DNA of 58,275 nt. Source: a virus. The stretch lies in the IMG/VR virus record IMGVR_UViG_3300028801_000014, positions 1 through 58,275 of that record. The stretch is one strand, 5' to 3'. Shown here piece by piece: positions 1 to 58,275 of this stretch. The translations under genes were made by a program, and so were the position numbers. Within the stretch, counting starts at the first letter, position 1, and every line of letters starts with the position of its first letter. The notes under the pieces are model-generated. The model saw nothing but the letters and a program-made list of their open reading frames with translations. It did not search any database and was not told where the DNA came from.

Positions 1-554
1 CCGTTGGCTGAAAGAACGCCAGTGGTGGAAACGGAAACAACCTTGGCTGTGCTGCCCGCAGGCAGCTCGCCGCCAGTGCCAGAAGTCAGCGAGGCCGCGC
101 CGTCAGCAAAGTACGTGAAACCATTGGTACCGGTCTCCTGTACGGTTGCTGTTGCTGCGTGGGTCTCAGCGACAGTCGTGGTGCCTGTGTCGATGGTGAT
201 GCTGGTCGTGGTGTTCGCGGTCACGATACCGGCTGCGTTGTTCACAGCGTTGGTGAAGCCTGCGGTCACTGCGGACTTGCCAACAAGGGTGTTCGTTGCT
301 GGTAGGCCGGTGCCGGTGAAGACTCCGTTGGCCGCCGCTGCACTCAGGGTGTAGACGGTGCCGGGGGTGATTTCGTTGCCGGAAGCATCCTCAAGCGTCG
401 GGTCAAGCTGGAACGTCTCAGGGAAACCATTGCTTCCAGTGATGGAGATGGTGACCTGATTGTGTCCGACCTTATTGCTGATTGGGGACTCATTGCCGGG
501 AACTACGACTCGCGCTGGGATGCCGAGGCCGCTAGTTGCTGCTGGATAACTCAT
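1..554 (-). CDS. putative virion protein, C-terminus cut by window edge
   Basis: The frame is open on the minus strand from an ATG at 554 to the window edge, so the C-terminus is missing. The start follows an AGAAAGGAAA Shine-Dalgarno (SD). The visible 184 residues begin MSYPAATSGLGIP and are very rich in Thr, Ala, Gly and Val with few charged residues, the look of beta-rich capsid-decoration or fibre proteins. It lies just downstream of the major capsid gene, separated from it by a terminator-like hairpin, which supports a structural role. I do not recognise the family. The plus-strand frame over the same bases is a shadow. Confidence 0.7.
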   Translation of the reverse strand, partial: MSYPAATSGLGIPARVVVPGNESPISNKVGHNQVTISITGSNGFPETFQLDPTLEDASGNEITPGTVYTLSAAAANGVFTGTGLPATNTLVGKSAVTAGFTNAVNNAAGIVTANTTTSITIDTGTTTVAETHAATATVQETGTNGFTYFADGAASLTSGTGGELPAGSTAKVVSVSTTGVLSAN

Positions 555-585
555 GTTGATGTTTCCTTTCTATTGGTGATCCGAT

Positions 586-626
586 ACAAAAAGAAATGGC
601 TCCCGAGGTTTTTAGTCTCAGGAGCC
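586..626 (-). terminator. rho-independent terminator after capsid gene
   Basis: On the minus strand GGCTCC (626-621) and GGAGCC (603-598) form a stem, extended by GAG/CTC, around an A-rich loop. A T-rich tract follows (complement of 587-597). It sits seven bases past the capsid stop codon, so it probably separates abundant capsid mRNA from the downstream gene. Confidence 0.65.
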
Positions 627-632
627 AGTGTC

Positions 633-1664
633 TTAGCTGATTGCGGAAGCCGCATCAATCTCACGGATACGGATGGTCGTGTCAGGACCAAGCGAAGTCG
701 TGAAGTGAACGCGGTACGAAGTCCAGCCGGGGATCAGCCCTTCAGGATCGGCAACAGTTGGCTCAGCGTTCTGCACAATGTTGCACTTGATGTTCTGGTA
801 CTCACCATCTCCGAACTCGGTGTCGCCCTGTGCTCCAAGCTTGATGCTGTAGATGCCATCACGCCCAAAGATGTAGGTACGAAGCGCCGTCAGGCCAGTC
901 ACACCCTTGTAGTTCGGGGTGGTGGTAACCTGATTGCTCTGGAAGAAGTGAACGCCCGAGGACGGAAGTTCGATCATCTCGGTCAAGTCCACCGAAACGA
1001 GGTCTTCCATCTTCATCAGCCCGACCGGGGTGTGCTTCAAGATGTCGATAGGTGCGTTGTTGCTGACATCCGAAAGTACATCGCCCAATGCGAACGGGTG
1101 AATGACGCCGCAGAATGCCTTGCTTGCTTCGTCGAACGGACGTACCGAACGGCCAGCAAGAGACTGCACTGCGTTACGAATCTGGTTCAGGCTCAGCGAG
1201 GTGAAGGCTGTGGTCGAAGTTGCACCAAGCTGCACAAGCACGCTGGAGTCAACGCTGGCTGCGCCGTCAGCGGTTGCACGGACGAGACCAGACAAAGACT
1301 CGCCAAGACGGTATGCAAGCTCACGGGCGACGTTCTCAACAGTGTTGTCGATTGCCGTAGCAAGAGACAGACTGGAGAAGTTAGCGTAGTCAGCGTACTC
1401 ACCGATGGTGGCAGTCGTGGTAAGGACGGAAACGGAGATCGAGCTGCCCACGGTTCCTTCGTTGGTCTGCGCGGTGTTCGCAGCCAGAGGAACGTACATG
1501 AACATTTCGTACTGGTTACCGGACTTGGTTGGCAGGTCCAGACGCTCGGAGCAAGCTACGAACGGGGTCTGCGCTTTGAGGTTTTCACGGAACTTCTTGT
1601 CATAGAACTTTACCGTGGACTGAGGAAGGTTGCCCTGTAGATTTCCAGCAGGAGTGTAACCCAT
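633..1664 (-). CDS. major capsid protein (N4-gp56-like)
   Basis: 343 residues, starting MGYTPAGNLQ. The N-terminal segment FYDKKFRENLKAQTPF (about residues 20-35) followed by short beta-rich segments resembles the N4-gp56 family of HK97-fold capsid proteins, where this arm precedes the core. Alanine/threonine-rich composition, few cysteines, position downstream of portal and putative scaffold, a long 5' leader with two matching hairpins and a terminator right after the stop all fit a highly expressed capsid gene. A truncated paralogue of its N-terminus occurs at 47529-47843. Family assignment is by eye. Confidence 0.8.
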   Translation of the reverse strand: MGYTPAGNLQGNLPQSTVKFYDKKFRENLKAQTPFVACSERLDLPTKSGNQYEMFMYVPLAANTAQTNEGTVGSSISVSVLTTTATIGEYADYANFSSLSLATAIDNTVENVARELAYRLGESLSGLVRATADGAASVDSSVLVQLGATSTTAFTSLSLNQIRNAVQSLAGRSVRPFDEASKAFCGVIHPFALGDVLSDVSNNAPIDILKHTPVGLMKMEDLVSVDLTEMIELPSSGVHFFQSNQVTTTPNYKGVTGLTALRTYIFGRDGIYSIKLGAQGDTEFGDGEYQNIKCNIVQNAEPTVADPEGLIPGWTSYRVHFTTSLGPDTTIRIREIDAASAIS

Positions 1665-1767
1665 TGTGATTATCCTTTACTTCAAAGACATCACTTACTT
1701 CTCGCCTTCTCCTCCCAGAGATGATGAGTAGTGTGTCGCTGCCTTTTATGTGAAGACAATCCCTCTG

Positions 1768-1867
1768 CTCGTAATCCGACGAGTGTTTGCGATTGCGCGG
1801 TCAAGGTCTCTGACCGGCTTTTCCTCAGCACATATCTAAGGTGTATCGTTCCCTGTAATCCGACAGG
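1768..1867 (-). promoter_or_regulatory. two hairpins with identical loop in capsid leader
   Basis: On the minus strand the 10-mer GTCGGATTAC occurs twice, at 1855-1864 and 1771-1780. It is flanked by CCT/AGG in the first copy and CTC/GAG in the second, so both fold into hairpins with the same loop and compensating stem changes. They lie in the 218-nt gap between the GNAT gene and the capsid start, which otherwise holds no convincing gene. A protein-binding RNA element controlling capsid expression is the simplest reading, but this is inference. Confidence 0.5.
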
Positions 1868-1882
1868 ACTGTACACAGTACT

Positions 1883-2305
1883 TCAGACGAAGCGTTTCCG
1901 CATGGTCACGCCATGCTGTCGTGCTCCGTAAATGTTTGGTTCAAAGGAAGCGATGCGATAGCCCTGATCGAAGTAAAGCTTCTGTGCAGGGTTCTCGACT
2001 CTACAATGCAGCCAGCCACTTTCGTAGCTCTGCTTGTAGTGCTTCTCAAATTCTTGTAGGAGAGTTGTTGCAGCGCCCCGTCTGCGATAGTCAGGGTCTA
2101 CTGCAACACTCCAGATGTATGGTGTCCCTTTCGAGACTTCCGAGATAAGGTGCGCCTTGATGCGTTTGTCTACGATGACCCACGCTGGGTTGGAGGCAAG
2201 TATCTTGCGCAACTGATGCTTCGGACAGATGTCGTCAGGATACAGTCGCTCCACTTGATCGACTAGGTAGTCGGTCTCAGATTGCAGCGCCAGCCTGATG
2301 TCCAT
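1883..2305 (-). CDS. GNAT-family N-acetyltransferase
   Basis: 140 residues. The central segment VAVDPDYRRRGAATTLLQEF (about residues 68-87) is the classic acetyl-CoA pyrophosphate-binding loop (R/Q-x-x-G-x-A/G) on beta4-alpha3 of GNAT enzymes, preceded by the expected beta strands and followed by YFDQGY, which matches the beta6-alpha4 region. GNATs transfer acetyl groups to amines of proteins or small molecules; the substrate cannot be told. The ATG overlaps the end of the upstream gene at 2305. It sits inside the structural cluster between putative scaffold and capsid, which could mean modification of a virion component. A second GNAT is at 49211. Confidence 0.85.
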   Translation of the reverse strand: MDIRLALQSETDYLVDQVERLYPDDICPKHQLRKILASNPAWVIVDKRIKAHLISEVSKGTPYIWSVAVDPDYRRRGAATTLLQEFEKHYKQSYESGWLHCRVENPAQKLYFDQGYRIASFEPNIYGARQHGVTMRKRFV

Positions 2306-3381
2306 TAGCCCTTCTTCATCAACTTCTCAACCTTAGCGGCGAATCCCTTCTCGCTCAGCAGACGGCGCTTGTACTCGTCGGGCGGCATCGCGTCGATGGC
2401 ACGCATACCGGTGAAGGTGCGCGTGGGACCGACTTGATTTCCCTTCTCGTCATACTGCTTGAACTCGTAAACGATGTCACTTCCTACAGGAGCACTTACG
2501 CCCTCACTGCGGGAGTTGCCATTGTTCAGGCCGGTAGGAACCCTTGAGGCAACAGGCTTAGCCGCGACAGGCGGTTCTGTAGCCAATGCCGGGTGCTCGG
2601 TAGGAGCAACGCGCTCGACTGGAAGCTGGTTCTCAATCGGAAGCGTCTCGACCACGCGGGCCGGTTCGACGTACTCGTTTGGATCGGCAGGAGGCTGCTC
2701 GGTGAATCCCACGACATTGCTAGGCGGTGTTACCGGAGAGACGGGAAGTTCTACGACTTCCAACGACGTAACCAATACGCCCTGATCCAAGAGGAACAGG
2801 TAAGCCTTCTCGAAGTTCTCTGCGACCGGCGCGAGGTTGTAACGATCCATCCAGCCGATAATGGCCTGCATGTTCTCGGGACAAATTACGTACTCGGGAT
2901 TGCGACGTTTGAAGATGTCAACTTCTCGCTGAGCCTGTACGTTGTCCACCTTGCCCTGAAGGTCAGAGATGACGGTGCGCAGACCTTCGCCAGAGATGCC
3001 GTAGGAAGCCTCCACGATGGTCTGTGTGGCCTTGTCGAACGTTTCTGGGTCTAGGAGCTGCTGGGAAAGTTCTAGGCGCTCTGAGGCGCTTAGCGTGCGC
3101 GGATTGAACTGCACACCCGCGACGTTGCGCGGTGCTCTCTCGTCAATAGACTGCTGGTCTAGGATTCCCAGACGGTTGTTGCGAGTCTCTGTTCGCAGTT
3201 TTCGGATAAGCTCAGTGTTCTGCTTGACGAGCTTATGGTTCAGCTCATCCTGCGTGCGGTACTTGATGACCTGCTTGCCGCCGATGGGACGGTTGTCTTC
3301 GTCAGTCGGCTGATACTCAAAGCGAAGTTCTGGCAGGTCCGAAGGAATGCCGTTCTCTTGTTCGTTACTCAAAGTGGTCAA
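2305..3381 (-). CDS. putative scaffold / head-assembly protein
   Basis: About 358 residues from a TTG at 3381 preceded by GAGGAGGGG; the frame is also open to a TTG at 3408. The N-terminal third has a charged, helix-rich segment (KLVKQNTELIRKLRTETRNN) that could form a coiled coil, the middle is Pro/Val/Glu-rich and probably disordered, and the C-terminus is basic and helical (ending KVEKLMKKG). High charge, disorder and location between portal and capsid are typical of scaffolding proteins, whose C-terminus binds capsid subunits. No sequence family recognised; function inferred from position. Confidence 0.6.
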   Translation of the reverse strand: MTTLSNEQENGIPSDLPELRFEYQPTDEDNRPIGGKQVIKYRTQDELNHKLVKQNTELIRKLRTETRNNRLGILDQQSIDERAPRNVAGVQFNPRTLSASERLELSQQLLDPETFDKATQTIVEASYGISGEGLRTVISDLQGKVDNVQAQREVDIFKRRNPEYVICPENMQAIIGWMDRYNLAPVAENFEKAYLFLLDQGVLVTSLEVVELPVSPVTPPSNVVGFTEQPPADPNEYVEPARVVETLPIENQLPVERVAPTEHPALATEPPVAAKPVASRVPTGLNNGNSRSEGVSAPVGSDIVYEFKQYDEKGNQVGPTRTFTGMRAIDAMPPDEYKRRLLSEKGFAAKVEKLMKKG

Positions 3382-3766
3382 AGATCGTCCCCTCCTCAGA
3401 AGACTCAAGTAGATCGTCAGATGTACTTGCTGGCGGCCCCATCTGAAGCACGCCGTCTGTTACGTCAGCCTGCACTTCGAGGGCCTTGCGGCTGCCGAGG
3501 TACTGACCGACTTCGTTATTGATTCTCTGGACGCCGCCTTCATAGAGCTGAGCTGCTACCTTGGCGCATCGGTGTTTCTCGATCACGTCCTCTGTATCTT
3601 CGGACGGAGTATTGATGGTATCCAATATGAACTTGGTGCATTCATGATCGAAGATTCGCTGTATATGTCGCCAGCCAGCAGAAGAAATGGTCTGCGTAAT
3701 CTCCGCCTGCTCATGAGGTGCTAACACAAGGATGGGTACGAAATTTGAAATGCTGCGTTCGATCAC
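3365..3766 (-). CDS. conserved head-region protein, unknown
   Basis: 133 residues from a GTG at 3766 that is preceded by GGGGAGGG; an ATG at 3817 is in frame but lacks an SD. Contains ISNFVPILVLAPHEQAEI near the N-terminus and an acidic C-terminus (DDLLESSEEGTIFDHFE). It overlaps the next gene by 17 nt, so translation is probably coupled. It lies between portal and putative scaffold, suggesting a portal-associated or head-completion role, but no family is recognised. Confidence 0.6.
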   Translation of the reverse strand: MIERSISNFVPILVLAPHEQAEITQTISSAGWRHIQRIFDHECTKFILDTINTPSEDTEDVIEKHRCAKVAAQLYEGGVQRINNEVGQYLGSRKALEVQADVTDGVLQMGPPASTSDDLLESSEEGTIFDHFE

Positions 3767-3853
3767 TAGCCCTCCCCGGCAGTGATATGGAATTTGGCTG
3801 TTGGGGTGCTCCCCCATTTACTCTGCTGGTCCAAGCAGACACCGATCCATGTC

Positions 3854-5983
3854 TTATGCAACTGTAGGCTGTTGTCCTTCCAACCCGCCAGTGCTCGGCA
3901 ACCCTTCGGTCGCTTCACTCTGAGCGTTGTCCTTGAACGACTCACGTACCAAGTCACGCTTGATGCGATTGTCGTTAGACTGGTCTTCAAGCTGCTGCTT
4001 CTGCTGGAACTTCTGTTGGTTGCTCTGTGCAGTAACGGCGGCTTTGGACGCGGCCTGCGCCTGCTGCGATGCAGCGGCACGCTTCTGTTTCATTTCCGGC
4101 GTCATCTTCTTGATGATGTCGTTCTTGTTCTTCCACTCCGTTGACTCGATCCACATCATGACGATTTCCTTCCAGTTGATGTACTCCTCGTTGATGTCAG
4201 CGAGAGATTCAACAATCTGGGGGTTCTCAAGAATCTGTGTGATGAGAGTCATCGACTGCGCCATTGTGCGTTTCGCCGCAAGCGCGGCACCGGCCAGTAC
4301 TTCGAACTCGATCTTAGCCGCGTGAAACTGGTCAAGGTCTACTTCGTAGTCGTCGCCCATCTCTTCGCCCAGTACTGCATAAATCTCGGCGTCTGATAGG
4401 TATCGCATGACGAGCATGTCGAGGATGTAGAGGAACGGGCTGAACACCTGTTCGATGAAGTTGTCGAGCGGCCCGTCGAGACGAGTCGCGCTTGCACTTG
4501 CGAGGATGCCTGCGCCTCCTGCGGTGCGCCCCATAGAAGAACGGGGGCCGGATGACGAGCCTTGTACGAGCGCTTGATCTGCGCCCGATGCGGACTCGGT
4601 TGCCTTCTCTGACTCGCTTAGGGCCGACCAGATGTCTGGTGGAACCTTAGGAGTGTCGAGTAGGTGATATGCTTCTTTGGCGATACCGTCCACAGTTAGA
4701 ATCTTACCGATCCCGGTGCGTATCATTTGCGTCGGCGCGTTTGTGTCGCGCTGGCGAAGATAGATCGGGTTGATCCCGAACGACAGCATCTTCAGAATTG
4801 CGTTGATGGTGCCTTGGTCGACGCGCTGATTCTGTCCGACGATAAGGCCGAGGCCCATGCCGTAGAATGCCTTGGCGCGGTTCCACCAGTTTGCACTGAG
4901 GAACGGGATAACGCCGAACTTGTTCTGTCCGGTGAAGATCACTTTCTTGCGGTCGATGACAAGAACCTTGCGGTTTCTATCCCAATACTCAAGCACTTCC
5001 ATCTTCTTGAAGAGCATGTCAGGGGTCACCTGAATGTTCATCTCTTCAGCATGGTGAACTGCACCGCGCATGTACGCCATTGTGTCGCTGGCGAGTACTG
5101 GTGCTACGTTCGTGCCGGATGGTGCGAACCACCACTTGCGAAGCTCGTCTTCAGACTTCGGCAACTCCCACCCATCTTTGTCCGGGTGATCTTCGGGAAG
5201 CTCTTCGAGAGCTGCGCGGATATCGTTGAGCTGGTAGAAGTCCATGTAGCGAACGTCGATCACGAAGTCTGCTTTGCGGATATCCCCGACATCGCACTTC
5301 GGGTCTACGAACACCTTGTTGATCGGGCGCGACTCGAAGAACGGTCGCGGCACAACACGGGACTTACGCTTCACGTCTGGGGGTACATCCAGAGGAACTT
5401 TCTGCGTGACCTGATCCTGTCCTACACCACCAGTGATCGTGGTCGTAGTGGACTTGCGTTCCCACGTTACCACTTCCTTGTAGTCAACTCCCCACTTCCA
5501 GATGCCGGTGCCGAGGCAAGCCATCTGTTCGAGTCCCCACTTGGTTTCGGTCTTGAATCCACAGTCGTTCAGCAAATAGCTGAAGAGCACGGTCTTGGCA
5601 TCTATGGTGTCTTGACTCGTGCCTGAGCGCGGTCGGAGTACCATCGGAGGGTCTGCATAGAACAGGCCCTTGTAGAGAGAGGGTACGACAGAGTTCACTA
5701 CCTTTGCTACTGTAAATCGTTGTACGTTAGGTTCGAGGACGTATGTGTTCTCGTACACTGACATCGGGCGCGGCGACTGGTAGAGCAAGTCGGCATCACG
5801 CCACAAGAGGTTCCACTGCTTCTCGCTGATGAAAGCTTCGGCTTTGCTGGCGCTTCCAAGCACGAGTGCTAGGTCAGCGTTTAGGGTCTTGAGGGTTCCA
5901 CCCTTGCCGTAGTCCAATGGGTCAAGCGTCTCACGTGCTACACCGTCCGCGACTATCCCCGGAGCTTCATTTAGTTCAGCCAT
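3854..5983 (-). CDS. portal protein
   Basis: 709 residues. Position directly after the large terminase, length and internal features (YENTYVLEPNVQRFTVAK, IGKILTVDG, and a long Ala/Gln-rich helical C-terminus with KMTPEMKQKRAAASQQAQ) match portal proteins, which form the dodecameric ring through which DNA enters the head and to which the terminase docks. The ATG has a good SD (GGAGAAAC) and lies eight bases past the terminase stop. The C-terminal 100 residues are Gln/Ala-rich and probably a coiled barrel. Identification rests on synteny and general character. Confidence 0.8.
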   Translation of the reverse strand: MAELNEAPGIVADGVARETLDPLDYGKGGTLKTLNADLALVLGSASKAEAFISEKQWNLLWRDADLLYQSPRPMSVYENTYVLEPNVQRFTVAKVVNSVVPSLYKGLFYADPPMVLRPRSGTSQDTIDAKTVLFSYLLNDCGFKTETKWGLEQMACLGTGIWKWGVDYKEVVTWERKSTTTTITGGVGQDQVTQKVPLDVPPDVKRKSRVVPRPFFESRPINKVFVDPKCDVGDIRKADFVIDVRYMDFYQLNDIRAALEELPEDHPDKDGWELPKSEDELRKWWFAPSGTNVAPVLASDTMAYMRGAVHHAEEMNIQVTPDMLFKKMEVLEYWDRNRKVLVIDRKKVIFTGQNKFGVIPFLSANWWNRAKAFYGMGLGLIVGQNQRVDQGTINAILKMLSFGINPIYLRQRDTNAPTQMIRTGIGKILTVDGIAKEAYHLLDTPKVPPDIWSALSESEKATESASGADQALVQGSSSGPRSSMGRTAGGAGILASASATRLDGPLDNFIEQVFSPFLYILDMLVMRYLSDAEIYAVLGEEMGDDYEVDLDQFHAAKIEFEVLAGAALAAKRTMAQSMTLITQILENPQIVESLADINEEYINWKEIVMMWIESTEWKNKNDIIKKMTPEMKQKRAAASQQAQAASKAAVTAQSNQQKFQQKQQLEDQSNDNRIKRDLVRESFKDNAQSEATEGLPSTGGLEGQQPTVA

Positions 5984-5991
5984 GTTTCTCC

Positions 5992-8028
5992 TTAGTTGAA
6001 TAGATCGGCAAACGGGTCAGTGCCCATTGGCTCATCGCGGAACATACGGCTGTTGTCGATCTGGAACGCAGTCACCGGGTTGTCATCATTCACGAGCTGG
6101 GCCTTTATGTTCATGTGAGCATACTTGCCAATACCGTGTACGAGTTGATGACGTTCGTGGTTCTGTTGATCTGCAACATACTGCGAGTTCACCATGTCCA
6201 CTTTCGATCCCACATCGGCATAAGAGATGAACTGCTCAACCAATAGGGATAGTGCGGAGATAATGTCGTCGTGTGTGTCGTCGCTGGTGCCCGTGAAGGC
6301 TTCGAGTTCGTTGTAGAGTTCGTTCAACCCTTCGCAGGAGTTGAGGAAGAACATACGCTCGTCGCCAAGCAGTCGGAGTACCGGCTTGGCTTTCATCTGT
6401 TTCGAGTTAGACTTCTTGCCGAGGCCCAGAGAGCAGTACTCAATCGGAATGCTGATTTGCAGCTTGTCCATCTCTCGACGGAGTTCGCGTCCCATCCACT
6501 TCACGCCCACCGAGTCTTCGATGGCGATTCGCTTAGGCTTCCATTTGTACGCTGTGTTGGCGATAACCGCAGGCAGCTCGATCTCGTTGAATCGTCCGCG
6601 CACCATGTTGAGGATGTAGAAACGCCCGCCATATATCAGCGTGGTCAGGATAACGGTGTAATCGGCCCATGACTTTGTTGAATACGCTGTGTCTACTGTC
6701 GTCACGACGACGCCTTGCGGCGGCAGCATGTTGTGCGGGATAGTGCGCTTCATCAGAAGGGCACGCTCGAACTTGATACGGTTGATCTTTCTCGGGTTGT
6801 TGAGGTACTTGATGGCGAACCCTTCCGGGTCCGTCTTTCTCTCATCATACAAAAAGCTAAAAGGCAGACGCTCAGGGAACCAGAGTTCATAGTCTGGACC
6901 TTTGGCGTCTACGTCGGTCTTGCCTTCCTTGATCGCTTGATCGGTGAGCCACATTGCGGCTCGAAGGTAGGTCTTGGTCTTGTACTCGATGTTCAGTCGC
7001 CCGGAGTCAACGCTGCCAGTGATGAGGTTCGACAGACCCTCTTCCTTGATGAACGTTTCCTGCTGCTTGATCTTCTCGCCGTAGTAGTCCTTCTCGTCGT
7101 ACCACGTGCCGATTACGTCCATGAATCCGTAAGGGTGAAGCATGGCTCGATCAATACTGATCTGCTTAGCGATTTTCTTCAAACGGTCAACGGTTTGACT
7201 GTTCTCGTTCGTGATAACGTCGTCCAGCTTCATCACGTCAAAGTGCTTACCGACGAGGGCTTGTCCGATGGACGCGGCCTTCACGGTTGGCTCTTTCTGA
7301 TCGCCCTGCGCTGGGGAGTGATACTCGAACTGAGTGCCTGAGGCTGGAGGAACACAGTGCTCAGGGAACAACGTTTGGAACATGCTTTCAGACCATTCCT
7401 CTGTCTCTTCGTCGAAGAAGAGCTTGGGCACGAGTACCGGCTTGCCGGTCTTGGTGTCGAGCTTCTGCGACTCTATGAGAGTGAAGTGGTTCTTGACTTC
7501 TCCGAGGAAGTCACTGGCGAGGTCGAACACACCCGTCAGGATCAGAATGGTAATCGCGGGGTAGCAACTCACCCACTGAACCACGTCTGCAATGTCGATA
7601 GAAGATTTGAACCCGCCTCGTGGGACTAGCAACATTCGATCCTTGAGGTCAGTATACTGGTTGGCAAACTTCTCTACTGTTACGAAAGTCGGGTTCTTCT
7701 GCACGAAAAACTTGTTGCAAATTTCTTCGTGGGTATTCACGGTGACCTTGTTGTAGGTTTCCAACAGGTGACACATGAAGAACAGGTTGGTCTGGGCCAT
7801 GAATCGAGCGATGAGCAATAGCTCACCGGTTGAGTCGTCCAGCGCCTCCTTGTTCATGTCTAGCGCACGTTTCCATGACGCATAAACCTTCTCGCGCTGA
7901 CCGTCAGTGAGCTTCGAAAAGCTCTTCTTGGCCAACGCGAGGATATCTTCGTTACTTGTTTCACGGAACTGATAGTTCGGGTTCGTCTTACACGAGGCGA
8001 TTAGGTCTCGTAGTTTCTGAAGCTTCAT
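5992..8028 (-). CDS. terL: terminase large subunit
   Basis: 678 residues with both domains of a packaging motor. The N-terminal ATPase has a deviant Walker A, LLVPRGGFKSS at residues 133-143, as found in many TerL proteins, followed by hydrophobic strand ITILILTGVFD. The C-terminal RNase H-like nuclease starts with VVVTTVDTAYSTKSWADYTV (first catalytic Asp) and continues with RIAIEDSVGVKWMG and an acidic DDTHDDIISAL segment carrying the last metal-binding Asp. It cuts and pumps genomic DNA through the portal encoded just downstream. The start ATG has TGGAGGATC upstream. No small terminase subunit could be recognised. Confidence 0.9.
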   Translation of the reverse strand: MKLQKLRDLIASCKTNPNYQFRETSNEDILALAKKSFSKLTDGQREKVYASWKRALDMNKEALDDSTGELLLIARFMAQTNLFFMCHLLETYNKVTVNTHEEICNKFFVQKNPTFVTVEKFANQYTDLKDRMLLVPRGGFKSSIDIADVVQWVSCYPAITILILTGVFDLASDFLGEVKNHFTLIESQKLDTKTGKPVLVPKLFFDEETEEWSESMFQTLFPEHCVPPASGTQFEYHSPAQGDQKEPTVKAASIGQALVGKHFDVMKLDDVITNENSQTVDRLKKIAKQISIDRAMLHPYGFMDVIGTWYDEKDYYGEKIKQQETFIKEEGLSNLITGSVDSGRLNIEYKTKTYLRAAMWLTDQAIKEGKTDVDAKGPDYELWFPERLPFSFLYDERKTDPEGFAIKYLNNPRKINRIKFERALLMKRTIPHNMLPPQGVVVTTVDTAYSTKSWADYTVILTTLIYGGRFYILNMVRGRFNEIELPAVIANTAYKWKPKRIAIEDSVGVKWMGRELRREMDKLQISIPIEYCSLGLGKKSNSKQMKAKPVLRLLGDERMFFLNSCEGLNELYNELEAFTGTSDDTHDDIISALSLLVEQFISYADVGSKVDMVNSQYVADQQNHERHQLVHGIGKYAHMNIKAQLVNDDNPVTAFQIDNSRMFRDEPMGTDPFADLFN

Positions 8029-8055
8029 GATCCTCCAATCATGGGGAGGATCAGA

Positions 8056-8265
8056 TTAGTGATGCCACCCGTTCATTGTTTCCGCGAATTGTGCCATCTT
8101 ACGAGTATGTGGATTGTCGCTGTTCTTCGCGCTCTCCAACTTGTCGTGCGGAATTGTCTTGCCCTCTGGAACGCCAAGAGCGCGGTGCAGGCCGCCCTTG
8201 TTCAGATGGGACAACGCTCGATGCAACGAGACGTTGTGCATAGGTTTCTCTTCGTGATCTGTCAT
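8056..8265 (-). CDS. small His-containing protein, unknown
   Basis: 69 residues, polar, with HNVSLHRALSHLNKGGLHRAL in the N-terminal half (two similar SLHRAL/GLHRAL turns). The ATG shares bases with the stop of the upstream gene (TAATG), so it belongs to the same operon as terminase. Its place immediately upstream of terL would suit a small terminase subunit, but it is too short and shows no helix-turn-helix I can defend. Confidence 0.55.
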   Translation of the reverse strand: MTDHEEKPMHNVSLHRALSHLNKGGLHRALGVPEGKTIPHDKLESAKNSDNPHTRKMAQFAETMNGWHH

Positions 8266-8603
8266 TACATGCCTGCCATAGGAGATGCTGCGGGTGCTCC
8301 TGAGCCTGCTGCTGGGGGAGCTGCTGCGCCTGCGGCGGGTGCCGCGTTAGCTGGTGAGCCGGGATCGCTCGTGTCCTCGCCGGGGTTCGGCGTGCCCATA
8401 GTGGCCATAGAGTGAGCTGCCAACTCGTCGTCGCCCTTGGTGACGTGCTCTTCCATCGGGTGATGGCTGGGGTGAGTGTGGTGATGCTCGTGGATTACGT
8501 GTCCCGGTGTCGCGCTCTTACGCGAGACAACGTGACTGATCTCTTTCTTTGGCTTGTCGCCGTCGCCAGCCATATCGTGCGCTACTGCGTGCTTCCAACC
8601 CAT
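8265..8603 (-). CDS. His-rich / Ala-Pro-rich protein, unknown
   Basis: 112 residues. The middle holds the histidine cluster VIHEHHHTHPSHHPMEEHV, and the C-terminus is a low-complexity Pro/Ala/Gly tail ending MAGM. The histidines could bind Zn or Ni; similar His-rich stretches occur in phage structural and metal-chaperone-like proteins. It is coupled to the following gene by an overlapping TAATG. Family not recognised. Confidence 0.6.
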   Translation of the reverse strand: MGWKHAVAHDMAGDGDKPKKEISHVVSRKSATPGHVIHEHHHTHPSHHPMEEHVTKGDDELAAHSMATMGTPNPGEDTSDPGSPANAAPAAGAAAPPAAGSGAPAASPMAGM

Positions 8604-8605
8604 CG

Positions 8606-9106
8606 TTATGCCTTTCGTAATTTCTCAGCGAAGTAGTCCCAATGGGTCTTCGCAAACTGCCGCATACCGATGCCGGGGTCATACTTGGCGTACAGTGTAC
8701 GGTATATTTTCTCGGAGTGAATGAAATTACCTGCTAGTTCACCTATTGCTCGTAGGTAGAGCATTGCCGTTGTTGGGCCACGGGAGTGACCCGCGTTACA
8801 CGCGACCAGAACTTTGTCGCCTGCCGCCAATCGTTTATCGATGAACTCAAGACCGCGCTCCACCATTTCTTTGGGAATGAAGTGGGGGTCTTGGGGGTCA
8901 ATGAAGTTCAGTGCCCGTCTGCCGGGTTGATCCACTGACAGGTAATGCGCCCCTTTGGGTGCTCCGAGAGATTCATAGCCAAGCGTGTCTCTATGACCGC
9001 CCGGACCTTCCTTGCAGCAACGAAGGACAGACCAGCCGTCCTTGCCTTTGATCTTGAGGTAGTCGGAATCGTCACCGACGTACAAGCTGCCGATGACGTT
9101 TTCCAT
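8606..9106 (-). CDS. dual-specificity / tyrosine phosphatase-like protein
   Basis: 166 residues from an ATG at 9106 with a strong GGAGG SD; the longer frame to 9241 would run into tRNA-Leu and is less likely. ENVIGSLYVGD at the N-terminus and VACNAGHSRGPTTAMLYL near residue 115 match the cysteine phosphatase fold: the signature C-x5-R loop is present (C-N-A-G-H-S-R), and an upstream Asp in FIDPQDPHF could be the general acid. Such enzymes dephosphorylate Tyr/Ser/Thr, or RNA 5' triphosphates in some viruses. It lies between structural genes and tRNAs; its target is unknown. Confidence 0.8.
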   Translation of the reverse strand: MENVIGSLYVGDDSDYLKIKGKDGWSVLRCCKEGPGGHRDTLGYESLGAPKGAHYLSVDQPGRRALNFIDPQDPHFIPKEMVERGLEFIDKRLAAGDKVLVACNAGHSRGPTTAMLYLRAIGELAGNFIHSEKIYRTLYAKYDPGIGMRQFAKTHWDYFAEKLRKA

Positions 9107-9230
9107 GCAGCCTCCGAATGGGGTGTACGGTGGAAGTCGAATCCACCAGAAGACAGCTTCACAGGCTGCTGCTACGGTTCCCAGAGTAGCCACGTACACA
9201 GTGTTGCGCCGGAAGTATTCACGGCTGATA

Positions 9231-9315
9231 TGGTACTCCATGAGGGCGTATAACCCACACGCCCGAAGGCACCGGCTTCTTAGACCGGCGCGTCTGCCAA
9301 TTCCGCCAACGGAGC
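9231..9315 (-). tRNA. tRNA-Leu(AAG)
   Basis: 85 nt with CCA encoded. Acceptor GCTCCGT pairs with ATGGAGT (two wobbles), anticodon stem CCGGT/GCCGG encloses CTAAGAA giving anticodon AAG, and a class II variable arm is present. The T-loop reads TTATACG, so the usual C56 is A and one T-stem pair is mismatched. The sequence ACATTAGATTCAAGT immediately precedes the 5' end and recurs before tRNA-Ala. Confidence 0.8.
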
Positions 9316-9368
9316 ACTTGAATCTAATGTGTGCCGAGATTCTATGGCTCTCGGCTGGCCTATCAGTT

Positions 9369-9445
9369 TGGTCTGGGTGGTTCGATTCGAACGAACGGCC
9401 TTCCGATTCCAGATCGGAAGCTCTACCAGACTGAGCTACACCCAG
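9369..9445 (-). tRNA. tRNA, probably Pro(UGG), with C33
   Basis: 77 nt with CCA encoded. Perfect acceptor (CTGGGTG/CACCCAG), D-arm, five-base variable region, and T-arm GTTCG-TTCGAAT-CGAAC. The anticodon stem TCCGA/TCGGA leaves loop TCTGGAA, so the anticodon reads UGG but position 33 is C, where U is almost universal. T32 could pair with A38, closing the loop to five bases. Confidence 0.75.
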
Positions 9446-9450
9446 TTGAA

Positions 9451-9807
9451 TTAGGCTGGGATGCTCGGGGCGCTCGTAAACAGAATCTCAACGGAGGCGG
9501 TGCGTACACCCTTCGCGTTGATGGTCACGGTGATGACGCCAGTGCCAACGAGGTTGAGCACGGTGCCATCTGGATCGGTGATCGTGGCTGTTGCGGTGAT
9601 GTTGGCGGTACCAACGGCTACGGCGGTGACGGTAGCACTGAAGTCAGTGTTCTCTACCAGCGTTGCGACCGCAGCGTCGTCGATGCTCCAAGAGGCAGCA
9701 GTTACGACTCCGAGGGAAGTCTCACCATTTGCCTGAACTCCCTGCACGATGGCAAGGACATCATTTGTAGCAACAATGGTTACAGTATTCACAATAGGTG
9801 CTGACAT
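9451..9807 (-). CDS. Ig-like (BIG2-type) domain protein
   Basis: 118 residues from an ATG at 9807 with SD GGAGAAC. The pattern of alternating strands (VTIVATNDVLAIVQG, ASWSIDDAAVATLV, GTANITATATITDPDG, GVITVTINAKG) is that of bacterial Ig-like group 2 domains, often displayed on phage heads and tails to bind surface sugars. The same frame is open to an ATG at 9927 that overlaps the stop of the upstream gene (ATGA). That longer form would add an N-terminal membrane helix (MIALLILVLIVGLVI) and a basic segment, so two start sites may be used. Confidence 0.65.
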   Translation of the reverse strand: MSAPIVNTVTIVATNDVLAIVQGVQANGETSLGVVTAASWSIDDAAVATLVENTDFSATVTAVAVGTANITATATITDPDGTVLNLVGTGVITVTINAKGVRTASVEILFTSAPSIPA

Positions 9808-9923
9808 GGTTGTTCTCCAAAGTATTTCAATTGCGACGGTTCGTTCTCTGTCGCGGTGGTGCCTGTTGCGTTTGTGAGTCCTGATGACAAGGCCCACAAT
9901 GAGCACGAGTATCAGGAGCGCGA

Positions 9924-10070
9924 TCATGCTGTAGTAACCTTCTGGCCGTCCGGGGTCTCGCCGTACTTCTGGCGGAACTCATCCGCGCTCAAGAAAGCAC
10001 GATCCCAATTCTTATCAGTCGTTTTCAACCCTGCTGCTGGGCAGCTAAATGTTGGCCTTTGATATAGCAT
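9924..10070 (-). CDS. small unknown protein, 48 aa
   Basis: Short frame starting MLYQRPTFSCPAAG at 10070 with GGAGAGAT just upstream and ending in TGA that overlaps an ATG at 9927 (ATGA). The C-terminal part FLSADEFRQKYGETPDG looks like a soluble helix. It overlaps the endonuclease VII-like frame by 26 nt. No family recognised. Confidence 0.5.
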   Translation of the reverse strand: MLYQRPTFSCPAAGLKTTDKNWDRAFLSADEFRQKYGETPDGQKVTTA

Positions 10071-10392
10071 ATCTCTCCAAATACTCTACACCACTTTTCA
10101 ATCTTGACAGTTCGTCCTTAGCCATTCCCAGCATTGCGTTGCAGTTGTGGCAAAGCAGACCTCGCACACACTTGCCACATGAAAATTTACCGGGACAGCA
10201 CGAATGATCGTGGTCTACTCCAAGCTTCTTACCTTCTACTGACTCTTTACATCTCCTTGTAAAAGTTGCTGACTGCTTCGATAAAACACTTCGCCAGTCG
10301 CTTGCGTGTTTGCGAGGGTGGACTGACCGCCTTGGGCGAGGGTGGACTGACCGCCTTGGGCGAGGGTGGACTGACCGCCTTGGGCCGACCAC
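10045..10392 (-). CDS. recombination endonuclease VII-like HNH protein, start uncertain
   Basis: The C-terminal 60 residues carry LGVDHDHSCCPGKF, CVRGLLCHNCNAMLGMAKD and GVEYLERY. This is the His-Me core and second zinc half of endonuclease VII (T4 gp49 family), which resolves branched DNA before packaging. The N-terminus is a problem: the only ATG (10392) makes the frame run through the 24-bp repeats of the overlapping gene, and the usual first CxxC is missing. Either a non-ATG start, a frameshift from the overlapping gene at 10236-10553, or a degenerate gene is possible. Confidence 0.6.
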   Translation of the reverse strand: MVGPRRSVHPRPRRSVHPRPRRSVHPRKHASDWRSVLSKQSATFTRRCKESVEGKKLGVDHDHSCCPGKFSCGKCVRGLLCHNCNAMLGMAKDELSRLKSGVEYLERYAISKANI

Positions 10393-10553
10393 GTGATTTG
10401 AGGTTGCGGATAGTACGGATACGCTGGCGCAACTTCTGGATACGCTCGTCCGCAGTGATTACATCGTCCGCATCCGGGGCAGACGGTTGGCTGTTGGTAC
10501 GGCACATAAGTCACCCCGTTCAAACCCGGTACTTGCGTTACGTCGATGTTCAT
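10236..10553 (-). CDS. protein with CxxC pair and AQGGQSTL repeats
   Basis: 105 residues. The N-terminal half has CPGCGRCNHCG (a possible zinc-binding C-x2-C-x2-C-x2-C) and a Pro/Tyr-rich stretch. Residues about 60-85 contain three tandem copies of AQGGQSTL encoded by exact 24-bp repeats. The C-terminus (QQLLQGDVKSQ) overlaps the endonuclease VII-like frame. The repeats resemble Gln/Gly/Ser-rich linkers of virion proteins. This frame is preferred over the third open frame (10247-10507) because it has an upstream-coupled start and sensible composition. Confidence 0.55.
   Translation of the reverse strand: MNIDVTQVPGLNGVTYVPYQQPTVCPGCGRCNHCGRAYPEVAPAYPYYPQPQITWSAQGGQSTLAQGGQSTLAQGGQSTLANTQATGEVFYRSSQQLLQGDVKSQ
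10314..10385. repeat. three tandem exact 24-bp repeats
   Basis: The unit GAGGGTGGACTGACCGCC plus TTGGGC is repeated three times without a mismatch. Because 24 is a multiple of three and the unit lacks stops, all three minus-strand frames stay open through it. Confidence 0.95.
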
Positions 10554-10777
10554 TAGTCGGTCAGTGCTACCAGTGGTTTGGCCTTAGCCTCTTCCGCTGC
10601 TTTCTGCTTGGCTGCTGACGCCTGTAGCGTCTGCTGCACAAAACTGTTCAGGACTACGTTGGCGTAGTCGGTGGCGAACTGCATGTGAATATCGTCCATA
10701 GGGATTTGAAGTCCCTTGTACGTCCACACCTTTGCGAAGTTCTTCGCGTCCTCGGGTAGCACCTTGAATGGCTGCAT
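10553..10777 (-). CDS. small structural-cluster protein, unknown
   Basis: 74 residues beginning MQPFKVLPEDAKNFAKVWTY, with an Ala/Lys/Gln-rich helical C-terminal half (ASAAKQKAAEEAKAKP). The ATG sits inside TAATG with the stop of the upstream gene, and its own stop abuts the next start, so it is mid-operon. No family recognised. Confidence 0.6.
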   Translation of the reverse strand: MQPFKVLPEDAKNFAKVWTYKGLQIPMDDIHMQFATDYANVVLNSFVQQTLQASAAKQKAAEEAKAKPLVALTD

Positions 10778-11175
10778 TATTCACCGGCCTTTTTAGAAGG
10801 GGCAAGCAGTGCTTCGAAGACGGTTCGGATATTCTCCGAAGCCTCAGCCTCGATCTTGGTAGGTGGCGGAAGTGTCTCTGTGTCTTCGGCGTCTAACCAT
10901 TGAATGACTTTAGGGTTGCCGAACTGGGTCAACAGGATGCTGTAGAGCAATTCCTTGTCCTTGGCCTCTTGTTCGGTCATCGGCACTGCTTTGCCGTTCT
11001 TGTTTCCAATTGAGAAGTGCTTGCCCAGCAATGCGGCCAGCAGGCGGCGGTTACCGCTCAGGCGCTCATCCTTGATGATCGTCGCCAGAACAGTGTTATA
11101 GTCCCTGATCCTGACCAGCTTCGGCTGCTTCAGGGCCACTTCGTTTCGTTTTAGAACTTCGTTTTTCTTCGACAT
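10777..11175 (-). CDS. unknown protein, 132 aa
   Basis: Basic N-terminus (MSKKNEVLKRNEVALKQPK) and helical body with SGNRRLLAALLGKHFSIG and KDKELLYSILLTQFGNPKVI. The 5' end overlaps the JAMM protease frame by 79 nt, long for this genome, so one of the two ends may be mis-set. Possibly a head or tail assembly factor by position only. Confidence 0.6.
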   Translation of the reverse strand: MSKKNEVLKRNEVALKQPKLVRIRDYNTVLATIIKDERLSGNRRLLAALLGKHFSIGNKNGKAVPMTEQEAKDKELLYSILLTQFGNPKVIQWLDAEDTETLPPPTKIEAEASENIRTVFEALLAPSKKAGE

Positions 11176-11584
11176 AGATCACATCACAGGGAAGTGAGCT
11201 GTCCATGACCCAGAAGCGTGTCCGCGTCTTGCCCTTGTTGACGGAAGTGATCCCGCACAACGGGTGCATATCGCGCACACATCCTTCATAGTCAACCGGA
11301 GACATCACCGCGTCCCATTGTGGGTGCGTGTGTATGTAACCAATGACGCTCTTCCCGCGCTCCTCAGCACGTTCTCTAACTTTGTTATACTCCGTGACGT
11401 ACCACGAGACCTGCTGCTCTGTCTGCGTGTGGTAATCCTTGGTGTACTCGAAGCTATCAATGACAATCAAGTCTTTGGCTTTCACCTCACCAACGAGGTA
11501 GGCCATGATCTCTTTGTCGGACTTACGAGCCAGCTTGCGGAAATAATCGAGCTGGCTCTTTTTGAGTTTTACTCGATTCGACAT
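11096..11584 (-). CDS. JAMM/MPN-family metalloprotease
   Basis: About 162 residues. The motif IGYIHTHPQWDAVMSPVD fits the JAMM signature H-x-H-x7-S-x2-D exactly, with an upstream acidic residue in FLVGEVKAKDL-type context acting as the fourth ligand. JAMM proteins cleave isopeptide or peptide bonds; phage members are often fused to NlpC/P60 in tail assembly proteins (lambda gpK) where they process tail components. Here the domain stands alone. The start at 11584 (MSNRVKLKK) gives the usual N-terminal helix; 11620 is an alternative without an SD. Confidence 0.8.
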   Translation of the reverse strand: MSNRVKLKKSQLDYFRKLARKSDKEIMAYLVGEVKAKDLIVIDSFEYTKDYHTQTEQQVSWYVTEYNKVRERAEERGKSVIGYIHTHPQWDAVMSPVDYEGCVRDMHPLCGITSVNKGKTRTRFWVMDSSLPCDVIYVEEKRSSKTKRSGPEAAEAGQDQGL

Positions 11585-11670
11585 CGCGTTGTTGGCCCCT
11601 AGAAAGGTACCGGCATTCACCGGTATGGTAGCTCTATTAGGCGTCCCGTAGGACGACGGCTACGCTAATA

Positions 11671-11745
11671 TGGTGGACAAGAAGGGGATTGAACCCTTGA
11701 CCTTCTGCTTGCAAAGCAGTTGCTCTCCCGCTGAGCTACACGCCC
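11671..11745 (-). tRNA. tRNA-Ala(UGC)
   Basis: 75 nt with CCA encoded. Anticodon loop TTTGCAA gives UGC; the acceptor contains the G3-U70 pair that identifies alanine tRNAs, with one U-U mismatch at position 6. T-arm AAGGG-TTCAATC-CCCTT is perfect. The same ACATTAGATTCAAGT leader as tRNA-Leu precedes it. Confidence 0.8.
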
Positions 11746-11889
11746 ACTTGAATCTAATGTCTCCCCGGAGGAGTCTTGCGACCGCGAAGCCGGGGGTTAG
11801 CGCCGTAGCGCGAATGTGTGCCCGATTTTTACATCGCAGGCGGGGATGGACGGTTGCGCGGAGCGCGTACCGACAGACGTGTTAGAAAA

Positions 11890-12013
11890 TGGCTCACGGG
11901 GCTGGGATCGAACCAGCGACCGTTCGGTTACTTTTCGAGATTCCAGAGTTGCACTGGAGCGTGGCGTTCCACATCTCGCACAGCCGAATGCTCTACCGCT
12001 GAGCTACCCGCAA
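11890..12013 (-). tRNA. Asn-type tRNA with 49-nt insertion in anticodon loop
   Basis: 124 nt. Acceptor TTGCGGG/CCCGTGA, D-arm, anticodon stem TTCGG/CCGAA, variable CGGTC and T-arm GCTGG-TTCGATC-CCAGC all match a 75-nt tRNA closest to bacterial tRNA-Asn. The anticodon loop is split by 49 extra bases. Removing them between CTGT and TAA gives CTGTTAA, anticodon GUU (Asn); removal one base later would give GUG (His). The insert has its own folds: CGAGAT/ATCTCG closing stem, hairpin GTGG-AACG-CCAC, and hairpin TCCAG-TGCAACT-CTGGA. It is far too short for a group I intron. Confidence 0.75.
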
Positions 12014-12019
12014 ATGAGC

Positions 12020-12520
12020 TTAGATTTTCTGCCCAGAACGAGTATTGTAATTAGCGATCTTCGCTTCGATGTCAGCAACACGAGCTTCAACGTCAGCAGA
12101 CACGCTAGATACTGCGGTCTTGACGGCTGCAACCGGCTTTGCTGCGGCGGTCTCAAGAGCCTTGACGCGGGCAATGAGTGCCTCTAGGTCAGTCTTGGAT
12201 GCGGCCTCAACATGCTGGACAACAGTCTTCACTGCGGTGACCGGCGCTGCTACTGCGGCTTCAACCTTCACGGCCTCAGTCTTCACATCAGCTTCGACCT
12301 TGGCTGCATCAGCCTTGGCTTCAGTCTCAACCTTTGCCACTTCTGCGGTAGGGTGGATGACGTGCTGTACTGCGGTCTCGACTACCTGACCGACGTGCTT
12401 GACTTCTGCTTCGACCTTCTGCGCTACGGTCTGTTGAGCAACGGGAAGTTTGATCGCGTGCTGGACGGGTACTGGTCTTAGACTTGCGACGGTGTTTCCT
12501 GCTGCGGGTGCCTGTGGCAT
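12020..12520 (-). CDS. Ala/Val/Lys-rich helical repeat protein
   Basis: 166 residues from an ATG at 12520 with SD AGGAGAT. Composition is dominated by Ala, Val, Glu and Lys with recurring VKTEAVKVEAAV / VETEAKADAAKVEADV patterns of roughly 11 residues, forming long amphipathic helices like LEA or apolipoprotein-type proteins. First gene of the leftward operon behind the 12.6-13.2 kb promoters, so expected to be strongly expressed with virion genes. Could be a virion or DNA-associated protein; no family assigned. Confidence 0.65.
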   Translation of the reverse strand: MPQAPAAGNTVASLRPVPVQHAIKLPVAQQTVAQKVEAEVKHVGQVVETAVQHVIHPTAEVAKVETEAKADAAKVEADVKTEAVKVEAAVAAPVTAVKTVVQHVEAASKTDLEALIARVKALETAAAKPVAAVKTAVSSVSADVEARVADIEAKIANYNTRSGQKI

Positions 12521-12657
12521 TGTATCTCCTTGCTCCTCACGTACTTGATACGCTTTCAAATAACGGCGGTGGGTAGGGCTTTACAGCTCCTAGGAGGAGG
12601 CCCACTCGCCTATCTCGTGACTCTTGGAGGGCTTCTTTCCCTCAACTGTCTAATACC

Positions 12658-12685
12658 AGTGTAGCACCCTTTTTTCGAAAGTCAA
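12658..12685 (-). promoter_or_regulatory. leftward sigma70-like promoter
   Basis: Minus strand TTGACT (12685-12680), 16-nt spacer, TACACT (12663-12658). Points toward the 12020-12520 gene and the structural operon. Confidence 0.6.
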
Positions 12686-13153
12686 TACGTGGGTGTCTCA
12701 AGTCATTGATTCTACAGGTGAATAAATCTTCTGTGTTGTAATGCTTGACTTTAGTGGGTACACCTCCGGCATATCCCCTGTCCTTACTCCATCTATCACC
12801 ATCTGGTCTGTGCTATTGCACCTCTACTAGACACTGTGGCGATTTCCAATGAAGCTTTGTGGACAATCAGTTGGTATTCCATGCCTAAAACCACACCCAG
12901 TCCCCTGCTTGACCCCCTCAAACTTCGAATTGAGTCATTAGTACGCTGTCTGGATGTGCGCTGTGCTAAGGTTTTTGTTTGTAAGGACTTGTGAAGACTA
13001 GGACGTTATGCCGGTAAGATCATGCGAATCATCATGAAATGTGGGATACTACCCACCCGTTCCCTAGAAAACTGCTTGTTAGCAGAACCCTGTTGCGTTG
13101 TTCGTACGTGATGCTGTCTTGACGGTTGTCTCCCGTCGATTGAAACAAATACT

Positions 13154-13182
13154 AGTGTAGCATGTGGATGACTATCTGTCAA
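13154..13182 (-). promoter_or_regulatory. leftward sigma70-like promoter
   Basis: Minus strand TTGACA (13182-13177), 17-nt spacer, TACACT (13159-13154). It lies just downstream of the RNase HI stop and would transcribe the structural operon with a long leader. Confidence 0.7.
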
Positions 13183-13203
13183 CCCCTTTTATTCCCTTTA
13201 GAA

Positions 13204-13683
13204 TCAAAGAGGTGCGTGATTGTGTTCTTTGGACAGATCGTCGCACTCGGTATTCTGCTCTCGCGGAATCCACGTGTAGTCGATGGAGAGACCCTTCAGG
13301 ACTTCCAGATCGGCGTGCGCGTTGAACGCCTTACGCCAGAATGGGTAGTAGAGCTTGTCCTTCTTCGGACTCCAGATGCCGCTCATCATGTTGACAACGA
13401 GCTGTGAGTCGCCGTACACTGTCAACGTATCTGGTTCCACACTGCCGGACTTGACACGCTGCTCAAGATGCGCTGACAGGTATTCGAGGCCGTAATAGAG
13501 CGCGTCGAACTCAGCGACGTTGTTGCTCATCACTGGATTCGTACCAGTTACGCCTGAGTTCTTGAAGATCAGGCGAGGGAGCGCGTCGGCGCGGTTGAAC
13601 TCTTTGAGTACGAAGCCCCACGCGGCGGTGCCACCGGGGTTGGGCCAGCAAGACCCATCGAAGTGTAAGACGAAATGTGCCAT
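13204..13683 (-). CDS. rnhA: ribonuclease HI
   Basis: 159 residues with the four acidic residues of RNase HI in order: HFDGSCWPNPGG (first Asp, residue 9), NNVAEFDALYYGLEYL (Glu), TVYGDSQLVV (Asp) and the C-terminal EQNTECDDLSKE segment (last Asp). It cuts RNA in RNA-DNA hybrids, removing primers and R-loops during replication. Divergently transcribed from the DNA polymerase gene. The -10 element of its promoter ends six bases before the ATG, so the mRNA should be leaderless or nearly so. Confidence 0.9.
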   Translation of the reverse strand: MAHFVLHFDGSCWPNPGGTAAWGFVLKEFNRADALPRLIFKNSGVTGTNPVMSNNVAEFDALYYGLEYLSAHLEQRVKSGSVEPDTLTVYGDSQLVVNMMSGIWSPKKDKLYYPFWRKAFNAHADLEVLKGLSIDYTWIPREQNTECDDLSKEHNHAPL

Positions 13684-13689
13684 GAGTCT

Positions 13690-13718
13690 AATGTATCACA
13701 GACCGCTTGACAAGTCAA
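13690..13718 (-). promoter_or_regulatory. RNase HI promoter, likely leaderless
   Basis: Minus strand TTGACT (13718-13713), 17-nt spacer, TACATT (13695-13690); then six bases and the ATG at 13683. The -35 overlaps that of the divergent polymerase promoter in the palindrome TTGACAAGTCAA. Confidence 0.7.
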
Positions 13719-13735
13719 TGGTTGTTTGCTACACT
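13707..13735 (+). promoter_or_regulatory. DNA polymerase promoter
   Basis: TTGACA (13707-13712), 17-nt spacer, TACACT (13730-13735). It is about 90 bases upstream of the polymerase start and face to face with the RNase HI promoter, so RNA polymerase cannot occupy both at once. Confidence 0.7.
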
Positions 13736-13831
13736 ATGAACAGTCGCAAAGATCACCGGCAGGGATTTAGAAAAACTATACCACTTTTTCTGAACGGGAC
13801 CGGTAGGAGCGATGTGAACTGAATTGAAGAA

Positions 13832-16528
13832 TTGCAGCCAATCACCCCGATTGACATAGAAACACTCACGCCCCCACTCAAAGTTACTTTCATCCAGAGC
13901 CTCGAAGAGCTTGCTTCTCTTCAGGATTTCTTTGCGCGTGTCCAAGCGAACGACAAAGGTGTACTCGGATGGGACGTTGAAACGACCCCGTTGAAGGACT
14001 ACTTCTTCCGGCGCTGCCGTACTGTCCAGTTTGGTAACAACGTCGAGCAGTACGTGATCGACCTCTTGCCCTTCTGCGACAACGATCCGAACCTACTCTT
14101 CTCATGCCAAGGTCAGTACGGCGCGAACCTTCCTCCAAAGCTCAAAGAGTTGATGCTCATATTGGAGCCTGTGTTGTGCTCTCGAAACTTCCTGAAGGTC
14201 GGCGTGAATCTCGGCTTCGAGTACATGACCTTCTACTGGAACTTCGGCCTGCGCACGTACAACTACTACGATTGCTCGATGGCGGAGAAGTGCATCTGGG
14301 CCGGGGCGCACTCGATGAAGGACTACGGCTACTACTCCATGAACGAGATGATGGAGCGTTACTTCCGAAAGACTGTGGACAAACAGTATCAGGAATCGTT
14401 CACTCTCGACGCAGTGCTTGAGCCGGGTCAGATCAAATACGCCGCACTCGATACGCGGTTCCCACTGAACATCATGATGGCCCAGAAGGTCGTCGCGTCC
14501 GGCATTCGCCTGAAGACTCTCAAAGAGAAGGGCAGCCCGATGGCCAAGTTCATGGAGAACCTTGAGCCTAAGAACTCCAGCAACGAGCCTATCGTCATGG
14601 GCGACAATCTCAACGAGATTGTCCAGATCGAGAATGACGCCATCGGCATGTTCGAGGACATGCACATCCACGGTGAGCGCATGGACAAGGAGAAGTGGCG
14701 CAAGCGTATCGACGGCAAGATAGCCGAGCTGACCGCGCTCTATAGCGACTCGCTCGACCCGTACTTCATCCCTCTCGTCGGCAGCAAGTACGACATAAAT
14801 ACTGATGCTGAGATCGATGCGAAGGAAGCGCAGTGGAAGGCGTTCAACGTCGTCTCCCCGGCTGAGCTGGAGCTGAAGAAACAGATCGCGGTCTACAAGA
14901 AGGCGGGCGACACTGCGGCGATGGCGCACCTCGAAATGCAAAAGGCTCTGCTTGAGCAACAGCGTAAGGACTTGAAGGAGACGCTGAAGACCGAGCACAG
15001 CGACATGAAAAAGAAGCGGACGAAGATCAAAAACCTCGCCGCCAAGTGCGAAGGCGCAGCACTCATCAACTACAGTAGCGATTCCCAGCTATTAGCGGCC
15101 CTACAAGAGATCAAGGGCCTCAAGTCGATGAAGAAGTGCGACGATGACACACTGGCGAAGTATGAGGCCAAGGGTTTCGCTATCTGCGGTTCAATCCGTA
15201 AGCTTCACACTCTTTCCAAGGAGATCGGGACGTACGGATACCAGTGGGCTACAGAGTGGACGGGCAAGCCATGCAAAGAGGAAGGGTGGTTGCACCCCGG
15301 CGACGGGCGTCTGCATTGCGTCTACAACCAGTACGATGCTGAGACTGGGCGTTCCTCATCGGAGAAACCTAATGGCCAGAACCTACCGCAGGACGAAGCA
15401 GTTCGCTCCTGTTTTATTGCTGATCCTCCTAACGAGTCCATACGTGTTTCTGATTGCTGCAATGCTGACGCGCCTCCTCGTGAGGGCATCTATGTTGCGG
15501 ACTTCTCTGTGCCCGGATTTAGGTGCTCCGCCTGCGGAGAGCTTTGTAACACCCACGCAGAAGAGTATGTAATCATCACCGCCGATATGTCCGGCGCGGA
15601 GCTTCGTATCATCGCGGAGCTGGCACAAGACCCGGTGTGGATCGGTGCTTTCGGTCGCGGCGAGGACGTTCACTCTGTAGGCACTGAGATTCTGCACGAG
15701 CAGGGCTGGGTAGTCCTTACTGAACCCGGCTGCAAGTACTATGCGAAAAAAGAGAACGGCGAACCGGCGCGGCAGAAGTGCAAATGCAAAGGACACGCTG
15801 AGCTGAGGAACGAAAACAAGAGCACGAACTTCCTGCTGGCGTACGGCGGCGGCCCAAGCAAACTCGCGCAATCAATCGGCAAGACGGTCGAGAAGGCCGC
15901 TGAGCTGATGGAGCTGCACTCCAAGAAGTTCCCGCGCATCTGGGCATACCTTGAGCAGTCTGGCAAGAATGCCTACATGAAGAAACGCTCGTTCGATATG
16001 TACGGTCGGCGTCGTCTCTTCCCAGACCCCACGTGGGATCGTGCGAAGGAGAAGGCGAAGGTTGACAACGAAGAGAAGCTGAGATTGTCACCTGAAGAGG
16101 CACAATTGAAGTACGACCTCTTCGTCAAGAACAACAACCGCAAGCCGGACAAAGAAGAGCTGTGGTTCATCGAGCACAACCAGCCGACTCAGAAAGAGAT
16201 CGGTAAGGCAATGGGCGCGATGTCAGGCTCTATCGAGCGCCAAGGAAAGAACCACGCCATTCAGGGTACGAACGCCACGATCATCAAGCTGGCGGGCGGT
16301 TGTGGGTTCGACAAGGACGGAGTGCCGTACCTGTGGCATACTCTTCCCACCTTCCGTGCGCGTCTCATCAAGATGGTGCATGACGAGCTTGTGGTACAAT
16401 GTCCTAAGCACAAAGCCACTGAGGTAGCAAAGCTGATCGGTGACGCATTCAAGCGGGCCGCAGCGGTGAAGATGACAGCAGTGGTCATGGAGTTCGATTC
16501 GAACATCGCGGAGTGTTGGAAAAAATGA
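13832..16528 (+). CDS. DNA polymerase I (family A) with 3'-5' exonuclease
   Basis: 898 residues. An exonuclease motif GWDVETTP lies near residue 46-53, followed by a DEDD-type region. Polymerase motif A is ITADMSGAELRI (catalytic Asp about 584), motif B is NENKSTNFLLAYGG (about 660-673) and motif C is KMVHDELVV (His-Asp-Glu about 849-851). It is the phage replicase. Residues about 300-480 are a long charged helical insertion in the thumb region, and 530-575 hold two C-x2-C pairs (CCNADAPP, CSACGELC) and 640-650 another (CKCKGH), unusual for PolA. The start is a TTG without a clear SD; ATT at 13823 is in frame. Confidence 0.9.
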   Translation: MQPITPIDIETLTPPLKVTFIQSLEELASLQDFFARVQANDKGVLGWDVETTPLKDYFFRRCRTVQFGNNVEQYVIDLLPFCDNDPNLLFSCQGQYGANLPPKLKELMLILEPVLCSRNFLKVGVNLGFEYMTFYWNFGLRTYNYYDCSMAEKCIWAGAHSMKDYGYYSMNEMMERYFRKTVDKQYQESFTLDAVLEPGQIKYAALDTRFPLNIMMAQKVVASGIRLKTLKEKGSPMAKFMENLEPKNSSNEPIVMGDNLNEIVQIENDAIGMFEDMHIHGERMDKEKWRKRIDGKIAELTALYSDSLDPYFIPLVGSKYDINTDAEIDAKEAQWKAFNVVSPAELELKKQIAVYKKAGDTAAMAHLEMQKALLEQQRKDLKETLKTEHSDMKKKRTKIKNLAAKCEGAALINYSSDSQLLAALQEIKGLKSMKKCDDDTLAKYEAKGFAICGSIRKLHTLSKEIGTYGYQWATEWTGKPCKEEGWLHPGDGRLHCVYNQYDAETGRSSSEKPNGQNLPQDEAVRSCFIADPPNESIRVSDCCNADAPPREGIYVADFSVPGFRCSACGELCNTHAEEYVIITADMSGAELRIIAELAQDPVWIGAFGRGEDVHSVGTEILHEQGWVVLTEPGCKYYAKKENGEPARQKCKCKGHAELRNENKSTNFLLAYGGGPSKLAQSIGKTVEKAAELMELHSKKFPRIWAYLEQSGKNAYMKKRSFDMYGRRRLFPDPTWDRAKEKAKVDNEEKLRLSPEEAQLKYDLFVKNNNRKPDKEELWFIEHNQPTQKEIGKAMGAMSGSIERQGKNHAIQGTNATIIKLAGGCGFDKDGVPYLWHTLPTFRARLIKMVHDELVVQCPKHKATEVAKLIGDAFKRAAAVKMTAVVMEFDSNIAECWKK

Positions 16529-16677
16529 AGATGCCTCATATCAATCCGCACCTTATACCGAACGTCATGATCGCACTTGACTTCGCAGCAGCGGCAGTGT
16601 ACGCTTCAGATAAGAACTGGAAGCAGACGGTCTACTGGCTACTGTGTGCAGCCATCGTCTACGTGGTGACATATTGA
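16525..16677 (+). CDS. small membrane protein, 50 aa
   Basis: Starts MKMPHINPHLIPNVM with an ATGA overlap on the polymerase stop. The C-terminal half (VYWLLCAAIVYVVTY) is one membrane helix. Translationally coupled to the polymerase. Function unknown. Confidence 0.6.
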   Translation: MKMPHINPHLIPNVMIALDFAAAAVYASDKNWKQTVYWLLCAAIVYVVTY

Positions 16678-16685
16678 TCGAGCGA

Positions 16686-16997
16686 ATGGACAGTCTATGG
16701 GAGCGCGGCGAATATCTCCTGTTCAAGGATGTGGGGAAGGCCCGTAAAGGCGGCACTACCCACGTCTTTGACGTGATGTCTAAGACCGGCGCTGCACTGG
16801 GAATCATCAAGTGGTTCCCACACTGGCGGAAGTACACGTTCCACCCCGGACCCGAAACAGTTTTCGATCCAAAGTGCTTGACAGAACTATCCGAGTACTG
16901 TACACTGAAAACAGTCGAACACAACGCAGGTAAGGGATACCCCAGAGACTATAGAGGTTTCTGCAAACCGAAGGTTGACAAGACCGATCAAGTTTGA
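16686..16997 (+). CDS. unknown protein, 103 aa
   Basis: Begins MDSLWERGEYLLFKDVGKA; aromatic-rich centre (IKWFPHWRKYTFHPGPETVF). A TTG at 16674 overlapping the upstream stop is an alternative start. Its last codons contain the promoter of the tmRNA gene, so the two are transcriptionally separate. No family recognised. Confidence 0.6.
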   Translation: MDSLWERGEYLLFKDVGKARKGGTTHVFDVMSKTGAALGIIKWFPHWRKYTFHPGPETVFDPKCLTELSEYCTLKTVEHNAGKGYPRDYRGFCKPKVDKTDQV

Positions 16998-17003
16998 TAC
17001 AAT
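16975..17003 (+). promoter_or_regulatory. strong consensus promoter of tmRNA gene
   Basis: TTGACA (16975-16980), 17-nt spacer, TACAAT (16998-17003): five or six of six matches in both hexamers with ideal spacing. Predicted start near 17010, just before the acceptor half of the tmRNA. Confidence 0.85.
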
Positions 17004-17009
17004 TCAAAA

Positions 17010-17395
17010 AGTTACGCATGGTATGAAGCTCCAAAGTCGGTAGACGGACGCGAGTTCGACTCTCGCCATCTCCACCAAAACAATCTCGTAAGCGTACCGC
17101 ATACGGGGATGTCACGGCTTCGACGGATACAGATAGAAGAGTGGACTGTGCAGGTGCCTAGCGACCTTGACTGCTGGAAAAAAAGAACTGTCACCGAAAG
17201 TGTCAGCCACAGCCGTGTCCGTTTCAGCGTTCGCAAGAGCGTTGTTGCAGCACAGCTACTTGCGGCCTAATAACCGCTGGGGCCTCTTGACGGGCCTAGC
17301 AACAGAAGGGGGAGCGATCCCCCAGTCTAAACATTTACGTGGGAAGGCTGACGAATGGATTTTCATGGGGTCGGTCGGCGGGTGATTGGGGTTGT
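17010..17395 (+). ncRNA. ssrA: circularly permuted (two-piece) tmRNA
   Basis: The 3' end of a tmRNA comes first: GACGGACGCGAGTTCGACTC leads into T-arm GCGAG-TTCGACT-CTCGC (17050-17066), acceptor strand CATCTCC (17067-17073) and ACCA ending at 17077. After a 27-nt spacer the 5' end follows: GGGGATG (17105-17111), which pairs with CATCTCC over all seven positions, then GGCTTCGACGG as in tmRNA D-loops. The tag frame ends GCA-GCA-CAG-CTA-CTT-GCG-GCC (A-A-Q-L-L-A-A) with TAA-TAA at 17268-17273 and the conserved continuation CCGC, then hairpin GGGGG/CCCCC near 17311. The order is that of permuted genes, whose spacer is excised to give an acceptor RNA and a coding RNA. It rescues stalled ribosomes and tags nascent peptides. 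The resume codon and 3' boundary are not certain. Confidence 0.9.
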
Positions 17396-17423
17396 CACTG
17401 GCGAGGGTTTATAAAGGAGATGT

Positions 17424-17702
17424 ATGTCTGGACAAGAGCAGTTGGTAAAAGGCGGCAAGAGTTCGTTTCCGTTCTTCTCTATTTTGACCTTGATTTTTGT
17501 CGTCGCTAAACTTGCTGGGTTCTTCCCGCATTCATGGTGGATTGTGTTCATACCCCTGTGGGGACCGATATCGGTACTGGTGGCACTGTCGTTGCTGTTT
17601 ATTCTGGCAGCGTTGATCTTCGCAATAGTGGGTTCCGTTATCGACGAGATCGATAAGGTACGCAGCAAGAAAAAGAAAGACGACGGTAAATGGCTCTCCT
17701 GA
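17424..17702 (+). CDS. two-helix membrane protein (TMEM185-like motif)
   Basis: 92 residues with SD AAAGGAGA. Two hydrophobic helices (about 17-35 and 45-75) flank the motif FPHSWWIVFIPLWGPI, similar to the WSWW...PLWIP signature of small phage proteins annotated as transmembrane Fragile-X-F-like. The C-terminus is basic (KVRSKKKKDDGK). Function unknown; a membrane role during infection is likely. Confidence 0.7.
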   Translation: MSGQEQLVKGGKSSFPFFSILTLIFVVAKLAGFFPHSWWIVFIPLWGPISVLVALSLLFILAALIFAIVGSVIDEIDKVRSKKKKDDGKWLS

Positions 17703-17830
17703 TTCTGTTACTCGCATTCTTCTTCCTTCTGGTTGGCGCATCTGTTACGGCGCTGGCGCTGGGATACCTCGCGTATCGAGTGTATCAGTTCTTCTACAAA
17801 CGTCGAGCGCTCAAGGCGTACGGCTTTTAG
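17690..17830 (+). CDS. single-helix membrane peptide, 46 aa
   Basis: Starts MALLILLLAFFFLLVGASV, one long hydrophobic helix, then a basic aromatic tail (YQFFYKRRALKAYGF). Overlaps the preceding gene by 13 nt. Ends six bases before tRNA-Ile. Size and topology would suit a holin or accessory membrane peptide, but nothing proves it. Confidence 0.55.
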   Translation: MALLILLLAFFFLLVGASVTALALGYLAYRVYQFFYKRRALKAYGF

Positions 17831-17835
17831 ATTGT

Positions 17836-17910
17836 TGTGAGGTAGCTCAATGGCAGAGCAATCGCTCGATAAGCGAGAGGTTGAAGGTTCAACTCCTTCT
17901 CTCACAACCA
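17836..17910 (+). tRNA. tRNA-Ile(GAU) with C33
   Basis: 75 nt with CCA encoded. Acceptor TGTGAGG/TCTCACA, T-arm GAAGG-TTCAACT-CCTTC. The anticodon arm reads ATCGC-TCGATAA-GCGAG, so relative to the standard CTGATAA loop positions 32-33 are UC instead of CU. The D-arm contains the start codon of the HNH frame. Confidence 0.8.
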
Positions 17911-18251
17911 AATGCAACTGTGGTCGAGAGTATGTGTACGACCGTGCTAAGGGGCACAAACGACATATTTGCAATTCCTGCAATGCCAATAGACGTAGGA
18001 ATGAGATCAAACGGCGTATGGTTGAGTATAAGGGTGGCAAATGTGTCGCCTGTGGTTACGATAGATGCATCAGGGCTTTAGGATTTCATCACCTTAGTCC
18101 TGCCAGCAAAAACTTTGATCTTTGCAGGGCATACACTAAGCCTTGGGAGACCGTCAAGACAGAGTTGGATAAGTGTGATCTACTGTGTGCTAATTGTCAC
18201 ATGGAAGAGGAAGACTTACTTACTCGACAAGCCGGGGAGTGGCGCAAATAG
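17850..18251 (+). CDS. HNH endonuclease overlapping tRNA genes at both ends
   Basis: 133 residues. CNCGREYVYDRAKGHKRHIC and CNSCN form a treble-clef-like zinc region; CVACGYDRCIRALGFHHLSP and CDLLCANCHMEEED supply the HNH core (His-His, Asn-Cys-His). The only in-frame ATG lies in the D-arm of tRNA-Ile, with the tRNA acceptor bases GAGG at SD distance. The first 20 codons are therefore tRNA sequence, and the last six codons lie inside the next tRNA-like sequence. Probably a mobile or homing-type nuclease lodged between tRNAs; the true start is uncertain. Confidence 0.75.
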   Translation: MAEQSLDKREVEGSTPSLTTKCNCGREYVYDRAKGHKRHICNSCNANRRRNEIKRRMVEYKGGKCVACGYDRCIRALGFHHLSPASKNFDLCRAYTKPWETVKTELDKCDLLCANCHMEEEDLLTRQAGEWRK

Positions 18252-18320
18252 ACGCACGGCCCATGGGGGCCGGTATAGTGCAGGTATACCTCGTAAGAGC
18301 GAGTCCTGTCTCCCCGACCA
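18233..18320 (+). tRNA. atypical class II tRNA-like gene
   Basis: 88 nt ending in ACCA. Acceptor CGGGGAG/CTCCCCG is perfect; D-arm GCGC...ACGC; a long variable arm GTATA-GTGCAGG-TATAC; T-loop AGCGAGT keeps C56 and A58 but its stem is weak. The anticodon arm CGGCC-CATGGG-GGCCG has a six-base loop, so the anticodon cannot be read safely (Leu/Ser class by shape). It may be a decayed or specially processed tRNA. Confidence 0.5.
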
Positions 18321-18409
18321 TTTCAAGCTGGCTCAACGTTCTTATCCCCGTCTTCATGAGCCATCCAAATAAAAGACAGAATGGGGAGCTGACAGCTTGC
18401 GTGAAGTTG

Positions 18410-18438
18410 TTGACTTTTTGAAGCATCAGGTTTACAAT
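18410..18438 (+). promoter_or_regulatory. consensus promoter for tRNA-Met and SPFH gene
   Basis: TTGACT (18410-18415), 17-nt spacer, TACAAT (18433-18438), 20 bases before tRNA-Met. Confidence 0.8.
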
Positions 18439-18457
18439 ACGAAAACAAGATGCGTTT

Positions 18458-18533
18458 GGCGGGATAGCTCAGTTGGTAGAGCAGCGGACTCATAATCCGA
18501 AGGTCGGTGGTTCAAATCCATCTCCCGCAACCA
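18458..18533 (+). tRNA. tRNA-Met(CAU), elongator type
   Basis: 76 nt with CCA encoded. Anticodon loop CTCATAA in stem GCGGA/TCCGA; T-arm GGTGG-TTCAAAT-CCATC. Acceptor pairs from position 2 on, with a G1-A72 mismatch. It lacks the three G-C pairs of initiators; a lysidine-modified Ile2 tRNA is the alternative. Confidence 0.8.
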
Positions 18534-18568
18534 AGTTCTGTAACTAAACCGGTAACACAGGGAGATTT

Positions 18569-19387
18569 ATGAAGCGCGGATATATTCTGTTAGCAATTCT
18601 GGTACTGGCCTCGTTGGTAACTCTGGCGACTCTGGGATGTAATACTGTGTCCCCAAACAACGGCTTTGAAGCCGTACTCGTCGAGAAGCCACTGATCTTC
18701 GGACACGGCGGTGTAGATGATACGCCTGTGAAGACCGGCCTGACGTTCACAGCGCCCACCACCTCAGCCATCTTTGTCAACATGCAGCCCATCGCAGTCA
18801 CGGAAGACCTGAAGGACTTGATGTCCAGCGACGGCGTGCCTTTGGAGTTCGATCCACAGCTCATCGTCCAAGTTGATGACTCTGTGAAGCTCATCAAGAA
18901 CTTTGGTGAGGCGTGGTACCCCAACAACATCCAGCGCCAGTTCCAGAACTACGTGCGCCAGTCGGCCAAGAAGTACGACTCTAACGAGACTGCCATCAAG
19001 TCGTCAGCCATCGAGGTGATCGAGCAGGAGGTCACGAAGAACCTGAGTGACTACATTGTGGCCACCAAGATTCCCGTGCATGTGGTCCGCGTGACCATCG
19101 GCAAGGCCAACCCACCTGACCTCATCAAGCACCAGCGTGTAGAGACTGCTGCGCAAGAGCAGCGCGTCAACACCGAGGCGCAGCGCAAACTGGCTGAGGA
19201 CTCACGTAAAGCCGCCGAGCTTTCCCGCGCTGAAGCTGACAACGCTTACCGAAACCAGATGGGCCTCTCGCCCGATCAGTTCATCCAACTGGAGCGCGTC
19301 AAGATGCAGGCTAATGCTTGCGCCAACCCTAACTCCCGCTGTATCTTCAACGACGCTAAGGTGCCGTTGATCCTAGAAGGCAAGTAA
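18569..19387 (+). CDS. SPFH/band 7 (prohibitin-like) lipoprotein
   Basis: 272 residues. The N-terminus is a lipoprotein signal (ILLAILVLASLVTLATLGC, lipobox L-G-C). Then an SPFH-like domain: GFEAVLVEKPLIFGHGGVDD, IAVTEDLKDLMSSDGVPLEF, and IEVIEQEVTKNLSDYIV. The C-terminal half is a charged Ala/Glu/Arg coiled coil (EAQRKLAEDSRKAAELSRAE) as in prohibitin and HflC. SPFH proteins form membrane cages that control proteases such as FtsH. A phage copy could shield phage membrane proteins or tune host proteolysis. SD GGGAGATTT is clear. Confidence 0.8.
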   Translation: MKRGYILLAILVLASLVTLATLGCNTVSPNNGFEAVLVEKPLIFGHGGVDDTPVKTGLTFTAPTTSAIFVNMQPIAVTEDLKDLMSSDGVPLEFDPQLIVQVDDSVKLIKNFGEAWYPNNIQRQFQNYVRQSAKKYDSNETAIKSSAIEVIEQEVTKNLSDYIVATKIPVHVVRVTIGKANPPDLIKHQRVETAAQEQRVNTEAQRKLAEDSRKAAELSRAEADNAYRNQMGLSPDQFIQLERVKMQANACANPNSRCIFNDAKVPLILEGK

Positions 19388-19392
19388 TCGAG

Positions 19393-19470
19393 ATGGGCGG
19401 CCACCCTAAAGGTGGACACAGCCGTCACATAGGTGGATACCCTAGCAGGGTCGCAATGCCACCCGTCCAT
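19393..19470 (+). ncRNA. candidate structured RNA / 5' UTR element
   Basis: ATGGGCGG (19393-19400) pairs with CCGTCCAT (19463-19470). Inside are hairpin CCACC-CTAAA-GGTGG (19401-19415) and a second arm GGTGG (19432-19436)/CCACC (19459-19463) capped by ACCCT-AGC-AGGGT (19439-19451). All four helices nest without conflict apart from one shared base. It fills the gap before the gene at 19517. No known riboswitch or ribozyme consensus recognised. Confidence 0.55.
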
Positions 19471-19516
19471 TTCACACGTGAGCATGAGTCAAATTTAGTA
19501 ACACAAGGAGCTACAA

Positions 19517-19876
19517 ATGTCTGAAGAGACCGCAGTACAGGACAAGAACTACATCGGTGATTTTTCCAGCAAGGAAGACGTACTGAGCAACTTCAACGTG
19601 GATGCGTCAGCCCTTGAAGGTGGCGAGATTCTGATGGCGTGGTACGGCTACGGCAGCTACGACGGAGAGGCTTTCGTCCTTGTTCGCAAGGACGGCAAGT
19701 TCTTCGAAGTCAACGGCGGCCACTGCTCTTGTTACGGCCTTGAGGATCAGTGGGAACTCGAAGAGACCAGCATCACCGCACTGGCGATGAAGAACTTCGG
19801 AGGCTACTCGTACGAAGGTGAAGCGGCAACCACACGGCTGCACGAGATCGTAGCTGAGAACTCGGCGGCAGCGTAA
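19517..19876 (+). CDS. conserved phage protein, unknown
   Basis: 119 residues, SD AAGGAGC. The core ILMAWYGYGSYDGEAFVLV, KFFEVNGGHCSCYGLE, QWELEE and a C-terminal helix is a pattern I know from many phage hypothetical proteins; it has no assigned function. Downstream of the structured RNA at 19393, which may control it. Confidence 0.75.
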   Translation: MSEETAVQDKNYIGDFSSKEDVLSNFNVDASALEGGEILMAWYGYGSYDGEAFVLVRKDGKFFEVNGGHCSCYGLEDQWELEETSITALAMKNFGGYSYEGEAATTRLHEIVAENSAAA

Positions 19877-20469
19877 TGGACTTCTTTACCGCAGACGAGC
19901 ACCACGGGCACGAGAATGCGATGCTAGGCTGGGGGCGTGTGGAGAAGGCACGCCCTTGGACTTCTCTCGACGGTATGACCGAGGGATTGATCGAGCGCCA
20001 CAACGATGTCGTGAAAGATGGCGACACCGTTTGGCACCTTGGCGATATGTTCTGGAGAACTCTGGGCTACGATAAGGCAGAGTACATCATGAGCCGGTTG
20101 AATGGGGCGCATCGATACGTCAAGGGCAACCACGAAGAGCTGTTGGAATCTAACGCCTTCATCGCACGGTTGTTCGAGTCAGTAGAAGAGCGCGTGTTCC
20201 TGAGGCCCATCAGTCAGAAGCGCATCGTGCTCGATCACTACGCGGGCCGCGTCTGGAGGGATTCTCATAAGGGATCGATCCAGCTCTACGGACATTCGCA
20301 CGGTGAGCTTGCATACGCGCCGGACCTTCTGTCGATGGATGTAGGCGTCGATGCCAACAACTTCACCCCGGTATCACTGGACACTGTGTACGCTCTCATG
20401 GAGCGCAAGAACAACGCACGAATTGAGCGGGAACGCCTTCGTCTAGCCGAGTACAACCTAAAGAGGTAA
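19876..20469 (+). CDS. calcineurin-like metallophosphoesterase
   Basis: 197 residues with the metallophosphoesterase motifs in order: FFTADEHHGHEN (D-x-H), TVWHLGDMFWR (G-D), VKGNHE (G-N-H-E), LDHYAG and YGHSHGEL (G-H-x-H). Small stand-alone members of this family in phages act as phosphatases or nucleases on nucleotides or RNA. The start overlaps the preceding stop (TAATG). Confidence 0.85.
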   Translation: MDFFTADEHHGHENAMLGWGRVEKARPWTSLDGMTEGLIERHNDVVKDGDTVWHLGDMFWRTLGYDKAEYIMSRLNGAHRYVKGNHEELLESNAFIARLFESVEERVFLRPISQKRIVLDHYAGRVWRDSHKGSIQLYGHSHGELAYAPDLLSMDVGVDANNFTPVSLDTVYALMERKNNARIERERLRLAEYNLKR

Positions 20470-20470
20470 C

Positions 20471-21733
20471 GTGGCACAGGCTCTTGCTGACTACACCTTC
20501 GTGAAAAAATGGGCCGACCAGTCTGATAAACTGGCCGGTCTTTTATTGCCGAAGAACGGATACGAATACACGATCACGCCCAACGTCGCAGAGCCGACGA
20601 CAACGATCCGTGTAACGAAGGCCAATATCTCTGACCCAACCAATCCGTTGGTTATCGGTCACGCGACGATCAACAATTACGACCTCGCACTTAGCCATCC
20701 CGAACAGGTTGTGAATACCATTGCTGAGATCGTCATGCAGATCGTGAACAACTGGGAGAAGCATCTAGCGATAATGAATGCGCCCAAATTACCCGACAGC
20801 GCGTTTCAAGTACTTCAGCAGCAGACGAGCTTGGCCCAACAGCTCAGTGGTGCCTACAGTGGTCTGCTAGGTGGCAGTGCAGCACTGTCTGCGATAGGCG
20901 CGGGCATCGTTGACAACAGTTTGTCTACACTGGTGGACACAAGTAGCATAGCCGGGTTCGACAACGGCATTCAGAGCAAGTACAGCTCCCCTCTCAACGT
21001 CAATACCAGCAAACTCCTCGCGGACCAACTCGACAAAGACAAGAAGGAGATGGACAAGGCGATAGCAGAGAACGCTCCCAACGCCAAGTACCTAGTCGAG
21101 CAGTACTGGATGAAGCTCAAGTCCTTTCAGGCTACGCAGGAGAAGGAGAAGCTGGCCAGCGAAGAGAAACAAAAGCTGGAGTACATAAAGAAGTATGGTG
21201 GCGTCATCCAGAACACCGGAACGATCACTAAGAACGACGGTACTGTGCTGACGGTCGCGGGCATCAAGCAGGCTGTCCAGTCGTTACAGGGCAAGTCGGT
21301 CATGCCCTTGGAACCTAAGTATATACTCGTGCCACCTAACTTTGAGGGTATAGAGGACGCTGATTGGGGAGATGGCCCCTCTGCTGCGCAGCTCAAAGCT
21401 CTAAAGCCTGAGGCAGCCAAGTACGTCAAGGATCGCGGGGATTTTGGATCGCAGGCCGGTCAACGGTTCATCATGAAGCTAGGCGCGATGGGTAACATGC
21501 ATGTGACATTCAGGGGCAAGATCGCGTACTCTCCGTCGAAGCGTACCACGTACACCTTCTTCTGCGACCAGTGTCCTGACACAAAGCTCGATGTCACTAC
21601 TCCTATAGCCGTCGCCCAGCTCGAAGAGTTTGACGCGACCGGGGAGGATGTGGTACGCTTCTGTACATATCACCAGCACCTCGTAGCCGCCGCGCCGAGC
21701 GGGGAAGGTAGGAAGTTCCGTGAGGCCGACTGA
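20471..21733 (+). CDS. large coiled protein ending in GRKFREAD
   Basis: 420 residues from a GTG. A beta-rich N-terminal part (YEYTITPNVAEPTTTIRV), Ala/Ser/Gly-rich centre and a Lys/Glu helix (FQATQEKEKLASEEKQKLEY). Near the C-terminus TYTFFCDQCPDTKLD and VVRFCTYHQHL provide two C/H pairs that may bind zinc. It ends with GRKFREAD, one of six copies of a shared tail motif in this genome. Function unknown; one of the largest proteins in the region, so perhaps a replication or virion component. Confidence 0.7.
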   Translation: MAQALADYTFVKKWADQSDKLAGLLLPKNGYEYTITPNVAEPTTTIRVTKANISDPTNPLVIGHATINNYDLALSHPEQVVNTIAEIVMQIVNNWEKHLAIMNAPKLPDSAFQVLQQQTSLAQQLSGAYSGLLGGSAALSAIGAGIVDNSLSTLVDTSSIAGFDNGIQSKYSSPLNVNTSKLLADQLDKDKKEMDKAIAENAPNAKYLVEQYWMKLKSFQATQEKEKLASEEKQKLEYIKKYGGVIQNTGTITKNDGTVLTVAGIKQAVQSLQGKSVMPLEPKYILVPPNFEGIEDADWGDGPSAAQLKALKPEAAKYVKDRGDFGSQAGQRFIMKLGAMGNMHVTFRGKIAYSPSKRTTYTFFCDQCPDTKLDVTTPIAVAQLEEFDATGEDVVRFCTYHQHLVAAAPSGEGRKFREAD

Positions 21734-21773
21734 GCTTAGTCTAGCACGCGAGAAGAGAATCAAGGAGAAGCAG

Positions 21774-21974
21774 ATGCCACCGAAGAGCTACGGACATTGG
21801 GGAGATGCAAGCGACTTCTTCCTCGCATACGACCCGATGGCGGGCGTGAAGGAGTACACGTCCAAGATGCAGTCGATCTACGATCTACCCATACCGGGGT
21901 TGGAGAGGACCAAGGCCATACCCGTAGTCGAGGCCCGCGTCAGTTCTAATCACCGCAGATTCCGCGACGAATAG
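21774..21974 (+). CDS. small protein ending in HRRFRDE
   Basis: 66 residues from an ATG with SD AAGGAGAAG; the frame is open to a GTG at 21720 that overlaps the preceding gene. MPPKSYGHWGDASDFFLAYD at the start; the last seven residues HRRFRDE match the recurrent tail motif. A strong promoter follows right after the stop. Confidence 0.65.
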   Translation: MPPKSYGHWGDASDFFLAYDPMAGVKEYTSKMQSIYDLPIPGLERTKAIPVVEARVSSNHRRFRDE

Positions 21975-21976
21975 GC

Positions 21977-22005
21977 TTGACATTCACCGCACGACCGTGT
22001 ACTGT
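21977..22005 (+). promoter_or_regulatory. promoter of acidic protein gene
   Basis: TTGACA (21977-21982), 17-nt spacer, TACTGT (22000-22005), about 50 bases before the start at 22055. Confidence 0.7.
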
Positions 22006-22054
22006 GTACTAAGCGTCCATGCAGCACAACCCAAAATTTTCACCTAGGAGTCTT

Positions 22055-22324
22055 ATGGCAGGTTTGATGTTCGAAGAGTCGATTGATCGCACCCCTACCC
22101 CGGCGATGCTGGCCGGTGTGACACCCTTACCCGATGATGACTTCGACGAGAAGAACGACATCATTGTCGAAGACGATGACAGTCTCGACGACGACTACAT
22201 CCACGATTGCGATGAGGACGACGAAGACGAGGATGACGACTTCTACGACGACGACGACGATGACTTCTGGGACGATGAAGACGAGGATGATCTTGACGAC
22301 TCCGACATCGACGACGAGTACTAA
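22055..22324 (+). CDS. extremely acidic protein, possible DNA mimic
   Basis: 89 residues from an ATG with SD AGGAGTC. From residue about 28 the protein is almost only Asp and Glu with spaced Tyr, Trp and Phe (DDFYDDDDDDFWDDEDED). Net charge is near -50. Such proteins imitate the phosphate backbone of DNA and inhibit restriction enzymes, nucleoid proteins or repair enzymes (Ocr, Ugi and ArdA act this way). It has its own strong promoter, which fits an early anti-host role. The Asp repeats could also be a low-complexity linker. Confidence 0.75.
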   Translation: MAGLMFEESIDRTPTPAMLAGVTPLPDDDFDEKNDIIVEDDDSLDDDYIHDCDEDDEDEDDDFYDDDDDDFWDDEDEDDLDDSDIDDEY

Positions 22325-22520
22325 CCTGTCTGAGCCTTCGGACAACGAAGTCTGGGAATTGGGCTATGCGGCGTTCCAACGTGGCTGGACTAAGATTCCC
22401 CCGGCAACGGTCGTCCGGCAGCGCCTAGGTACCAAGGAACGCGAAGGAATGGCCTCTGTATGGATCAGGGGCTACGACGCGGCGAAGAGAGACGAAGTTT
22501 TCGCCTACCACGAAATCTAA
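22287..22520 (+). CDS. small protein, weak RMF-like pattern
   Basis: The coding part is clear from about 22326: SEPSDNEVWELGYAAFQRGW and REGMASVWIRGYDAAKRDE. Two G-Y-x-A-x-x-x-G / W-x-x-G-Y-x-A halves resemble the ribosome modulation factor layout, though this is weak. The start is unclear: ATG 22287 overlaps the acidic gene in another frame, with CTG 22326 as an alternative. Fusion to the acidic frame by frameshift cannot be excluded. Confidence 0.5.
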   Translation: MILTTPTSTTSTNLSEPSDNEVWELGYAAFQRGWTKIPPATVVRQRLGTKEREGMASVWIRGYDAAKRDEVFAYHEI

Positions 22521-22546
22521 CCATTCACGAACGTGAACAAGGAGCT

Positions 22547-22828
22547 ATGATGAACGAGCAGAGCGCAACAGGAGCAGTAGGACCGAAGGCACGTAGCGTG
22601 GAAGATGTACGCGCACTGGGCCGCCATGAAGTGACGTTGCAGCACGCGACGGCAGAGTCCAAAGGCTTCATTGCAGACGAGGACGAAACCCTCGAAGGGC
22701 GTGTTGGTCGGCAGATTCTCGCCACCCTCGTCGTAGCCGAGCAGCTTGCGGGCATCCGCGAGGCGCTGGGGAAGATCGCCCTGACCGGCGCACTGGGCCT
22801 GTTGGCCACGACAAAGGTCGGCAAGTAA
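22547..22828 (+). CDS. unknown protein, 93 aa
   Basis: Two tandem ATGs follow SD AAGGAGCT. Polar N-terminus (SATGAVGPKARSVEDVRALG), helical C-terminus with QLAGIREALGKIALTGALGL. No family recognised; neighbours are small early-type genes. Confidence 0.6.
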   Translation: MMNEQSATGAVGPKARSVEDVRALGRHEVTLQHATAESKGFIADEDETLEGRVGRQILATLVVAEQLAGIREALGKIALTGALGLLATTKVGK

Positions 22829-22829
22829 T

Positions 22830-23063
22830 ATGGGACAGGAGATCGAGGACGACTTTGTAGCTGAGCCTTCGCGTGAGCTACGCTGCGTGGATTGTAAGCA
22901 GGTAGTCGCGTACACCGACGCGTTCGTCCTCATCAAGTCTCCTGTGTACTGCTGGCAGGACGCTGAGAAGCGTTGGGCAAAACAAATGGAAGAGGCGGGT
23001 GTCGAGGATGCCCGCCCTCTCCACAAACCCACACTGGTAAAGAGGAGCATCTTAGATGCCTGA
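22830..23063 (+). CDS. small CxxC protein
   Basis: 77 residues. LRCVDCKQVVAYTDAF contains a single C-x2-C knuckle followed by a third Cys in SPVYCWQDAEKRW, so a partial zinc ribbon is possible. Overlaps the next gene by eight bases. Unknown function. Confidence 0.6.
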   Translation: MGQEIEDDFVAEPSRELRCVDCKQVVAYTDAFVLIKSPVYCWQDAEKRWAKQMEEAGVEDARPLHKPTLVKRSILDA

Positions 23064-23400
23064 GTATCACAAGTACAACACCAATGACTACGTGCGCGTC
23101 CGTCTCAACACGATTGGTCTGGAAATCTATTACAGGTACCTGCAACAGGGCTACCAAGCTCTGAAACAGAAAGCGCCTAGCATAAAGCAGCGCCATCCGT
23201 TGCAGGTCATAGTGCCGGACTCGGACGGCTACCACGAGATGTCCCTGTACCAACTTATGCACGTATTCGGTCCTTCCATCTACGGCCCCGGCGCGGAGAG
23301 TCCCTTCGAGGACAATGTGGTCGAGTTCGACGGCCAGAAGGTGTACACCAAGTTCAACAACGAGCAGGTAAACAGAGAGCTTGACGGATTGGACGAATAG
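23056..23400 (+). CDS. conserved phage-type protein, unknown
   Basis: 114 residues, MPEYHKYNTNDYVRVRLN. The pattern YVRVRLNTIGLEIYYRYLQQ with a later FQ/HVFGPSIYGPG segment resembles small phage proteins of unknown function. SD GAGGAGC. A promoter for the next gene lies in its last codons. Confidence 0.6.
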   Translation: MPEYHKYNTNDYVRVRLNTIGLEIYYRYLQQGYQALKQKAPSIKQRHPLQVIVPDSDGYHEMSLYQLMHVFGPSIYGPGAESPFEDNVVEFDGQKVYTKFNNEQVNRELDGLDE

Positions 23401-23409
23401 GAGTACTAT
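23381..23409 (+). promoter_or_regulatory. promoter for likely leaderless mRNA
   Basis: TTGACG (23381-23386), 17-nt spacer, TACTAT (23404-23409); the next ATG begins six bases later at 23416 with no SD, so transcription should start at or within a base or two of the start codon. Confidence 0.65.
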
Positions 23410-23415
23410 TCAGAA

Positions 23416-23772
23416 ATGGGAATGAGTGAAAAGCACCGAGAGCTTCTGGAGGCTGTACGGACCAATGGATTCATTCCGGCTTCCAGCTCCATAGTACTCA
23501 GTAAGATTTTGCGCGAGGATGCGCAACAACAGGAGAAGGGCGATGCCACTAAAGACCGGAACATCACAATCCACCATATCATCGAATATAAAGACCGAGA
23601 AGGCAGCCGGGAAGCCACAAAAACAAGCGGTGGCAATTGCCCTGTCGAAGGCTTCTCGGAAGGCTGGAAGGACCAGAGCTGGGATGCCGAAGGTACGAGG
23701 CCGGTAGCTATCTTAGCAAGAACTGCGGAGATCATCTTCCGTCACCATGAGCGTAGCAGAAACCAGAAGTAG
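23416..23772 (+). CDS. unknown protein; 3' part overlaps another gene
   Basis: The N-terminal 40 residues (MGMSEKHRELLEAVRTNGF, SSSIVLSKILREDAQQQ) look like real helical protein and start at a leaderless promoter. From residue about 43 the frame overlaps the better-supported gene at 23543-23707, where its composition is odd, so either the gene is truncated or both frames are used. Confidence 0.45.
   Translation: MGMSEKHRELLEAVRTNGFIPASSSIVLSKILREDAQQQEKGDATKDRNITIHHIIEYKDREGSREATKTSGGNCPVEGFSEGWKDQSWDAEGTRPVAILARTAEIIFRHHERSRNQK
23543..23707 (+). CDS. DUF6496-like small basic protein
   Basis: 54 residues, SD AGGAGAAGGG. MPLKTGTSQSTISSNIKTE followed by AAGKPQKQAVAIALSKA is a very conserved signature of small phage and bacterial proteins (DUF6496-like); the C-terminus is Arg-rich. 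Function unknown, likely nucleic-acid binding by charge. Confidence 0.75.
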   Translation: MPLKTGTSQSTISSNIKTEKAAGKPQKQAVAIALSKASRKAGRTRAGMPKVRGR

Positions 23773-24295
23773 GCCACCGGCCAGAAAAGAGATCACCTTG
23801 CGTACATCAGCAGAAGTAATGGAAATGCAGAACACCTTCATCACTGTCACCAACGTTAGAGCCTCCGAAGACCGTGAGGGCTACATCGCCGCAGCTCAGG
23901 TCGGTGCTTTGTTTGAACTCGCCGCGCAGTTGGCCAAGTCGAACGAGCTGAAGGAGACCGAGCTGGAACTTCTCCACGCACAGGTACACGCCACACTCGA
24001 CGGAGCCGAGCATATCGCTCAGCACGTGGCCGAAGTAGCAGACACCTTGGACTCCATCGCGTCCTCGACCGAAGAGCAGCTTGGCATCTACGCCGACGTG
24101 AACAACTACGTTCTCGACGAGGACGAAGACGGCGACCTGATCTACGTGCCTGAGTCGGATGTACGCATCAACGCGGCCTACCGCCAAGGACTCGAAGACG
24201 CCGACCAAGCAGCTCACGACGCCTTCTCCGACGACGGCAACCCCCACTTCGGTACCACCGACACGGACAACGGCGACAACTCGGGACTCTACTAA
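23747..24295 (+). CDS. unknown acidic helical protein
   Basis: 182 residues. Long amphipathic helices (AAAQVGALFELAAQLAKSNE, AEHIAQHVAEVADTLDSIAS) and an acidic C-terminus (DEDEDGDLIYVPESD, TTDTDNGDNSGLY). ATG 23747 lacks an SD; ATG 23819 is an alternative. May form a coiled-coil oligomer. Family not recognised. Confidence 0.6.
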   Translation: MSVAETRSRPPARKEITLRTSAEVMEMQNTFITVTNVRASEDREGYIAAAQVGALFELAAQLAKSNELKETELELLHAQVHATLDGAEHIAQHVAEVADTLDSIASSTEEQLGIYADVNNYVLDEDEDGDLIYVPESDVRINAAYRQGLEDADQAAHDAFSDDGNPHFGTTDTDNGDNSGLY

Positions 24296-24296
24296 C

Positions 24297-24518
24297 TTGT
24301 TCGAAAAGACCAAAGCCGCGAATCCGGGTGCGCGTCACTGCCGCCCGGACTGCCTGCCCAAGGACATCCAAGTCCGCGTATGGGGAACTGAAGAGGGACG
24401 TGCCCACATGTTCTCTTACTGCAAGGTCTGTGGGATGCACTCCGGGTACGAACCCAACGCCCTCACCGACACACCCAACAAGTTCAAACAGATGGCTCAG
24501 GCCGAGGAGAAGTACTGA
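24297..24518 (+). CDS. small Cys-rich protein
   Basis: 73 residues from a TTG one base after the preceding stop. CRPDCLPKDIQVRVWG and FSYCKVCGMHSGY give four Cys arranged as a zinc ribbon. No SD is visible, so translation is probably by reinitiation. Function unknown. Confidence 0.55.
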   Translation: MFEKTKAANPGARHCRPDCLPKDIQVRVWGTEEGRAHMFSYCKVCGMHSGYEPNALTDTPNKFKQMAQAEEKY

Positions 24519-24519
24519 G

Positions 24520-24876
24520 ATGACTCAGACAGGAGCAAAGGTACTGGGCCAACGGTTCACCGTATGGTACTGGGCAGGCCACCGAAAATTTCCTACGTGG
24601 GCACGCAGCACCAAGGCTATGGACGTAGGCCTGTTCACTGCCATGGACCGGTACAAGCTCCTGTCTGACCTAGGATTCACCGTAGCACTATCATGGTCCG
24701 ATCCGATCCCCGGCAGGACTAAGGTTGCAGCCAAGTGGCCTTATATGTACACCAACCCCTACGGCGGCAAGAAGCCACCCTTCAGCCGGGAGAACAAGTA
24801 CAGGGGCATTGGTCTACCAGAGGCAGAGATTGATCGATACAACTCCAAGGAGCAGCCGGACGGTGCCGGGTTATGA
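24520..24876 (+). CDS. unknown aromatic-rich protein, 118 aa
   Basis: MTQTGAKVLGQRFTVWYWAG, many Trp/Tyr residues (AAKWPYMYTNPYGGKKPP). Start overlaps the upstream stop region (TGAGATGA) with GAGGAGAAG upstream. No family recognised. Confidence 0.6.
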   Translation: MTQTGAKVLGQRFTVWYWAGHRKFPTWARSTKAMDVGLFTAMDRYKLLSDLGFTVALSWSDPIPGRTKVAAKWPYMYTNPYGGKKPPFSRENKYRGIGLPEAEIDRYNSKEQPDGAGL

Positions 24877-25067
24877 GTGCCAAGTGCCCCAGTAAGTGCC
24901 TCACTCCTGACATAGCCGAGACCCTGAACGACTGGCCGCCGCGACCGACCGCCAAGTCACCCCTCTTCCAATCCGCCTTCAGGATCACCCCGACCGCCGA
25001 CCAGATGAGGGAACGCTACGACTGGCCGGAAGCCTTTTCTAAAGCCCTACCGAAAGGAGAACTATGA
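24873..25067 (+). CDS. small Pro-rich protein, 64 aa
   Basis: MSAKCPSKCLTPDIAETLND with Pro/Arg/Thr-rich middle. ATGA overlap with the upstream gene and ATGA overlap with the downstream gene. Unknown. Confidence 0.55.
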   Translation: MSAKCPSKCLTPDIAETLNDWPPRPTAKSPLFQSAFRITPTADQMRERYDWPEAFSKALPKGEL

Positions 25068-25273
25068 GCAGAGAGATCACCGTAGCTAAGGCCCGAGAGA
25101 TCGCACTGGCCGTCGTAGAGTCCGAGCTGGAAGTACCCGGACCCATACCCCCGGCAACCCTTGAAATGTTGGAGATTATCGGCCCACAACGAGTGGCTCA
25201 GTCAGCCGTGGTAGCCACCAAGCAGAGCATCGCCAAGAGACTGAACGAGACCTTCGACCTCTGGGAGAAGTAG
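25064..25273 (+). CDS. small helical protein, 69 aa
   Basis: MSREITVAKAREIALAVVES with SD GAAAGGAG. Mostly helical and amphipathic. Last gene before the terminator at 25411, so it closes the early rightward unit. Unknown function. Confidence 0.6.
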   Translation: MSREITVAKAREIALAVVESELEVPGPIPPATLEMLEIIGPQRVAQSAVVATKQSIAKRLNETFDLWEK

Positions 25274-25289
25274 AACAGAAACGTACAAA

Positions 25290-25366
25290 CGTATTTATAC
25301 GCTGACCAAGATTGAATACGCCTGCTGTCCTCTGGGCGGAGGAGAGCTGTAAGACGTATTTATACG
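25290..25366. repeat. two copies of operator-like palindrome CGTATTTATACG
   Basis: CGTATTTATACG at 25290-25301 and 25355-25366, each preceded by A and followed by C. The half-site CGTAT/ATACG recurs at 25958-25969 and within the promoter at 47829-47857. Confidence 0.75.
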
Positions 25367-25410
25367 CCCGTGGCTAGACTACGGCGTTCTGGGCGATATG
25401 CCCCAAGCGA

Positions 25411-25476
25411 AGCACCTAGGTTCTTGAGACACCCCCTTTCTGGGGACACTGTGTCAGGATGCCCTAGGTGCTTTTT
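25411..25476 (+). terminator. strong rho-independent terminator
   Basis: AGCACCTAGG (25411-25420) pairs perfectly with CCTAGGTGCT (25463-25472), followed by TTTT. Inner hairpins GACAC/GTGTC and CCCC-TTTCT-GGGG extend it. It ends the rightward transcript of the genes up to 25273. Confidence 0.85.
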
Positions 25477-25950
25477 GCTATCCGAAATGGTACCATCCTA
25501 CCTCCCTATACTCATCAGCCCCGTGTACCCCCATGCCAGCCTCAGGACGAGGCATCCTATTAGCGTCTCATACCTCCCTACCACCCTGTAGCCGGATATG
25601 ACCCCCTATAAGGGTACCTATTCAACCGATTGGTTGAGGGGTGTTGCTGTAGGTCGGCTGGGGAGGTGGCAGGAGGTAGGCCCTTGTACTGACAAGGGTT
25701 TGCTAGTGGCTCTGGCCGCACCAGCTTGAGCTGGCGTGCCGGTACCGGGCGGACTCCCCGGCATGGCCTGTCGAGAGGGTTGGTTTGACACCCTATCCCC
25801 TGTGTTATCAACGACTTACGGCTACACTGACACGCATCACATGAACAACTGGCCATACCCCTAACATACCAAACGACTTACACGATCAGGGTATCGTAAG
25901 TTGTTGAAATAATTAGTCTTATCTATGCAGTCTGCATTATGGGGAATTGC

Positions 25951-25976
25951 AGACAAACGTATAAATACGTGTCTGG
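25951..25976. repeat. inverted repeat containing CGTATAAATACG
   Basis: CAGAC and GTCTG flank the palindrome CGTATAAATACG (25958-25969), making a 26-bp near-perfect inverted repeat. It is the same half-site as the copies at 25290, 25355 and 47837. Confidence 0.7.
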
Positions 25977-26036
25977 CGGGCCGTGCGTGCGAGTGGCGGA
26001 ATAGCGTGGCCTATCGCCTAACTGATACAAAAGCTT

Positions 26037-26051
26037 GCGTATTTGATACGC
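26037..26051. repeat. variant palindrome GCGTATTTGATACGC
   Basis: GCGTAT and ATACGC separated by TTG: the same half-site with a three-base spacer instead of two. Confidence 0.5.
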
Positions 26052-26140
26052 CTTAGAGACGCGATAGAAGAGCATAGGCAAGCAATACAAAGGCGCTATG
26101 GCTTTGATTGTCTTATAGGGGATTAGAGGCATTGGCCTAT

Positions 26141-26350
26141 GGAGATAGACGGGCCTTAGGTGGCCTTGGTTGTCTCCTTGTGTTGGTCTCATCTCTCTAT
26201 GTCTCCTTGGTCGCATGATGGGCCTAATATCATATTGGCAACTGATACCGCATAGGTGAAAGATTGTGGATACGTGTATCAGGATAGACGATAGGCTTTG
26301 TTCATTCAGGGATAGACAGACAATGATGGGCCGTTCATCTGGAGATAGAC
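26141..26350. repeat. GATAGAC iterons
   Basis: GGAGATAGAC occurs at 26141 and again at 26341, exactly 200 bp apart, with AGGATAGAC at 26281 and GGGATAGAC at 26309 between them. Four same-direction copies of GATAGAC in 210 bp of non-coding DNA. Confidence 0.6.
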
Positions 26351-26975
26351 AAATGAAGATTAGCGATTGTCATTCGCCTATGCTCTATAGCGTCTCAAGC
26401 TTCGCAATGCGGCGGGCCTTTGGTCTATAGGCGTATACAGTACGCAATTGGACGTTAGGATATCGCCGCATTTTTCTGACATAAAACTTGACAACTGCCC
26501 GGTGTTTGGCACTCGACTTGCTGGCAGCACGTGACGGGCCAAAGTCTGCATTTGAGATGAAAAAAGATGAATTGAGACGCTAATAGGTGCGTATGCAATT
26601 CTAAAGGAGTTACGGGCCGCATCTTCGCTTTTTATGCTCTTTTAGGGCGAACAAAAGGCGAAAGTGAAATTGAATCCTTGCCACCTAGCAGGCCCGCCAC
26701 GCTATCGGAAAAATCGAACGTCTTACCCTAGCTTGACGAAACGCGGGCCGCGTGTAGGCCGTCTAATGCGTTTTCCACAGTTTTCAAATGTGGTAGGAAA
26801 ACTCGTTTGGCCTTGTAATTGCTAGGCATTCGCACGATTTTGCTCTATATATTGATACGCGCTAAATCTCAGATGCTCACCCAAACGTGGGATAAACAAA
26901 TCTAAAAATAGATGTTGCACGCGGGCCGTCTCATGATAGGCTTATCGAGTAGTCAATTCATAAGGAGCTTACGCA

Positions 26976-27350
26976 ATGGCCTATTCGATTACAGTTTTTC
27001 ACTCCCCCGGTATCGGCACAACGTATCCCGTACGCAACAAAAGAGAACTAAATCGCGGGATTCGCAAGGCCATCAAACAAGATAAGCCGTTTCAGGTTGG
27101 CCACGACTTTGGGACAACCTTAGAGGCGGAGTCATACCGTAAGGAGTACGTTGATACACGTATCCCTGAGAATCCCCTAACCGTTGCCAATGATGAACTA
27201 ACATCGATATGGGGGGATATCCTAAATGCGCCTAATAGCGCGTGCGACGCTGAAACAGCGGGATGGGTTAGTGCAAACAAGGCCCGCGATTACATAGACA
27301 AGGCGCAAACTTGTCTGTTAGATGCGGTATACGGCAAAAAAGAGAAGTAA
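26976..27350 (+). CDS. unknown protein of island, 124 aa
   Basis: MAYSITVFHSPGIGTTYPVR, SD AAGGAGCTTACGCA. Mixed alpha/beta, basic N-terminal half, acidic C-terminal half. First gene of the compositionally distinct island; its leader AAGGAGCTTACGCAATG recurs before two following genes. No family recognised. Confidence 0.65.
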   Translation: MAYSITVFHSPGIGTTYPVRNKRELNRGIRKAIKQDKPFQVGHDFGTTLEAESYRKEYVDTRIPENPLTVANDELTSIWGDILNAPNSACDAETAGWVSANKARDYIDKAQTCLLDAVYGKKEK

Positions 27351-27426
27351 CCCGAATGGGGGATGTTTTCCACAGTCCCCCGTGCTATTCTGTCTCTGCA
27401 ATCAAACTTCACAAGGAGCTTACGCA

Positions 27427-27561
27427 ATGTATAAGGTTGAATTTCACTACTGGTATAGCGAAGAGTTGCATGAGTATTGGGCTGATTCTCTCGCCGTTGC
27501 CAACCGCATCGCGTCTGACCTTATGGACGATAACCATGTTGTTTCGATTGAACGTTACTAA
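27427..27561 (+). CDS. small protein, 44 aa
   Basis: MYKVEFHYWYSEELHEYWAD with the repeated leader AAGGAGCTTACGCAATG. A compact beta-alpha-beta pattern (VEFHYWY ... ANRIASDLM ... HVVSIERY) with no recognised family. A GGGGGA/TCCCCC hairpin (27358-27381) precedes it. Confidence 0.6.
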   Translation: MYKVEFHYWYSEELHEYWADSLAVANRIASDLMDDNHVVSIERY

Positions 27562-27584
27562 CCCTAGATAAAGGAGCTTACGCA

Positions 27585-27752
27585 ATGACTCAAGTACCTT
27601 TCGCATCTCTCCGCACAGGCGATTATTTCCGCATCTCACCCAATGGCCGATTGCTTGAAAAGGCGGGCCTATCAATCATGCAATCGGCGGGCAAGGTTGG
27701 GCCGATTCTCCCTATTACTTCAGCAAACGAACTAGTTTACGTGGGTGAATAG
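27585..27752 (+). CDS. small protein, 55 aa
   Basis: MTQVPFASLRTGDYFRISPN, third gene using the AAGGAGCTTACGCAATG leader. GDYFRI followed by VGPILPITSANELVYVGE looks like a small SH3-type beta barrel. Function unknown. Confidence 0.55.
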   Translation: MTQVPFASLRTGDYFRISPNGRLLEKAGLSIMQSAGKVGPILPITSANELVYVGE

Positions 27753-27756
27753 TCCA

Positions 27757-27981
27757 ATGCATACCGTTACGGGCCTTGTGATTTTCACCAACTTCGCTTT
27801 TATCCTTGCGTCAATCGTGCGGTATTTCAATGATGCGCCTAACCCTAGGCCCGTACCTGATACGCTTGCACCTCAGATAGATGCATCACGGGCCTTTGTG
27901 GACGCGATGAACGAGAGACGGCGGGCCGCGTGCCCTGAGTCTAACTTCATCGGTTCACGTGCAACTGACAAAAAAGCTTGA
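27757..27981 (+). CDS. small membrane protein
   Basis: 74 residues. MHTVTGLVIFTNFAFILAS is one membrane helix, then a polar C-terminus with two Cys-free helices. The frame is also open from a GTG at 27745 that overlaps the upstream stop. Unknown. Confidence 0.55.
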   Translation: MHTVTGLVIFTNFAFILASIVRYFNDAPNPRPVPDTLAPQIDASRAFVDAMNERRRAACPESNFIGSRATDKKA

Positions 27982-28007
27982 CACGTTTCTCTCGTTTCGA
28001 TTAGACT
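27978..28007 (+). promoter_or_regulatory. island promoter
   Basis: AGCTTGACACG with TTGACA at 27978-27983 and TAGACT at 28002-28007. The AGCTTGACACG box is shared with the promoters at 28687 and 37080. Confidence 0.6.
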
Positions 28008-28040
28008 ATCTAAGTAGTCAAATTCATATAGGAGTGCAAC

Positions 28041-28685
28041 ATGCGAATTGATAAGAATCACGGTTATAACAATCTGGTGAAATTCGAACATCGTGCCCGC
28101 GTCCTATCGATGTACCGCAATCTAGTAATCGACAAAACACGTCAACGTTTGGCGGCCCGCAATACAGACGATGTATGCATTACGCTTGCATCGTGCGTAG
28201 ATAACGGCAAAACTCACCCGTCCAATGATATTGCGCAATGGTCACACTATTTCGGCAATCGCTTTGTTGCTGTAAACTGGCAAAACATCGAACGGGCCGT
28301 GAATAAGCATCACCCCGGTACTCTGTTTTATAAGGGCGATGGATTCGCCACGTTTGCCAAACTCGCACCATTCCACAAGGGCCTTTTCTACCTTGACACG
28401 ACTAACACGATGGAGTTAGTTGCGCGTGATACTGTGATTCTTTCGAACCTTGCGAGTTTCCTTCGCAATGGAAAAAAGAGCACGATGTTGGCCATGAATT
28501 TAATTTACAATCGCGTGTATGTGGGTGAGTCTAAGGCCGCAACTGATAGACAAATACGCGCTAAAATCAAGGCCATTACGCGCAATCTTCCCTTGGATGG
28601 TTGGACGGTAGCGGCGGATTATGACACGTACACGTCAACGAAAGTAACTCGTATGGTAACAATTTTCATCTATCGCAAAAGGTAG
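28041..28685 (+). CDS. unknown basic protein, 214 aa
   Basis: MRIDKNHGYNNLVKFEHRAR with SD AGGAG. Basic, aromatic-rich, with alternating strands and helices (DDVCITLASCVDNG, HYFGNRFVAVNWQNIERA). Ends with VTRMVTIFIYRKR. Flanked by two related promoters. No motif recognised. Confidence 0.65.
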   Translation: MRIDKNHGYNNLVKFEHRARVLSMYRNLVIDKTRQRLAARNTDDVCITLASCVDNGKTHPSNDIAQWSHYFGNRFVAVNWQNIERAVNKHHPGTLFYKGDGFATFAKLAPFHKGLFYLDTTNTMELVARDTVILSNLASFLRNGKKSTMLAMNLIYNRVYVGESKAATDRQIRAKIKAITRNLPLDGWTVAADYDTYTSTKVTRMVTIFIYRKR

Positions 28686-28686
28686 C

Positions 28687-28715
28687 TTGACACGTTTTTC
28701 CTATTCACGTAGTCT
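28687..28715 (+). promoter_or_regulatory. island promoter with ACGAGTACC leader
   Basis: TTGACA (28687-28692), 17-nt spacer, TAGTCT (28710-28715), then AAACGAGTACCGTATTTCA. The same arrangement and leader (ACGAGTACC, ATTTC) occur at 37080. Confidence 0.7.
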
Positions 28716-28751
28716 AAACGAGTACCGTATTTCACCCAAAGGAGTAACACA

Positions 28752-29273
28752 ATGTTCGATACAGGCGTAGCAATTGGCGGAATTGATCCAACCTTCGACT
28801 ACATCGTTTCTTTACTCGCACCTAAGGCCATCTCCTATACTGCGTCTGATTACGCAGACTTCGCAGAGATGAAGAGCGACTTTGAGGCAACGGGCCGCAT
28901 CAAAATCAATGTAAATCACTCTGATAAAACCATCTTTGGTTCACCCGTTACAAATTGGCAATTTCGTGCATGGCATGATGCTTGCCACATTCTAGCCAAT
29001 GCGGATTTTACGTTTGAGGGTGAGAAACGGGCCGCATCCTTGCAAGCTACTCAGGTACTCGCGTTAGACGGGCCGTCTTTGTATGACAAAGCGCGGTGGA
29101 TTGCGTTGATTGTGGCTGAAGTAATCGGGCAAGGTGAGTTTTTCATTCAGCACAATGATTTTCCGGCAGACCAAAGGGCCTTTGTTGTGGGGTATCTGGT
29201 GGAGAATTACCCCGAATTGTTGGCCTTGCCTGAGTTTGCGCCTAACCTTGCTAACCTAGTCGTACGCTACTAA
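28752..29273 (+). CDS. conserved phage hypothetical protein
   Basis: 173 residues. The core WQFRAWHDACHILANADFTF followed by EGEKRAASLQ is a pattern I know from phage hypothetical proteins with a W-H-D-x-x-H metal-like motif. The His/Asp spacing could bind a metal. C-terminus helical. SD AAAGGAG. Confidence 0.65.
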   Translation: MFDTGVAIGGIDPTFDYIVSLLAPKAISYTASDYADFAEMKSDFEATGRIKINVNHSDKTIFGSPVTNWQFRAWHDACHILANADFTFEGEKRAASLQATQVLALDGPSLYDKARWIALIVAEVIGQGEFFIQHNDFPADQRAFVVGYLVENYPELLALPEFAPNLANLVVRY

Positions 29274-29280
29274 CGGCATA

Positions 29281-29341
29281 GCGGGCCGCTACAAAGGCCC
29301 GCATGTTGCTTTGAGGGTATCATTCATCCGGTACCCTCAAA
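29281..29341 (+). promoter_or_regulatory. two hairpins before Zn-finger gene
   Basis: GCGGGCC/GGCCCGC (29281-29302) and TTTGAGGGTA (29310-29319)/TACCCTCAAA (29332-29341). The second stem ends at an AGGAG, with another SD (AAAGGAG) at 29356. No T-tract, so more likely attenuation or RNA protection than termination. Confidence 0.5.
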
Positions 29342-29370
29342 GGAGCATATAGGCTAAAGGAGACGCAACA

Positions 29371-29532
29371 ATGCATGATTCTATGTTAGACATAAAAATT
29401 ATGCTAGACCCTCAAAAGTATGGATACAGCCAGTGCCCGCACTGTAACGGGTACGGTAGTAGTTTGAAGGAGTCTAGTAACACGTGCTCTAAGTGTGGCG
29501 GAAGTGGACTCGTAAAAAAGGTTGGTGTGTGA
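29371..29532 (+). CDS. DnaJ-type zinc finger peptide, 53 aa
   Basis: CPHCNGYGSS and CSKCGGSG are two C-x2-C-x-G-x-G repeats as in the DnaJ cysteine-rich domain, forming one zinc site. The rest is a short N-terminal extension. The stop overlaps the next start (TGATG). Small DnaJ-ZnF proteins are common in phages; function unclear. Confidence 0.7.
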   Translation: MHDSMLDIKIMLDPQKYGYSQCPHCNGYGSSLKESSNTCSKCGGSGLVKKVGV

Positions 29533-30173
29533 TGGCATCTAAAACGCACCTCAAGTATCTCAAGCTGCAACAAAAGTATGAACGGCATATACTGGCCACC
29601 TTTGCCCGTGCGAACGCATCGCAGATTGTAGAGGGTAAGGCGTGGTATCCCTATGCAAAAGCGCAATTGTCGCAGTACGTTAGCCTTTGGGGGATGGAAC
29701 GGGCCGCTGCTATATGCGCGGTATTATCTCCACGTTGCACGTGGCAAGAAAACTTGATAGGAGTACGCAAGATTGCGCGGGCCTTTGACTCTGGTTCGCG
29801 CATTGTCCCCGTGATGGCGGGCCTAAATCGAAACATAGACAAGGCGTGGGATATCGCTAATGGGGATAGTTTACAGCGCGTCTCAGGTCCGAAGGTTACA
29901 CGATTCTATGCCAACCTATGCGGAGACTTACAGCGCGTCACTTGTGACGTTTGGGCCGCACGTGCAGCAGGATGCAAGGCCCGATTACCCAAAGGCGCAA
30001 CAGACGAACAAATAGCAGAGGAAACAGCGCGACTTGTGCAAGCTGCTACGCGTCCGGGTTACGCATACGATACGCTTGAAAAGGCGTACCAGAATGTAGC
30101 TGCAAAGTTGGGATTCGAACCAGCGGAGTTACAGGCTATTTGTTGGATTGTAGTGCGTGGCAAAGGAGAATAA
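29532..30173 (+). CDS. DUF7178-like protein, possible DNA glycosylase relative
   Basis: 213 residues. AICAVLSPRCTWQENLIGVR, a central GPKVTRFYANLCGD and VTCDVWAARAAG match a phage family annotated DUF7178. The helix-hairpin-helix-like GPK turn followed by a conserved Asp (C-D-V-W) is reminiscent of HhH base-excision glycosylases. Coupled to the zinc finger gene by TGATG. GGGCC words are frequent in it, as elsewhere in the island. Confidence 0.65.
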   Translation: MASKTHLKYLKLQQKYERHILATFARANASQIVEGKAWYPYAKAQLSQYVSLWGMERAAAICAVLSPRCTWQENLIGVRKIARAFDSGSRIVPVMAGLNRNIDKAWDIANGDSLQRVSGPKVTRFYANLCGDLQRVTCDVWAARAAGCKARLPKGATDEQIAEETARLVQAATRPGYAYDTLEKAYQNVAAKLGFEPAELQAICWIVVRGKGE

Positions 30174-30174
30174 T

Positions 30175-30255
30175 ATGAGTCCGATTCAGTGGATAGACTT
30201 CGTTATCGTGGCCGTATTTGTTGGCTGTATTGCGTACGTCACAAGGAGATGGTAA
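30175..30255 (+). CDS. membrane micropeptide, 26 aa
   Basis: SD AAAGGAG precedes MSPIQWIDFVIVAVFVG, a single membrane helix with an Arg-Arg-Trp end. Too short for family assignment but start signals are good. Confidence 0.4.
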   Translation: MSPIQWIDFVIVAVFVGCIAYVTRRW

Positions 30256-30310
30256 AGCTGCCGATAACGGCAACTACCAGCGCGACACCAGCGCAAAGGA
30301 GAGTGTTACC

Positions 30311-30535
30311 ATGTTGGATATCAAAGCAATACGCGGGCCTTTGGATGCGGGCCTTTGTGGGTATATCGTTACATCCCCAAAGGGTAGATGCGAAGTCTAC
30401 GCAAGTACCATGTTTGAGGCGCAAACCAAAGGCGCTAAGCTGCTAGGGATAGCAGCTAAGAAACAATATCTTTGCACTCCGTACCTCTGCGAACGTGCGG
30501 ACGGTAGCGAAGTGTTACAATCAACGTGCAACTAA
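30311..30535 (+). CDS. small island protein, 74 aa
   Basis: MLDIKAIRGPLDAGLCGYIV; four Cys, two in LCTPYLCER. Follows the first CAGCGCGACACC leader. Unknown. Confidence 0.55.
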   Translation: MLDIKAIRGPLDAGLCGYIVTSPKGRCEVYASTMFEAQTKGAKLLGIAAKKQYLCTPYLCERADGSEVLQSTCN

Positions 30536-30571
30536 CAGCGCGACACCAGCGCAACAAAAGGAGCTTTACAG

Positions 30572-30766
30572 ATGCGGTATAAGACCTTCAAACGGCAGAA
30601 TCTACAGACAGGCCGCGTGTCAATCGTGGCATTCAGCGAAGACCATTATCTACAGGCGGGCCTATTCCCATCTCTGTTAGGTGGGATGGCACAACTTGAG
30701 GCACACCAGCTTATCAACAAGTGGAATGCTGCCCGCACGGTACCCAGGTTCCTCTATACCCTTTAG
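30572..30766 (+). CDS. small island protein, 64 aa
   Basis: MRYKTFKRQNLQTGRVSIVA, basic, after the second leader repeat. Beta-rich N-terminus and helical C-terminus. Unknown. Confidence 0.55.
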   Translation: MRYKTFKRQNLQTGRVSIVAFSEDHYLQAGLFPSLLGGMAQLEAHQLINKWNAARTVPRFLYTL

Positions 30767-30799
30767 CCTAGGGGTAACCCACCGGGCAGCTTTGCAGTG

Positions 30800-30808
30800 T
30801 GGTATAAT
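30800..30808 (+). promoter_or_regulatory. extended -10 promoter
   Basis: TGGTATAAT: a perfect TATAAT at 30803-30808 with TG at the extended -10 position and no -35 match. It would transcribe from about 30815, just before the third leader repeat. Confidence 0.55.
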
Positions 30809-30846
30809 CAGGAGTATCAGCGCGACACCAGCGCAAAGGAGGATGT

Positions 30847-31272
30847 ATGGGTTACAAGTCAGCGATGGAAGCAGCAGGAGCGGAAGTTGTGGAGTACGAG
30901 ACGTTTGGCAGCTATCAGGGGGACTGGTGGGCATCTGTACGCTTTGAGGGTAAAGCGTATTGGGTTCACGGTTCGTACGGTTCCTGTAGCGGGTGCGATG
31001 CGTTTCAATCGCAGTTCGATTACAACACGACTGAAGAGTGTGAAGAGCACCGTTACGATAGCAGCGAAGTAATCGCCGCGTGCGTCAAATGCACTGAGGC
31101 AAAGGCCGCCTATGCCGTGGCACTGGCAGAGTTTGGCCGTTCGTATCTCCACCGTAACGAGTTCACTCAGGAGGAAGCGGAGAAGGAGACGTTCAGGGAG
31201 GAAGACGACTACAGCAGCTACGGCGAAGAGAAGGAGCAGCATGACTTCGTCAAGGCGCACCCGCTAGTATAG
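30847..31272 (+). CDS. acidic Cys-containing phage protein, 141 aa
   Basis: MGYKSAMEAAGAEVVEYETF, then GSYQGDWWASVRFEGKAYWV and SYGSCSGCDAFQSQF, a pattern seen in phage hypothetical proteins. C-terminal half strongly acidic and helical (EEDDYSSYGEEKEQ). The two C-x2-C/C-x2-C pairs (CSGC, CVKC) may bind zinc. Confidence 0.65.
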   Translation: MGYKSAMEAAGAEVVEYETFGSYQGDWWASVRFEGKAYWVHGSYGSCSGCDAFQSQFDYNTTEECEEHRYDSSEVIAACVKCTEAKAAYAVALAEFGRSYLHRNEFTQEEAEKETFREEDDYSSYGEEKEQHDFVKAHPLV

Positions 31273-31330
31273 GGGTGCGGTACCCTCAGCGCACCATAAC
31301 CAGCGCACACAGCGCGGAATCGAGACCAGT

Positions 31331-31642
31331 ATGGCACGTACCAAGAAGCAAACAGTGACAGAGGATACACCAGAGCAGGCCGAAATAAACGCGGTAGTCC
31401 CCGGCAGCAGTTCAGAACACTACGCGGGCAAAGTAGTGGTGGTGCGCAAGGCAGCATTGGCACCGGCATATCAGCAGATGCTAGATAGACGGTTCCTTGC
31501 CGCTGGCGGGTTCGGGTGCAATCCCAGCGCACTAGGTAACGCAGTGTTTGGCATGTACCTGAGCGATGGCGAAGAGTGCCGCATCGAACGCTACGAAATA
31601 GCGGGCGTGGCAGTGAATCAGTCACACGAAACAGTGGTATAA
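31331..31642 (+). CDS. unknown protein, 103 aa
   Basis: Basic N-terminus MARTKKQTVTEDTPEQAEI, remainder beta-rich (KVVVVRKAALAPAYQQML). Preceded by a diverged leader repeat; no clear SD. A promoter-like TTGACA at 31663 follows it. Confidence 0.55.
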   Translation: MARTKKQTVTEDTPEQAEINAVVPGSSSEHYAGKVVVVRKAALAPAYQQMLDRRFLAAGGFGCNPSALGNAVFGMYLSDGEECRIERYEIAGVAVNQSHETVV

Positions 31643-31716
31643 ACTTAGATGCTGGCGGCCCTTGACAACAGGGGCCGTCATAATGTAAGCTTATCCCAGC
31701 ATCACAAAGGAGCGGT

Positions 31717-31998
31717 ATGAACGGCACACTAGTAAGAATATGGACGGAAGACTTGAACCTTGACCGGATCAAGGTCGAGGTGGGTCACTACTTCAGCGCC
31801 TACACCATCTTCAGCGCGTCGGGCGTCTGGGATGGCACCAGCGAGAATAGTCTGGTGATCGAGATACTGGTACCAGAAGGCCCGTATCACAACACGCGCA
31901 TCGGGTACGTGCGCAACATCGCGGAGTTCATCAAAGCACTCAACAACCAGAAGGCCGTGCTCGTCACACGCACCCCGGTAGAAAGTGAGCTGATATAG
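31717..31998 (+). CDS. unknown beta-rich protein, 93 aa
   Basis: MNGTLVRIWTEDLNLDRIKV with SD AAAGGAGCGG. Alternating strands (HYFSAYTIFSASGVWDGT). Overlaps the next gene by one base. Unknown. Confidence 0.6.
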   Translation: MNGTLVRIWTEDLNLDRIKVEVGHYFSAYTIFSASGVWDGTSENSLVIEILVPEGPYHNTRIGYVRNIAEFIKALNNQKAVLVTRTPVESELI

Positions 31999-32378
31999 TG
32001 GGGACTGTCAGAAGCACAGCGCATGAATTTGTAGTAACGAACGGTCAGGCGCAACTGGCCATCTTCAATGACGGCGAGATGTCCCTGCACGCTCCGACGC
32101 AGCCCGCGACAGAGCTGGGCACCGTCACAGATGCAGAGCAGTACCTCAGGATGCTGGCCACGTTCTTAGGCTATCAGCTAGTACCGGGCCTATGGAATCG
32201 AGTTAGCGACACGCGGGCACTACTGCACGGCTACCAGCTATGGGAGCGCACTATGGACGACGGCGAAGTCATTTACAACATCACCAAAGTAGGGTATCCA
32301 CCCCCGGGCAATATGAGCGGTGGATACGCAACAGCGGAGATTACACTTTCACGCAAGGGAATACCAGCGAGGAGCTAA
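31998..32378 (+). CDS. unknown protein, 126 aa
   Basis: GTG start sharing G with the upstream TAG. MGTVRSTAHEFVVTNGQAQL; beta-rich N-terminal half, Gly/Pro-rich C-terminus. Unknown. Confidence 0.55.
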   Translation: MGTVRSTAHEFVVTNGQAQLAIFNDGEMSLHAPTQPATELGTVTDAEQYLRMLATFLGYQLVPGLWNRVSDTRALLHGYQLWERTMDDGEVIYNITKVGYPPPGNMSGGYATAEITLSRKGIPARS

Positions 32379-32379
32379 T

Positions 32380-32946
32380 ATGCCACGGAATGAAGAGCTT
32401 AGACGCGCAGAGGCACAGCGCGAGACGATGAAGTGGGCAGCAATGCAGGCCCGTGACAAGGTACGCACCAAGCTAATGGATGTGTCCCGGCGCATCATAG
32501 ACGCAGAGCTTGAGCGCATCTATGGGCCTACGATCAACCACCTATGGGAGCAGGTCAACGTGGCCATGGTCGCACGTATACAGGCTGAAGAGGCCGCCGC
32601 AATCGAGGGCGCAGGCGCACCGGCACCTCTGGGCACAATCTTTCAGCGGTGGACGACACAGCGCAAGTACTTAGGGCAAGACCCGGCCCAAGTATACCGC
32701 AGCGTATACGGACCGCGTACGTGGGTACTGGCAACACCGTCAGAGTCCGGCGTGCTTGAGGCCGTCACTCAGAGCAGCATACTCCCAGCGAACCAGCGCA
32801 GATCGAGAGCACCTGAGGTGGGCGAGTACATCGTGCGTTTGCACAAGAAGGACGGCAGCACGGGCCTGAAGTACATCACAGCCTACAACCTTCGTGCTAA
32901 CGGGTGGTTCCCCAAGGGTGAAAACCCAAACACCACAGCACCATGA
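32380..32946 (+). CDS. unknown helical protein, 188 aa
   Basis: MPRNEELRRAEAQRETMKWA with SD GAGGAGC. N-terminal charged helices (VRTKLMDVSRRIIDAELERI), then VGEYIVRLHKKDGSTGLKYI near the C-terminus, which looks like a small beta domain. Unknown. Confidence 0.6.
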   Translation: MPRNEELRRAEAQRETMKWAAMQARDKVRTKLMDVSRRIIDAELERIYGPTINHLWEQVNVAMVARIQAEEAAAIEGAGAPAPLGTIFQRWTTQRKYLGQDPAQVYRSVYGPRTWVLATPSESGVLEAVTQSSILPANQRRSRAPEVGEYIVRLHKKDGSTGLKYITAYNLRANGWFPKGENPNTTAP

Positions 32947-33128
32947 GCAGCGTGTGGGCCGAGGCAGTAGCGCGTGACGGGTATACTGATAAGCTGCTGG
33001 ATGCACAGCGCGTGATCGTAAGCCTGTTACGCTCTACACCTCAAGAGGTGGAACAAAAGTTCCGAGATGTGGCCGAAGCTGGGCCTGATTATTTTGTTGA
33101 CACCGAAGAGATCGTTCTGTATCCTTAG
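32943..33128 (+). CDS. small helical protein, 61 aa
   Basis: MSSVWAEAVARDGYTDKLLD; ATGA overlap with the upstream stop. Mostly helical, acidic. Unknown. Confidence 0.55.
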   Translation: MSSVWAEAVARDGYTDKLLDAQRVIVSLLRSTPQEVEQKFRDVAEAGPDYFVDTEEIVLYP

Positions 33129-33169
33129 GAAAGTAACTCAACCGTACCTGAAAAGGAGCCTCACCCATT

Positions 33170-34747
33170 ATGGATTTCATCCAACAGTTCAAGGCCGCCC
33201 GCCGCGTCTCCACTCCCATCATCAACATGCGTACGTTCGATGCCAAGGGACTCACCCGCAATATCAGTGCAGCACTGAACGGCACCCTCGATAGCACGCC
33301 TATGCTCATCTGGGATTCTGTCCACGGTCTCCTGCCAATGAACAACACCAAGGCCAGCAAGGAAGCATACGCCACACTCATGGCGAAGGCCGGACTTGAG
33401 ACACCTGAGACGGTACAGTTGCCTGAGACACTGAAGGCTCTGGAGACGGATGGCGTCAGCGACATGATCGTGTTTATCTCTAACGCGCATCTGCTCTGGG
33501 GTGACCCCACCAACGTACAGGCCGTGTGGAACCTGCGAGACATCTACAAGAACGTGGGTAACATGCTCGTGCTCGTCAGCACACCCGGCGCGACTCTGCC
33601 CATCGAGCTTCAGACGGACGTGCTTGTGCTTGATGAACCACTGCCCACACGTGAAGAGCTTGCGGTGATCGTACGCAATACGTTCAAGAGCGCGAACGCC
33701 GAGGCATCTCTGACCACCGACATCGAGAAGTCGGCAGTCGACGCGCTCATCGGTCTCTCGTCCTTCAGTGCAGATCAGGCGACCGCGATGTGCCTGACCA
33801 CTGAGAAGATACCGGGCAAGGAGAAGGAGTCCATCCGTAAAGGCACCCTCAGCATCACCGACCTCTGGGAGCGCAAGCGCCAGATCATCAACGCTACCCC
33901 CGGCCTGACCGTCTACAAGGGCAAGGAGACGCTGGATGACATCGGAGGCATCGAGAGTGCCAAAGAGTTCTACCGGGCCGTCATGACCGGCAAGAACGCG
34001 CCTGAAGTCATCCTCTTCATCGACGAGATCGAGAAGCAGATGGCCGGTAACGGTACGGACTCGTCGGGCACCAAGACGGAAATGAACGGTATCATCCTCT
34101 CGTGGATGGAAGACAAGGGCGTCAATGGTGCGCTGAGCATCGGCATCCCCGGCGTGTCCAAGTCGCAACTGGCCAAGAGTCTGGGAGCCACCTACAACAA
34201 GCCCGTCATCGTCTTCGACATCGCCGCCATGCAAGACATGCACGTCGGTAACTCTGGCCACAACCTGCGCACCGCGACCAAGACCATCGACGCCATCAGC
34301 AGTGGCAACGTGCTCTGCATCGCTACCTGCAACGGCATCGCCAACCTACCGCCTGAGCTTCGCCGCCGCTTCTCTCTCGTCAAGTTCTTCTTTGACTCTC
34401 CGAATGCGTCAGAGCGCGATGAAATCTGGGCCATCCAACGCCGCAACCACGGACTCGTCAACGACGAACCGAACCCACCGAGCGAGAACTGGACGGGCGC
34501 TGAGATTCGTGACTGCTGCAAGAAGGCAGACATGCTCAACTGGACACTGGCGAAGGCTGCAACGTACATCGTACCGTCAGCCATCTCTGACGCCGCCACA
34601 CTTGAGAAGACGCGCCTAGAGGCATCTGGACGCTATCTGAGTGCATCCAAGGTGGGCACCTACTACCACGATGAGACCACGCGTAAGGATAACAGCGACA
34701 TCACCGGCCCCGTCTTCGCGGGTTCAGGTAGAAAGATCAGGGACTAA
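33170..34747 (+). CDS. AAA ATPase with Walker B before Walker A, ends GRKIRD
   Basis: 525 residues. An N-terminal regulatory half (VFISNAHLLWGDPTNVQAVW, LVLDEPLPTREELAVIV) precedes the ATPase. VILFIDEIEKQMAG (about 280-293) is a Walker B motif that comes before the P-loop IGIPGVSKSQLAKSLG (about 323-338), followed by sensor 1 IATCNGIANLPPELRRRF (about 382-399) with arginine finger. This order is the reverse of normal AAA proteins and matches a phage family I know. The P-loop reads G-V-S-K-S rather than G-x-G-K-S/T. Neighbours DUF1257, DUF2997 and the DUF3150-like gene usually accompany it. The C-terminus ends GSGRKIRD. Confidence 0.8.
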   Translation: MDFIQQFKAARRVSTPIINMRTFDAKGLTRNISAALNGTLDSTPMLIWDSVHGLLPMNNTKASKEAYATLMAKAGLETPETVQLPETLKALETDGVSDMIVFISNAHLLWGDPTNVQAVWNLRDIYKNVGNMLVLVSTPGATLPIELQTDVLVLDEPLPTREELAVIVRNTFKSANAEASLTTDIEKSAVDALIGLSSFSADQATAMCLTTEKIPGKEKESIRKGTLSITDLWERKRQIINATPGLTVYKGKETLDDIGGIESAKEFYRAVMTGKNAPEVILFIDEIEKQMAGNGTDSSGTKTEMNGIILSWMEDKGVNGALSIGIPGVSKSQLAKSLGATYNKPVIVFDIAAMQDMHVGNSGHNLRTATKTIDAISSGNVLCIATCNGIANLPPELRRRFSLVKFFFDSPNASERDEIWAIQRRNHGLVNDEPNPPSENWTGAEIRDCCKKADMLNWTLAKAATYIVPSAISDAATLEKTRLEASGRYLSASKVGTYYHDETTRKDNSDITGPVFAGSGRKIRD

Positions 34748-34953
34748 TGGGCCACGCCATCACACTACGAGACCTCATGCACGTGGCGATAGGCTGGGGT
34801 CTCTTCTACTTCGTTGTCGGTCCCATAATAACGTTCTTTTACTTGTGGTACGCTATTAGTGGCGGCCCAGAGTTCCTTCAACGTTTCAACTCGTGGCGTA
34901 AGAACCGTGAGCAAAAGGCCATCGACTCAACCATCACCAGCCTGAATCTCTAA
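34747..34953 (+). CDS. small membrane protein, 68 aa
   Basis: MGHAITLRDLMHVAIGWGLF with one or two hydrophobic helices (FYFVVGPIITFFYLWYAISG) and a basic C-terminus. Start overlaps the ATPase stop (TAATG). Possibly a membrane partner of the ATPase. Confidence 0.6.
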   Translation: MGHAITLRDLMHVAIGWGLFYFVVGPIITFFYLWYAISGGPEFLQRFNSWRKNREQKAIDSTITSLNL

Positions 34954-34972
34954 CCCGTCCAAGGAGGACACC

Positions 34973-35434
34973 ATGCAGCCAGACATAAGCGATCCTATCA
35001 GCAAGAGCGTGAGCTTTACATCTCAATCATCCGGGCCATTGCCAGAAGGCATGACGCCGTTTGACCTCACAGCAGCACTAGCCGGTAAACCGGTGGTCAC
35101 AGGTGAGGGTAAGGAAGTCACACAGCTTACGATCTTCAAGAACGCCGGGAAGTTTCCTTTGGCAGGAGTTCTGGAGGATAGAGGTTATAATACCCTTATC
35201 CAGCGTACTATCGAAGGGAGGGCTGACGCCTACGAAAATAGGACGTGGGACTCTCGTGACCTGTTCATGAAGGTCGAGACCAAGGACGTGTACTTCAACA
35301 TCTACGGCAGTGGGAACAACCTAGAAGCCTACGGCCACCCCACGGAAGAGGAAGCAGACAAGGCGCAGAAACTAGGTGGCCGCAAGCGTGTAAGCGTGGG
35401 CGGCAAGGCACTGAAAGTCACGGTCGAGGTGTAG
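34973..35434 (+). CDS. unknown protein, 153 aa
   Basis: MQPDISDPISKSVSFTSQSS, SD AAGGAGGA. Mixed alpha/beta, with Gly-rich VSVGGKALKVTVEV at the end. In the ATPase cluster. Unknown. Confidence 0.6.
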   Translation: MQPDISDPISKSVSFTSQSSGPLPEGMTPFDLTAALAGKPVVTGEGKEVTQLTIFKNAGKFPLAGVLEDRGYNTLIQRTIEGRADAYENRTWDSRDLFMKVETKDVYFNIYGSGNNLEAYGHPTEEEADKAQKLGGRKRVSVGGKALKVTVEV

Positions 35435-35467
35435 GCTAACTAGTTGGGTTGCATGTCATTTTAGGCG

Positions 35468-35496
35468 TTGACATGCACCCCGCAGTATGATGTACT
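35468..35496 (+). promoter_or_regulatory. promoter for DUF1257 operon
   Basis: TTGACA (35468-35473), 17-nt spacer, TGTACT (35491-35496). Confidence 0.6.
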
Positions 35497-35522
35497 GAAT
35501 ACGCACTACCAAGGAGAGCAGC

Positions 35523-35978
35523 ATGAGTGAGTACGCAACAGCCGCAACAACTTTCAACGATGGCAAGGTATTGCTGGCCGCGTTGTTCGAGATGGGGTAC
35601 ACCGAGGTGGAAGACCACATCGGCAATCCTCAGCCCCTCGTCGGCTACCAAGGGGACTACCGCACACTGGATGGCGTAGGCCATACCACCAACCCCGCCA
35701 AAGCGATGAAGGCCGACATCATCATCCGCCGCAAGCAGGTAGGCTCTTCGTCAAACGACATCGGGTTCACCCGTAATGCGGACGGCACCTACTCTGCCAT
35801 CATCTCCGACTTCGACTCTACCCGGCACAACGCAGGCTGGCTCAAGAGTGTGAAGCAGGAGTACTCGAAGCAGTTCGTCTTCGCCAACGCCAAGAAAGCT
35901 GGCTACAAGCTTGTGGTGAATAAGCAGGTCGAGCGCAACGGCAAGAAAGTCACCCAGTACAAGTACGCAATCGCCTAA
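35523..35978 (+). CDS. DUF1257 (Ycf35-like) protein
   Basis: 151 residues. FNDGKVLLAALFEMGYTEVE and NDIGFTRNADGTYSAIISDF, then SKQFVFANAKKAGYKLVVNK match the DUF1257 family, found in cyanobacteria, plastids and phages beside AAA ATPases. SD AAGGAG. Role unknown, probably an adaptor of the ATPase encoded upstream. Confidence 0.75.
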   Translation: MSEYATAATTFNDGKVLLAALFEMGYTEVEDHIGNPQPLVGYQGDYRTLDGVGHTTNPAKAMKADIIIRRKQVGSSSNDIGFTRNADGTYSAIISDFDSTRHNAGWLKSVKQEYSKQFVFANAKKAGYKLVVNKQVERNGKKVTQYKYAIA

Positions 35979-35990
35979 GGAGGCCGCGAC

Positions 35991-36173
35991 ATGGCAAAGT
36001 TTGCCACGATTGAAATCGATGAGAACGGCGAGATTAGTGTTGAACTCGACGGCTTCAAGGGTGTAGGATGTGCAGCAGTGATGGACACCCTCACCAAAGG
36101 TTCTAAGGTCACTCACCGGCAGAAAAAGCCTGAGTACCGGACGACGACAACCACAACAGTGTGCGCTAAGTAA
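35991..36173 (+). CDS. DUF2997 protein
   Basis: 60 residues. ATIEIDENGEISVELDGFKG is the signature of DUF2997, which is nearly always encoded next to DUF1257. SD AAGGAGG. The related pattern VTITVDEDGEIKFLVDE recurs in the gene at 36544. Confidence 0.75.
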   Translation: MAKFATIEIDENGEISVELDGFKGVGCAAVMDTLTKGSKVTHRQKKPEYRTTTTTTVCAK

Positions 36174-36224
36174 GGCACACTTCAACCTCACTCTGAACCA
36201 ACCTAACCTGCAAAGGACTAGACC

Positions 36225-36542
36225 ATGCCAGTATCACTCGCCCGTCGTCTCCGCCGTATCGGATACCTGCCCAAGCTAACCATCGATCAGGTGGTTGATC
36301 CGAACCAAGTCAAGAAGCTTCAGAACGCCGCCAAGAAGCCCCGGCTTCAGGCCGCCATCCTTGCCTCCATCGCGGAGGAAATCAATCACCCGCGTGCGAT
36401 GGAGCTTGACCCCGCTGACCGTGCAACCGTCGAGGCCCTTGTCCGCAAGCTGTGGCACGAGAAGCACCCCGGCAAGCCCAACCAGAAGCCCGCGAAGCAG
36501 CACCGTCGCTCGAAGTCGCGGACGAAGAAGGCGGGCAAATAA
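36225..36542 (+). CDS. small basic protein, 105 aa
   Basis: MPVSLARRLRRIGYLPKLTI, with a Lys/Arg-rich C-terminus (AKQHRRSKSRTKKAGK). Probably nucleic-acid binding. SD AAAGGA. No family recognised. Confidence 0.6.
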   Translation: MPVSLARRLRRIGYLPKLTIDQVVDPNQVKKLQNAAKKPRLQAAILASIAEEINHPRAMELDPADRATVEALVRKLWHEKHPGKPNQKPAKQHRRSKSRTKKAGK

Positions 36543-36543
36543 G

Positions 36544-36876
36544 ATGACCGACAAGACCGTGACCATCACAGTAGACGAAGACGGCGAGATCAAGTTTCTC
36601 GTCGATGAGCACAGTAAGCCCTTCATCACACCGGAGACGGTAGTGAAGCGTGCATCGCACGTAGAACCGGCTAACCCTCTCTTGCGCGTGATGTTTCACG
36701 GTCTTCGTTCGGTCTGCTCCCGTCAGTCCAGTCTAGCGGAGTTCACTCGGATGTGGCCATGCGACTGGCGCATCAACCTTGCACCCATCGGTGGTCCCAT
36801 TCTCCCCGGCACCTATGAAGATCGACAGGACGCTATCGACGAGGAAGTGAGGTTCCTCAATGACACATTCGTTTAG
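36544..36876 (+). CDS. unknown protein with DUF2997-like start
   Basis: 110 residues, MTDKTVTITVDEDGEIKFLV. The N-terminal 25 residues resemble DUF2997 strands; the rest is helical with four Cys/Trp-rich positions. Start one base after the upstream stop. Unknown. Confidence 0.55.
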   Translation: MTDKTVTITVDEDGEIKFLVDEHSKPFITPETVVKRASHVEPANPLLRVMFHGLRSVCSRQSSLAEFTRMWPCDWRINLAPIGGPILPGTYEDRQDAIDEEVRFLNDTFV

Positions 36877-37075
36877 TGACCCCGTATTCGCCTCTTCCTG
36901 CCTCTGCTGGGTAATTCTGGCCCTCTGGTACGGCAATATAGGCATCAGGGCCGCCTACTGGCACTGGAGGCTCAGGAAACAGTACCTCAGGATGTATGTA
37001 ATCGGCAGTAAGCTGCTCGTGGTCTGGGTAGACGACGGAGATGTCCAGATCAGTATCAAAGAAACCCTGAAATAA
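36860..37075 (+). CDS. small membrane protein, 71 aa
   Basis: MTHSFSDPVFASSCLCWVIL with one hydrophobic helix, then a basic strand-rich domain (LRMYVIGSKLLVVWVDDGDV). Overlaps the preceding gene by 17 nt. Unknown. Confidence 0.55.
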   Translation: MTHSFSDPVFASSCLCWVILALWYGNIGIRAAYWHWRLRKQYLRMYVIGSKLLVVWVDDGDVQISIKETLK

Positions 37076-37079
37076 AAGC

Positions 37080-37108
37080 TTGACACGCACCGGGCACTTC
37101 GGTATCTT
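37080..37108 (+). promoter_or_regulatory. promoter of DUF3150-like gene
   Basis: AGCTTGACACG box: TTGACA (37080-37085), 17-nt spacer, TATCTT (37103-37108), then GAACGAGTACCACATTTC, a leader shared with 28687. Confidence 0.7.
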
Positions 37109-37150
37109 GAACGAGTACCACATTTCGCAACACCAAGGAGCTTCACCTAT

Positions 37151-38095
37151 ATGGCATTCGCAATCGACACAGAGAAAGTCAACCACTCCTCCAAAGACCT
37201 CACCGAGATCGTGTCCAAGACTGTTCTCCTCAAAGTCAAGTACGGTCGTCTGGGCAACACCCGCAACGTGGCCGGTGCATCGGTCCTCAGCACTGACGCC
37301 GACGTATCCCTGCTGAAGGTATCGAAGACCCTCCTCGAATCGGACGAGCTTGAGAAGATTCGCAAGCACGACAGCATTCTGCGCAAGTGGCTGAACAACA
37401 CGGCCCTGCCGTACAAGGACATCGGCATCCTCATGGTGCCCGTGGGTGTGGTCCCTGAGGTTCAGCAGCGTCTCACAGAGCACGCGGCAGAGCGTAAAGA
37501 CCTCGTGGCCAAGTTCGTCGCCGCGTACCCCGGCCTCGTCGAGGCGTCCAAAGAGTCGCTGGGCAGTCTGGCCGTGGCCTCCGAGTATCCCCCGGTTGAT
37601 CTGGTCTCCAGCTACTTCACCTTCGAGTGGGACTACCTGACCTTCGGCGTGCCTCTGAACCTGAAGGACATCAACCCTGAGTTGTTCGAAGCTGAGGCGG
37701 CCAAGGCACAAAAGCAGATTCAGGCCGTGGGTGAAGAGATCACGATCATGATGCGCGAGAACCTTCTCGAAGCTGTCATGCACCTCAAGTCGAAGCTTAC
37801 CCCGGACGGCGAAGGCAAGATGCCCATCCTCCGCGAGTCAGCCATCCAGAACATTCAGGAGTTCATCTCAACCTTCGACATGCGCAACATCACCAGCGAT
37901 ACCGAGCTGGAGGAGCAGGTTGCCAAGCTTCGCGGCCTGATCGAGGGGCAGAGTGCGAAGACGTTGAAGAGCAGCGACAAGTTCAAGGCCGACCTGTTGA
38001 AGGGTGTGGAGTCCATTGGTGAGGCGCTGGATGGCCTCGTGTACCAGTCCACTGGCCGCAAGTTCCGCGACGAGGAGGAACCAGTCGCGGCATAG
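37151..38095 (+). CDS. DUF3150-like protein with GRKFRDEEE motif
   Basis: 314 residues. Mostly helical: LRKWLNNTALPYKDIGILMV, EVQQRLTEHAAERKDLVAKF, then VDLVSSYFTFEWDYLTFGVP. This combination, together with the nearby AAA ATPase, resembles phage DUF3150 proteins, partners of MoxR-like ATPases. Near the C-terminus is GRKFRDEEEPVAA, one of six copies of the tail motif. SD AAGGAGC. Likely works with the ATPase at 33170. Confidence 0.65.
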   Translation: MAFAIDTEKVNHSSKDLTEIVSKTVLLKVKYGRLGNTRNVAGASVLSTDADVSLLKVSKTLLESDELEKIRKHDSILRKWLNNTALPYKDIGILMVPVGVVPEVQQRLTEHAAERKDLVAKFVAAYPGLVEASKESLGSLAVASEYPPVDLVSSYFTFEWDYLTFGVPLNLKDINPELFEAEAAKAQKQIQAVGEEITIMMRENLLEAVMHLKSKLTPDGEGKMPILRESAIQNIQEFISTFDMRNITSDTELEEQVAKLRGLIEGQSAKTLKSSDKFKADLLKGVESIGEALDGLVYQSTGRKFRDEEEPVAA

Positions 38096-38189
38096 ATCGA
38101 GCACTCCAACACGGGGTCGGGTCACAGGATGATACCGGCCCCCTAACCTACAGCGCACCTCTAACCCAGAAGTACAGGAGCAGTGACCA

Positions 38190-38870
38190 ATGCGAATCAC
38201 CTTCAAGCAGTACATCCCAGTGGTAGCCGCACTTATCCTCGCGGCCTTGTCACTGACCGCGCACGCCGACACCCTCTCCCTCGTAAGCCCCGGCAATGTT
38301 GTCAACCCAACCGGCGCAGTCTACGTCGGGCCTTATAGCCTGTACGACTCCAACAAGAGCGACATCTCCGCCTTCTGCCTCGATGCCGACCGCGAAATCT
38401 ACGTGGGTGAGTCATGGCAGGCAACTCCGCAGAATCTCAGCGCAGCCCACCCGCCGAATGGGGACGACGTAACCAGTGCCCTCCTGCTCTATCAGGCGCA
38501 GACCGGAGTTATCTCTGACACCACGGCGCAGCTCGATATCTGGGCCTTGACGGACGTGAACAGCGCCGAGACACTGGGCTGGAACTTCAACGCAGATGAC
38601 CCGCTGCTCTTCCAAGACGAAACGCTGGCTCTGAGCGGCGACGTGACGCAGGCGTTCCTCCAGCAGTTCACCTTGTACACCGCCGTACCCGGTACGCAGA
38701 GCGAGGGCGGCACAGCGCAAGACTTCCTCCAGTTCACCTCGAACGGTACTGGACCAACGACACCGCTGGCACCTACCCCTGAACCCAGCAGCCTGCTGCT
38801 CTTAGGCACTGGACTCTTGGGGGGAGCCACAACGATCTACCGGCGCATGAGGGCAACGGTAACCTCGTAA
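38190..38870 (+). CDS. PEP-CTERM secreted protein
   Basis: 226 residues. An N-terminal Sec signal (YIPVVAALILAALSLTAHA, cleavage after AHA), a Thr/Ser/Asp-rich extracellular body, and a C-terminal PEP-CTERM signal: PTPEPSSLLLLGTGLLGGA, then a basic end (IYRRMRATVTS). In bacteria this tail is cut by exosortase (EpsH/XrtA) and the protein is attached to the surface or matrix. No exosortase is in the window, so the host's would be used. Rare for a phage; it may be host-derived. SD CAGGAGC. Confidence 0.85.
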   Translation: MRITFKQYIPVVAALILAALSLTAHADTLSLVSPGNVVNPTGAVYVGPYSLYDSNKSDISAFCLDADREIYVGESWQATPQNLSAAHPPNGDDVTSALLLYQAQTGVISDTTAQLDIWALTDVNSAETLGWNFNADDPLLFQDETLALSGDVTQAFLQQFTLYTAVPGTQSEGGTAQDFLQFTSNGTGPTTPLAPTPEPSSLLLLGTGLLGGATTIYRRMRATVTS

Positions 38871-38995
38871 CCTCGTAAGCTAGTAGTGGTGGCACGGGCC
38901 GGTTGGCCGTAGTCTTCAGCGCATCTGGTGCATTGCAGAGTACGACCAACCTCAACCTTCACGCAAGACTCACCTATTCGTCCTAGGAGGACACC

Positions 38996-39547
38996 ATGAT
39001 TTTCGATTCGACCAAGAACTACCTCAGCCTTCCCACCATCGCCAAGCTTACGGTCATCGCGCAGATGGTAGTCGCACACGCAAACCTTTACGCGCAAGAG
39101 CGGTTCTGTTCGCTCATCCCTTCAGGCACAAGCGCCACTGATGCCTTCTCGGAACGCTATGGAGCTAACTATAATGCAGTGATCGACGCCGCCAAGAAGG
39201 GACAGGAGAATGGAGACTGTGGCACTATCCTCTGCTTCGCTGGATGGTACGCCTGCCTGTTCGAGACTCCTGAACAATATCTTGCGATTGTCAAGGCCGG
39301 TGTGCAGCAGGGAGGGTTCGAGGATAACACCTTCCTCATCAACGCACGCAACGGTCTTGGACTTGACCGCCGACAAGCCCGCGCACTCTTCGGGCATCCG
39401 GACGAGTGGCCATATGAGTTCAAAATCCGGTACAACAAAGCGAAGACTCCCAAGGGCCGAGCGAAGGCGGGTCACGACCGCATCATGGCCTTCATCAAGG
39501 AGTACACTGCACCTAAAGTGCGCAAGTCCAAGAAGACCGAAGTCTAA
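38996..39547 (+). CDS. conserved phage protein, unknown
   Basis: 183 residues. CGTILCFAGWYACLFETPEQ is a pattern seen in many phage hypothetical proteins (C-G-T-x-x-C-x-A-G-W); later a helix-rich region with FGHPDEWPYEF and a basic tail (APKVRKSKKTEV). SD TAGGAGG. Function unknown. Confidence 0.65.
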   Translation: MIFDSTKNYLSLPTIAKLTVIAQMVVAHANLYAQERFCSLIPSGTSATDAFSERYGANYNAVIDAAKKGQENGDCGTILCFAGWYACLFETPEQYLAIVKAGVQQGGFEDNTFLINARNGLGLDRRQARALFGHPDEWPYEFKIRYNKAKTPKGRAKAGHDRIMAFIKEYTAPKVRKSKKTEV

Positions 39548-39565
39548 CAAGGTAGCACTACCTCC

Positions 39566-39595
39566 GGGCCGGTCAGGACGACGGCCCATTCTTTT
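39566..39595 (+). terminator. probable rho-independent terminator
   Basis: GGGCCG (39566-39571) and CGGCCC (39582-39587) with a ten-base loop, followed by ATTCTTTT. Confidence 0.55.
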
Positions 39596-39613
39596 ACTTC
39601 AACCGGAGGGCCT

Positions 39614-39874
39614 ATGGGATACATTACGAAACGGATGGTGCATAACACAGTGCCCAGTCCGCGACCAGCATACTCGAAAGTGATGAGATCGTGCATCAAG
39701 AAAAAGAAGTACGGCACACCCGAGAAGGCGCAGAGTGTGATACAGTCGATCATAGACACGGGGAACGACACCGATCCAGAGCACCCCCTGAGACCTTACA
39801 AGTGTGACCACTGCATGTATTGGCACGTAGGTCACGACAAGAGAGTAGAAGCACAGGAGAGGAAAAATGGTTGA
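39614..39874 (+). CDS. small zinc-binding phage protein
   Basis: 86 residues. The C-terminal YKCDHCMYWHVGHD (C-x2-C-x-x-W-H-x-G-H) is typical of a common small phage zinc protein. Basic N-terminus. SD CGGAGGG. Unknown role. Confidence 0.65.
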   Translation: MGYITKRMVHNTVPSPRPAYSKVMRSCIKKKKYGTPEKAQSVIQSIIDTGNDTDPEHPLRPYKCDHCMYWHVGHDKRVEAQERKNG

Positions 39875-40136
39875 GATCGAGATCGAGTACCATGAACCAG
39901 AACAGACCGAGCGCGTGTGCGCCGGGACGTTCTTCTTCAACCGCCCTGAAGATGGGGCAGAAGTAGAAGCTAAGTTCTATGTCAAGTGTGCTCCGCATGA
40001 TCCGCATAACCCAACGGTTTGTGATGCACGGGTAGACGCATTGAATACGCAGTTCACCGATATGTACAGCCAGCTTCAGGGTCAGGGCTGCTACAACATC
40101 AAGTACAAGGATTGCATCCCGAGTCCTTTCTTCTAG
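39867..40136 (+). CDS. unknown protein with Cys/His pairs, 89 aa
   Basis: MVEIEIEYHEPEQTERVCAG; Cys at VKCAPHDPHNPTVCDAR and GCYNIKYKDC. SD GGAGAGG; overlaps the upstream gene by eight bases. Unknown. Confidence 0.55.
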   Translation: MVEIEIEYHEPEQTERVCAGTFFFNRPEDGAEVEAKFYVKCAPHDPHNPTVCDARVDALNTQFTDMYSQLQGQGCYNIKYKDCIPSPFF

Positions 40137-40145
40137 GAGAAAATA

Positions 40146-40667
40146 ATGGCATTCAGAGGTAATGTACTCGGCTACGAACGTTACACGACCGTATACAACT
40201 ACACCAAGGAACATGGTGAGGTATCCATAGACCAAGTGGTCAAAGATACATCTATACCACGCAGCGTAGTGTGGAGGATACTGGTAAACGGCAAGGACTT
40301 CAAAGAATCAAGGCGGCAACCCAGAGGGGGTCATGGTCCGGCAGTACGGTACTTCGTCGCCCTCCCACCAATGGTGGCTGACGACCCTCCAGTGTTTACC
40401 AAGGAAGAGCGCAGGCTTCTCAAGGTCAGGGAAGCATTTGAGAAACCAAAGGAACTCTGGGCCGACTATCGGGCACTCCACGCAATCGACGAGACACCGG
40501 GAATGAACACGGTAGAGGTACTCGCAGCTATGGGGTACAGTCCGGGGGTACACCCCGAGGTGCGTGCTAAGCTAAAGAACCTACCCGGTGTCTTTATCCA
40601 GAGGAAGGGCAACAACTTGCTTTATTACACACAGGAAGATGCTGCGTATTTAGGCATTGACAAGTAG
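40146..40667 (+). CDS. winged helix-turn-helix protein
   Basis: 173 residues. YTKEHGEVSIDQVVKDTSIP and RSVVWRILVNGKDF form a plausible helix-turn-helix with a wing (GHGPAVRYFVALP). A second helical domain with EVLAAMGYSPGVHPEV follows. It lies directly upstream of the tyrosine recombinase, which has its own promoter in the end of this gene. Candidate transcription regulator of this block, possibly the binder of the palindromes in this genome. Confidence 0.6.
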   Translation: MAFRGNVLGYERYTTVYNYTKEHGEVSIDQVVKDTSIPRSVVWRILVNGKDFKESRRQPRGGHGPAVRYFVALPPMVADDPPVFTKEERRLLKVREAFEKPKELWADYRALHAIDETPGMNTVEVLAAMGYSPGVHPEVRAKLKNLPGVFIQRKGNNLLYYTQEDAAYLGIDK

Positions 40668-40685
40668 ATCATCGTTTGCTAGTCT
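40657..40685 (+). promoter_or_regulatory. promoter of recombinase
   Basis: TTGACA (40657-40662) in the last codons of the winged-helix gene, 17-nt spacer, TAGTCT (40680-40685). Confidence 0.65.
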
Positions 40686-40703
40686 GTACTTGAGGTGAAC
40701 GGA

Positions 40704-41234
40704 ATGAAGTATCTAAAGATTGACCAAGTGAAGGCGGTACTCAGGGAGATCGAGAGCGAGAAGGGTGAGAGGTTCAAGCTGGCCTACCTCATCGGTTTCT
40801 GGCATGGCTTGCGGGCCTCCGAGATCACTGGTATCAAAGGGCGCGACCTTCGCCACGGATACGTGGACTGTAAGCGCCTGAAGGGATCGCTGGCTACCTC
40901 GCAACGGTGGCAGAAGCATCCTGACCCGGAGCTGGACGAGTACGCAATGCTCGAACGGTTGGAGATCGCGGACGATGAGCTGCTGCTGCCCATCGGTCGT
41001 GACTGGGTTCGCAAAGTATTCAAAGCCGCTGCACTGCGGGCTGGTATCAACCCACGGTTCGCGCACACGCACACGCTGAAGCACTCGATTGCCATGCTCG
41101 TCATTGGGTCCGGTATTGAGAACGCTAAACAAAGACTTGGCCACAAGAGCTTGTCCTCGACTGGCTACTACCTGAGAGTGTCTGACGATACTGCTTCAGA
41201 TGCAATCAACTCCCATCTAGGAATCGAGGCATAA
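40704..41234 (+). CDS. minimal tyrosine recombinase (catalytic domain only)
   Basis: 176 residues from an ATG with GAGG at SD distance (GTG 40695 in frame). Catalytic residues appear in order: Arg in WHGLRASEITG, Lys region in CKRLKGSLATSQ, HTLKH (H-x-x-K in place of H-x-x-R), LGHKSLSSTGYY (His and Tyr). The N-terminal core-binding domain of phage integrases is absent, so the protein resembles short XerC/D-like or cassette recombinases. May act in genome-dimer resolution, mobility or integration; no attachment site was found. Confidence 0.75.
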   Translation: MKYLKIDQVKAVLREIESEKGERFKLAYLIGFWHGLRASEITGIKGRDLRHGYVDCKRLKGSLATSQRWQKHPDPELDEYAMLERLEIADDELLLPIGRDWVRKVFKAAALRAGINPRFAHTHTLKHSIAMLVIGSGIENAKQRLGHKSLSSTGYYLRVSDDTASDAINSHLGIEA

Positions 41235-41846
41235 GTGAATCCATCGAGCGCAATACTCTCCAAGTCTCTCGTCAACTGCCACTGCAAGGGCATGGACTCC
41301 TTACTCATCAAAGAAGGGCCGGGGATGGTCCGCATGTTCATCGCCCGCCCTGAACATGAGCTGTGGCGTAACAACCCCGGCACATTTGGTGTAACCTTCT
41401 CGATTGCCCTTCACCGGCATCGTACGGATGTCACACTCATGCCAGTGTTAGGTGAGCTATATAACGTCGAGGCAGCCATGGGCCAGAGTGATCCTCTCGT
41501 CAGCACAGTACCCATGCAGAGCTTTAGCTATGCGTCACCGATCCTTGAGAAGGATGGTAGGGGTGGCTTTGCGCCCTTGGATCGCGCCTACCTACCTCTG
41601 AGGCTCAGGGCGAGGCGTCTCTTGGAACCCACTCACCTCGCTGCGCAGGCTCTCCACTCGGTCTATGTCCCAAAGGGCAAACCGGCTGCGTGGTTCATCT
41701 TTGAAGGAGAGCCGAACCGCGAGTACAATTCCATCGTATACTCTAACGACTTCTCACTGGACAAGCTGGACCTGTCCCAGTACGACCAGCCGATGACATC
41801 TGATCGCCTACGCGAGGACTTGGAGCTGATAGGAGTTCGCTGCTAA
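41235..41846 (+). CDS. unknown protein, 203 aa
   Basis: GTG start immediately after the recombinase stop. MNPSSAILSKSLVNCHCKGM; beta-rich central region (GVTFSIALHRHRTDVTLMPV). Ends one base into the next gene. No family recognised. Confidence 0.55.
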   Translation: MNPSSAILSKSLVNCHCKGMDSLLIKEGPGMVRMFIARPEHELWRNNPGTFGVTFSIALHRHRTDVTLMPVLGELYNVEAAMGQSDPLVSTVPMQSFSYASPILEKDGRGGFAPLDRAYLPLRLRARRLLEPTHLAAQALHSVYVPKGKPAAWFIFEGEPNREYNSIVYSNDFSLDKLDLSQYDQPMTSDRLREDLELIGVRC

Positions 41847-42409
41847 TGGGCGTTCTCCCCGGCGTACCCGGTACGCCTAGCAAGTTCACAATGAAGAAGG
41901 ACTCATTCGGGGGAATCAACGTCTACGATGAGGACGGCTACCTCGTGGTGGGAACCGGCACTGTTGCTGAGGCGAAGGCGTCGGTAGCGAAGTACATGCC
42001 CCCGAAAGTGGACCCGTACACGGGTGGCCCGCTACCATCGATGATGTCTGTGGGTGCGCTATACTGGACGACCAAGGAGGGTAAGAAGGTACTACTCTCC
42101 GAGATGGAAGACTCGCACCTGATGAACGCGCTCTTTATGACTGAGCGCAACCTGAAGACTGCGAATGAGAAAATGGATGCACTGAGCGTAGAGATGACCG
42201 AGTTGCAGAACAAGCGCAACAAGCTCAGGGACTCCCTGAATATCTACGAAAAGAATCAGGAGAAGCTGAAGTTAGAAAAGAAGCGAAGACAGAATGCGAA
42301 GCTGGCTGAGAAAGAAGCTGTGTTATTACAGATGCGTGAGGCCCAAGCGAAGCATAAGGTTGTGGTAGTAAAACCCGAGCATGTAGGCAGGAGGTTCCGT
42401 GATGAGTGA
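41846..42409 (+). CDS. coiled-coil protein ending in GRRFRDE
   Basis: 187 residues. N-terminal Gly/Pro-rich part, then a long charged coiled coil (KLEKKRRQNAKLAEKEAVLL) and a C-terminus VVVVKPEHVGRRFRDE. The bases coding GRRFRDE contain AGGAGG, the SD of the next gene, whose ATG is eight bases later. Unknown function; carries the shared tail motif. Confidence 0.6.
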   Translation: MGVLPGVPGTPSKFTMKKDSFGGINVYDEDGYLVVGTGTVAEAKASVAKYMPPKVDPYTGGPLPSMMSVGALYWTTKEGKKVLLSEMEDSHLMNALFMTERNLKTANEKMDALSVEMTELQNKRNKLRDSLNIYEKNQEKLKLEKKRRQNAKLAEKEAVLLQMREAQAKHKVVVVKPEHVGRRFRDE

Positions 42410-42710
42410 GGGGATGTGGATTCGATGTGAATGGTGCGGACTGACTGACTGCAATCATGCACCTGTCTATGATGCTCTTCTGGACGCACTAGGGGCTGGC
42501 GAATCTATCCGCATCGAATTTCAAAACTATACACAGGGGCAGATCGATGAAATCTACGAAGTATGCGGAGAAGATGTAGACGCCTTCATGTTTCCAGAAA
42601 ATCAGACCAAGGGTGGGCTTCGACCGCTTAGAGAATGCCCTGCTTGCGGACTAGGTATGCCGGATTCTCATGTTTGCAGGGCCAAGGTGGGCACTACGCT
42701 AACTGCATAG
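42402..42710 (+). CDS. small zinc finger-like protein
   Basis: 102 residues. CEWCGLTDCNH near the N-terminus and CPACGLGMPDSHVC at the C-terminus form two Cys/His clusters flanking an acidic helical centre. SD AGGAGG lies inside the preceding gene. Unknown. Confidence 0.6.
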   Translation: MSEGMWIRCEWCGLTDCNHAPVYDALLDALGAGESIRIEFQNYTQGQIDEIYEVCGEDVDAFMFPENQTKGGLRPLRECPACGLGMPDSHVCRAKVGTTLTA

Positions 42711-42781
42711 GAAATCTCTGCACGGACACACTGAATAACAAGCCAAACTGCAAATTGAAACCCAAGGGAGGAAGTTTAGAG

Positions 42782-43084
42782 ATGAAGATAATACTATTGC
42801 TAGTTCTACTGTCAAGTCAGACACGCCTGCCAGTACCGAAGCCGTCGACGCCATCGGAGGAGTCTTGCAGGGATCATCTATCCCGTCTGCAAACATCGTT
42901 GGCCCGTACAGCGTATCTTCTTGGTAAGGACAAGCGGGCGCACCAGATCGAGAAGGACAAGGAGCATCGGTTCCAACCTCTCGTGCTTCAGGGCCGTGAC
43001 CAGTGCTCTGATATGTACCTTCATAACCTCGACATAGAGCTGTCCTATGAGCAGTACGCCGTCACGGGGGTGGTGATCGAATGA
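42782..43084 (+). CDS. small secreted or membrane-anchored helical protein
   Basis: 100 residues from an ATG preceded by GGGAGGAAG. A hydrophobic N-terminus MKIILLLVLLSSQTRLPVP, then a charged coiled helix (CRDHLSRLQTSLARTAYLLG) similar in layout to inner-membrane spanins. Followed by an overlapping membrane peptide gene. A lysis role is possible but unproven. Confidence 0.5.
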   Translation: MKIILLLVLLSSQTRLPVPKPSTPSEESCRDHLSRLQTSLARTAYLLGKDKRAHQIEKDKEHRFQPLVLQGRDQCSDMYLHNLDIELSYEQYAVTGVVIE

Positions 43085-43212
43085 GGGAGATCATCATGGA
43101 CTTTATAATCCGAGCTGGCCGCATTTATCTTGTGGGTATTGCTGTCGTGCTCGTTGTAGTAGCTGGTTACACGTTGAGACAAAGATGGCTTGACAGGAAG
43201 AGCCGACTGTAG
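43081..43212 (+). CDS. membrane peptide, 43 aa
   Basis: ATGA overlap with the preceding gene. MREIIMDFIIRAGRIYLVGI and VVLVVVAGYTLRQRW form one membrane helix with a basic end. Promoter for the next gene sits in its last codons. Confidence 0.5.
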   Translation: MREIIMDFIIRAGRIYLVGIAVVLVVVAGYTLRQRWLDRKSRL

Positions 43213-43218
43213 TACTGT
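43190..43218 (+). promoter_or_regulatory. promoter
   Basis: TTGACA (43190-43195), 17-nt spacer, TACTGT (43213-43218), same hexamers as at 21977. Confidence 0.7.
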
Positions 43219-43296
43219 AAAGAAGTACCGCTTCACCCATCACGGTCTGGGGAACCACCCGGATGGTCGCACGACACTGTATTAGGAATCACCCGT

Positions 43297-43761
43297 TTGT
43301 CAAACAAGAAGGCTTCACTCGGCGCACTCAAGGCCGGTTACGACGCATACTATGGTGCTTACAGCACTGGATACTTTGGAGCAGACCACAAACCGCAACG
43401 CATCGACGTTCCGTACACTACCAACCCGCAGCGTGATCTATGGCTCAAAGGTTGGCGCTTCGCCCAGAAGACTCATGAGCGCGGTGGTCACTTCAGCCAC
43501 ACCCCGCAGTTCCCGCACTACTACCTAGGGCCGGACAAGGCGGCGATTCAAGCAGCAAAGCAGAAGGCTCAGGCCGCGTTCAAGGCCAAGCAGAAGTCGA
43601 AGGATGGATTCAAGACCTATCCTAAGAATGGACCCGCCACTGTGGTCCGTGTTAGGGTTCAACCTAACGGTACTGAGAAGCGTACAGTCGTTCAACGGGG
43701 CGATGTGAACCTCAACCGGCTGGAGAATCGCTTCAACAAGAAGAACAGGACGGTAGTATAG
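43297..43761 (+). CDS. basic aromatic-rich protein, unknown
   Basis: 154 residues from a TTG (MSNKKASLGALKAGYDAYYG) with AGGAATC upstream. The N-terminal half is Gly/Tyr-rich and resembles RMF-like ALKAGYDAYYGAYSTGYFGA and LWLKGWRFAQ units; the C-terminal half is Lys/Arg-rich. Possibly RNA or ribosome binding. About 80 bases of leader precede it. Confidence 0.55.
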   Translation: MSNKKASLGALKAGYDAYYGAYSTGYFGADHKPQRIDVPYTTNPQRDLWLKGWRFAQKTHERGGHFSHTPQFPHYYLGPDKAAIQAAKQKAQAAFKAKQKSKDGFKTYPKNGPATVVRVRVQPNGTEKRTVVQRGDVNLNRLENRFNKKNRTVV

Positions 43762-43973
43762 TGAAACCCCGCAGATGGAAACGGCCATTTGATATCCGCA
43801 AAGCGTGTTTACTCGTGGCCGATTCCTTCGTGCGGTACTATGATGAGGGCTGGCGACACGGCTACGTTGAGAGCCTATCGTCGTCCACCGTCCGAGTCAA
43901 GCCGTGGAAGACTTGCAACGCTACCGTGCAGCCGAGGAGCGTAACCGTTACGCTGGGAGATATCGAGATATGA
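43761..43973 (+). CDS. small basic protein, 70 aa
   Basis: GTG start sharing a base with the upstream TAG. MKPRRWKRPFDIRKACLLVA; SSTVRVKPWKTCNATVQPR. Beta-rich and basic. Unknown. Confidence 0.5.
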   Translation: MKPRRWKRPFDIRKACLLVADSFVRYYDEGWRHGYVESLSSSTVRVKPWKTCNATVQPRSVTVTLGDIEI

Positions 43974-44001
43974 CAGTAAGCTTAGAGAGGACGAGGACTA
44001 G

Positions 44002-45246
44002 ATGCTCATAGGGCTACCACCTGAGATGTTGAATCAGTTTACCGCCAGTGGAGCAATGCTTCTAGTTATGGGTGGTGTGATGGCCTACATGAAATCAGTG
44101 CCGCAGATGATTTGGCTCTGGTTCAAACGACAAGTACTCGTAAGCGTAACAGTGAAGGACGACGACCCTTCCTTTCTTTGGGTGAAGGAGTGGATCACCA
44201 AGCAGAAATTCATGCCGCGTGTACGCCGCGTCGATCTTGACTCGACCATCCGTGGCAAGCTCATCTCTCTGATGCCCGCGCCGGGGGAGCACTTCTTCTG
44301 GCACAAGCGTCTACCATTCTGGCTGAACTACACGCGGAGCGAGGATAAGAAGGGCGGCTGGGACGCGAAGAGGAGTGAGACAATCTCCTTCAGCACGATT
44401 GGCCGCAGGCAGGAACGCATCAAGCAGTTCGTTACCGAGATCATCGAGATTCACAAAGAGGCTGAGCGTAGTGAGAGCAAGCTGTATGTGTGGGACGAGT
44501 ACTGGATAAAGCTGAGGAGCTATTCGCCGCGTACGTTTGAGTCCGTGGTGCTCGACGGGCAGGAGAAGGAGAAACTGCTGCAAGACGTAAACGAGTTCCT
44601 AGGCGACAAGGAACGCTATAGGGAGCTGGGTATCCCTTACCATCGTGGCTACGCCTTCTATGGGCCTCCGGGGACCGGCAAGACATCCTTGGCGTCAGGG
44701 TTAGCGTACCAACTGAGCCGGGACATTTACCTGATGAACCTTGGTGACCTGAGTGACAAGGGATTGAAGACTGCGATAAGCACTGTGCCCGAAGGTTCGA
44801 TCATCATGTTCGAGGACATCGACGCATCTGGTGCTGGCAAGAAACGCAAGGCCACTAATGACGGCCCAAGGGATCAGGAGTGGAAGGAAGGCGTAACACC
44901 CGGACCCCACCCGAACAAAGTTGAAGATAGTGATGGACACGAGAAGCTGTTTGGTGTTACACTATCTGGGTTACTGAATGTTCTCGATGGCTTTCATGCC
45001 CCTAGCGGCGTGATCTACATCATGACCACGAACCATCTCGACAATCTGGACCCGGCGTTGATTAGGCCCGGTCGGATCGATGTACTTCTGCACCTTGGTC
45101 AAGCGACCGACGATCAGAAGATCAAGCTGTACCAACGCTTTTACCCGGAGGATTCCCTAGCACAGGCGACCTCTTTTGTCAAGGGGCGGCCAGAAGGCGA
45201 TACGATGGCTCAGTTCCAAGGCGCACTTCTAACGAAAAGGAGATAG
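44002..45246 (+). CDS. BCS1-like AAA ATPase
   Basis: 414 residues. N-terminal membrane helix (SGAMLLVMGGVMAYM, about 16-30), a BCS1-specific region (about 40-180), then a AAA module: Walker A GPPGTGKT (221-228), Walker B IIMFEDID (267-274), sensor 1 MTTNHLDNLD (341-350) and arginine finger region LIRPGRID. This is the architecture of mitochondrial BCS1, which moves folded Rieske protein across a membrane after Tat-like recognition. Phage and bacterial relatives are known but poorly studied. Followed by two small genes, one a membrane protein. Confidence 0.85.
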   Translation: MLIGLPPEMLNQFTASGAMLLVMGGVMAYMKSVPQMIWLWFKRQVLVSVTVKDDDPSFLWVKEWITKQKFMPRVRRVDLDSTIRGKLISLMPAPGEHFFWHKRLPFWLNYTRSEDKKGGWDAKRSETISFSTIGRRQERIKQFVTEIIEIHKEAERSESKLYVWDEYWIKLRSYSPRTFESVVLDGQEKEKLLQDVNEFLGDKERYRELGIPYHRGYAFYGPPGTGKTSLASGLAYQLSRDIYLMNLGDLSDKGLKTAISTVPEGSIIMFEDIDASGAGKKRKATNDGPRDQEWKEGVTPGPHPNKVEDSDGHEKLFGVTLSGLLNVLDGFHAPSGVIYIMTTNHLDNLDPALIRPGRIDVLLHLGQATDDQKIKLYQRFYPEDSLAQATSFVKGRPEGDTMAQFQGALLTKRR

Positions 45247-45247
45247 T

Positions 45248-45448
45248 ATGCACTTTCCGCATGTAAGGCCACCTCGGATTCACTGGCAGCACTACCTGAC
45301 TCGCAAGGTTCTGATACTCGCCGGTCTGGTAGTCGTCACGTACTTCGTGGAGCAGCAGATGCACACGAGTGTCATCAACCACGTTCACGAGCTGACCCTT
45401 GGCACGCTGTTCGAGCACGTGTTGTTTGGTATCCCGTTCGAGGAGTAA
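45248..45448 (+). CDS. small membrane protein, 66 aa
   Basis: MHFPHVRPPRIHWQHYLTRK, one helix (VLILAGLVVVTYFVEQQ), His-rich. SD AAAGGAGA directly after the BCS1-like stop, so probably co-expressed with it. Confidence 0.55.
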   Translation: MHFPHVRPPRIHWQHYLTRKVLILAGLVVVTYFVEQQMHTSVINHVHELTLGTLFEHVLFGIPFEE

Positions 45449-45450
45449 TC

Positions 45451-45657
45451 ATGGATTCAATCTTAGGGCCGGTGAAAAGGTCAAAGCCTACCACCGGCAT
45501 AGTAACAGAATGTGTGCAGAATCAAGACGGCTTCACCTACTTCGGTGAGGACGGTCTCATCGGCTTCTCAAAAGTGAGTTGCGCGAAAGCGGTTGTGGAC
45601 TGGCAACAGAACCATAGCCACCCAGAGGAGAACGTGCCCATGCGGGCATTGATCTAA
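45451..45657 (+). CDS. small protein, 68 aa
   Basis: MDSILGPVKRSKPTTGIVTE; FTYFGEDGLIGFSKVSCAK suggests a small beta barrel. SD GAGGAG. Unknown. Confidence 0.5.
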   Translation: MDSILGPVKRSKPTTGIVTECVQNQDGFTYFGEDGLIGFSKVSCAKAVVDWQQNHSHPEENVPMRALI

Positions 45658-45681
45658 CTGGTGAGTTGACGTAAGGGACGA

Positions 45682-47196
45682 GTGGCTTTAGAAGGATTCA
45701 TCAAACAGTTTGGTGGCATCACCGAAGAGTATAAGTTTTACAATGGCGAGGTGACTATCAGGTACGATGTGGATGCCCACGTCTACCTGCTTGAAACAGA
45801 AACCGGGGAGCTGGAACCACAGGACGGTGTTACGACCGTCTGCCACATCATCGACAAGTCCGCTGCACTCGTGCCGTGGGGTTGCAAGATGATGGCCCAA
45901 AAGCTCCTGAAGGATGTGCCGGGATCAGTAGTGGGCTTTCCCCCATGCCACGTCATCCCTGTGCCGGACCTTGAGAAGTGGGTCTTGGACGCTAAGGGTG
46001 CCCACAAGGAGAAGCTTGAAGAGGCCGGTGCTATCGGTCACTCCGCGCATGACTGGATCGAGCAGTACATCAAGCTGAAGATTTGGCAGAAGGAGCTGAA
46101 GTCTGCCGAGGTGATGGACACCGAAGCATACGCATTGTTTACGCAGGCGGTGAAGGATCACATGGGCTGGAAGCGTGCCAAGCTCGATGAGCGGGCGCTG
46201 AACGCAACCAAGGCCGCGCTCGACTGGATGCAGAAGCACAACGTCCGGTGGAGATTCACCGAGCGAAAGATTTACAGTCGCAAGCACAAGTATGCCGGTA
46301 CACTGGACGGTTTGTGTGAAGTGGACTCGTGCGACAACCCGCGATGCTGCCCCCATCCGTTCAAGGACCGGCTGACGGTAGCGGACTGGAAGACATCGAA
46401 CTACCTGTACTTGGAGTACTTGCTACAGACAGCGGCTTATGAGGCGGCCTATGAAGAAGAGACCGGCGAGGTGGTTGAGGATCGATGGATCATCCGACTG
46501 GGTAAAGACGACGGCGAATTTGAAACATGGCACCTTGAATCGCATAACTTCGTGGATGACTTTGGTGGATTTATTGATGCTCTTGACCTTGTTCGTCGAG
46601 TCCGCAAGATCGAGTCCCGCATCCAAGAACGAAAACAGTCTTTGAGGGACGCCATCAAAGCGGAGAAGCAAGCCGCTAAGAAGGCCAAGGACGAATCGGA
46701 GGCACTGGCGAAGGCCGAGGCCAAGGCAAAGAAGAAGCAAGAGCAGGAAGAGGCCCTACAGCTCGAATGCAAGGCATTCAAGAACTACAAGGGCAGCCGC
46801 AAACCGACCTGCAACGATGGGAAGGGATGCAAAGCCTGTAATGATCTGTTCGCGTCCAAGCATCCGATAGACCTGAGCTACAAAGCTCTGGGGTACAAGC
46901 GCGACGTAGATGGCGAACTTATCGAACCTAAGAACGTGGCCAGCCTGATGGACGTGCTGGGCCGGAAGTTCAGAGACGAGGAACCATGCAAGGACAAACC
47001 AGCCTCAACGAATGGGGCGACGACGAGTGGTATAGGCACTGGCAAGAAGCTGACCTCGTGTGTAGCTTCGGACCCGTGGACACCAATGGTGACCTGCGAC
47101 GGGAACCACGGAGCGCCGAGGTGCTACAGTCCGACGTGTTGGCAACTGGATGTGTACCCGTGGCACCACCTGACGAAGGGAGCCGATAGTGAGTGA
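45682..47196 (+). CDS. PD-(D/E)XK (RecB/Cas4-like) nuclease
   Basis: 504 residues from a GTG. GVTTVCHIIDKSAALVPWGC, IGHSAHDWIEQYIKLKIW, then KYAGTLDGLCEV (Asp about 206) and LTVADWKTSNYLYLEYLLQT (Asp/Lys about 234-236) give the RecB-type active site with Q-x-x-x-Y helix. CDNPRCCPHP and later CNDGKGCKAC add Cys clusters. A Lys/Glu coiled coil follows, then LMDVLGRKFRDEEPC (shared tail motif) and a Cys-rich end. Likely acts in recombination or DNA repair. The last 70 residues overlap another open frame. Confidence 0.75.
   Translation: MALEGFIKQFGGITEEYKFYNGEVTIRYDVDAHVYLLETETGELEPQDGVTTVCHIIDKSAALVPWGCKMMAQKLLKDVPGSVVGFPPCHVIPVPDLEKWVLDAKGAHKEKLEEAGAIGHSAHDWIEQYIKLKIWQKELKSAEVMDTEAYALFTQAVKDHMGWKRAKLDERALNATKAALDWMQKHNVRWRFTERKIYSRKHKYAGTLDGLCEVDSCDNPRCCPHPFKDRLTVADWKTSNYLYLEYLLQTAAYEAAYEEETGEVVEDRWIIRLGKDDGEFETWHLESHNFVDDFGGFIDALDLVRRVRKIESRIQERKQSLRDAIKAEKQAAKKAKDESEALAKAEAKAKKKQEQEEALQLECKAFKNYKGSRKPTCNDGKGCKACNDLFASKHPIDLSYKALGYKRDVDGELIEPKNVASLMDVLGRKFRDEEPCKDKPASTNGATTSGIGTGKKLTSCVASDPWTPMVTCDGNHGAPRCYSPTCWQLDVYPWHHLTKGADSE
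46986..47189 (+). CDS. alternative overlapping frame, doubtful
   Basis: 67 residues, MQGQTSLNEWGDDEWYRHWQ, from an ATG preceded by GAGGAACC inside the nuclease gene, just after its GRKFRDEEP codons. Its stop meets the next start. If real, the nuclease would end functionally near its tail motif. The nuclease frame also looks coding here, so this is a weak call. Confidence 0.3.
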   Translation: MQGQTSLNEWGDDEWYRHWQEADLVCSFGPVDTNGDLRREPRSAEVLQSDVLATGCVPVAPPDEGSR

Positions 47197-47536
47197 GATT
47201 CGATACCCTGTAGTCCCGCCTTACGAACCAGAGCAGGGCGAAGTGCTGATGGAGCGACCGGGCCAGTCATGGCACCCAACGCTTTTCACATGGGTTCCGT
47301 TAGGCGACCCTCGTCTACCGTTCCGGTTCCCCGGCACGCCTGCACAAGTCTACCGACAAGCTATGGATCAGATCGTGTCTGAGTCGGTCATGAAGGCCAC
47401 CATTGGTCAGTGGGCCGACTACCTCTGGGAGTCAGACTTCGGAGACCCGCCTGAGGGCTGGGTAGAGGTTCGGTCTGGGATGCCGGGAGTGACCCGGCGC
47501 TTTATCCCTCCAGTGAGCGTAGAGCATCATGAATAG
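47189..47536 (+). CDS. unknown protein, 115 aa
   Basis: GTG start overlapping the nuclease stop. MSEIRYPVVPPYEPEQGEVL; Pro/Trp-rich (RPGQSWHPTLFTWVPLGDPR). Ends inside the next gene's first codons. Unknown. Confidence 0.55.
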   Translation: MSEIRYPVVPPYEPEQGEVLMERPGQSWHPTLFTWVPLGDPRLPFRFPGTPAQVYRQAMDQIVSESVMKATIGQWADYLWESDFGDPPEGWVEVRSGMPGVTRRFIPPVSVEHHE

Positions 47537-47843
47537 ACGTGGCTTTCTAAAAGGCATTGCAGCATGGGCGGCGGCCCCGGTAATCATGCCGGTGCTTCCT
47601 AGCATATTCGTTGCTAACCCTGTGGTCAAAGCGGTCACAGGAGGTTATTCTCCTGCCAGCAACTTGAGCAACCCACAGGCGCTCACGGCAATCTACTACA
47701 ACAAGAAGTTCATTGCCAACCTGAAGGCGCAGACACCCTTCATGAGAGTATCAGAGTTGCGCGACCTACCACCGGTCGATGAGTCTAAAAAGGTTCAGTT
47801 CTTCATGTATCAACCGTTGCACGCGGATTTGACAAACGTATAG
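47529..47843 (+). CDS. Tat-like signal fused to truncated capsid N-arm
   Basis: 104 residues. MNRRGFLKGIAAWAAAPVIM has the twin-arginine motif R-R-G-F-L-K and hydrophobic core of a Tat signal. From residue 39 the protein aligns with the major capsid protein (GYSPASNLSNPQ against GYTPAGNLQGNLPQ; KKFIANLKAQTPF against KKFRENLKAQTPF; FFMYQPLHAD against MFMYVPLAAN), then stops where the capsid continues for about 280 residues. The stop codon TAG lies within the operator of the promoter at 47829. Could be a gene remnant or a secreted or membrane-bound capsid decoy. No SD is evident; the ATG overlaps the upstream stop. Confidence 0.7.
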   Translation: MNRRGFLKGIAAWAAAPVIMPVLPSIFVANPVVKAVTGGYSPASNLSNPQALTAIYYNKKFIANLKAQTPFMRVSELRDLPPVDESKKVQFFMYQPLHADLTNV

Positions 47844-47857
47844 ATACGTGTTACATT
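47829..47857 (+). promoter_or_regulatory. promoter with CGTATAGATACG operator in spacer
   Basis: TTGACA (47829-47834), 17-nt spacer, TACATT (47852-47857). The palindrome CGTATAGATACG occupies 47837-47848, inside the spacer, where a bound protein would block RNA polymerase. The same half-sites occur three times in the 25.3-26 kb non-coding region. It drives the gene at 47923. Confidence 0.75.
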
Positions 47858-47922
47858 AGTAAGTGAAGTGAGGGAGCACAGAACACCGTAGGGCTTCCAA
47901 GAAGTAGGCACCAAGGATTCAT

Positions 47923-48825
47923 TTGAGCAACGAGTTAGCGATTGTAGGGCAGGAGTCTGCGGCCCTTAGCGTACCCACCGGGGCGCAGTTCTTCGGGAAG
48001 AGCAAGCTGTTTGACCTCAAGCCCGCAACCCTTAGCATAGTGCAGCCGTCTAGTCAAGGCGATGGGAAGAAGGGCAACCTTATCATCCCAGAGACCGGTG
48101 ACGAGTTCGAGACGATGCGCGTAACCCTCCTCGCAGAGCCGCAGGAACGACGTTCTTACTACGTCGGCAATGTCGGTGAGCTGAACCGTATACCCGAGAA
48201 CCTGCATTGCTTCTCGCTCGACATGATTGAGCCAGACAAGCGTGCGAAGTACCCTCAGGCGATGACCTGTAAGACTTGTCCCAAGCAGGACTGGTCGGCC
48301 TTCCGTGCGAAGAAAGACAAGAACATTCCCACGACCAAGGACGACATCCCTCCTTGTGATGCGTTCTACTACGCCACACTGATCGACACTGTGTACCAGA
48401 TGCCTCTGCAACTGTACATTCGTTCGAAGAGCAAGCAGCCGTTTGAGAAGGGTATGAAGAACCTTGCGCGTAAGCTGGCGATGATCGCGGCAGCCAAGAA
48501 GATCAACCCCAACATCTACGACGTGAACTTCCGTATCAGTACGAAGAAGGTGCAGGACGGAAAGTACGCTTACTACATTCTGGAGTTCGATGACTTTCAG
48601 GCGAGTACCGCTGATGAGCAGGCGGCCTTCGGTGTAGTGTTTGAAAAGTTCCAAGAGCAGCAGACTGCGCGTGCGTTACAGTTCGAGCAGCAGGCTCTTG
48701 AAGGTGAGACGAAGCAGGCTGTGGCCTCCACCCAGACTGATATCGACTCCGCTGTGACTTCGACAACCTCTACCATCATTGATGCAGAGTACGTCGAGGA
48801 AGCAAACGGCGACATCACCTTCTAA
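47923..48825 (+). CDS. putative single-stranded DNA-binding or replication protein
   Basis: 300 residues from a TTG with AAGGATTCA upstream. ELAIVGQESAALSVPTGAQF, then FETMRVTLLAEPQERRSYYV, and a Cys cluster (CKTCPKQDW ... CDAFYY) followed by LQLYIRSKSKQPFEKGMKNL. The arrangement (conserved aromatic strands, C-x2-C, acid C-terminus ending EEANGDITF) recalls phage proteins next to recombination genes, and an acidic tail is common in SSBs. Assignment is tentative. Strong regulated promoter upstream. Confidence 0.5.
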   Translation: MSNELAIVGQESAALSVPTGAQFFGKSKLFDLKPATLSIVQPSSQGDGKKGNLIIPETGDEFETMRVTLLAEPQERRSYYVGNVGELNRIPENLHCFSLDMIEPDKRAKYPQAMTCKTCPKQDWSAFRAKKDKNIPTTKDDIPPCDAFYYATLIDTVYQMPLQLYIRSKSKQPFEKGMKNLARKLAMIAAAKKINPNIYDVNFRISTKKVQDGKYAYYILEFDDFQASTADEQAAFGVVFEKFQEQQTARALQFEQQALEGETKQAVASTQTDIDSAVTSTTSTIIDAEYVEEANGDITF

Positions 48826-48851
48826 TCTTCATTCGTGGCAAGGCCGAGGGC

Positions 48852-49067
48852 GTGTACACGGTACTCGGCCGCATCGAAAAGACGAGGGATGCATCTAGTA
48901 GTCTTAGTAGTTGTTCACGACTCGAACTCGTGCATACCCCAAAGCGGGATGGCCAGTGGCAGTCACAAATGATACTCAGGGGGCACTATGGACATTCTGA
49001 AGCACATAACCTTTCCGCAGTCTCTTATCGGAAAAACTATCCAGCCTATCGATGGGACGACCCTTAG
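48852..49067 (+). CDS. doubtful small frame, 71 aa
   Basis: GTG start, MYTVLGRIEKTRDASSSLSS. Lacks an SD and overlaps the better-supported next gene by 80 nt. A 27-codon frame from ATG 48889 (SD GAGGG) is an equally weak alternative. The 162-nt gap may simply be non-coding. Confidence 0.2.
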   Translation: MYTVLGRIEKTRDASSSLSSCSRLELVHTPKRDGQWQSQMILRGHYGHSEAHNLSAVSYRKNYPAYRWDDP

Positions 49068-49203
49068 AGGAATGCTAGGAGTTCCAGTGAAGTACTTCAC
49101 TGAAGGTAAGGATGACCTCGAAGCAGCATGGGACTTTCTTGACGATGAAATGTGGGAAGATGCGTTGAGAGGGGCGACCGAACTCAGATGGGTCCGCTTT
49201 TAG
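48988..49203 (+). CDS. small acidic protein, 71 aa
   Basis: MDILKHITFPQSLIGKTIQP with AGGGGGC upstream; acidic helical C-terminus (DDLEAAWDFLDDEMWEDALR). Unknown; first of the GNAT-RNA ligase block. Confidence 0.55.
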   Translation: MDILKHITFPQSLIGKTIQPIDGTTLRGMLGVPVKYFTEGKDDLEAAWDFLDDEMWEDALRGATELRWVRF

Positions 49204-49210
49204 GAGAGCT

Positions 49211-49642
49211 ATGGCGAAGAAGAAAAAGATCGTCGTGAAGCACATTGACGCAGCCAAGAACACGCAGGTCATCAAGACTGCGTTTCTTGAAGCTGTGCCA
49301 GATATGATCGAGATCGGTGCAGTAGGCGGTATGTGGTCACCCATCCGTGGGGATCAGGCGTGCTTCTACGTGGAAGACAAGGGTAAGGTAGTTGGAATCC
49401 TCCAGTACTTCTTCGATGAGGATGACGATTCAGGCTGGGTTCAACTCGGCTGGGTCAACAAGGCGTATCGCGGGCGTGGTATCTACAAGGCCATGTGGAA
49501 GAAGTTTGAGAAAGCGACTTTGAAGCACGGCGGCAAGAAGGTCTGTGGTCTAGTCGTTCACGGTAACGAGCCGATGGAGAAGGCCGCTGCTGCAATGGGG
49601 CGCAAGATAACCAGTAGTGTGTGGACCAAGGAGCTGAAGTAA
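49211..49642 (+). CDS. GNAT-family N-acetyltransferase
   Basis: 143 residues. VQLGWVNKAYRGRGIYKAMW carries the R-G-x-G-x-Y/A acetyl-CoA loop; KKVCGLVVHGNEPMEKAAAA is the following strand-helix; a basic N-terminus (MAKKKKIVVKH). Its stop joins the RNA ligase ATG (TAATG). Acetylation of tRNA, ribosomal or toxin-type targets is possible given this neighbour, but the substrate is not known. Confidence 0.8.
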   Translation: MAKKKKIVVKHIDAAKNTQVIKTAFLEAVPDMIEIGAVGGMWSPIRGDQACFYVEDKGKVVGILQYFFDEDDDSGWVQLGWVNKAYRGRGIYKAMWKKFEKATLKHGGKKVCGLVVHGNEPMEKAAAAMGRKITSSVWTKELK

Positions 49643-50823
49643 TGTTGCTAAAAGACTACCTCGACGTAGACAAGCTTGAGCAGTATATCGCGGAGGGTCT
49701 AGTTACCCGTCGCGCTCACCCTGAGCTTCCGTTGTCGATCCTCTGCTATAGCAAGCAGGCGACCTTTGATAACGTCTGGGACGACATCACCATCAAGTGC
49801 CGTGGTCTCATCGTGGACGACAAGGGTGTCATCATCTCTCGTCCGTTCGAGAAGTTCTTCAACATCGACACGCTGGACCGGCCTGAGACTCTGTTCACCA
49901 ATCTGCCGGACCAACACCCTGCTGTCTTCGACAAGCTGGATGGGTCACTCGGTATCTTCTACGAGTACAAGGTAGGGAACGATACGTTCTTCGGTGTCGC
50001 GTCCAAAGGATCATTCACGTCTGACCACTCCAAGTGGGCGACGTACTGGTTCAGTAAGCACTGCAAGAACCACCAGTGGCCTGCGGGCTACACACCAGTC
50101 TTTGAGATGATCGCGCAGGCAGTTCAACGCCACGTGGTTCATTACGAGATCGAAGATCAACTAGTCTTACTGGCGCTCATCAACAACGAGACCGGCGAAG
50201 AGATTAGCTACAACGAGCTGTACCACTACGCATTCCTGAACGGACTAAAGACCGTCGAGATTTTTGCTAAGACGGTGAGCACGGTTCTAGTAGAGGATCG
50301 ACCGAACACGGAGGGCTACGTGCTGTCGTACTGGCGGCCCAACCTTCCGCCTTTGAAGATCAAGGTGAAGCATGAGACCTTCCTGAAGCTCCAGAAGATT
50401 GTTCACGCGGCGACCCCGAAGAACATCCTTGAGGCGCTGACGAACGGGGACTACGATATCATCGAGACATGGACGAAGGATGCTGGCCGACCGGAGCTTG
50501 TGAGCTTCGTTGAGGAGTGGCAGAAGACCTTCACCACTGCGTACGCTGGCATCATGCTTCAGACCAAGAAGATCGTAGACAATGCGCTTATCCGCAACTA
50601 CGAGAGTCGCAAGTCTGTTGCTGAGTTCTTCCTAACCGAGAAGGACGGCAAGTACTCTGGCCTCTGCTTCATGGCCTACGATGGCAAAGACCCGTCGCAG
50701 GCTGCGTGGAAGATGGTGCGCGACGAGTACCGTGAAGAGTTGAACCGGCCCGTTATGGGTGACCCAGATGATGACGACAACAACGGCGTCAAGCTGGTGA
50801 TGGAAGAGGAGAGTTATGCCTAA
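49642..50823 (+). CDS. rnlA: T4 Rnl1-like RNA ligase
   Basis: 393 residues. FDKLDGSLG at 96-104 is the nucleotidyltransferase motif I (K-x-D-G-S/N) with the AMP-accepting Lys98; T4 Rnl1 uses Lys99. CRGLIVD and RPFEKFFN (about 53-74) match the conserved segments before it, FEMIAQ, EGYVLSYWRP and LKIKVKHETFL match motifs IIIa-V. It joins 5'-phosphate and 3'-hydroxyl RNA ends; T4 Rnl1 repairs tRNA cut by host anticodon nucleases. The next gene is a HAD phosphatase overlapping its stop, and its position mirrors an RNA end-healing unit. Confidence 0.9.
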   Translation: MLLKDYLDVDKLEQYIAEGLVTRRAHPELPLSILCYSKQATFDNVWDDITIKCRGLIVDDKGVIISRPFEKFFNIDTLDRPETLFTNLPDQHPAVFDKLDGSLGIFYEYKVGNDTFFGVASKGSFTSDHSKWATYWFSKHCKNHQWPAGYTPVFEMIAQAVQRHVVHYEIEDQLVLLALINNETGEEISYNELYHYAFLNGLKTVEIFAKTVSTVLVEDRPNTEGYVLSYWRPNLPPLKIKVKHETFLKLQKIVHAATPKNILEALTNGDYDIIETWTKDAGRPELVSFVEEWQKTFTTAYAGIMLQTKKIVDNALIRNYESRKSVAEFFLTEKDGKYSGLCFMAYDGKDPSQAAWKMVRDEYREELNRPVMGDPDDDDNNGVKLVMEEESYA

Positions 50824-51343
50824 CAAAGCACCGAAGCGTATCGCCGTTGACTTCGACGGTACATTGTGTGACCATGCGTACCCCGAGATTGGCGCAGTAA
50901 AACCGGGTGCGAAGGCCGCGTTGGATATTTTCAAAGCCTTGGGCTACGAGATCATCATCTGGTCTTGCCGTAGCTGCCACTGGGACTACGACATCTATGG
51001 CGGAGACCCGGCGCAGCCAGTGCTTGAGCGTAAGCAAGTGAAGGCGATGGTTGACTTCCTGAAGGCCAACGACATCCCGTTCGATCACATCGACGATGGG
51101 TCCAAAGGCAAGCCGAGCGCGGACTTCTACATCGACGACAAGGCCATCCCGTATCAGAACAATTGGGATCAGATTGCATTCCTCATTCACCGTAAGGAGA
51201 CTGAGGATAAGATCAGAGCGTTCGAGGCGATGAGAGCTGCGCAGGAACAGGCGGCGACGGCGCAACCTCAGGGTTCTGTTTCTGGTGCTGCTACCTCCCA
51301 GTCCCGCCAACTCAAACCAGTGGTGCTTCCAGTAAAGGGATAA
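50816..51343 (+). CDS. HAD-family phosphatase-like protein
   Basis: 175 residues. IAVDFDGTLCDHAYPE (motif I D-x-D-G-T), IIIWSCRSC (motif II S/T), and ADFYIDDKAIPY (motif III/IV D-D). Short cap region typical of small phage HADs. It overlaps the RNA ligase 3' end by eight bases, so it may remove 3' phosphates before ligation as the T4 Pnkp phosphatase domain does; this is inference. Low-complexity Ala/Gln C-terminus. Confidence 0.75.
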   Translation: MPNKAPKRIAVDFDGTLCDHAYPEIGAVKPGAKAALDIFKALGYEIIIWSCRSCHWDYDIYGGDPAQPVLERKQVKAMVDFLKANDIPFDHIDDGSKGKPSADFYIDDKAIPYQNNWDQIAFLIHRKETEDKIRAFEAMRAAQEQAATAQPQGSVSGAATSQSRQLKPVVLPVKG

Positions 51344-51345
51344 CT

Positions 51346-51633
51346 ATGGCGACTCGTACTCGCAAACTAGTAGCAGCTTCATCCACGTACCTTGATCCGT
51401 TGCACTGTGACTCTACGATCAACTACAAGGTCATAGAAGGCTCTCGTGATCCTTACGGCATGATGCAACTGGCTGACTGCGAGGACAAGATCACATGGTA
51501 CTTCTACAAGAAGTCCGGGCTGGCAAAGATCAAACGCGCAATAGCTGCGCTGCAAGACTTGGAAGCAACGTTAGAACTGACGTTCGCTAAGCCGAAGCCG
51601 GTACGCAAGAAGGTAACGAAGAAGGTCAAATGA
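51346..51633 (+). CDS. small basic protein, 95 aa
   Basis: MATRTRKLVAASSTYLDPLH; aromatic centre (WYFYKKSGLAKIKRAIAALQ) and a Lys-rich tail. ATGA overlap with the next gene. Unknown. Confidence 0.55.
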   Translation: MATRTRKLVAASSTYLDPLHCDSTINYKVIEGSRDPYGMMQLADCEDKITWYFYKKSGLAKIKRAIAALQDLEATLELTFAKPKPVRKKVTKKVK

Positions 51634-52397
51634 GCAAGCCTTTGGCTCCTACAGTAATCGTCGGGGCGGTAGTGGCAGGAGAGGCGGCTGCAACACGGGC
51701 CGCCTTAGAGAAGGTCATCAATAGCGTCAACACAAGCAACTTCGACATTGCTGAGCTTTGTGCCAAGATCGAGTCGAAGGGCTTCTACGCACCGTTCAAC
51801 ACGTTTCAGGAGTTCACTAAGACTCTGAAGATCAAGCCTCGCAAGGTCCAGTACCTAACGCGCATGGCGAAGATCATGAACGTGATGGGCATACCGCGTA
51901 TCGAGTACGAGCCACTGGGCATCGCACGGCTGCGAGAGATCACATCTCTCGACCCGGCTGTCGATTACGTGAACCCGGTGACCAACGCTCACACCCCTAT
52001 GACGGAGTTCATCAAAGCTTTTATGGTGAAGGATGAAGCCACAGGGGACTACATCGATCTTGAAGACCTGAAGCGACACGTGCGAACTCTCAAAGGGTTC
52101 GTTGGTGCCAACGACCTGACGTGGGTCAATCTTCAGATGACGCGCAGTGCTTTCGACAACACATGGAAGCCCGCGTTGGATTTAGTGAAGGCAAATGCCG
52201 GGTCCGCTGGTAAGGACGACGAGGGCATGAGTTACGACATCTCAGATGGGTCTGCTGCGGAGAAGATGGCCGCCGACTACCTGAATGACCCCGCCAACCA
52301 ACATGCGTTGCTGCTGGGCGTAGCAGATGAGGAAGAACAAAATGAAGTTGATTCAGGAATTGAAGACACGTTTGATAAGGCTCCATCCTTCGGATGA
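51630..52397 (+). CDS. unknown protein with possible HTH, 255 aa
   Basis: MSKPLAPTVIVGAVVAGEAA; the segment NTFQEFTKTLKIKPRKVQYL with LTRMAKIMNVMGIPR could be a helix-turn-helix. C-terminal Asp/Glu-rich tail (EEEQNEVDSGIEDTFDKAP). May be a DNA-binding protein of replication or partition. Not assigned. Confidence 0.55.
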   Translation: MSKPLAPTVIVGAVVAGEAAATRAALEKVINSVNTSNFDIAELCAKIESKGFYAPFNTFQEFTKTLKIKPRKVQYLTRMAKIMNVMGIPRIEYEPLGIARLREITSLDPAVDYVNPVTNAHTPMTEFIKAFMVKDEATGDYIDLEDLKRHVRTLKGFVGANDLTWVNLQMTRSAFDNTWKPALDLVKANAGSAGKDDEGMSYDISDGSAAEKMAADYLNDPANQHALLLGVADEEEQNEVDSGIEDTFDKAPSFG

Positions 52398-52980
52398 GCT
52401 TAGGGATCAGATCACACACACATTGTTGGGCCTAGTAGGACTCGGCGTGCCTATGGTGCTCCTGACTAATTACACGGGCAGTCACCCTATCACAATCGCG
52501 GCGATAGCGGTTGCGCTGGCCTCCTTCGGTGGAGTGTACGAAGGCTACCTCGTACGGCAGGATGCCTATGAGCGCAAGGTAGAGAACGTCTACGATATGT
52601 GGGACTCGGATTCAGGCCGCCTGCGGCAAGAGCTGAGAGACTGGAAGCGCCAGAACGTAATCGATACGGCCCGGTTGTGCGAACTACGCACTGAGCTGGA
52701 AGACGCACGCAGCAAGGTCATCCCCGGCAATGAGTTCGTACAGAAGCTAGATCGCAAGATTGTGCAAAATCTTTCGAGTGACATCTACAAATACCATCTC
52801 CTTCACACCGCTGGGTTCAAGCAGAGGGTCGATGAGCTGTTCCCTAACGAGGAGTACGTTCATCCTTTCGAACCGACTCACCCGGATGTACAAGTGGCCA
52901 CGTTACTCTTCACAGGACCGGAGAAAGTCGAGTTGGCGATTCAACAGGTACCGGAAGGTATCTTGGAGGCAAAACTGTAA
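52342..52980 (+). CDS. membrane protein with coiled coil, 212 aa
   Basis: Start ATG 52342 has SD GAGGAAGAAC and lies within the preceding gene. Two hydrophobic helices (TLLGLVGLGVPMVLL; TIAAIAVALASFGGVY) then a coiled coil (RLRQELRDWKRQNVIDTARL) and a beta-rich end. Could be an inner-membrane anchor. Unknown function. Confidence 0.55.
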   Translation: MKLIQELKTRLIRLHPSDELRDQITHTLLGLVGLGVPMVLLTNYTGSHPITIAAIAVALASFGGVYEGYLVRQDAYERKVENVYDMWDSDSGRLRQELRDWKRQNVIDTARLCELRTELEDARSKVIPGNEFVQKLDRKIVQNLSSDIYKYHLLHTAGFKQRVDELFPNEEYVHPFEPTHPDVQVATLLFTGPEKVELAIQQVPEGILEAKL

Positions 52981-53372
52981 TGAGACCTTGGATTGGGGTA
53001 GACTTGGACGGCACCTTGGCACGCTATGAGACGTTTGTTAGTCCTACACACATCGGTGAACCTATACCACTGATGGTTGAGCGTGTCAAGTCATGGTTGA
53101 GGTTCGGGTTTCAGGTAAAGATCATGACGGCCCGCGTGTACGCTCCCTCTCTCACCGACAACGTGAGCGAGAAAGAGTTCCACAAGCGCAACCTAGACGC
53201 CCGCCGCGCACGCAAGGCTATCGAGGAGTGGTGTGCCCTACACATCGGGTACACGCTCGAAGTCACTTGCACGAAAGACTATGGGATGCTTGAGCTGTAC
53301 GATGACCGTGCTGTGCAGGTCGAGAAGAACACTGGCCGGTTGGTAGGATACACTACACGTGCCACTACCTAG
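52980..53372 (+). CDS. HAD-like hydrolase
   Basis: 130 residues. IGVDLDGTLARYE (motif I), VKIMTARVY (motif II Thr) and KDYGMLELYDDRAVQV (D-D motif). A second phage HAD, different from the one at 50816. Start overlaps the upstream stop (TAATG). Substrate unknown; possibly nucleotide or RNA 3' phosphate. Confidence 0.75.
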   Translation: MRPWIGVDLDGTLARYETFVSPTHIGEPIPLMVERVKSWLRFGFQVKIMTARVYAPSLTDNVSEKEFHKRNLDARRARKAIEEWCALHIGYTLEVTCTKDYGMLELYDDRAVQVEKNTGRLVGYTTRATT

Positions 53373-53631
53373 ACGCATATCAATAGCTTGCTTTCAAAGA
53401 GACGGGTGGAAGTGTCGTCACTGCAATAGCAGAAACGGCCTCCACCCGCATCATTTGATCTACCAGTCCCACGGCGGCCCGGACGATCTATGGAACCTGC
53501 TGACGCTCTGTGCGGGCTGCCACCGCGCTCACCATGACGGCTTCCTCGACATCGAGTGGACGATACTTGACGCAGGCCCGAGGCCCGAGGTACAATTCAT
53601 CAGGCGTAAAGGATGGAAACCAACATGGTAG
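53359..53631 (+). CDS. HNH endonuclease
   Basis: 90 residues from a GTG overlapping the HAD gene. CFQRDGWKCRHCNSRNGLHP, then HHLIYQSHGGPDDLWNLLTL and CAGCHRAHHDG form a complete HNH domain with two C-x2-C zinc knuckles. Small stand-alone phage HNH proteins may cut DNA in packaging or act as mobile nucleases. Confidence 0.85.
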   Translation: MPLPRRISIACFQRDGWKCRHCNSRNGLHPHHLIYQSHGGPDDLWNLLTLCAGCHRAHHDGFLDIEWTILDAGPRPEVQFIRRKGWKPTW

Positions 53632-53641
53632 GTAATGACTA

Positions 53642-53965
53642 ATGAATCGACAGTACTGGGATACAACTCTCCCCGTGGACCGAAGGACAACCGTTCTACT
53701 AACCAAGGGAGCAGTCCCAACTCTGACGCGAGAGAATAACCCGCGCTCCGTGCTCCTGCACACTCTCCTCGACATGGAGAAGCAGAAGGACCGGATAGAC
53801 CTTGAAGAGAGACACTTCATGGTCGTCGCAGCCGGTGCGAAGGAACCCCAAGGCTACACGTACGTGGGTACCGCAGTTCCGAAGAACAGGAACAGCACTG
53901 TCTGGCTCGTCTTTGAGGACGCGAAGAACACCGGAGTAAATGCCGTACCGACCATACCAATCTGA
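53642..53965 (+). CDS. unknown protein, 107 aa
   Basis: MNRQYWDTTLPVDRRTTVLL; helical centre, beta-rich end (GYTYVGTAVPKNRNSTVWLV). Overlaps the helicase start by 26 nt. Unknown. Confidence 0.5.
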   Translation: MNRQYWDTTLPVDRRTTVLLTKGAVPTLTRENNPRSVLLHTLLDMEKQKDRIDLEERHFMVVAAGAKEPQGYTYVGTAVPKNRNSTVWLVFEDAKNTGVNAVPTIPI

Positions 53966-55589
53966 GATGCACGAGGCCAGCATCAAGGCTTACGATGCTG
54001 GGATTCACTTACAACTCATCAGTGCGGCGACCGGGACTGGTAAGACGCAGACCTTCGCTGGCATCCCTGACGTATTTCGTTCGCGTCTCCCCGGCCAGAT
54101 GCTTGTGCTGGCGCACCGCGAAGAGCTGATCGATCAGGGCATCAAGAAGATCAAAGAGGTGAACCCACACCTTACCGTTACGAAAGAGATGGCGGGCGAC
54201 ATAGGCGACGTGAATGCTGACGTGATCGTCGGATCGGTCGCTACACTGGGCAACAAGAACTCTGTCCGAGGGGAACGGTTCCCTTGGCACAACATCGACA
54301 AGATCATCACGGACGAGGCACACCATGCAACATCTGACACTTATCGGACAGTTTATTCTCTTGCTGATGTTCTTCGTCCTGATACACATAAACTCCATCT
54401 TGGAGTTACCGCGACTCCTCAGAGGGCTGACGGCAAAGCTCTCGCAGAGATTTTCAAGCGAATTATTTACGAGTATTCCCTACGCAGGGCGGTTGAAGAG
54501 GGCTATCTCGTCGAGCCTCATGGCATCCGAATCAAGACGAACACAAGCCTCTCAGAAGCCAAGTCTTCCAATGGCGATTACTCTGCCAGCTCTCTCGCAG
54601 CCATCATCAACAACCCCGAGCGAAATCAACTCGTCGTCAAGGCATGGCTCGACCACGGTCAAAACCGTAGGACAATTGGTTTCACTGCTGACATCCAGCA
54701 CGCCTTGGATTTGGTGGCGATGTTCAAATACTATGGAGTCAAGGCTGAAGCTATCTGGGGGGATGACCCGGAGAGAAAGGCTAAGATCGCTAGGCACCAG
54801 AGTGGCGAGACCACAATCCTTCTCAACTGTGGCGTGCTCACGGAGGGGTACGACGACCCGGCGATTGGCTGCATTCTACTCGCTCGACCCACAAAATCGG
54901 GAGTACTCTACTGTCAAATGGTCGGTCGAGGGACGAGACTATTTATCGGGAAGACCGATTGCATCGTCATTGACGTGGTTGACTCGACGGCGAAGAACTC
55001 GCTTCTCACCCTACCGACACTTCTCGGTCTCTCCACCACACTTGACCTAAAGGGCAGAGGTGTGCTATGGGCCGCACGGCAATTGGAAGAGGCGGCGAAG
55101 GACTATCCACAGATCGACTTCTCGAAGCTCGTAGACATCGACTCCATAACATCTCATATCGAGTCTGTCAACCTGTTTGAAGTGAAGTTCCCTGAGGAGG
55201 TGCAGACCAACTCAGAGCTTACGTGGTACACGTCACCCACAGGTGGGTACATCCTGAAGCTGCCGGGTGAGTACTGGCAGAAAGATAAAGTCACCATCGA
55301 TCAGAATCTACTTGACAAGTGGGAGGTCATCGGTGATATAAAGGGATTGCGTTACCGTGGTGAGCGCGACACAATGGAGGAAGCCTTCCGTGCCGCAGAC
55401 AAGCTCATTGACGATAAGATACCTGAAGCGTTGAATCTCCTGAAGCAAAAGGCCGGGTGGCACGACAGGCCCGCGACCGAGCCTCAGAAGAAAGCCATCA
55501 AGCGGTACTACCCCGGAAGGGCTATACCGCACGACCTAACTAACGGCGCGGCCTCCCGCCTGATTGGACTGGCCAAAGCGAGAAAGTAG
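53940..55589 (+). CDS. SF2 DNA/RNA helicase (DEAH-type)
   Basis: 549 residues. Motif I SAATGTGKTQTF (about 28-38), Ia LVLAHREELIDQ, motif II DEAHH (about 124), motif III GVTATPQRADG, motif IV and V in ILLNCGVLTEGYDDPAIGCI, motif VI QMVGRGTRL (about 326). Similar to phage UvsW/RecG-like and restriction-type SF2 helicases. Probably unwinds branched DNA or R-loops during recombination-dependent replication. The C-terminal 150 residues lack known motifs. Confidence 0.85.
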   Translation: MPYRPYQSEMHEASIKAYDAGIHLQLISAATGTGKTQTFAGIPDVFRSRLPGQMLVLAHREELIDQGIKKIKEVNPHLTVTKEMAGDIGDVNADVIVGSVATLGNKNSVRGERFPWHNIDKIITDEAHHATSDTYRTVYSLADVLRPDTHKLHLGVTATPQRADGKALAEIFKRIIYEYSLRRAVEEGYLVEPHGIRIKTNTSLSEAKSSNGDYSASSLAAIINNPERNQLVVKAWLDHGQNRRTIGFTADIQHALDLVAMFKYYGVKAEAIWGDDPERKAKIARHQSGETTILLNCGVLTEGYDDPAIGCILLARPTKSGVLYCQMVGRGTRLFIGKTDCIVIDVVDSTAKNSLLTLPTLLGLSTTLDLKGRGVLWAARQLEEAAKDYPQIDFSKLVDIDSITSHIESVNLFEVKFPEEVQTNSELTWYTSPTGGYILKLPGEYWQKDKVTIDQNLLDKWEVIGDIKGLRYRGERDTMEEAFRAADKLIDDKIPEALNLLKQKAGWHDRPATEPQKKAIKRYYPGRAIPHDLTNGAASRLIGLAKARK

Positions 55590-55906
55590 TGTCAAAGCCC
55601 AAGATTTACGAACTCTCGAAAGAACAGAACGACGCGATGGGCAGTCTTGCTAACGGGAAGAGTCCGATCAAGATTGCCGTCGAGCCTAACCCTGAGGATG
55701 ACCAAGAGACAAAAGATCGCTTGACAAAAGTACTCGGACAGTGCGACGATCTAGTCAAGCTTGGATTCATCAAAGACATCACGAACAAGTACGCAGAGGA
55801 CGTAGCGATATCGAAGCTCAAGACTGGGCGCGGCATCAAGATGTTCCTCATCACCGATGTGGGCTACGATATGTTTCACGGCCCTAAGAACCCCACGATC
55901 CACTAA
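55589..55906 (+). CDS. unknown protein, 105 aa
   Basis: GTG start overlapping the helicase stop. MSKPKIYELSKEQNDAMGSL; possible winged-helix end (LKTGRGIKMFLITDVGYDMF). Unknown. Confidence 0.55.
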   Translation: MSKPKIYELSKEQNDAMGSLANGKSPIKIAVEPNPEDDQETKDRLTKVLGQCDDLVKLGFIKDITNKYAEDVAISKLKTGRGIKMFLITDVGYDMFHGPKNPTIH

Positions 55907-55922
55907 CCTGCAAAGGACGCCC

Positions 55923-57203
55923 ATGATTACGAACCAGTCTGACCTCGACGCCGTACTTGGAGAAGGTGCATCCAATACCATTCTCGGGTACAACACTATC
56001 CTTGACCGCCGCGACATCCCCGAGCCGAAGAAGGCCAACCATCAGGCCAAGATCGTGAAGATCGAAGCCCTCCTGCCCCACACCAATGCCGACTCCCTCT
56101 CCCTCGTTCAGATCGATGGCTTCCAAGTCGTCGTGCGTAAGGGTCAGTTCCATCCGGGTGATCTGGGCGTCTACATCCAGCCAGACTCCATCGTGCCCCA
56201 AACCGAGGCGTTCAAGTTCATCTGGGAAGCGTACGTCGGCCTCGACGGTACGGTGCCTGAGAACAGACGGCGTATCACGGTACGCAAGTTCCGCAAGGAG
56301 TGGAGCGAAGGTCTCTTGCTTCCTCTCACTGACTTCACTGAGCTGACGGACGGCGCGACCGGCGCGGTCGATCCTTTCTGGAACGCACCGGGTCTGGACA
56401 TCTCCGACATCATCGGTGTGACACACTACGATCCCGATGTCGTCGAGAACACACAGGGAGCCAAGGCGTCGAGTGCCAACTCACCGCGCCGAAAGTTCCG
56501 GTACCCACGTACTCTCCGTGGCTGGTTCCATCTCATCAAGCGTATCATCGCTGGGCGCTCGTTGCGTGAGACGACCAAAGACGTGTCGTTCAGCATCCCC
56601 GTCTTCGACGTGGAGGGCTTCAAGAACTACCCGAACACGTTCGAGGAGAACGAGCAGGTAGTTGTTACTGAGAAGGTCCACGGATCGAATGCGCGGTTCA
56701 TCGCCATCGATGGTGAAATCTTCGTGGGTTCCCGTAACCAGTGGAAGGCCGACAACGGTTCGACCGTCTGGCACAAGGTTCTCAAACAGAACGAAGACCT
56801 GACGCGCTGGCTGCTTGAGCACCCCGGCCATGCAATCTACGGAGAGGTGACACCTACCCAGAAGAACTTCCCGTACGGGCCGAAGGACGATGCTGTGGAG
56901 GGTGAGGTTCGGTTCTTTGCCTTCGACATCCTGACCCCGCAACGCGAGTGGATGGACTACGGTTCCTTTAGCTTCTCTCTGCTGTCGTACCCCGGCATCG
57001 AGATGGCACCCCTCCTGTACCTTGGGCCGTACAACAAAGACAAGATCATGACGCTGGTGGATGGACCTTCATGGGTCTACCGTGCTAACCACATCCGCGA
57101 GGGTGTCGTCATCAAGGCCACCAAGGAGCGCACGGTTCGAGGACTGGGCCGAGCGATGCTAAAAATCGTGTCGAACACTTTCTTAGAGGGTGACTCTAAG
57201 TAA
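55923..57203 (+). CDS. Rnl5/DraRnl-like RNA ligase
   Basis: 426 residues. VVVTEKVHGSNARFI has motif I (K-x-H-G-S/N) with AMP-accepting Lys251; GEIFVGSRNQW (motif III) and AIYGEVTPT / VRFFAFDI (IIIa), REGVVIKATKER (motif IV/V) follow. The N-terminal 150 residues form an OB-like domain as in Deinococcus RNA ligase (DraRnl), which seals 3'-OH/5'-P ends on RNA templates. The family differs from the Rnl1-like ligase at 49642, so the phage has two distinct ligases. Preceded by SD AAAGGAC; start is ATG 55923. Confidence 0.85.
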   Translation: MITNQSDLDAVLGEGASNTILGYNTILDRRDIPEPKKANHQAKIVKIEALLPHTNADSLSLVQIDGFQVVVRKGQFHPGDLGVYIQPDSIVPQTEAFKFIWEAYVGLDGTVPENRRRITVRKFRKEWSEGLLLPLTDFTELTDGATGAVDPFWNAPGLDISDIIGVTHYDPDVVENTQGAKASSANSPRRKFRYPRTLRGWFHLIKRIIAGRSLRETTKDVSFSIPVFDVEGFKNYPNTFEENEQVVVTEKVHGSNARFIAIDGEIFVGSRNQWKADNGSTVWHKVLKQNEDLTRWLLEHPGHAIYGEVTPTQKNFPYGPKDDAVEGEVRFFAFDILTPQREWMDYGSFSFSLLSYPGIEMAPLLYLGPYNKDKIMTLVDGPSWVYRANHIREGVVIKATKERTVRGLGRAMLKIVSNTFLEGDSK

Positions 57204-57276
57204 CGAGATCGTCCTCGGGGTAGCAGTCAATAAGCCTTATACAGAATGGATGAAGACTGCACCCCGCAGGCTCGAT

Positions 57277-57351
57277 GGGCTGATAAGCTAATTGGTAAAC
57301 TGTCTGCCTCCAAAGCAGAACTTCTTCGTTCGAGTCGAAGTCGGCCCGCCA
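57277..57351 (+). tRNA. tRNA-Trp(CCA)
   Basis: 75 nt with CCA encoded. Acceptor GGGCTGA/TCGGCCC, anticodon arm TCTGC-CTCCAAA-GCAGA (anticodon CCA, U33 normal), T-arm CTTCG-TTCGAGT-CGAAG. It follows the second RNA ligase. Confidence 0.85.
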
Positions 57352-57365
57352 TTAGAAAGGTTCCT

Positions 57366-57692
57366 ATGAGTAAAGCTGAGAGCATCGCCAATTTCGCGGT
57401 AGACACCGATGGCAAAGAAGTCCCCATCAGGTACAAGGCCGCCGAGCTTGTCAACCATCCTGCACCTACGGGTTACATCTGGCAGCGTCGAAACACTTAC
57501 GATGAAGGCGCTCAGGAGTACATCAACAAGATCGAGAATGAGAAGGACTTTGGAGAAGGCTTCAACCCTGAGTCCATCCGCAAGTGGAAGGATCGCATCA
57601 TTGCCAAACAGCGTAAGTCCTTAGAGGGTTTGAAGAGAGACGACCCGAACAAATACCACGCCAGTGATTACTACATCGCGGTGACTCACTAA
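57366..57692 (+). CDS. unknown protein, 108 aa
   Basis: MSKAESIANFAVDTDGKEVP, SD AAAGG 15 bases after tRNA-Trp. Helical C-terminus, aromatic residues (APTGYIWQRRNTYDEGAQEY). Unknown. Confidence 0.6.
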   Translation: MSKAESIANFAVDTDGKEVPIRYKAAELVNHPAPTGYIWQRRNTYDEGAQEYINKIENEKDFGEGFNPESIRKWKDRIIAKQRKSLEGLKRDDPNKYHASDYYIAVTH

Positions 57693-57725
57693 CAACTGTG
57701 ATACACTAACCTGCAAAGGAGTCAC

Positions 57726-57920
57726 ATGAACAACGTATCGTGTACGACCGCCCCCGCCGACCGTCAGGCCGGTAGCACCGACTGCCAATACATCGAAGAA
57801 CTCAAAGAGCTGCTGGTAGAGCGCGGTAACTGGATTGCCCGCGCCAAGACGATCTTGCAGGCTGCCCGAGACAGCGATCTTGTCTGCGTTCCTCAGGGGT
57901 TTATCAATGAGTGTCAGTAA
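57726..57920 (+). CDS. small protein, 64 aa
   Basis: MNNVSCTTAPADRQAGSTDC; helical with four Cys. SD AAAGGAG. Overlaps the following frame. Unknown. Confidence 0.55.
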   Translation: MNNVSCTTAPADRQAGSTDCQYIEELKELLVERGNWIARAKTILQAARDSDLVCVPQGFINECQ

Positions 57921-58275
57921 CCCGGCTACGAGCCTCTACGACCTTTGTGAGCACTGCGGTCACCTGTATAAGGTCCACTTCGACTCCAAGTGCGGACACC
58001 TTCACCATGACGCCGATGAAAACCTGCCCCTCGGCCAGTGTTCTTGCCCCGGCTTCTCCAAGAAGCAGGAGCTAATGCTGAACCCCTGCGCCGAGATTGA
58101 CTTGGGTACTGGCTTACCGGTTGAGATAGATGTACCTGAGATGCCGTTTCCTGAGGCTCCAGAGGGGGTACAAGGCGTCGTTGACCCTGAGACGGGGGTT
58201 ACCACTATCCCTTTCCCCACAGACGCTTCTATGACCTTTGAGCCTAAGGCCCTGTCTTGGGAGCAAGACCTTGCC
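57907..58275 (+). CDS. Cys-rich protein, C-terminus cut by window edge
   Basis: ATG at 57907, no stop before the window edge; 123 residues visible. CEHCGHLYKVHFDSKCGH and GQCSCPGF make a zinc-binding cluster, then a Pro/Glu-rich linker (VEIDVPEMPFPEAPEGVQGV). Overlaps the preceding gene by 14 nt. Unknown family. Confidence 0.55.
   Translation, partial: MSVSNPATSLYDLCEHCGHLYKVHFDSKCGHLHHDADENLPLGQCSCPGFSKKQELMLNPCAEIDLGTGLPVEIDVPEMPFPEAPEGVQGVVDPETGVTTIPFPTDASMTFEPKALSWEQDLA

Follow-up and report, generated by a model that had tools for sequence, protein, structure and literature searches.

A circularly permuted tmRNA gene with a long basic tag in a phage related to a podovirus of Acidobacteriota

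Two-piece tmRNA belongs to a few bacterial lineages. The alpha (RF01849), beta (RF01850), and cyano (RF01851) permuted families have been merged into a single model, RF04321, as described in the available text of PMC11915505. Two-piece tmRNA in phages is already known as well: the accessible sections of PMC9004378 report 402 phages carrying tmRNA, with 133 unique structures among them; ARAGORN pointed to a two-piece form for 53 of these structures, 50 of which came from marine or aquatic samples. Additionally, a molecule similar to the tRNA-like-only RNA of phage DS6A inhibits tmRNA, according to those parts of PMC4131195 and PMC11915505 that were available. Here, we analyzed a linear IMG/VR record of 58,275 nucleotides (IMGVR_UViG_3300028801_000014; the whole stretch is referred to as the window), for which an earlier sequence-only reading had proposed a circularly permuted, two-piece tmRNA.

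The window carried a permuted tmRNA gene from 17011 to about 17325 on the plus strand, in the order promoter, acceptor piece, spacer, and coding piece (Table 1), such that the 3′ half of the tRNA-like domain preceded the 5′ half, both in direct reading of the sequence and in the RF04321 (tmRNA_permuted) match (17015–17270; 71.1 bits, E 1e-11, gathering score 47). The permuted order predicted by the sequence-only reading was thus recovered by the merged covariance model, while the alpha, beta, and cyano subtype models that it had also named all scored below their own thresholds. ARAGORN likewise called a permuted gene (tmRNA*), but gave it an implausible tag, GKADEWIFMGSVGG, from a position farther downstream; that tag was rejected, as it lies past the 3′ hairpin and is without an Ala-Ala end.

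Table 1. Sequence features of the permuted tmRNA locus in the window.
Feature	Position	Strand	Detail
DNA polymerase gene	13832..16528	+	upstream neighbor of the tmRNA, conserved
sigma-70-type promoter, TTGACA-N17-TACAAT	16975..17003	+	sequence match
promoter boxes	TTGACA 16975-16980; TACAAT 16998-17003	+	17 nt between boxes; TG before -10
acceptor piece (3′ half of tRNA-like domain, first in gene)	17011..17077	+	RF04321 match; 5′ end predicted
T-arm	17049..17066	+	5 pairs, loop TTCGACT
acceptor 3′ strand and ACCA	17067..17077	+	CATCTCC 17067-17073; discriminator A plus CCA 17074-17077
spacer	17078..17104	+	27 nt; removal expected
coding piece (5′ half of tRNA-like domain, tag, 3′ hairpin)	17105..17325	+	3′ end predicted
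acceptor 5′ strand GGGGATG	17105..17111	+	G3 pairs U70; with D-loop region to 17126
D-loop GGCTTCGACGG	17116..17126	+	
GTGC	17148..17151	+	proposed partner of GCAT 17016-17019, inter-piece helix; by inspection
proposed pseudoknot PK1	17152..17177	+	by inspection
PK1 stem 1, proposed	AGGT 17152-17155 with ACCT 17164-17167		
PK1 stem 2, proposed	CTAGC 17158-17162 with GCTGG 17173-17177		present in predicted fold
tag frame VTESVSHSRVRFSVRKSVVAAQLLAA and UAA UAA	17190..17273	+	resume codon GUC; codons 17190-17267, TAATAA 17268-17273
CCTAGCAACAGAA motif and GGGGGA/TCCCCC hairpin	17295..17323	+	hairpin 17308-17323; close to expected 3′ end

The acceptor stem, with G3:U70, the T-arm, and CCA were found in permuted order only, and the joint fold of both pieces included the T-arm and the acceptor stem. 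The stem had been described as seven perfect pairs, but really comprises six Watson-Crick pairs and G3:U70, a pair that is the mark of alanine tRNAs. The 27-nt spacer between ACCA and GGGGATG was present as predicted, and the proposed consensus promoter matched at 11 of 12 positions, the only such match on the plus strand of the window, with one other on the minus strand. The beginning of the acceptor piece, TACGCAYG, was conserved among relatives. At the other end, the RNA more likely stops near the 17308–17323 hairpin than at 17395, the last position of the stretch given in the sequence-only reading; no terminator-like site was found there on the plus strand. The minimum folding energy of 16995–17340 was ordinary (z −0.73; 22 of 100 shuffles equal or better).

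The nearest isolate to the window phage was Tunturi_3, with identities of 95% for the major head protein, 74% for the portal, 62% for the terminase, 61% for the helicase, and 59% for the DNA polymerase; it is a podovirus isolated on Tunturiibacter psychrotolerans, of the Acidobacteriota, as given in the available portion of PMC11924767. Because of this protein similarity, an acidobacterium is likely also the host of the window phage; among the window-like tmRNA group, which was picked by eye from sequence, hosts are known only for Tunturi_3 and for the more distant Tunturi_4, the latter infecting T. empetritectus. RF04321 exceeded its cut-off in 11 of 36 phage records, specifically the window, three copies of its phage, Tunturi_3 (63.3 bits), Tunturi_4 (79.2 bits), and five contigs (52.2–79.1 bits). 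The other 25 had no permuted match; many of these are short fragments, and five are of 42–72 kb. Within 2 kb of the tmRNA was a DNA polymerase gene in the window, in Tunturi_3, and at five of seven other loci, the exceptions being Tunturi_4 and L488. A DNA search with the tmRNA against phage records returned no match, and neither did the exact acceptor-arm pattern in genome contigs; no relatives emerged via the Tunturi_3 DNA polymerase, and none of 10 records related by the Tunturi_4 portal was over the RF04321 cut-off.

Several other genes in these phages relate to RNA or to ribosome rescue. A protein with an RF-1 (GGQ) domain was rejected as a constant partner of the tmRNA, being over the cut-off in two of 20 phage records (Tunturi_3 and Tunturi_4) and weak in one further record, while neither the window nor its 96.7-kb copy had one. 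In Tunturi_4, a gap of 4 nt separates the end of the RF-1 (GGQ) gene (PP885687.1, 43532–44293, minus strand) from the permuted tmRNA match that comes after it, and the two may form a ribosome-rescue operon. The phage locus L351 has a homolog at a distance of about 1 kb from its tmRNA. Tunturi_3 (L065–L068) has an annotated RNA 2′-phosphotransferase (gp90) next to two annotated RNA ligases, which suggests an RNA repair set. The window itself holds two RNA ligase genes (49621–50823 and 55857–57203) and a tRNA on the minus strand (11893–12013; RF00005, 47.1 bits) that was missed by ARAGORN and has about 49 extra bases in its anticodon loop, so that cut-and-ligate splicing of this tRNA is conceivable. 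Separately, a 65-residue stretch at 47643–47831, distant from the head gene, matched the major head protein of Tunturi_3 at 49% identity.

We also examined pairing between the two pieces. Acceptor stems varied across the group (GGGGATG/CATCTCC, GGGCTTG/CAAGTCC, and GGGCCGG/CCGGTCC), bearing in mind that our pairing-based detector demands full pairing with G3:U70. In 17 dereplicated genes, the acceptor 5′ arm paired at −19.9 kcal/mol with its own coding piece versus −15.9 (sd 0.79) with swapped pieces (0 of 20,000 permutations), in a comparison where the L066 coding stretch was cut at the wrong CGAC, the L077 acceptor stretch was doubtful, and L079 (CCACCC) was added by hand. The window alone, at −16.8 and rank 18 of 41, was no better than swapped pieces. 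By inspection, one four-base arm covaries among genes (GCAC/GTGC, GCAT/ATGC, and GCAA/TTGC). In the phage tmRNAs L428 and L430, tags and acceptor pieces were nearly the same but the pre-tag (PK1) segments differed strongly, a pattern resembling a swap of the PK1 module.

The sequence-only reading had raised the question of whether the host tmRNA is also split, and the best evidence is that it is not. Of 37 named Acidobacteriota genomes, chosen by title from at least 119 loci, 30 had one-piece tmRNA over the cut-off (one of the 30 being a contig-end fragment of 49.5 bits), and permuted tmRNA was found in none of the 37. In a second Acidobacteriota sample, drawn around a genome titled Verrucomicrobia, 28 of 30 genomes had the one-piece form; the phylum sample consists of the same records as a 396-genome set considered below. 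Tunturiibacter (Edaphobacter) lichenicola M8UP30 also has a one-piece gene. Judging from these genomes, the likely hosts use the one-piece form, unlike the phage.

Taken together, these results make it probable that the gene encodes a functional phage tmRNA, giving extra rescue capacity in infected cells of a host that is probably an acidobacterium with a one-piece tmRNA. A single transcript from the promoter at 16975–17003 would fold into a tRNA-like domain broken by the spacer, which host RNase P and 3′ tRNA nucleases would cut away, leaving the acceptor RNA and coding RNA joined through base pairing. The host alanyl-tRNA synthetase would charge the acceptor piece via G3:U70, and host SmpB and EF-Tu would carry the tmRNA to stalled ribosomes. 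There, translation would restart at GUC 17190 and append Ala and then VTESVSHSRVRFSVRKSVVAAQLLAA before stopping at UAA. None of nine phage records searched had an SmpB gene, hence the host partner would be needed. Counting against this reading are the result of the window in the pairing comparison, its ordinary folding energy, a resume codon that departs from the GCC of most relatives, and the 25 of 36 records with no permuted match, many of them short fragments.

With respect to where the permuted gene came from, it may have been permuted independently, for example from a one-piece ancestor that duplicated in tandem and then lost its outer halves, instead of being inherited from a known permuted bacterial lineage; this is a tentative reading that we do not favor. 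In a tree of 129 rows and 150 columns, from which beta and cyanobacterial permuted genes were absent, the 25 rows of the window group clustered with one-piece tmRNAs, and a branch with 99/98 support separated them from 21 alphaproteobacterial-type permuted genes; 23 of the 25 rows belonged to a 32-row set (95/92) with eight other phage genes and one one-piece gene; Tunturi_4 and L072 fell outside this set. Also consistent with a separate permutation were the RF04321 scores, which were 52–79 bits for the group versus 126–163 for 30 bacterial permuted genes, the absence of any subtype match at gathering score, and the presence of tandem one-piece tmRNAs in one Acidobacteriota genome (L223). However, neither a grouping with alphaproteobacterial permuted genes (p 0.185) nor one with Acidobacteriota (p 0.175) was rejected by AU tests on the 150 columns, several branches, including that of the window, were long, and the best-scoring subtype was beta_tmRNA (RF01850; 44.5 of 84 bits), whose genes, like the cyanobacterial ones, were not in the tree.

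Turning to the peptide, the anticipated long basic tag with a QLLAA end followed by TAA-TAA was borne out. The tag of the window, VTESVSHSRVRFSVRKSVVAAQLLAA, comprises 26 codons, and an open tag frame follows the resume codon and is closed by a stop. Its start was set at GUC 17190 because the pre-tag context aligns with that of relatives, reading ACU-GUC here and ACU-GCC in most, the resume codon accordingly being GUC in the window versus GCC in most relatives. Among 20 genes whose tag starts were set by eye (L072, L078, L366, L409, and some others being left out), 18 tags were 26–33 residues long and two were of 10 residues, 16 were net positive, and 12 had a common core such as KVLAFP, NVLAFV, or KVIPFV.

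It is possible, though unlikely, that the RNA is a working tmRNA whose long basic tag gives rescued proteins another fate than that conferred by the host tag, such as another protease, slower decay, or use by the phage. The lengths, charge, and shared core of the group tags fit such redirection, as does the comparison with T. lichenicola, in which the tag is AEPQFALAA, of nine codons, making the tag of the window phage roughly three times longer. Nevertheless, the common core is absent from the window, Tunturi_3, and Tunturi_4, and a hydrophobic residue plus Ala-Ala ends 16 of the 20 tags, that of the window included. Since the Ala-Ala end is retained, decay of the ClpXP type is what would be expected by default. 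Moreover, synonymous/non-synonymous base differences in three close tag pairs (4/1, 0/1, and 4/16) do not demonstrate selection on the peptide. The suggestion in the sequence-only reading that the tag steers proteins away from host proteases was therefore not supported. We consider improbable the combined scenario of a fourth, independently permuted tmRNA lineage in Acidobacteriota phages, derived from a one-piece gene and with its tag selected for a non-host destination of rescued proteins; if it were true, one cell would contain host and phage trans-translation systems with different outputs.

A passive or decaying passenger from another host lineage appears very unlikely. Phages often bear spare tRNAs, and just part of the group, 11 of 36 records, has the tmRNA, both of which would suit a passenger, yet the halves, frame, and promoter are intact, and the place beside the DNA polymerase gene is preserved across divergent relatives. 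We give as little credence, or slightly less, to a decoy, in which the RNA would mainly titrate SmpB or block host tmRNA, as has been proposed for the DS6A-type tRNA-like-only RNA in the available text of PMC4131195; whereas the DS6A RNA is without a tag, the full tag frame, stop, and pre-tag structure are kept in the window and in most tabulated relatives.

RF04321 matches just over the cut-off are not specific, and score alone is no proof of a permuted gene. Specifically, RF04321 was over its cut-off in 13 of the 396 Acidobacteriota genomes (53.2–71.7 bits), and all 13 matches overlapped a one-piece tmRNA (148.8–198.2 bits), upstream of which was a tRNA-Asp in 12 cases and a second, tandem tmRNA in L223. 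With all 13 explained as artifacts, the idea that the sampled Acidobacteriota have permuted tmRNAs of their own was rejected. The L223 pair (1264–2028, minus strand), the junction of which scored 61.6 bits as permuted, is a plausible step toward a permuted gene. Of 17 low-scoring matches over the cut-off in Pseudomonadota (47–65 bits), 14 of the 15 fetched were one-piece genes; L574, the fifteenth, and L576 (113 bits) were assigned to neither form. Because such artifacts arise near the cut-off, a neighboring tRNA or tmRNA must be checked for. Neither ARAGORN nor Rfam called a tRNA between 12013 and 17836 of the window, the stretch 17271–17886 was free of T-arm motifs (the next, at 17887, is inside a tRNA-Ile), and the one-piece model RF00023 reached 26 bits, under its cut-off, with no T-arm or acceptor 3′ strand after the tag. 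The pairing-based detector, which requires full acceptor pairing with G3:U70 and missed the alphaproteobacterial permuted form (0 of 30), listed 46 distinct permuted genes among 326 loci. A false permuted call caused by a tRNA standing ahead of part of a one-piece tmRNA, which explains 12 of the 13 Acidobacteriota matches and is in keeping with the one-piece Pseudomonadota loci, is thus refuted for the window to near certainty by these upstream and downstream searches, by the same permuted form in relatives, and by the detector, which called the window permuted and was correct on 76 of 76 bacterial one-piece loci, the 13 artifact loci included.

What is new is an acidobacterial phage lineage with permuted tmRNA, a mismatch to the likely host form, and long basic tags. 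Phages with permuted tmRNA growing on what are probably one-piece hosts bring both forms together naturally in systems that can be cultured, namely Tunturi_3 and Tunturi_4 on Tunturiibacter, and since phage and host tmRNA would be distinguishable by form and tag in one cell, the question of why phages carry tmRNA becomes directly testable. Within the collection of papers searched, we found nothing on tmRNA in Tunturi phages or on permuted tmRNA in Acidobacteriota.

The tmRNAs of mycobacteriophages and Bacillus phage G are, as far as is known, one-piece, unlike that of the window. What they share with it is being phage-borne, as stated in the available text of PMC4131195, and the phage DS6A RNA has, as in the window, a tmRNA-type tRNA-like domain, but without the tag (available parts of PMC4131195 and PMC11915505). 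The accessible text of the paper describing the Tunturi phages (PMC11924767) does not contain the words tmRNA, ssrA, or permuted. The bacterial permuted tmRNAs, as presented in the portion of PMC11915505 that was available, have the same gene order as the window gene, an acceptor stem, and a tag then stop, whereas the window falls below every subtype gathering score and reaches 71 bits with RF04321, as compared with 126–163 bits for 30 bacterial genes. Closest in kind are Methylophilales phage Melnitz and other aquatic phages, which, as in the window, carry a permuted tmRNA gene; the available sections of PMC9004378 assign it to the alphaproteobacterial lineage and describe it together with a glutamine riboswitch. 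Unlike the Melnitz type as characterized there, the window gene belongs to a different group, encodes a long basic tag, and occurs in relatives of phages that infect Acidobacteriota.
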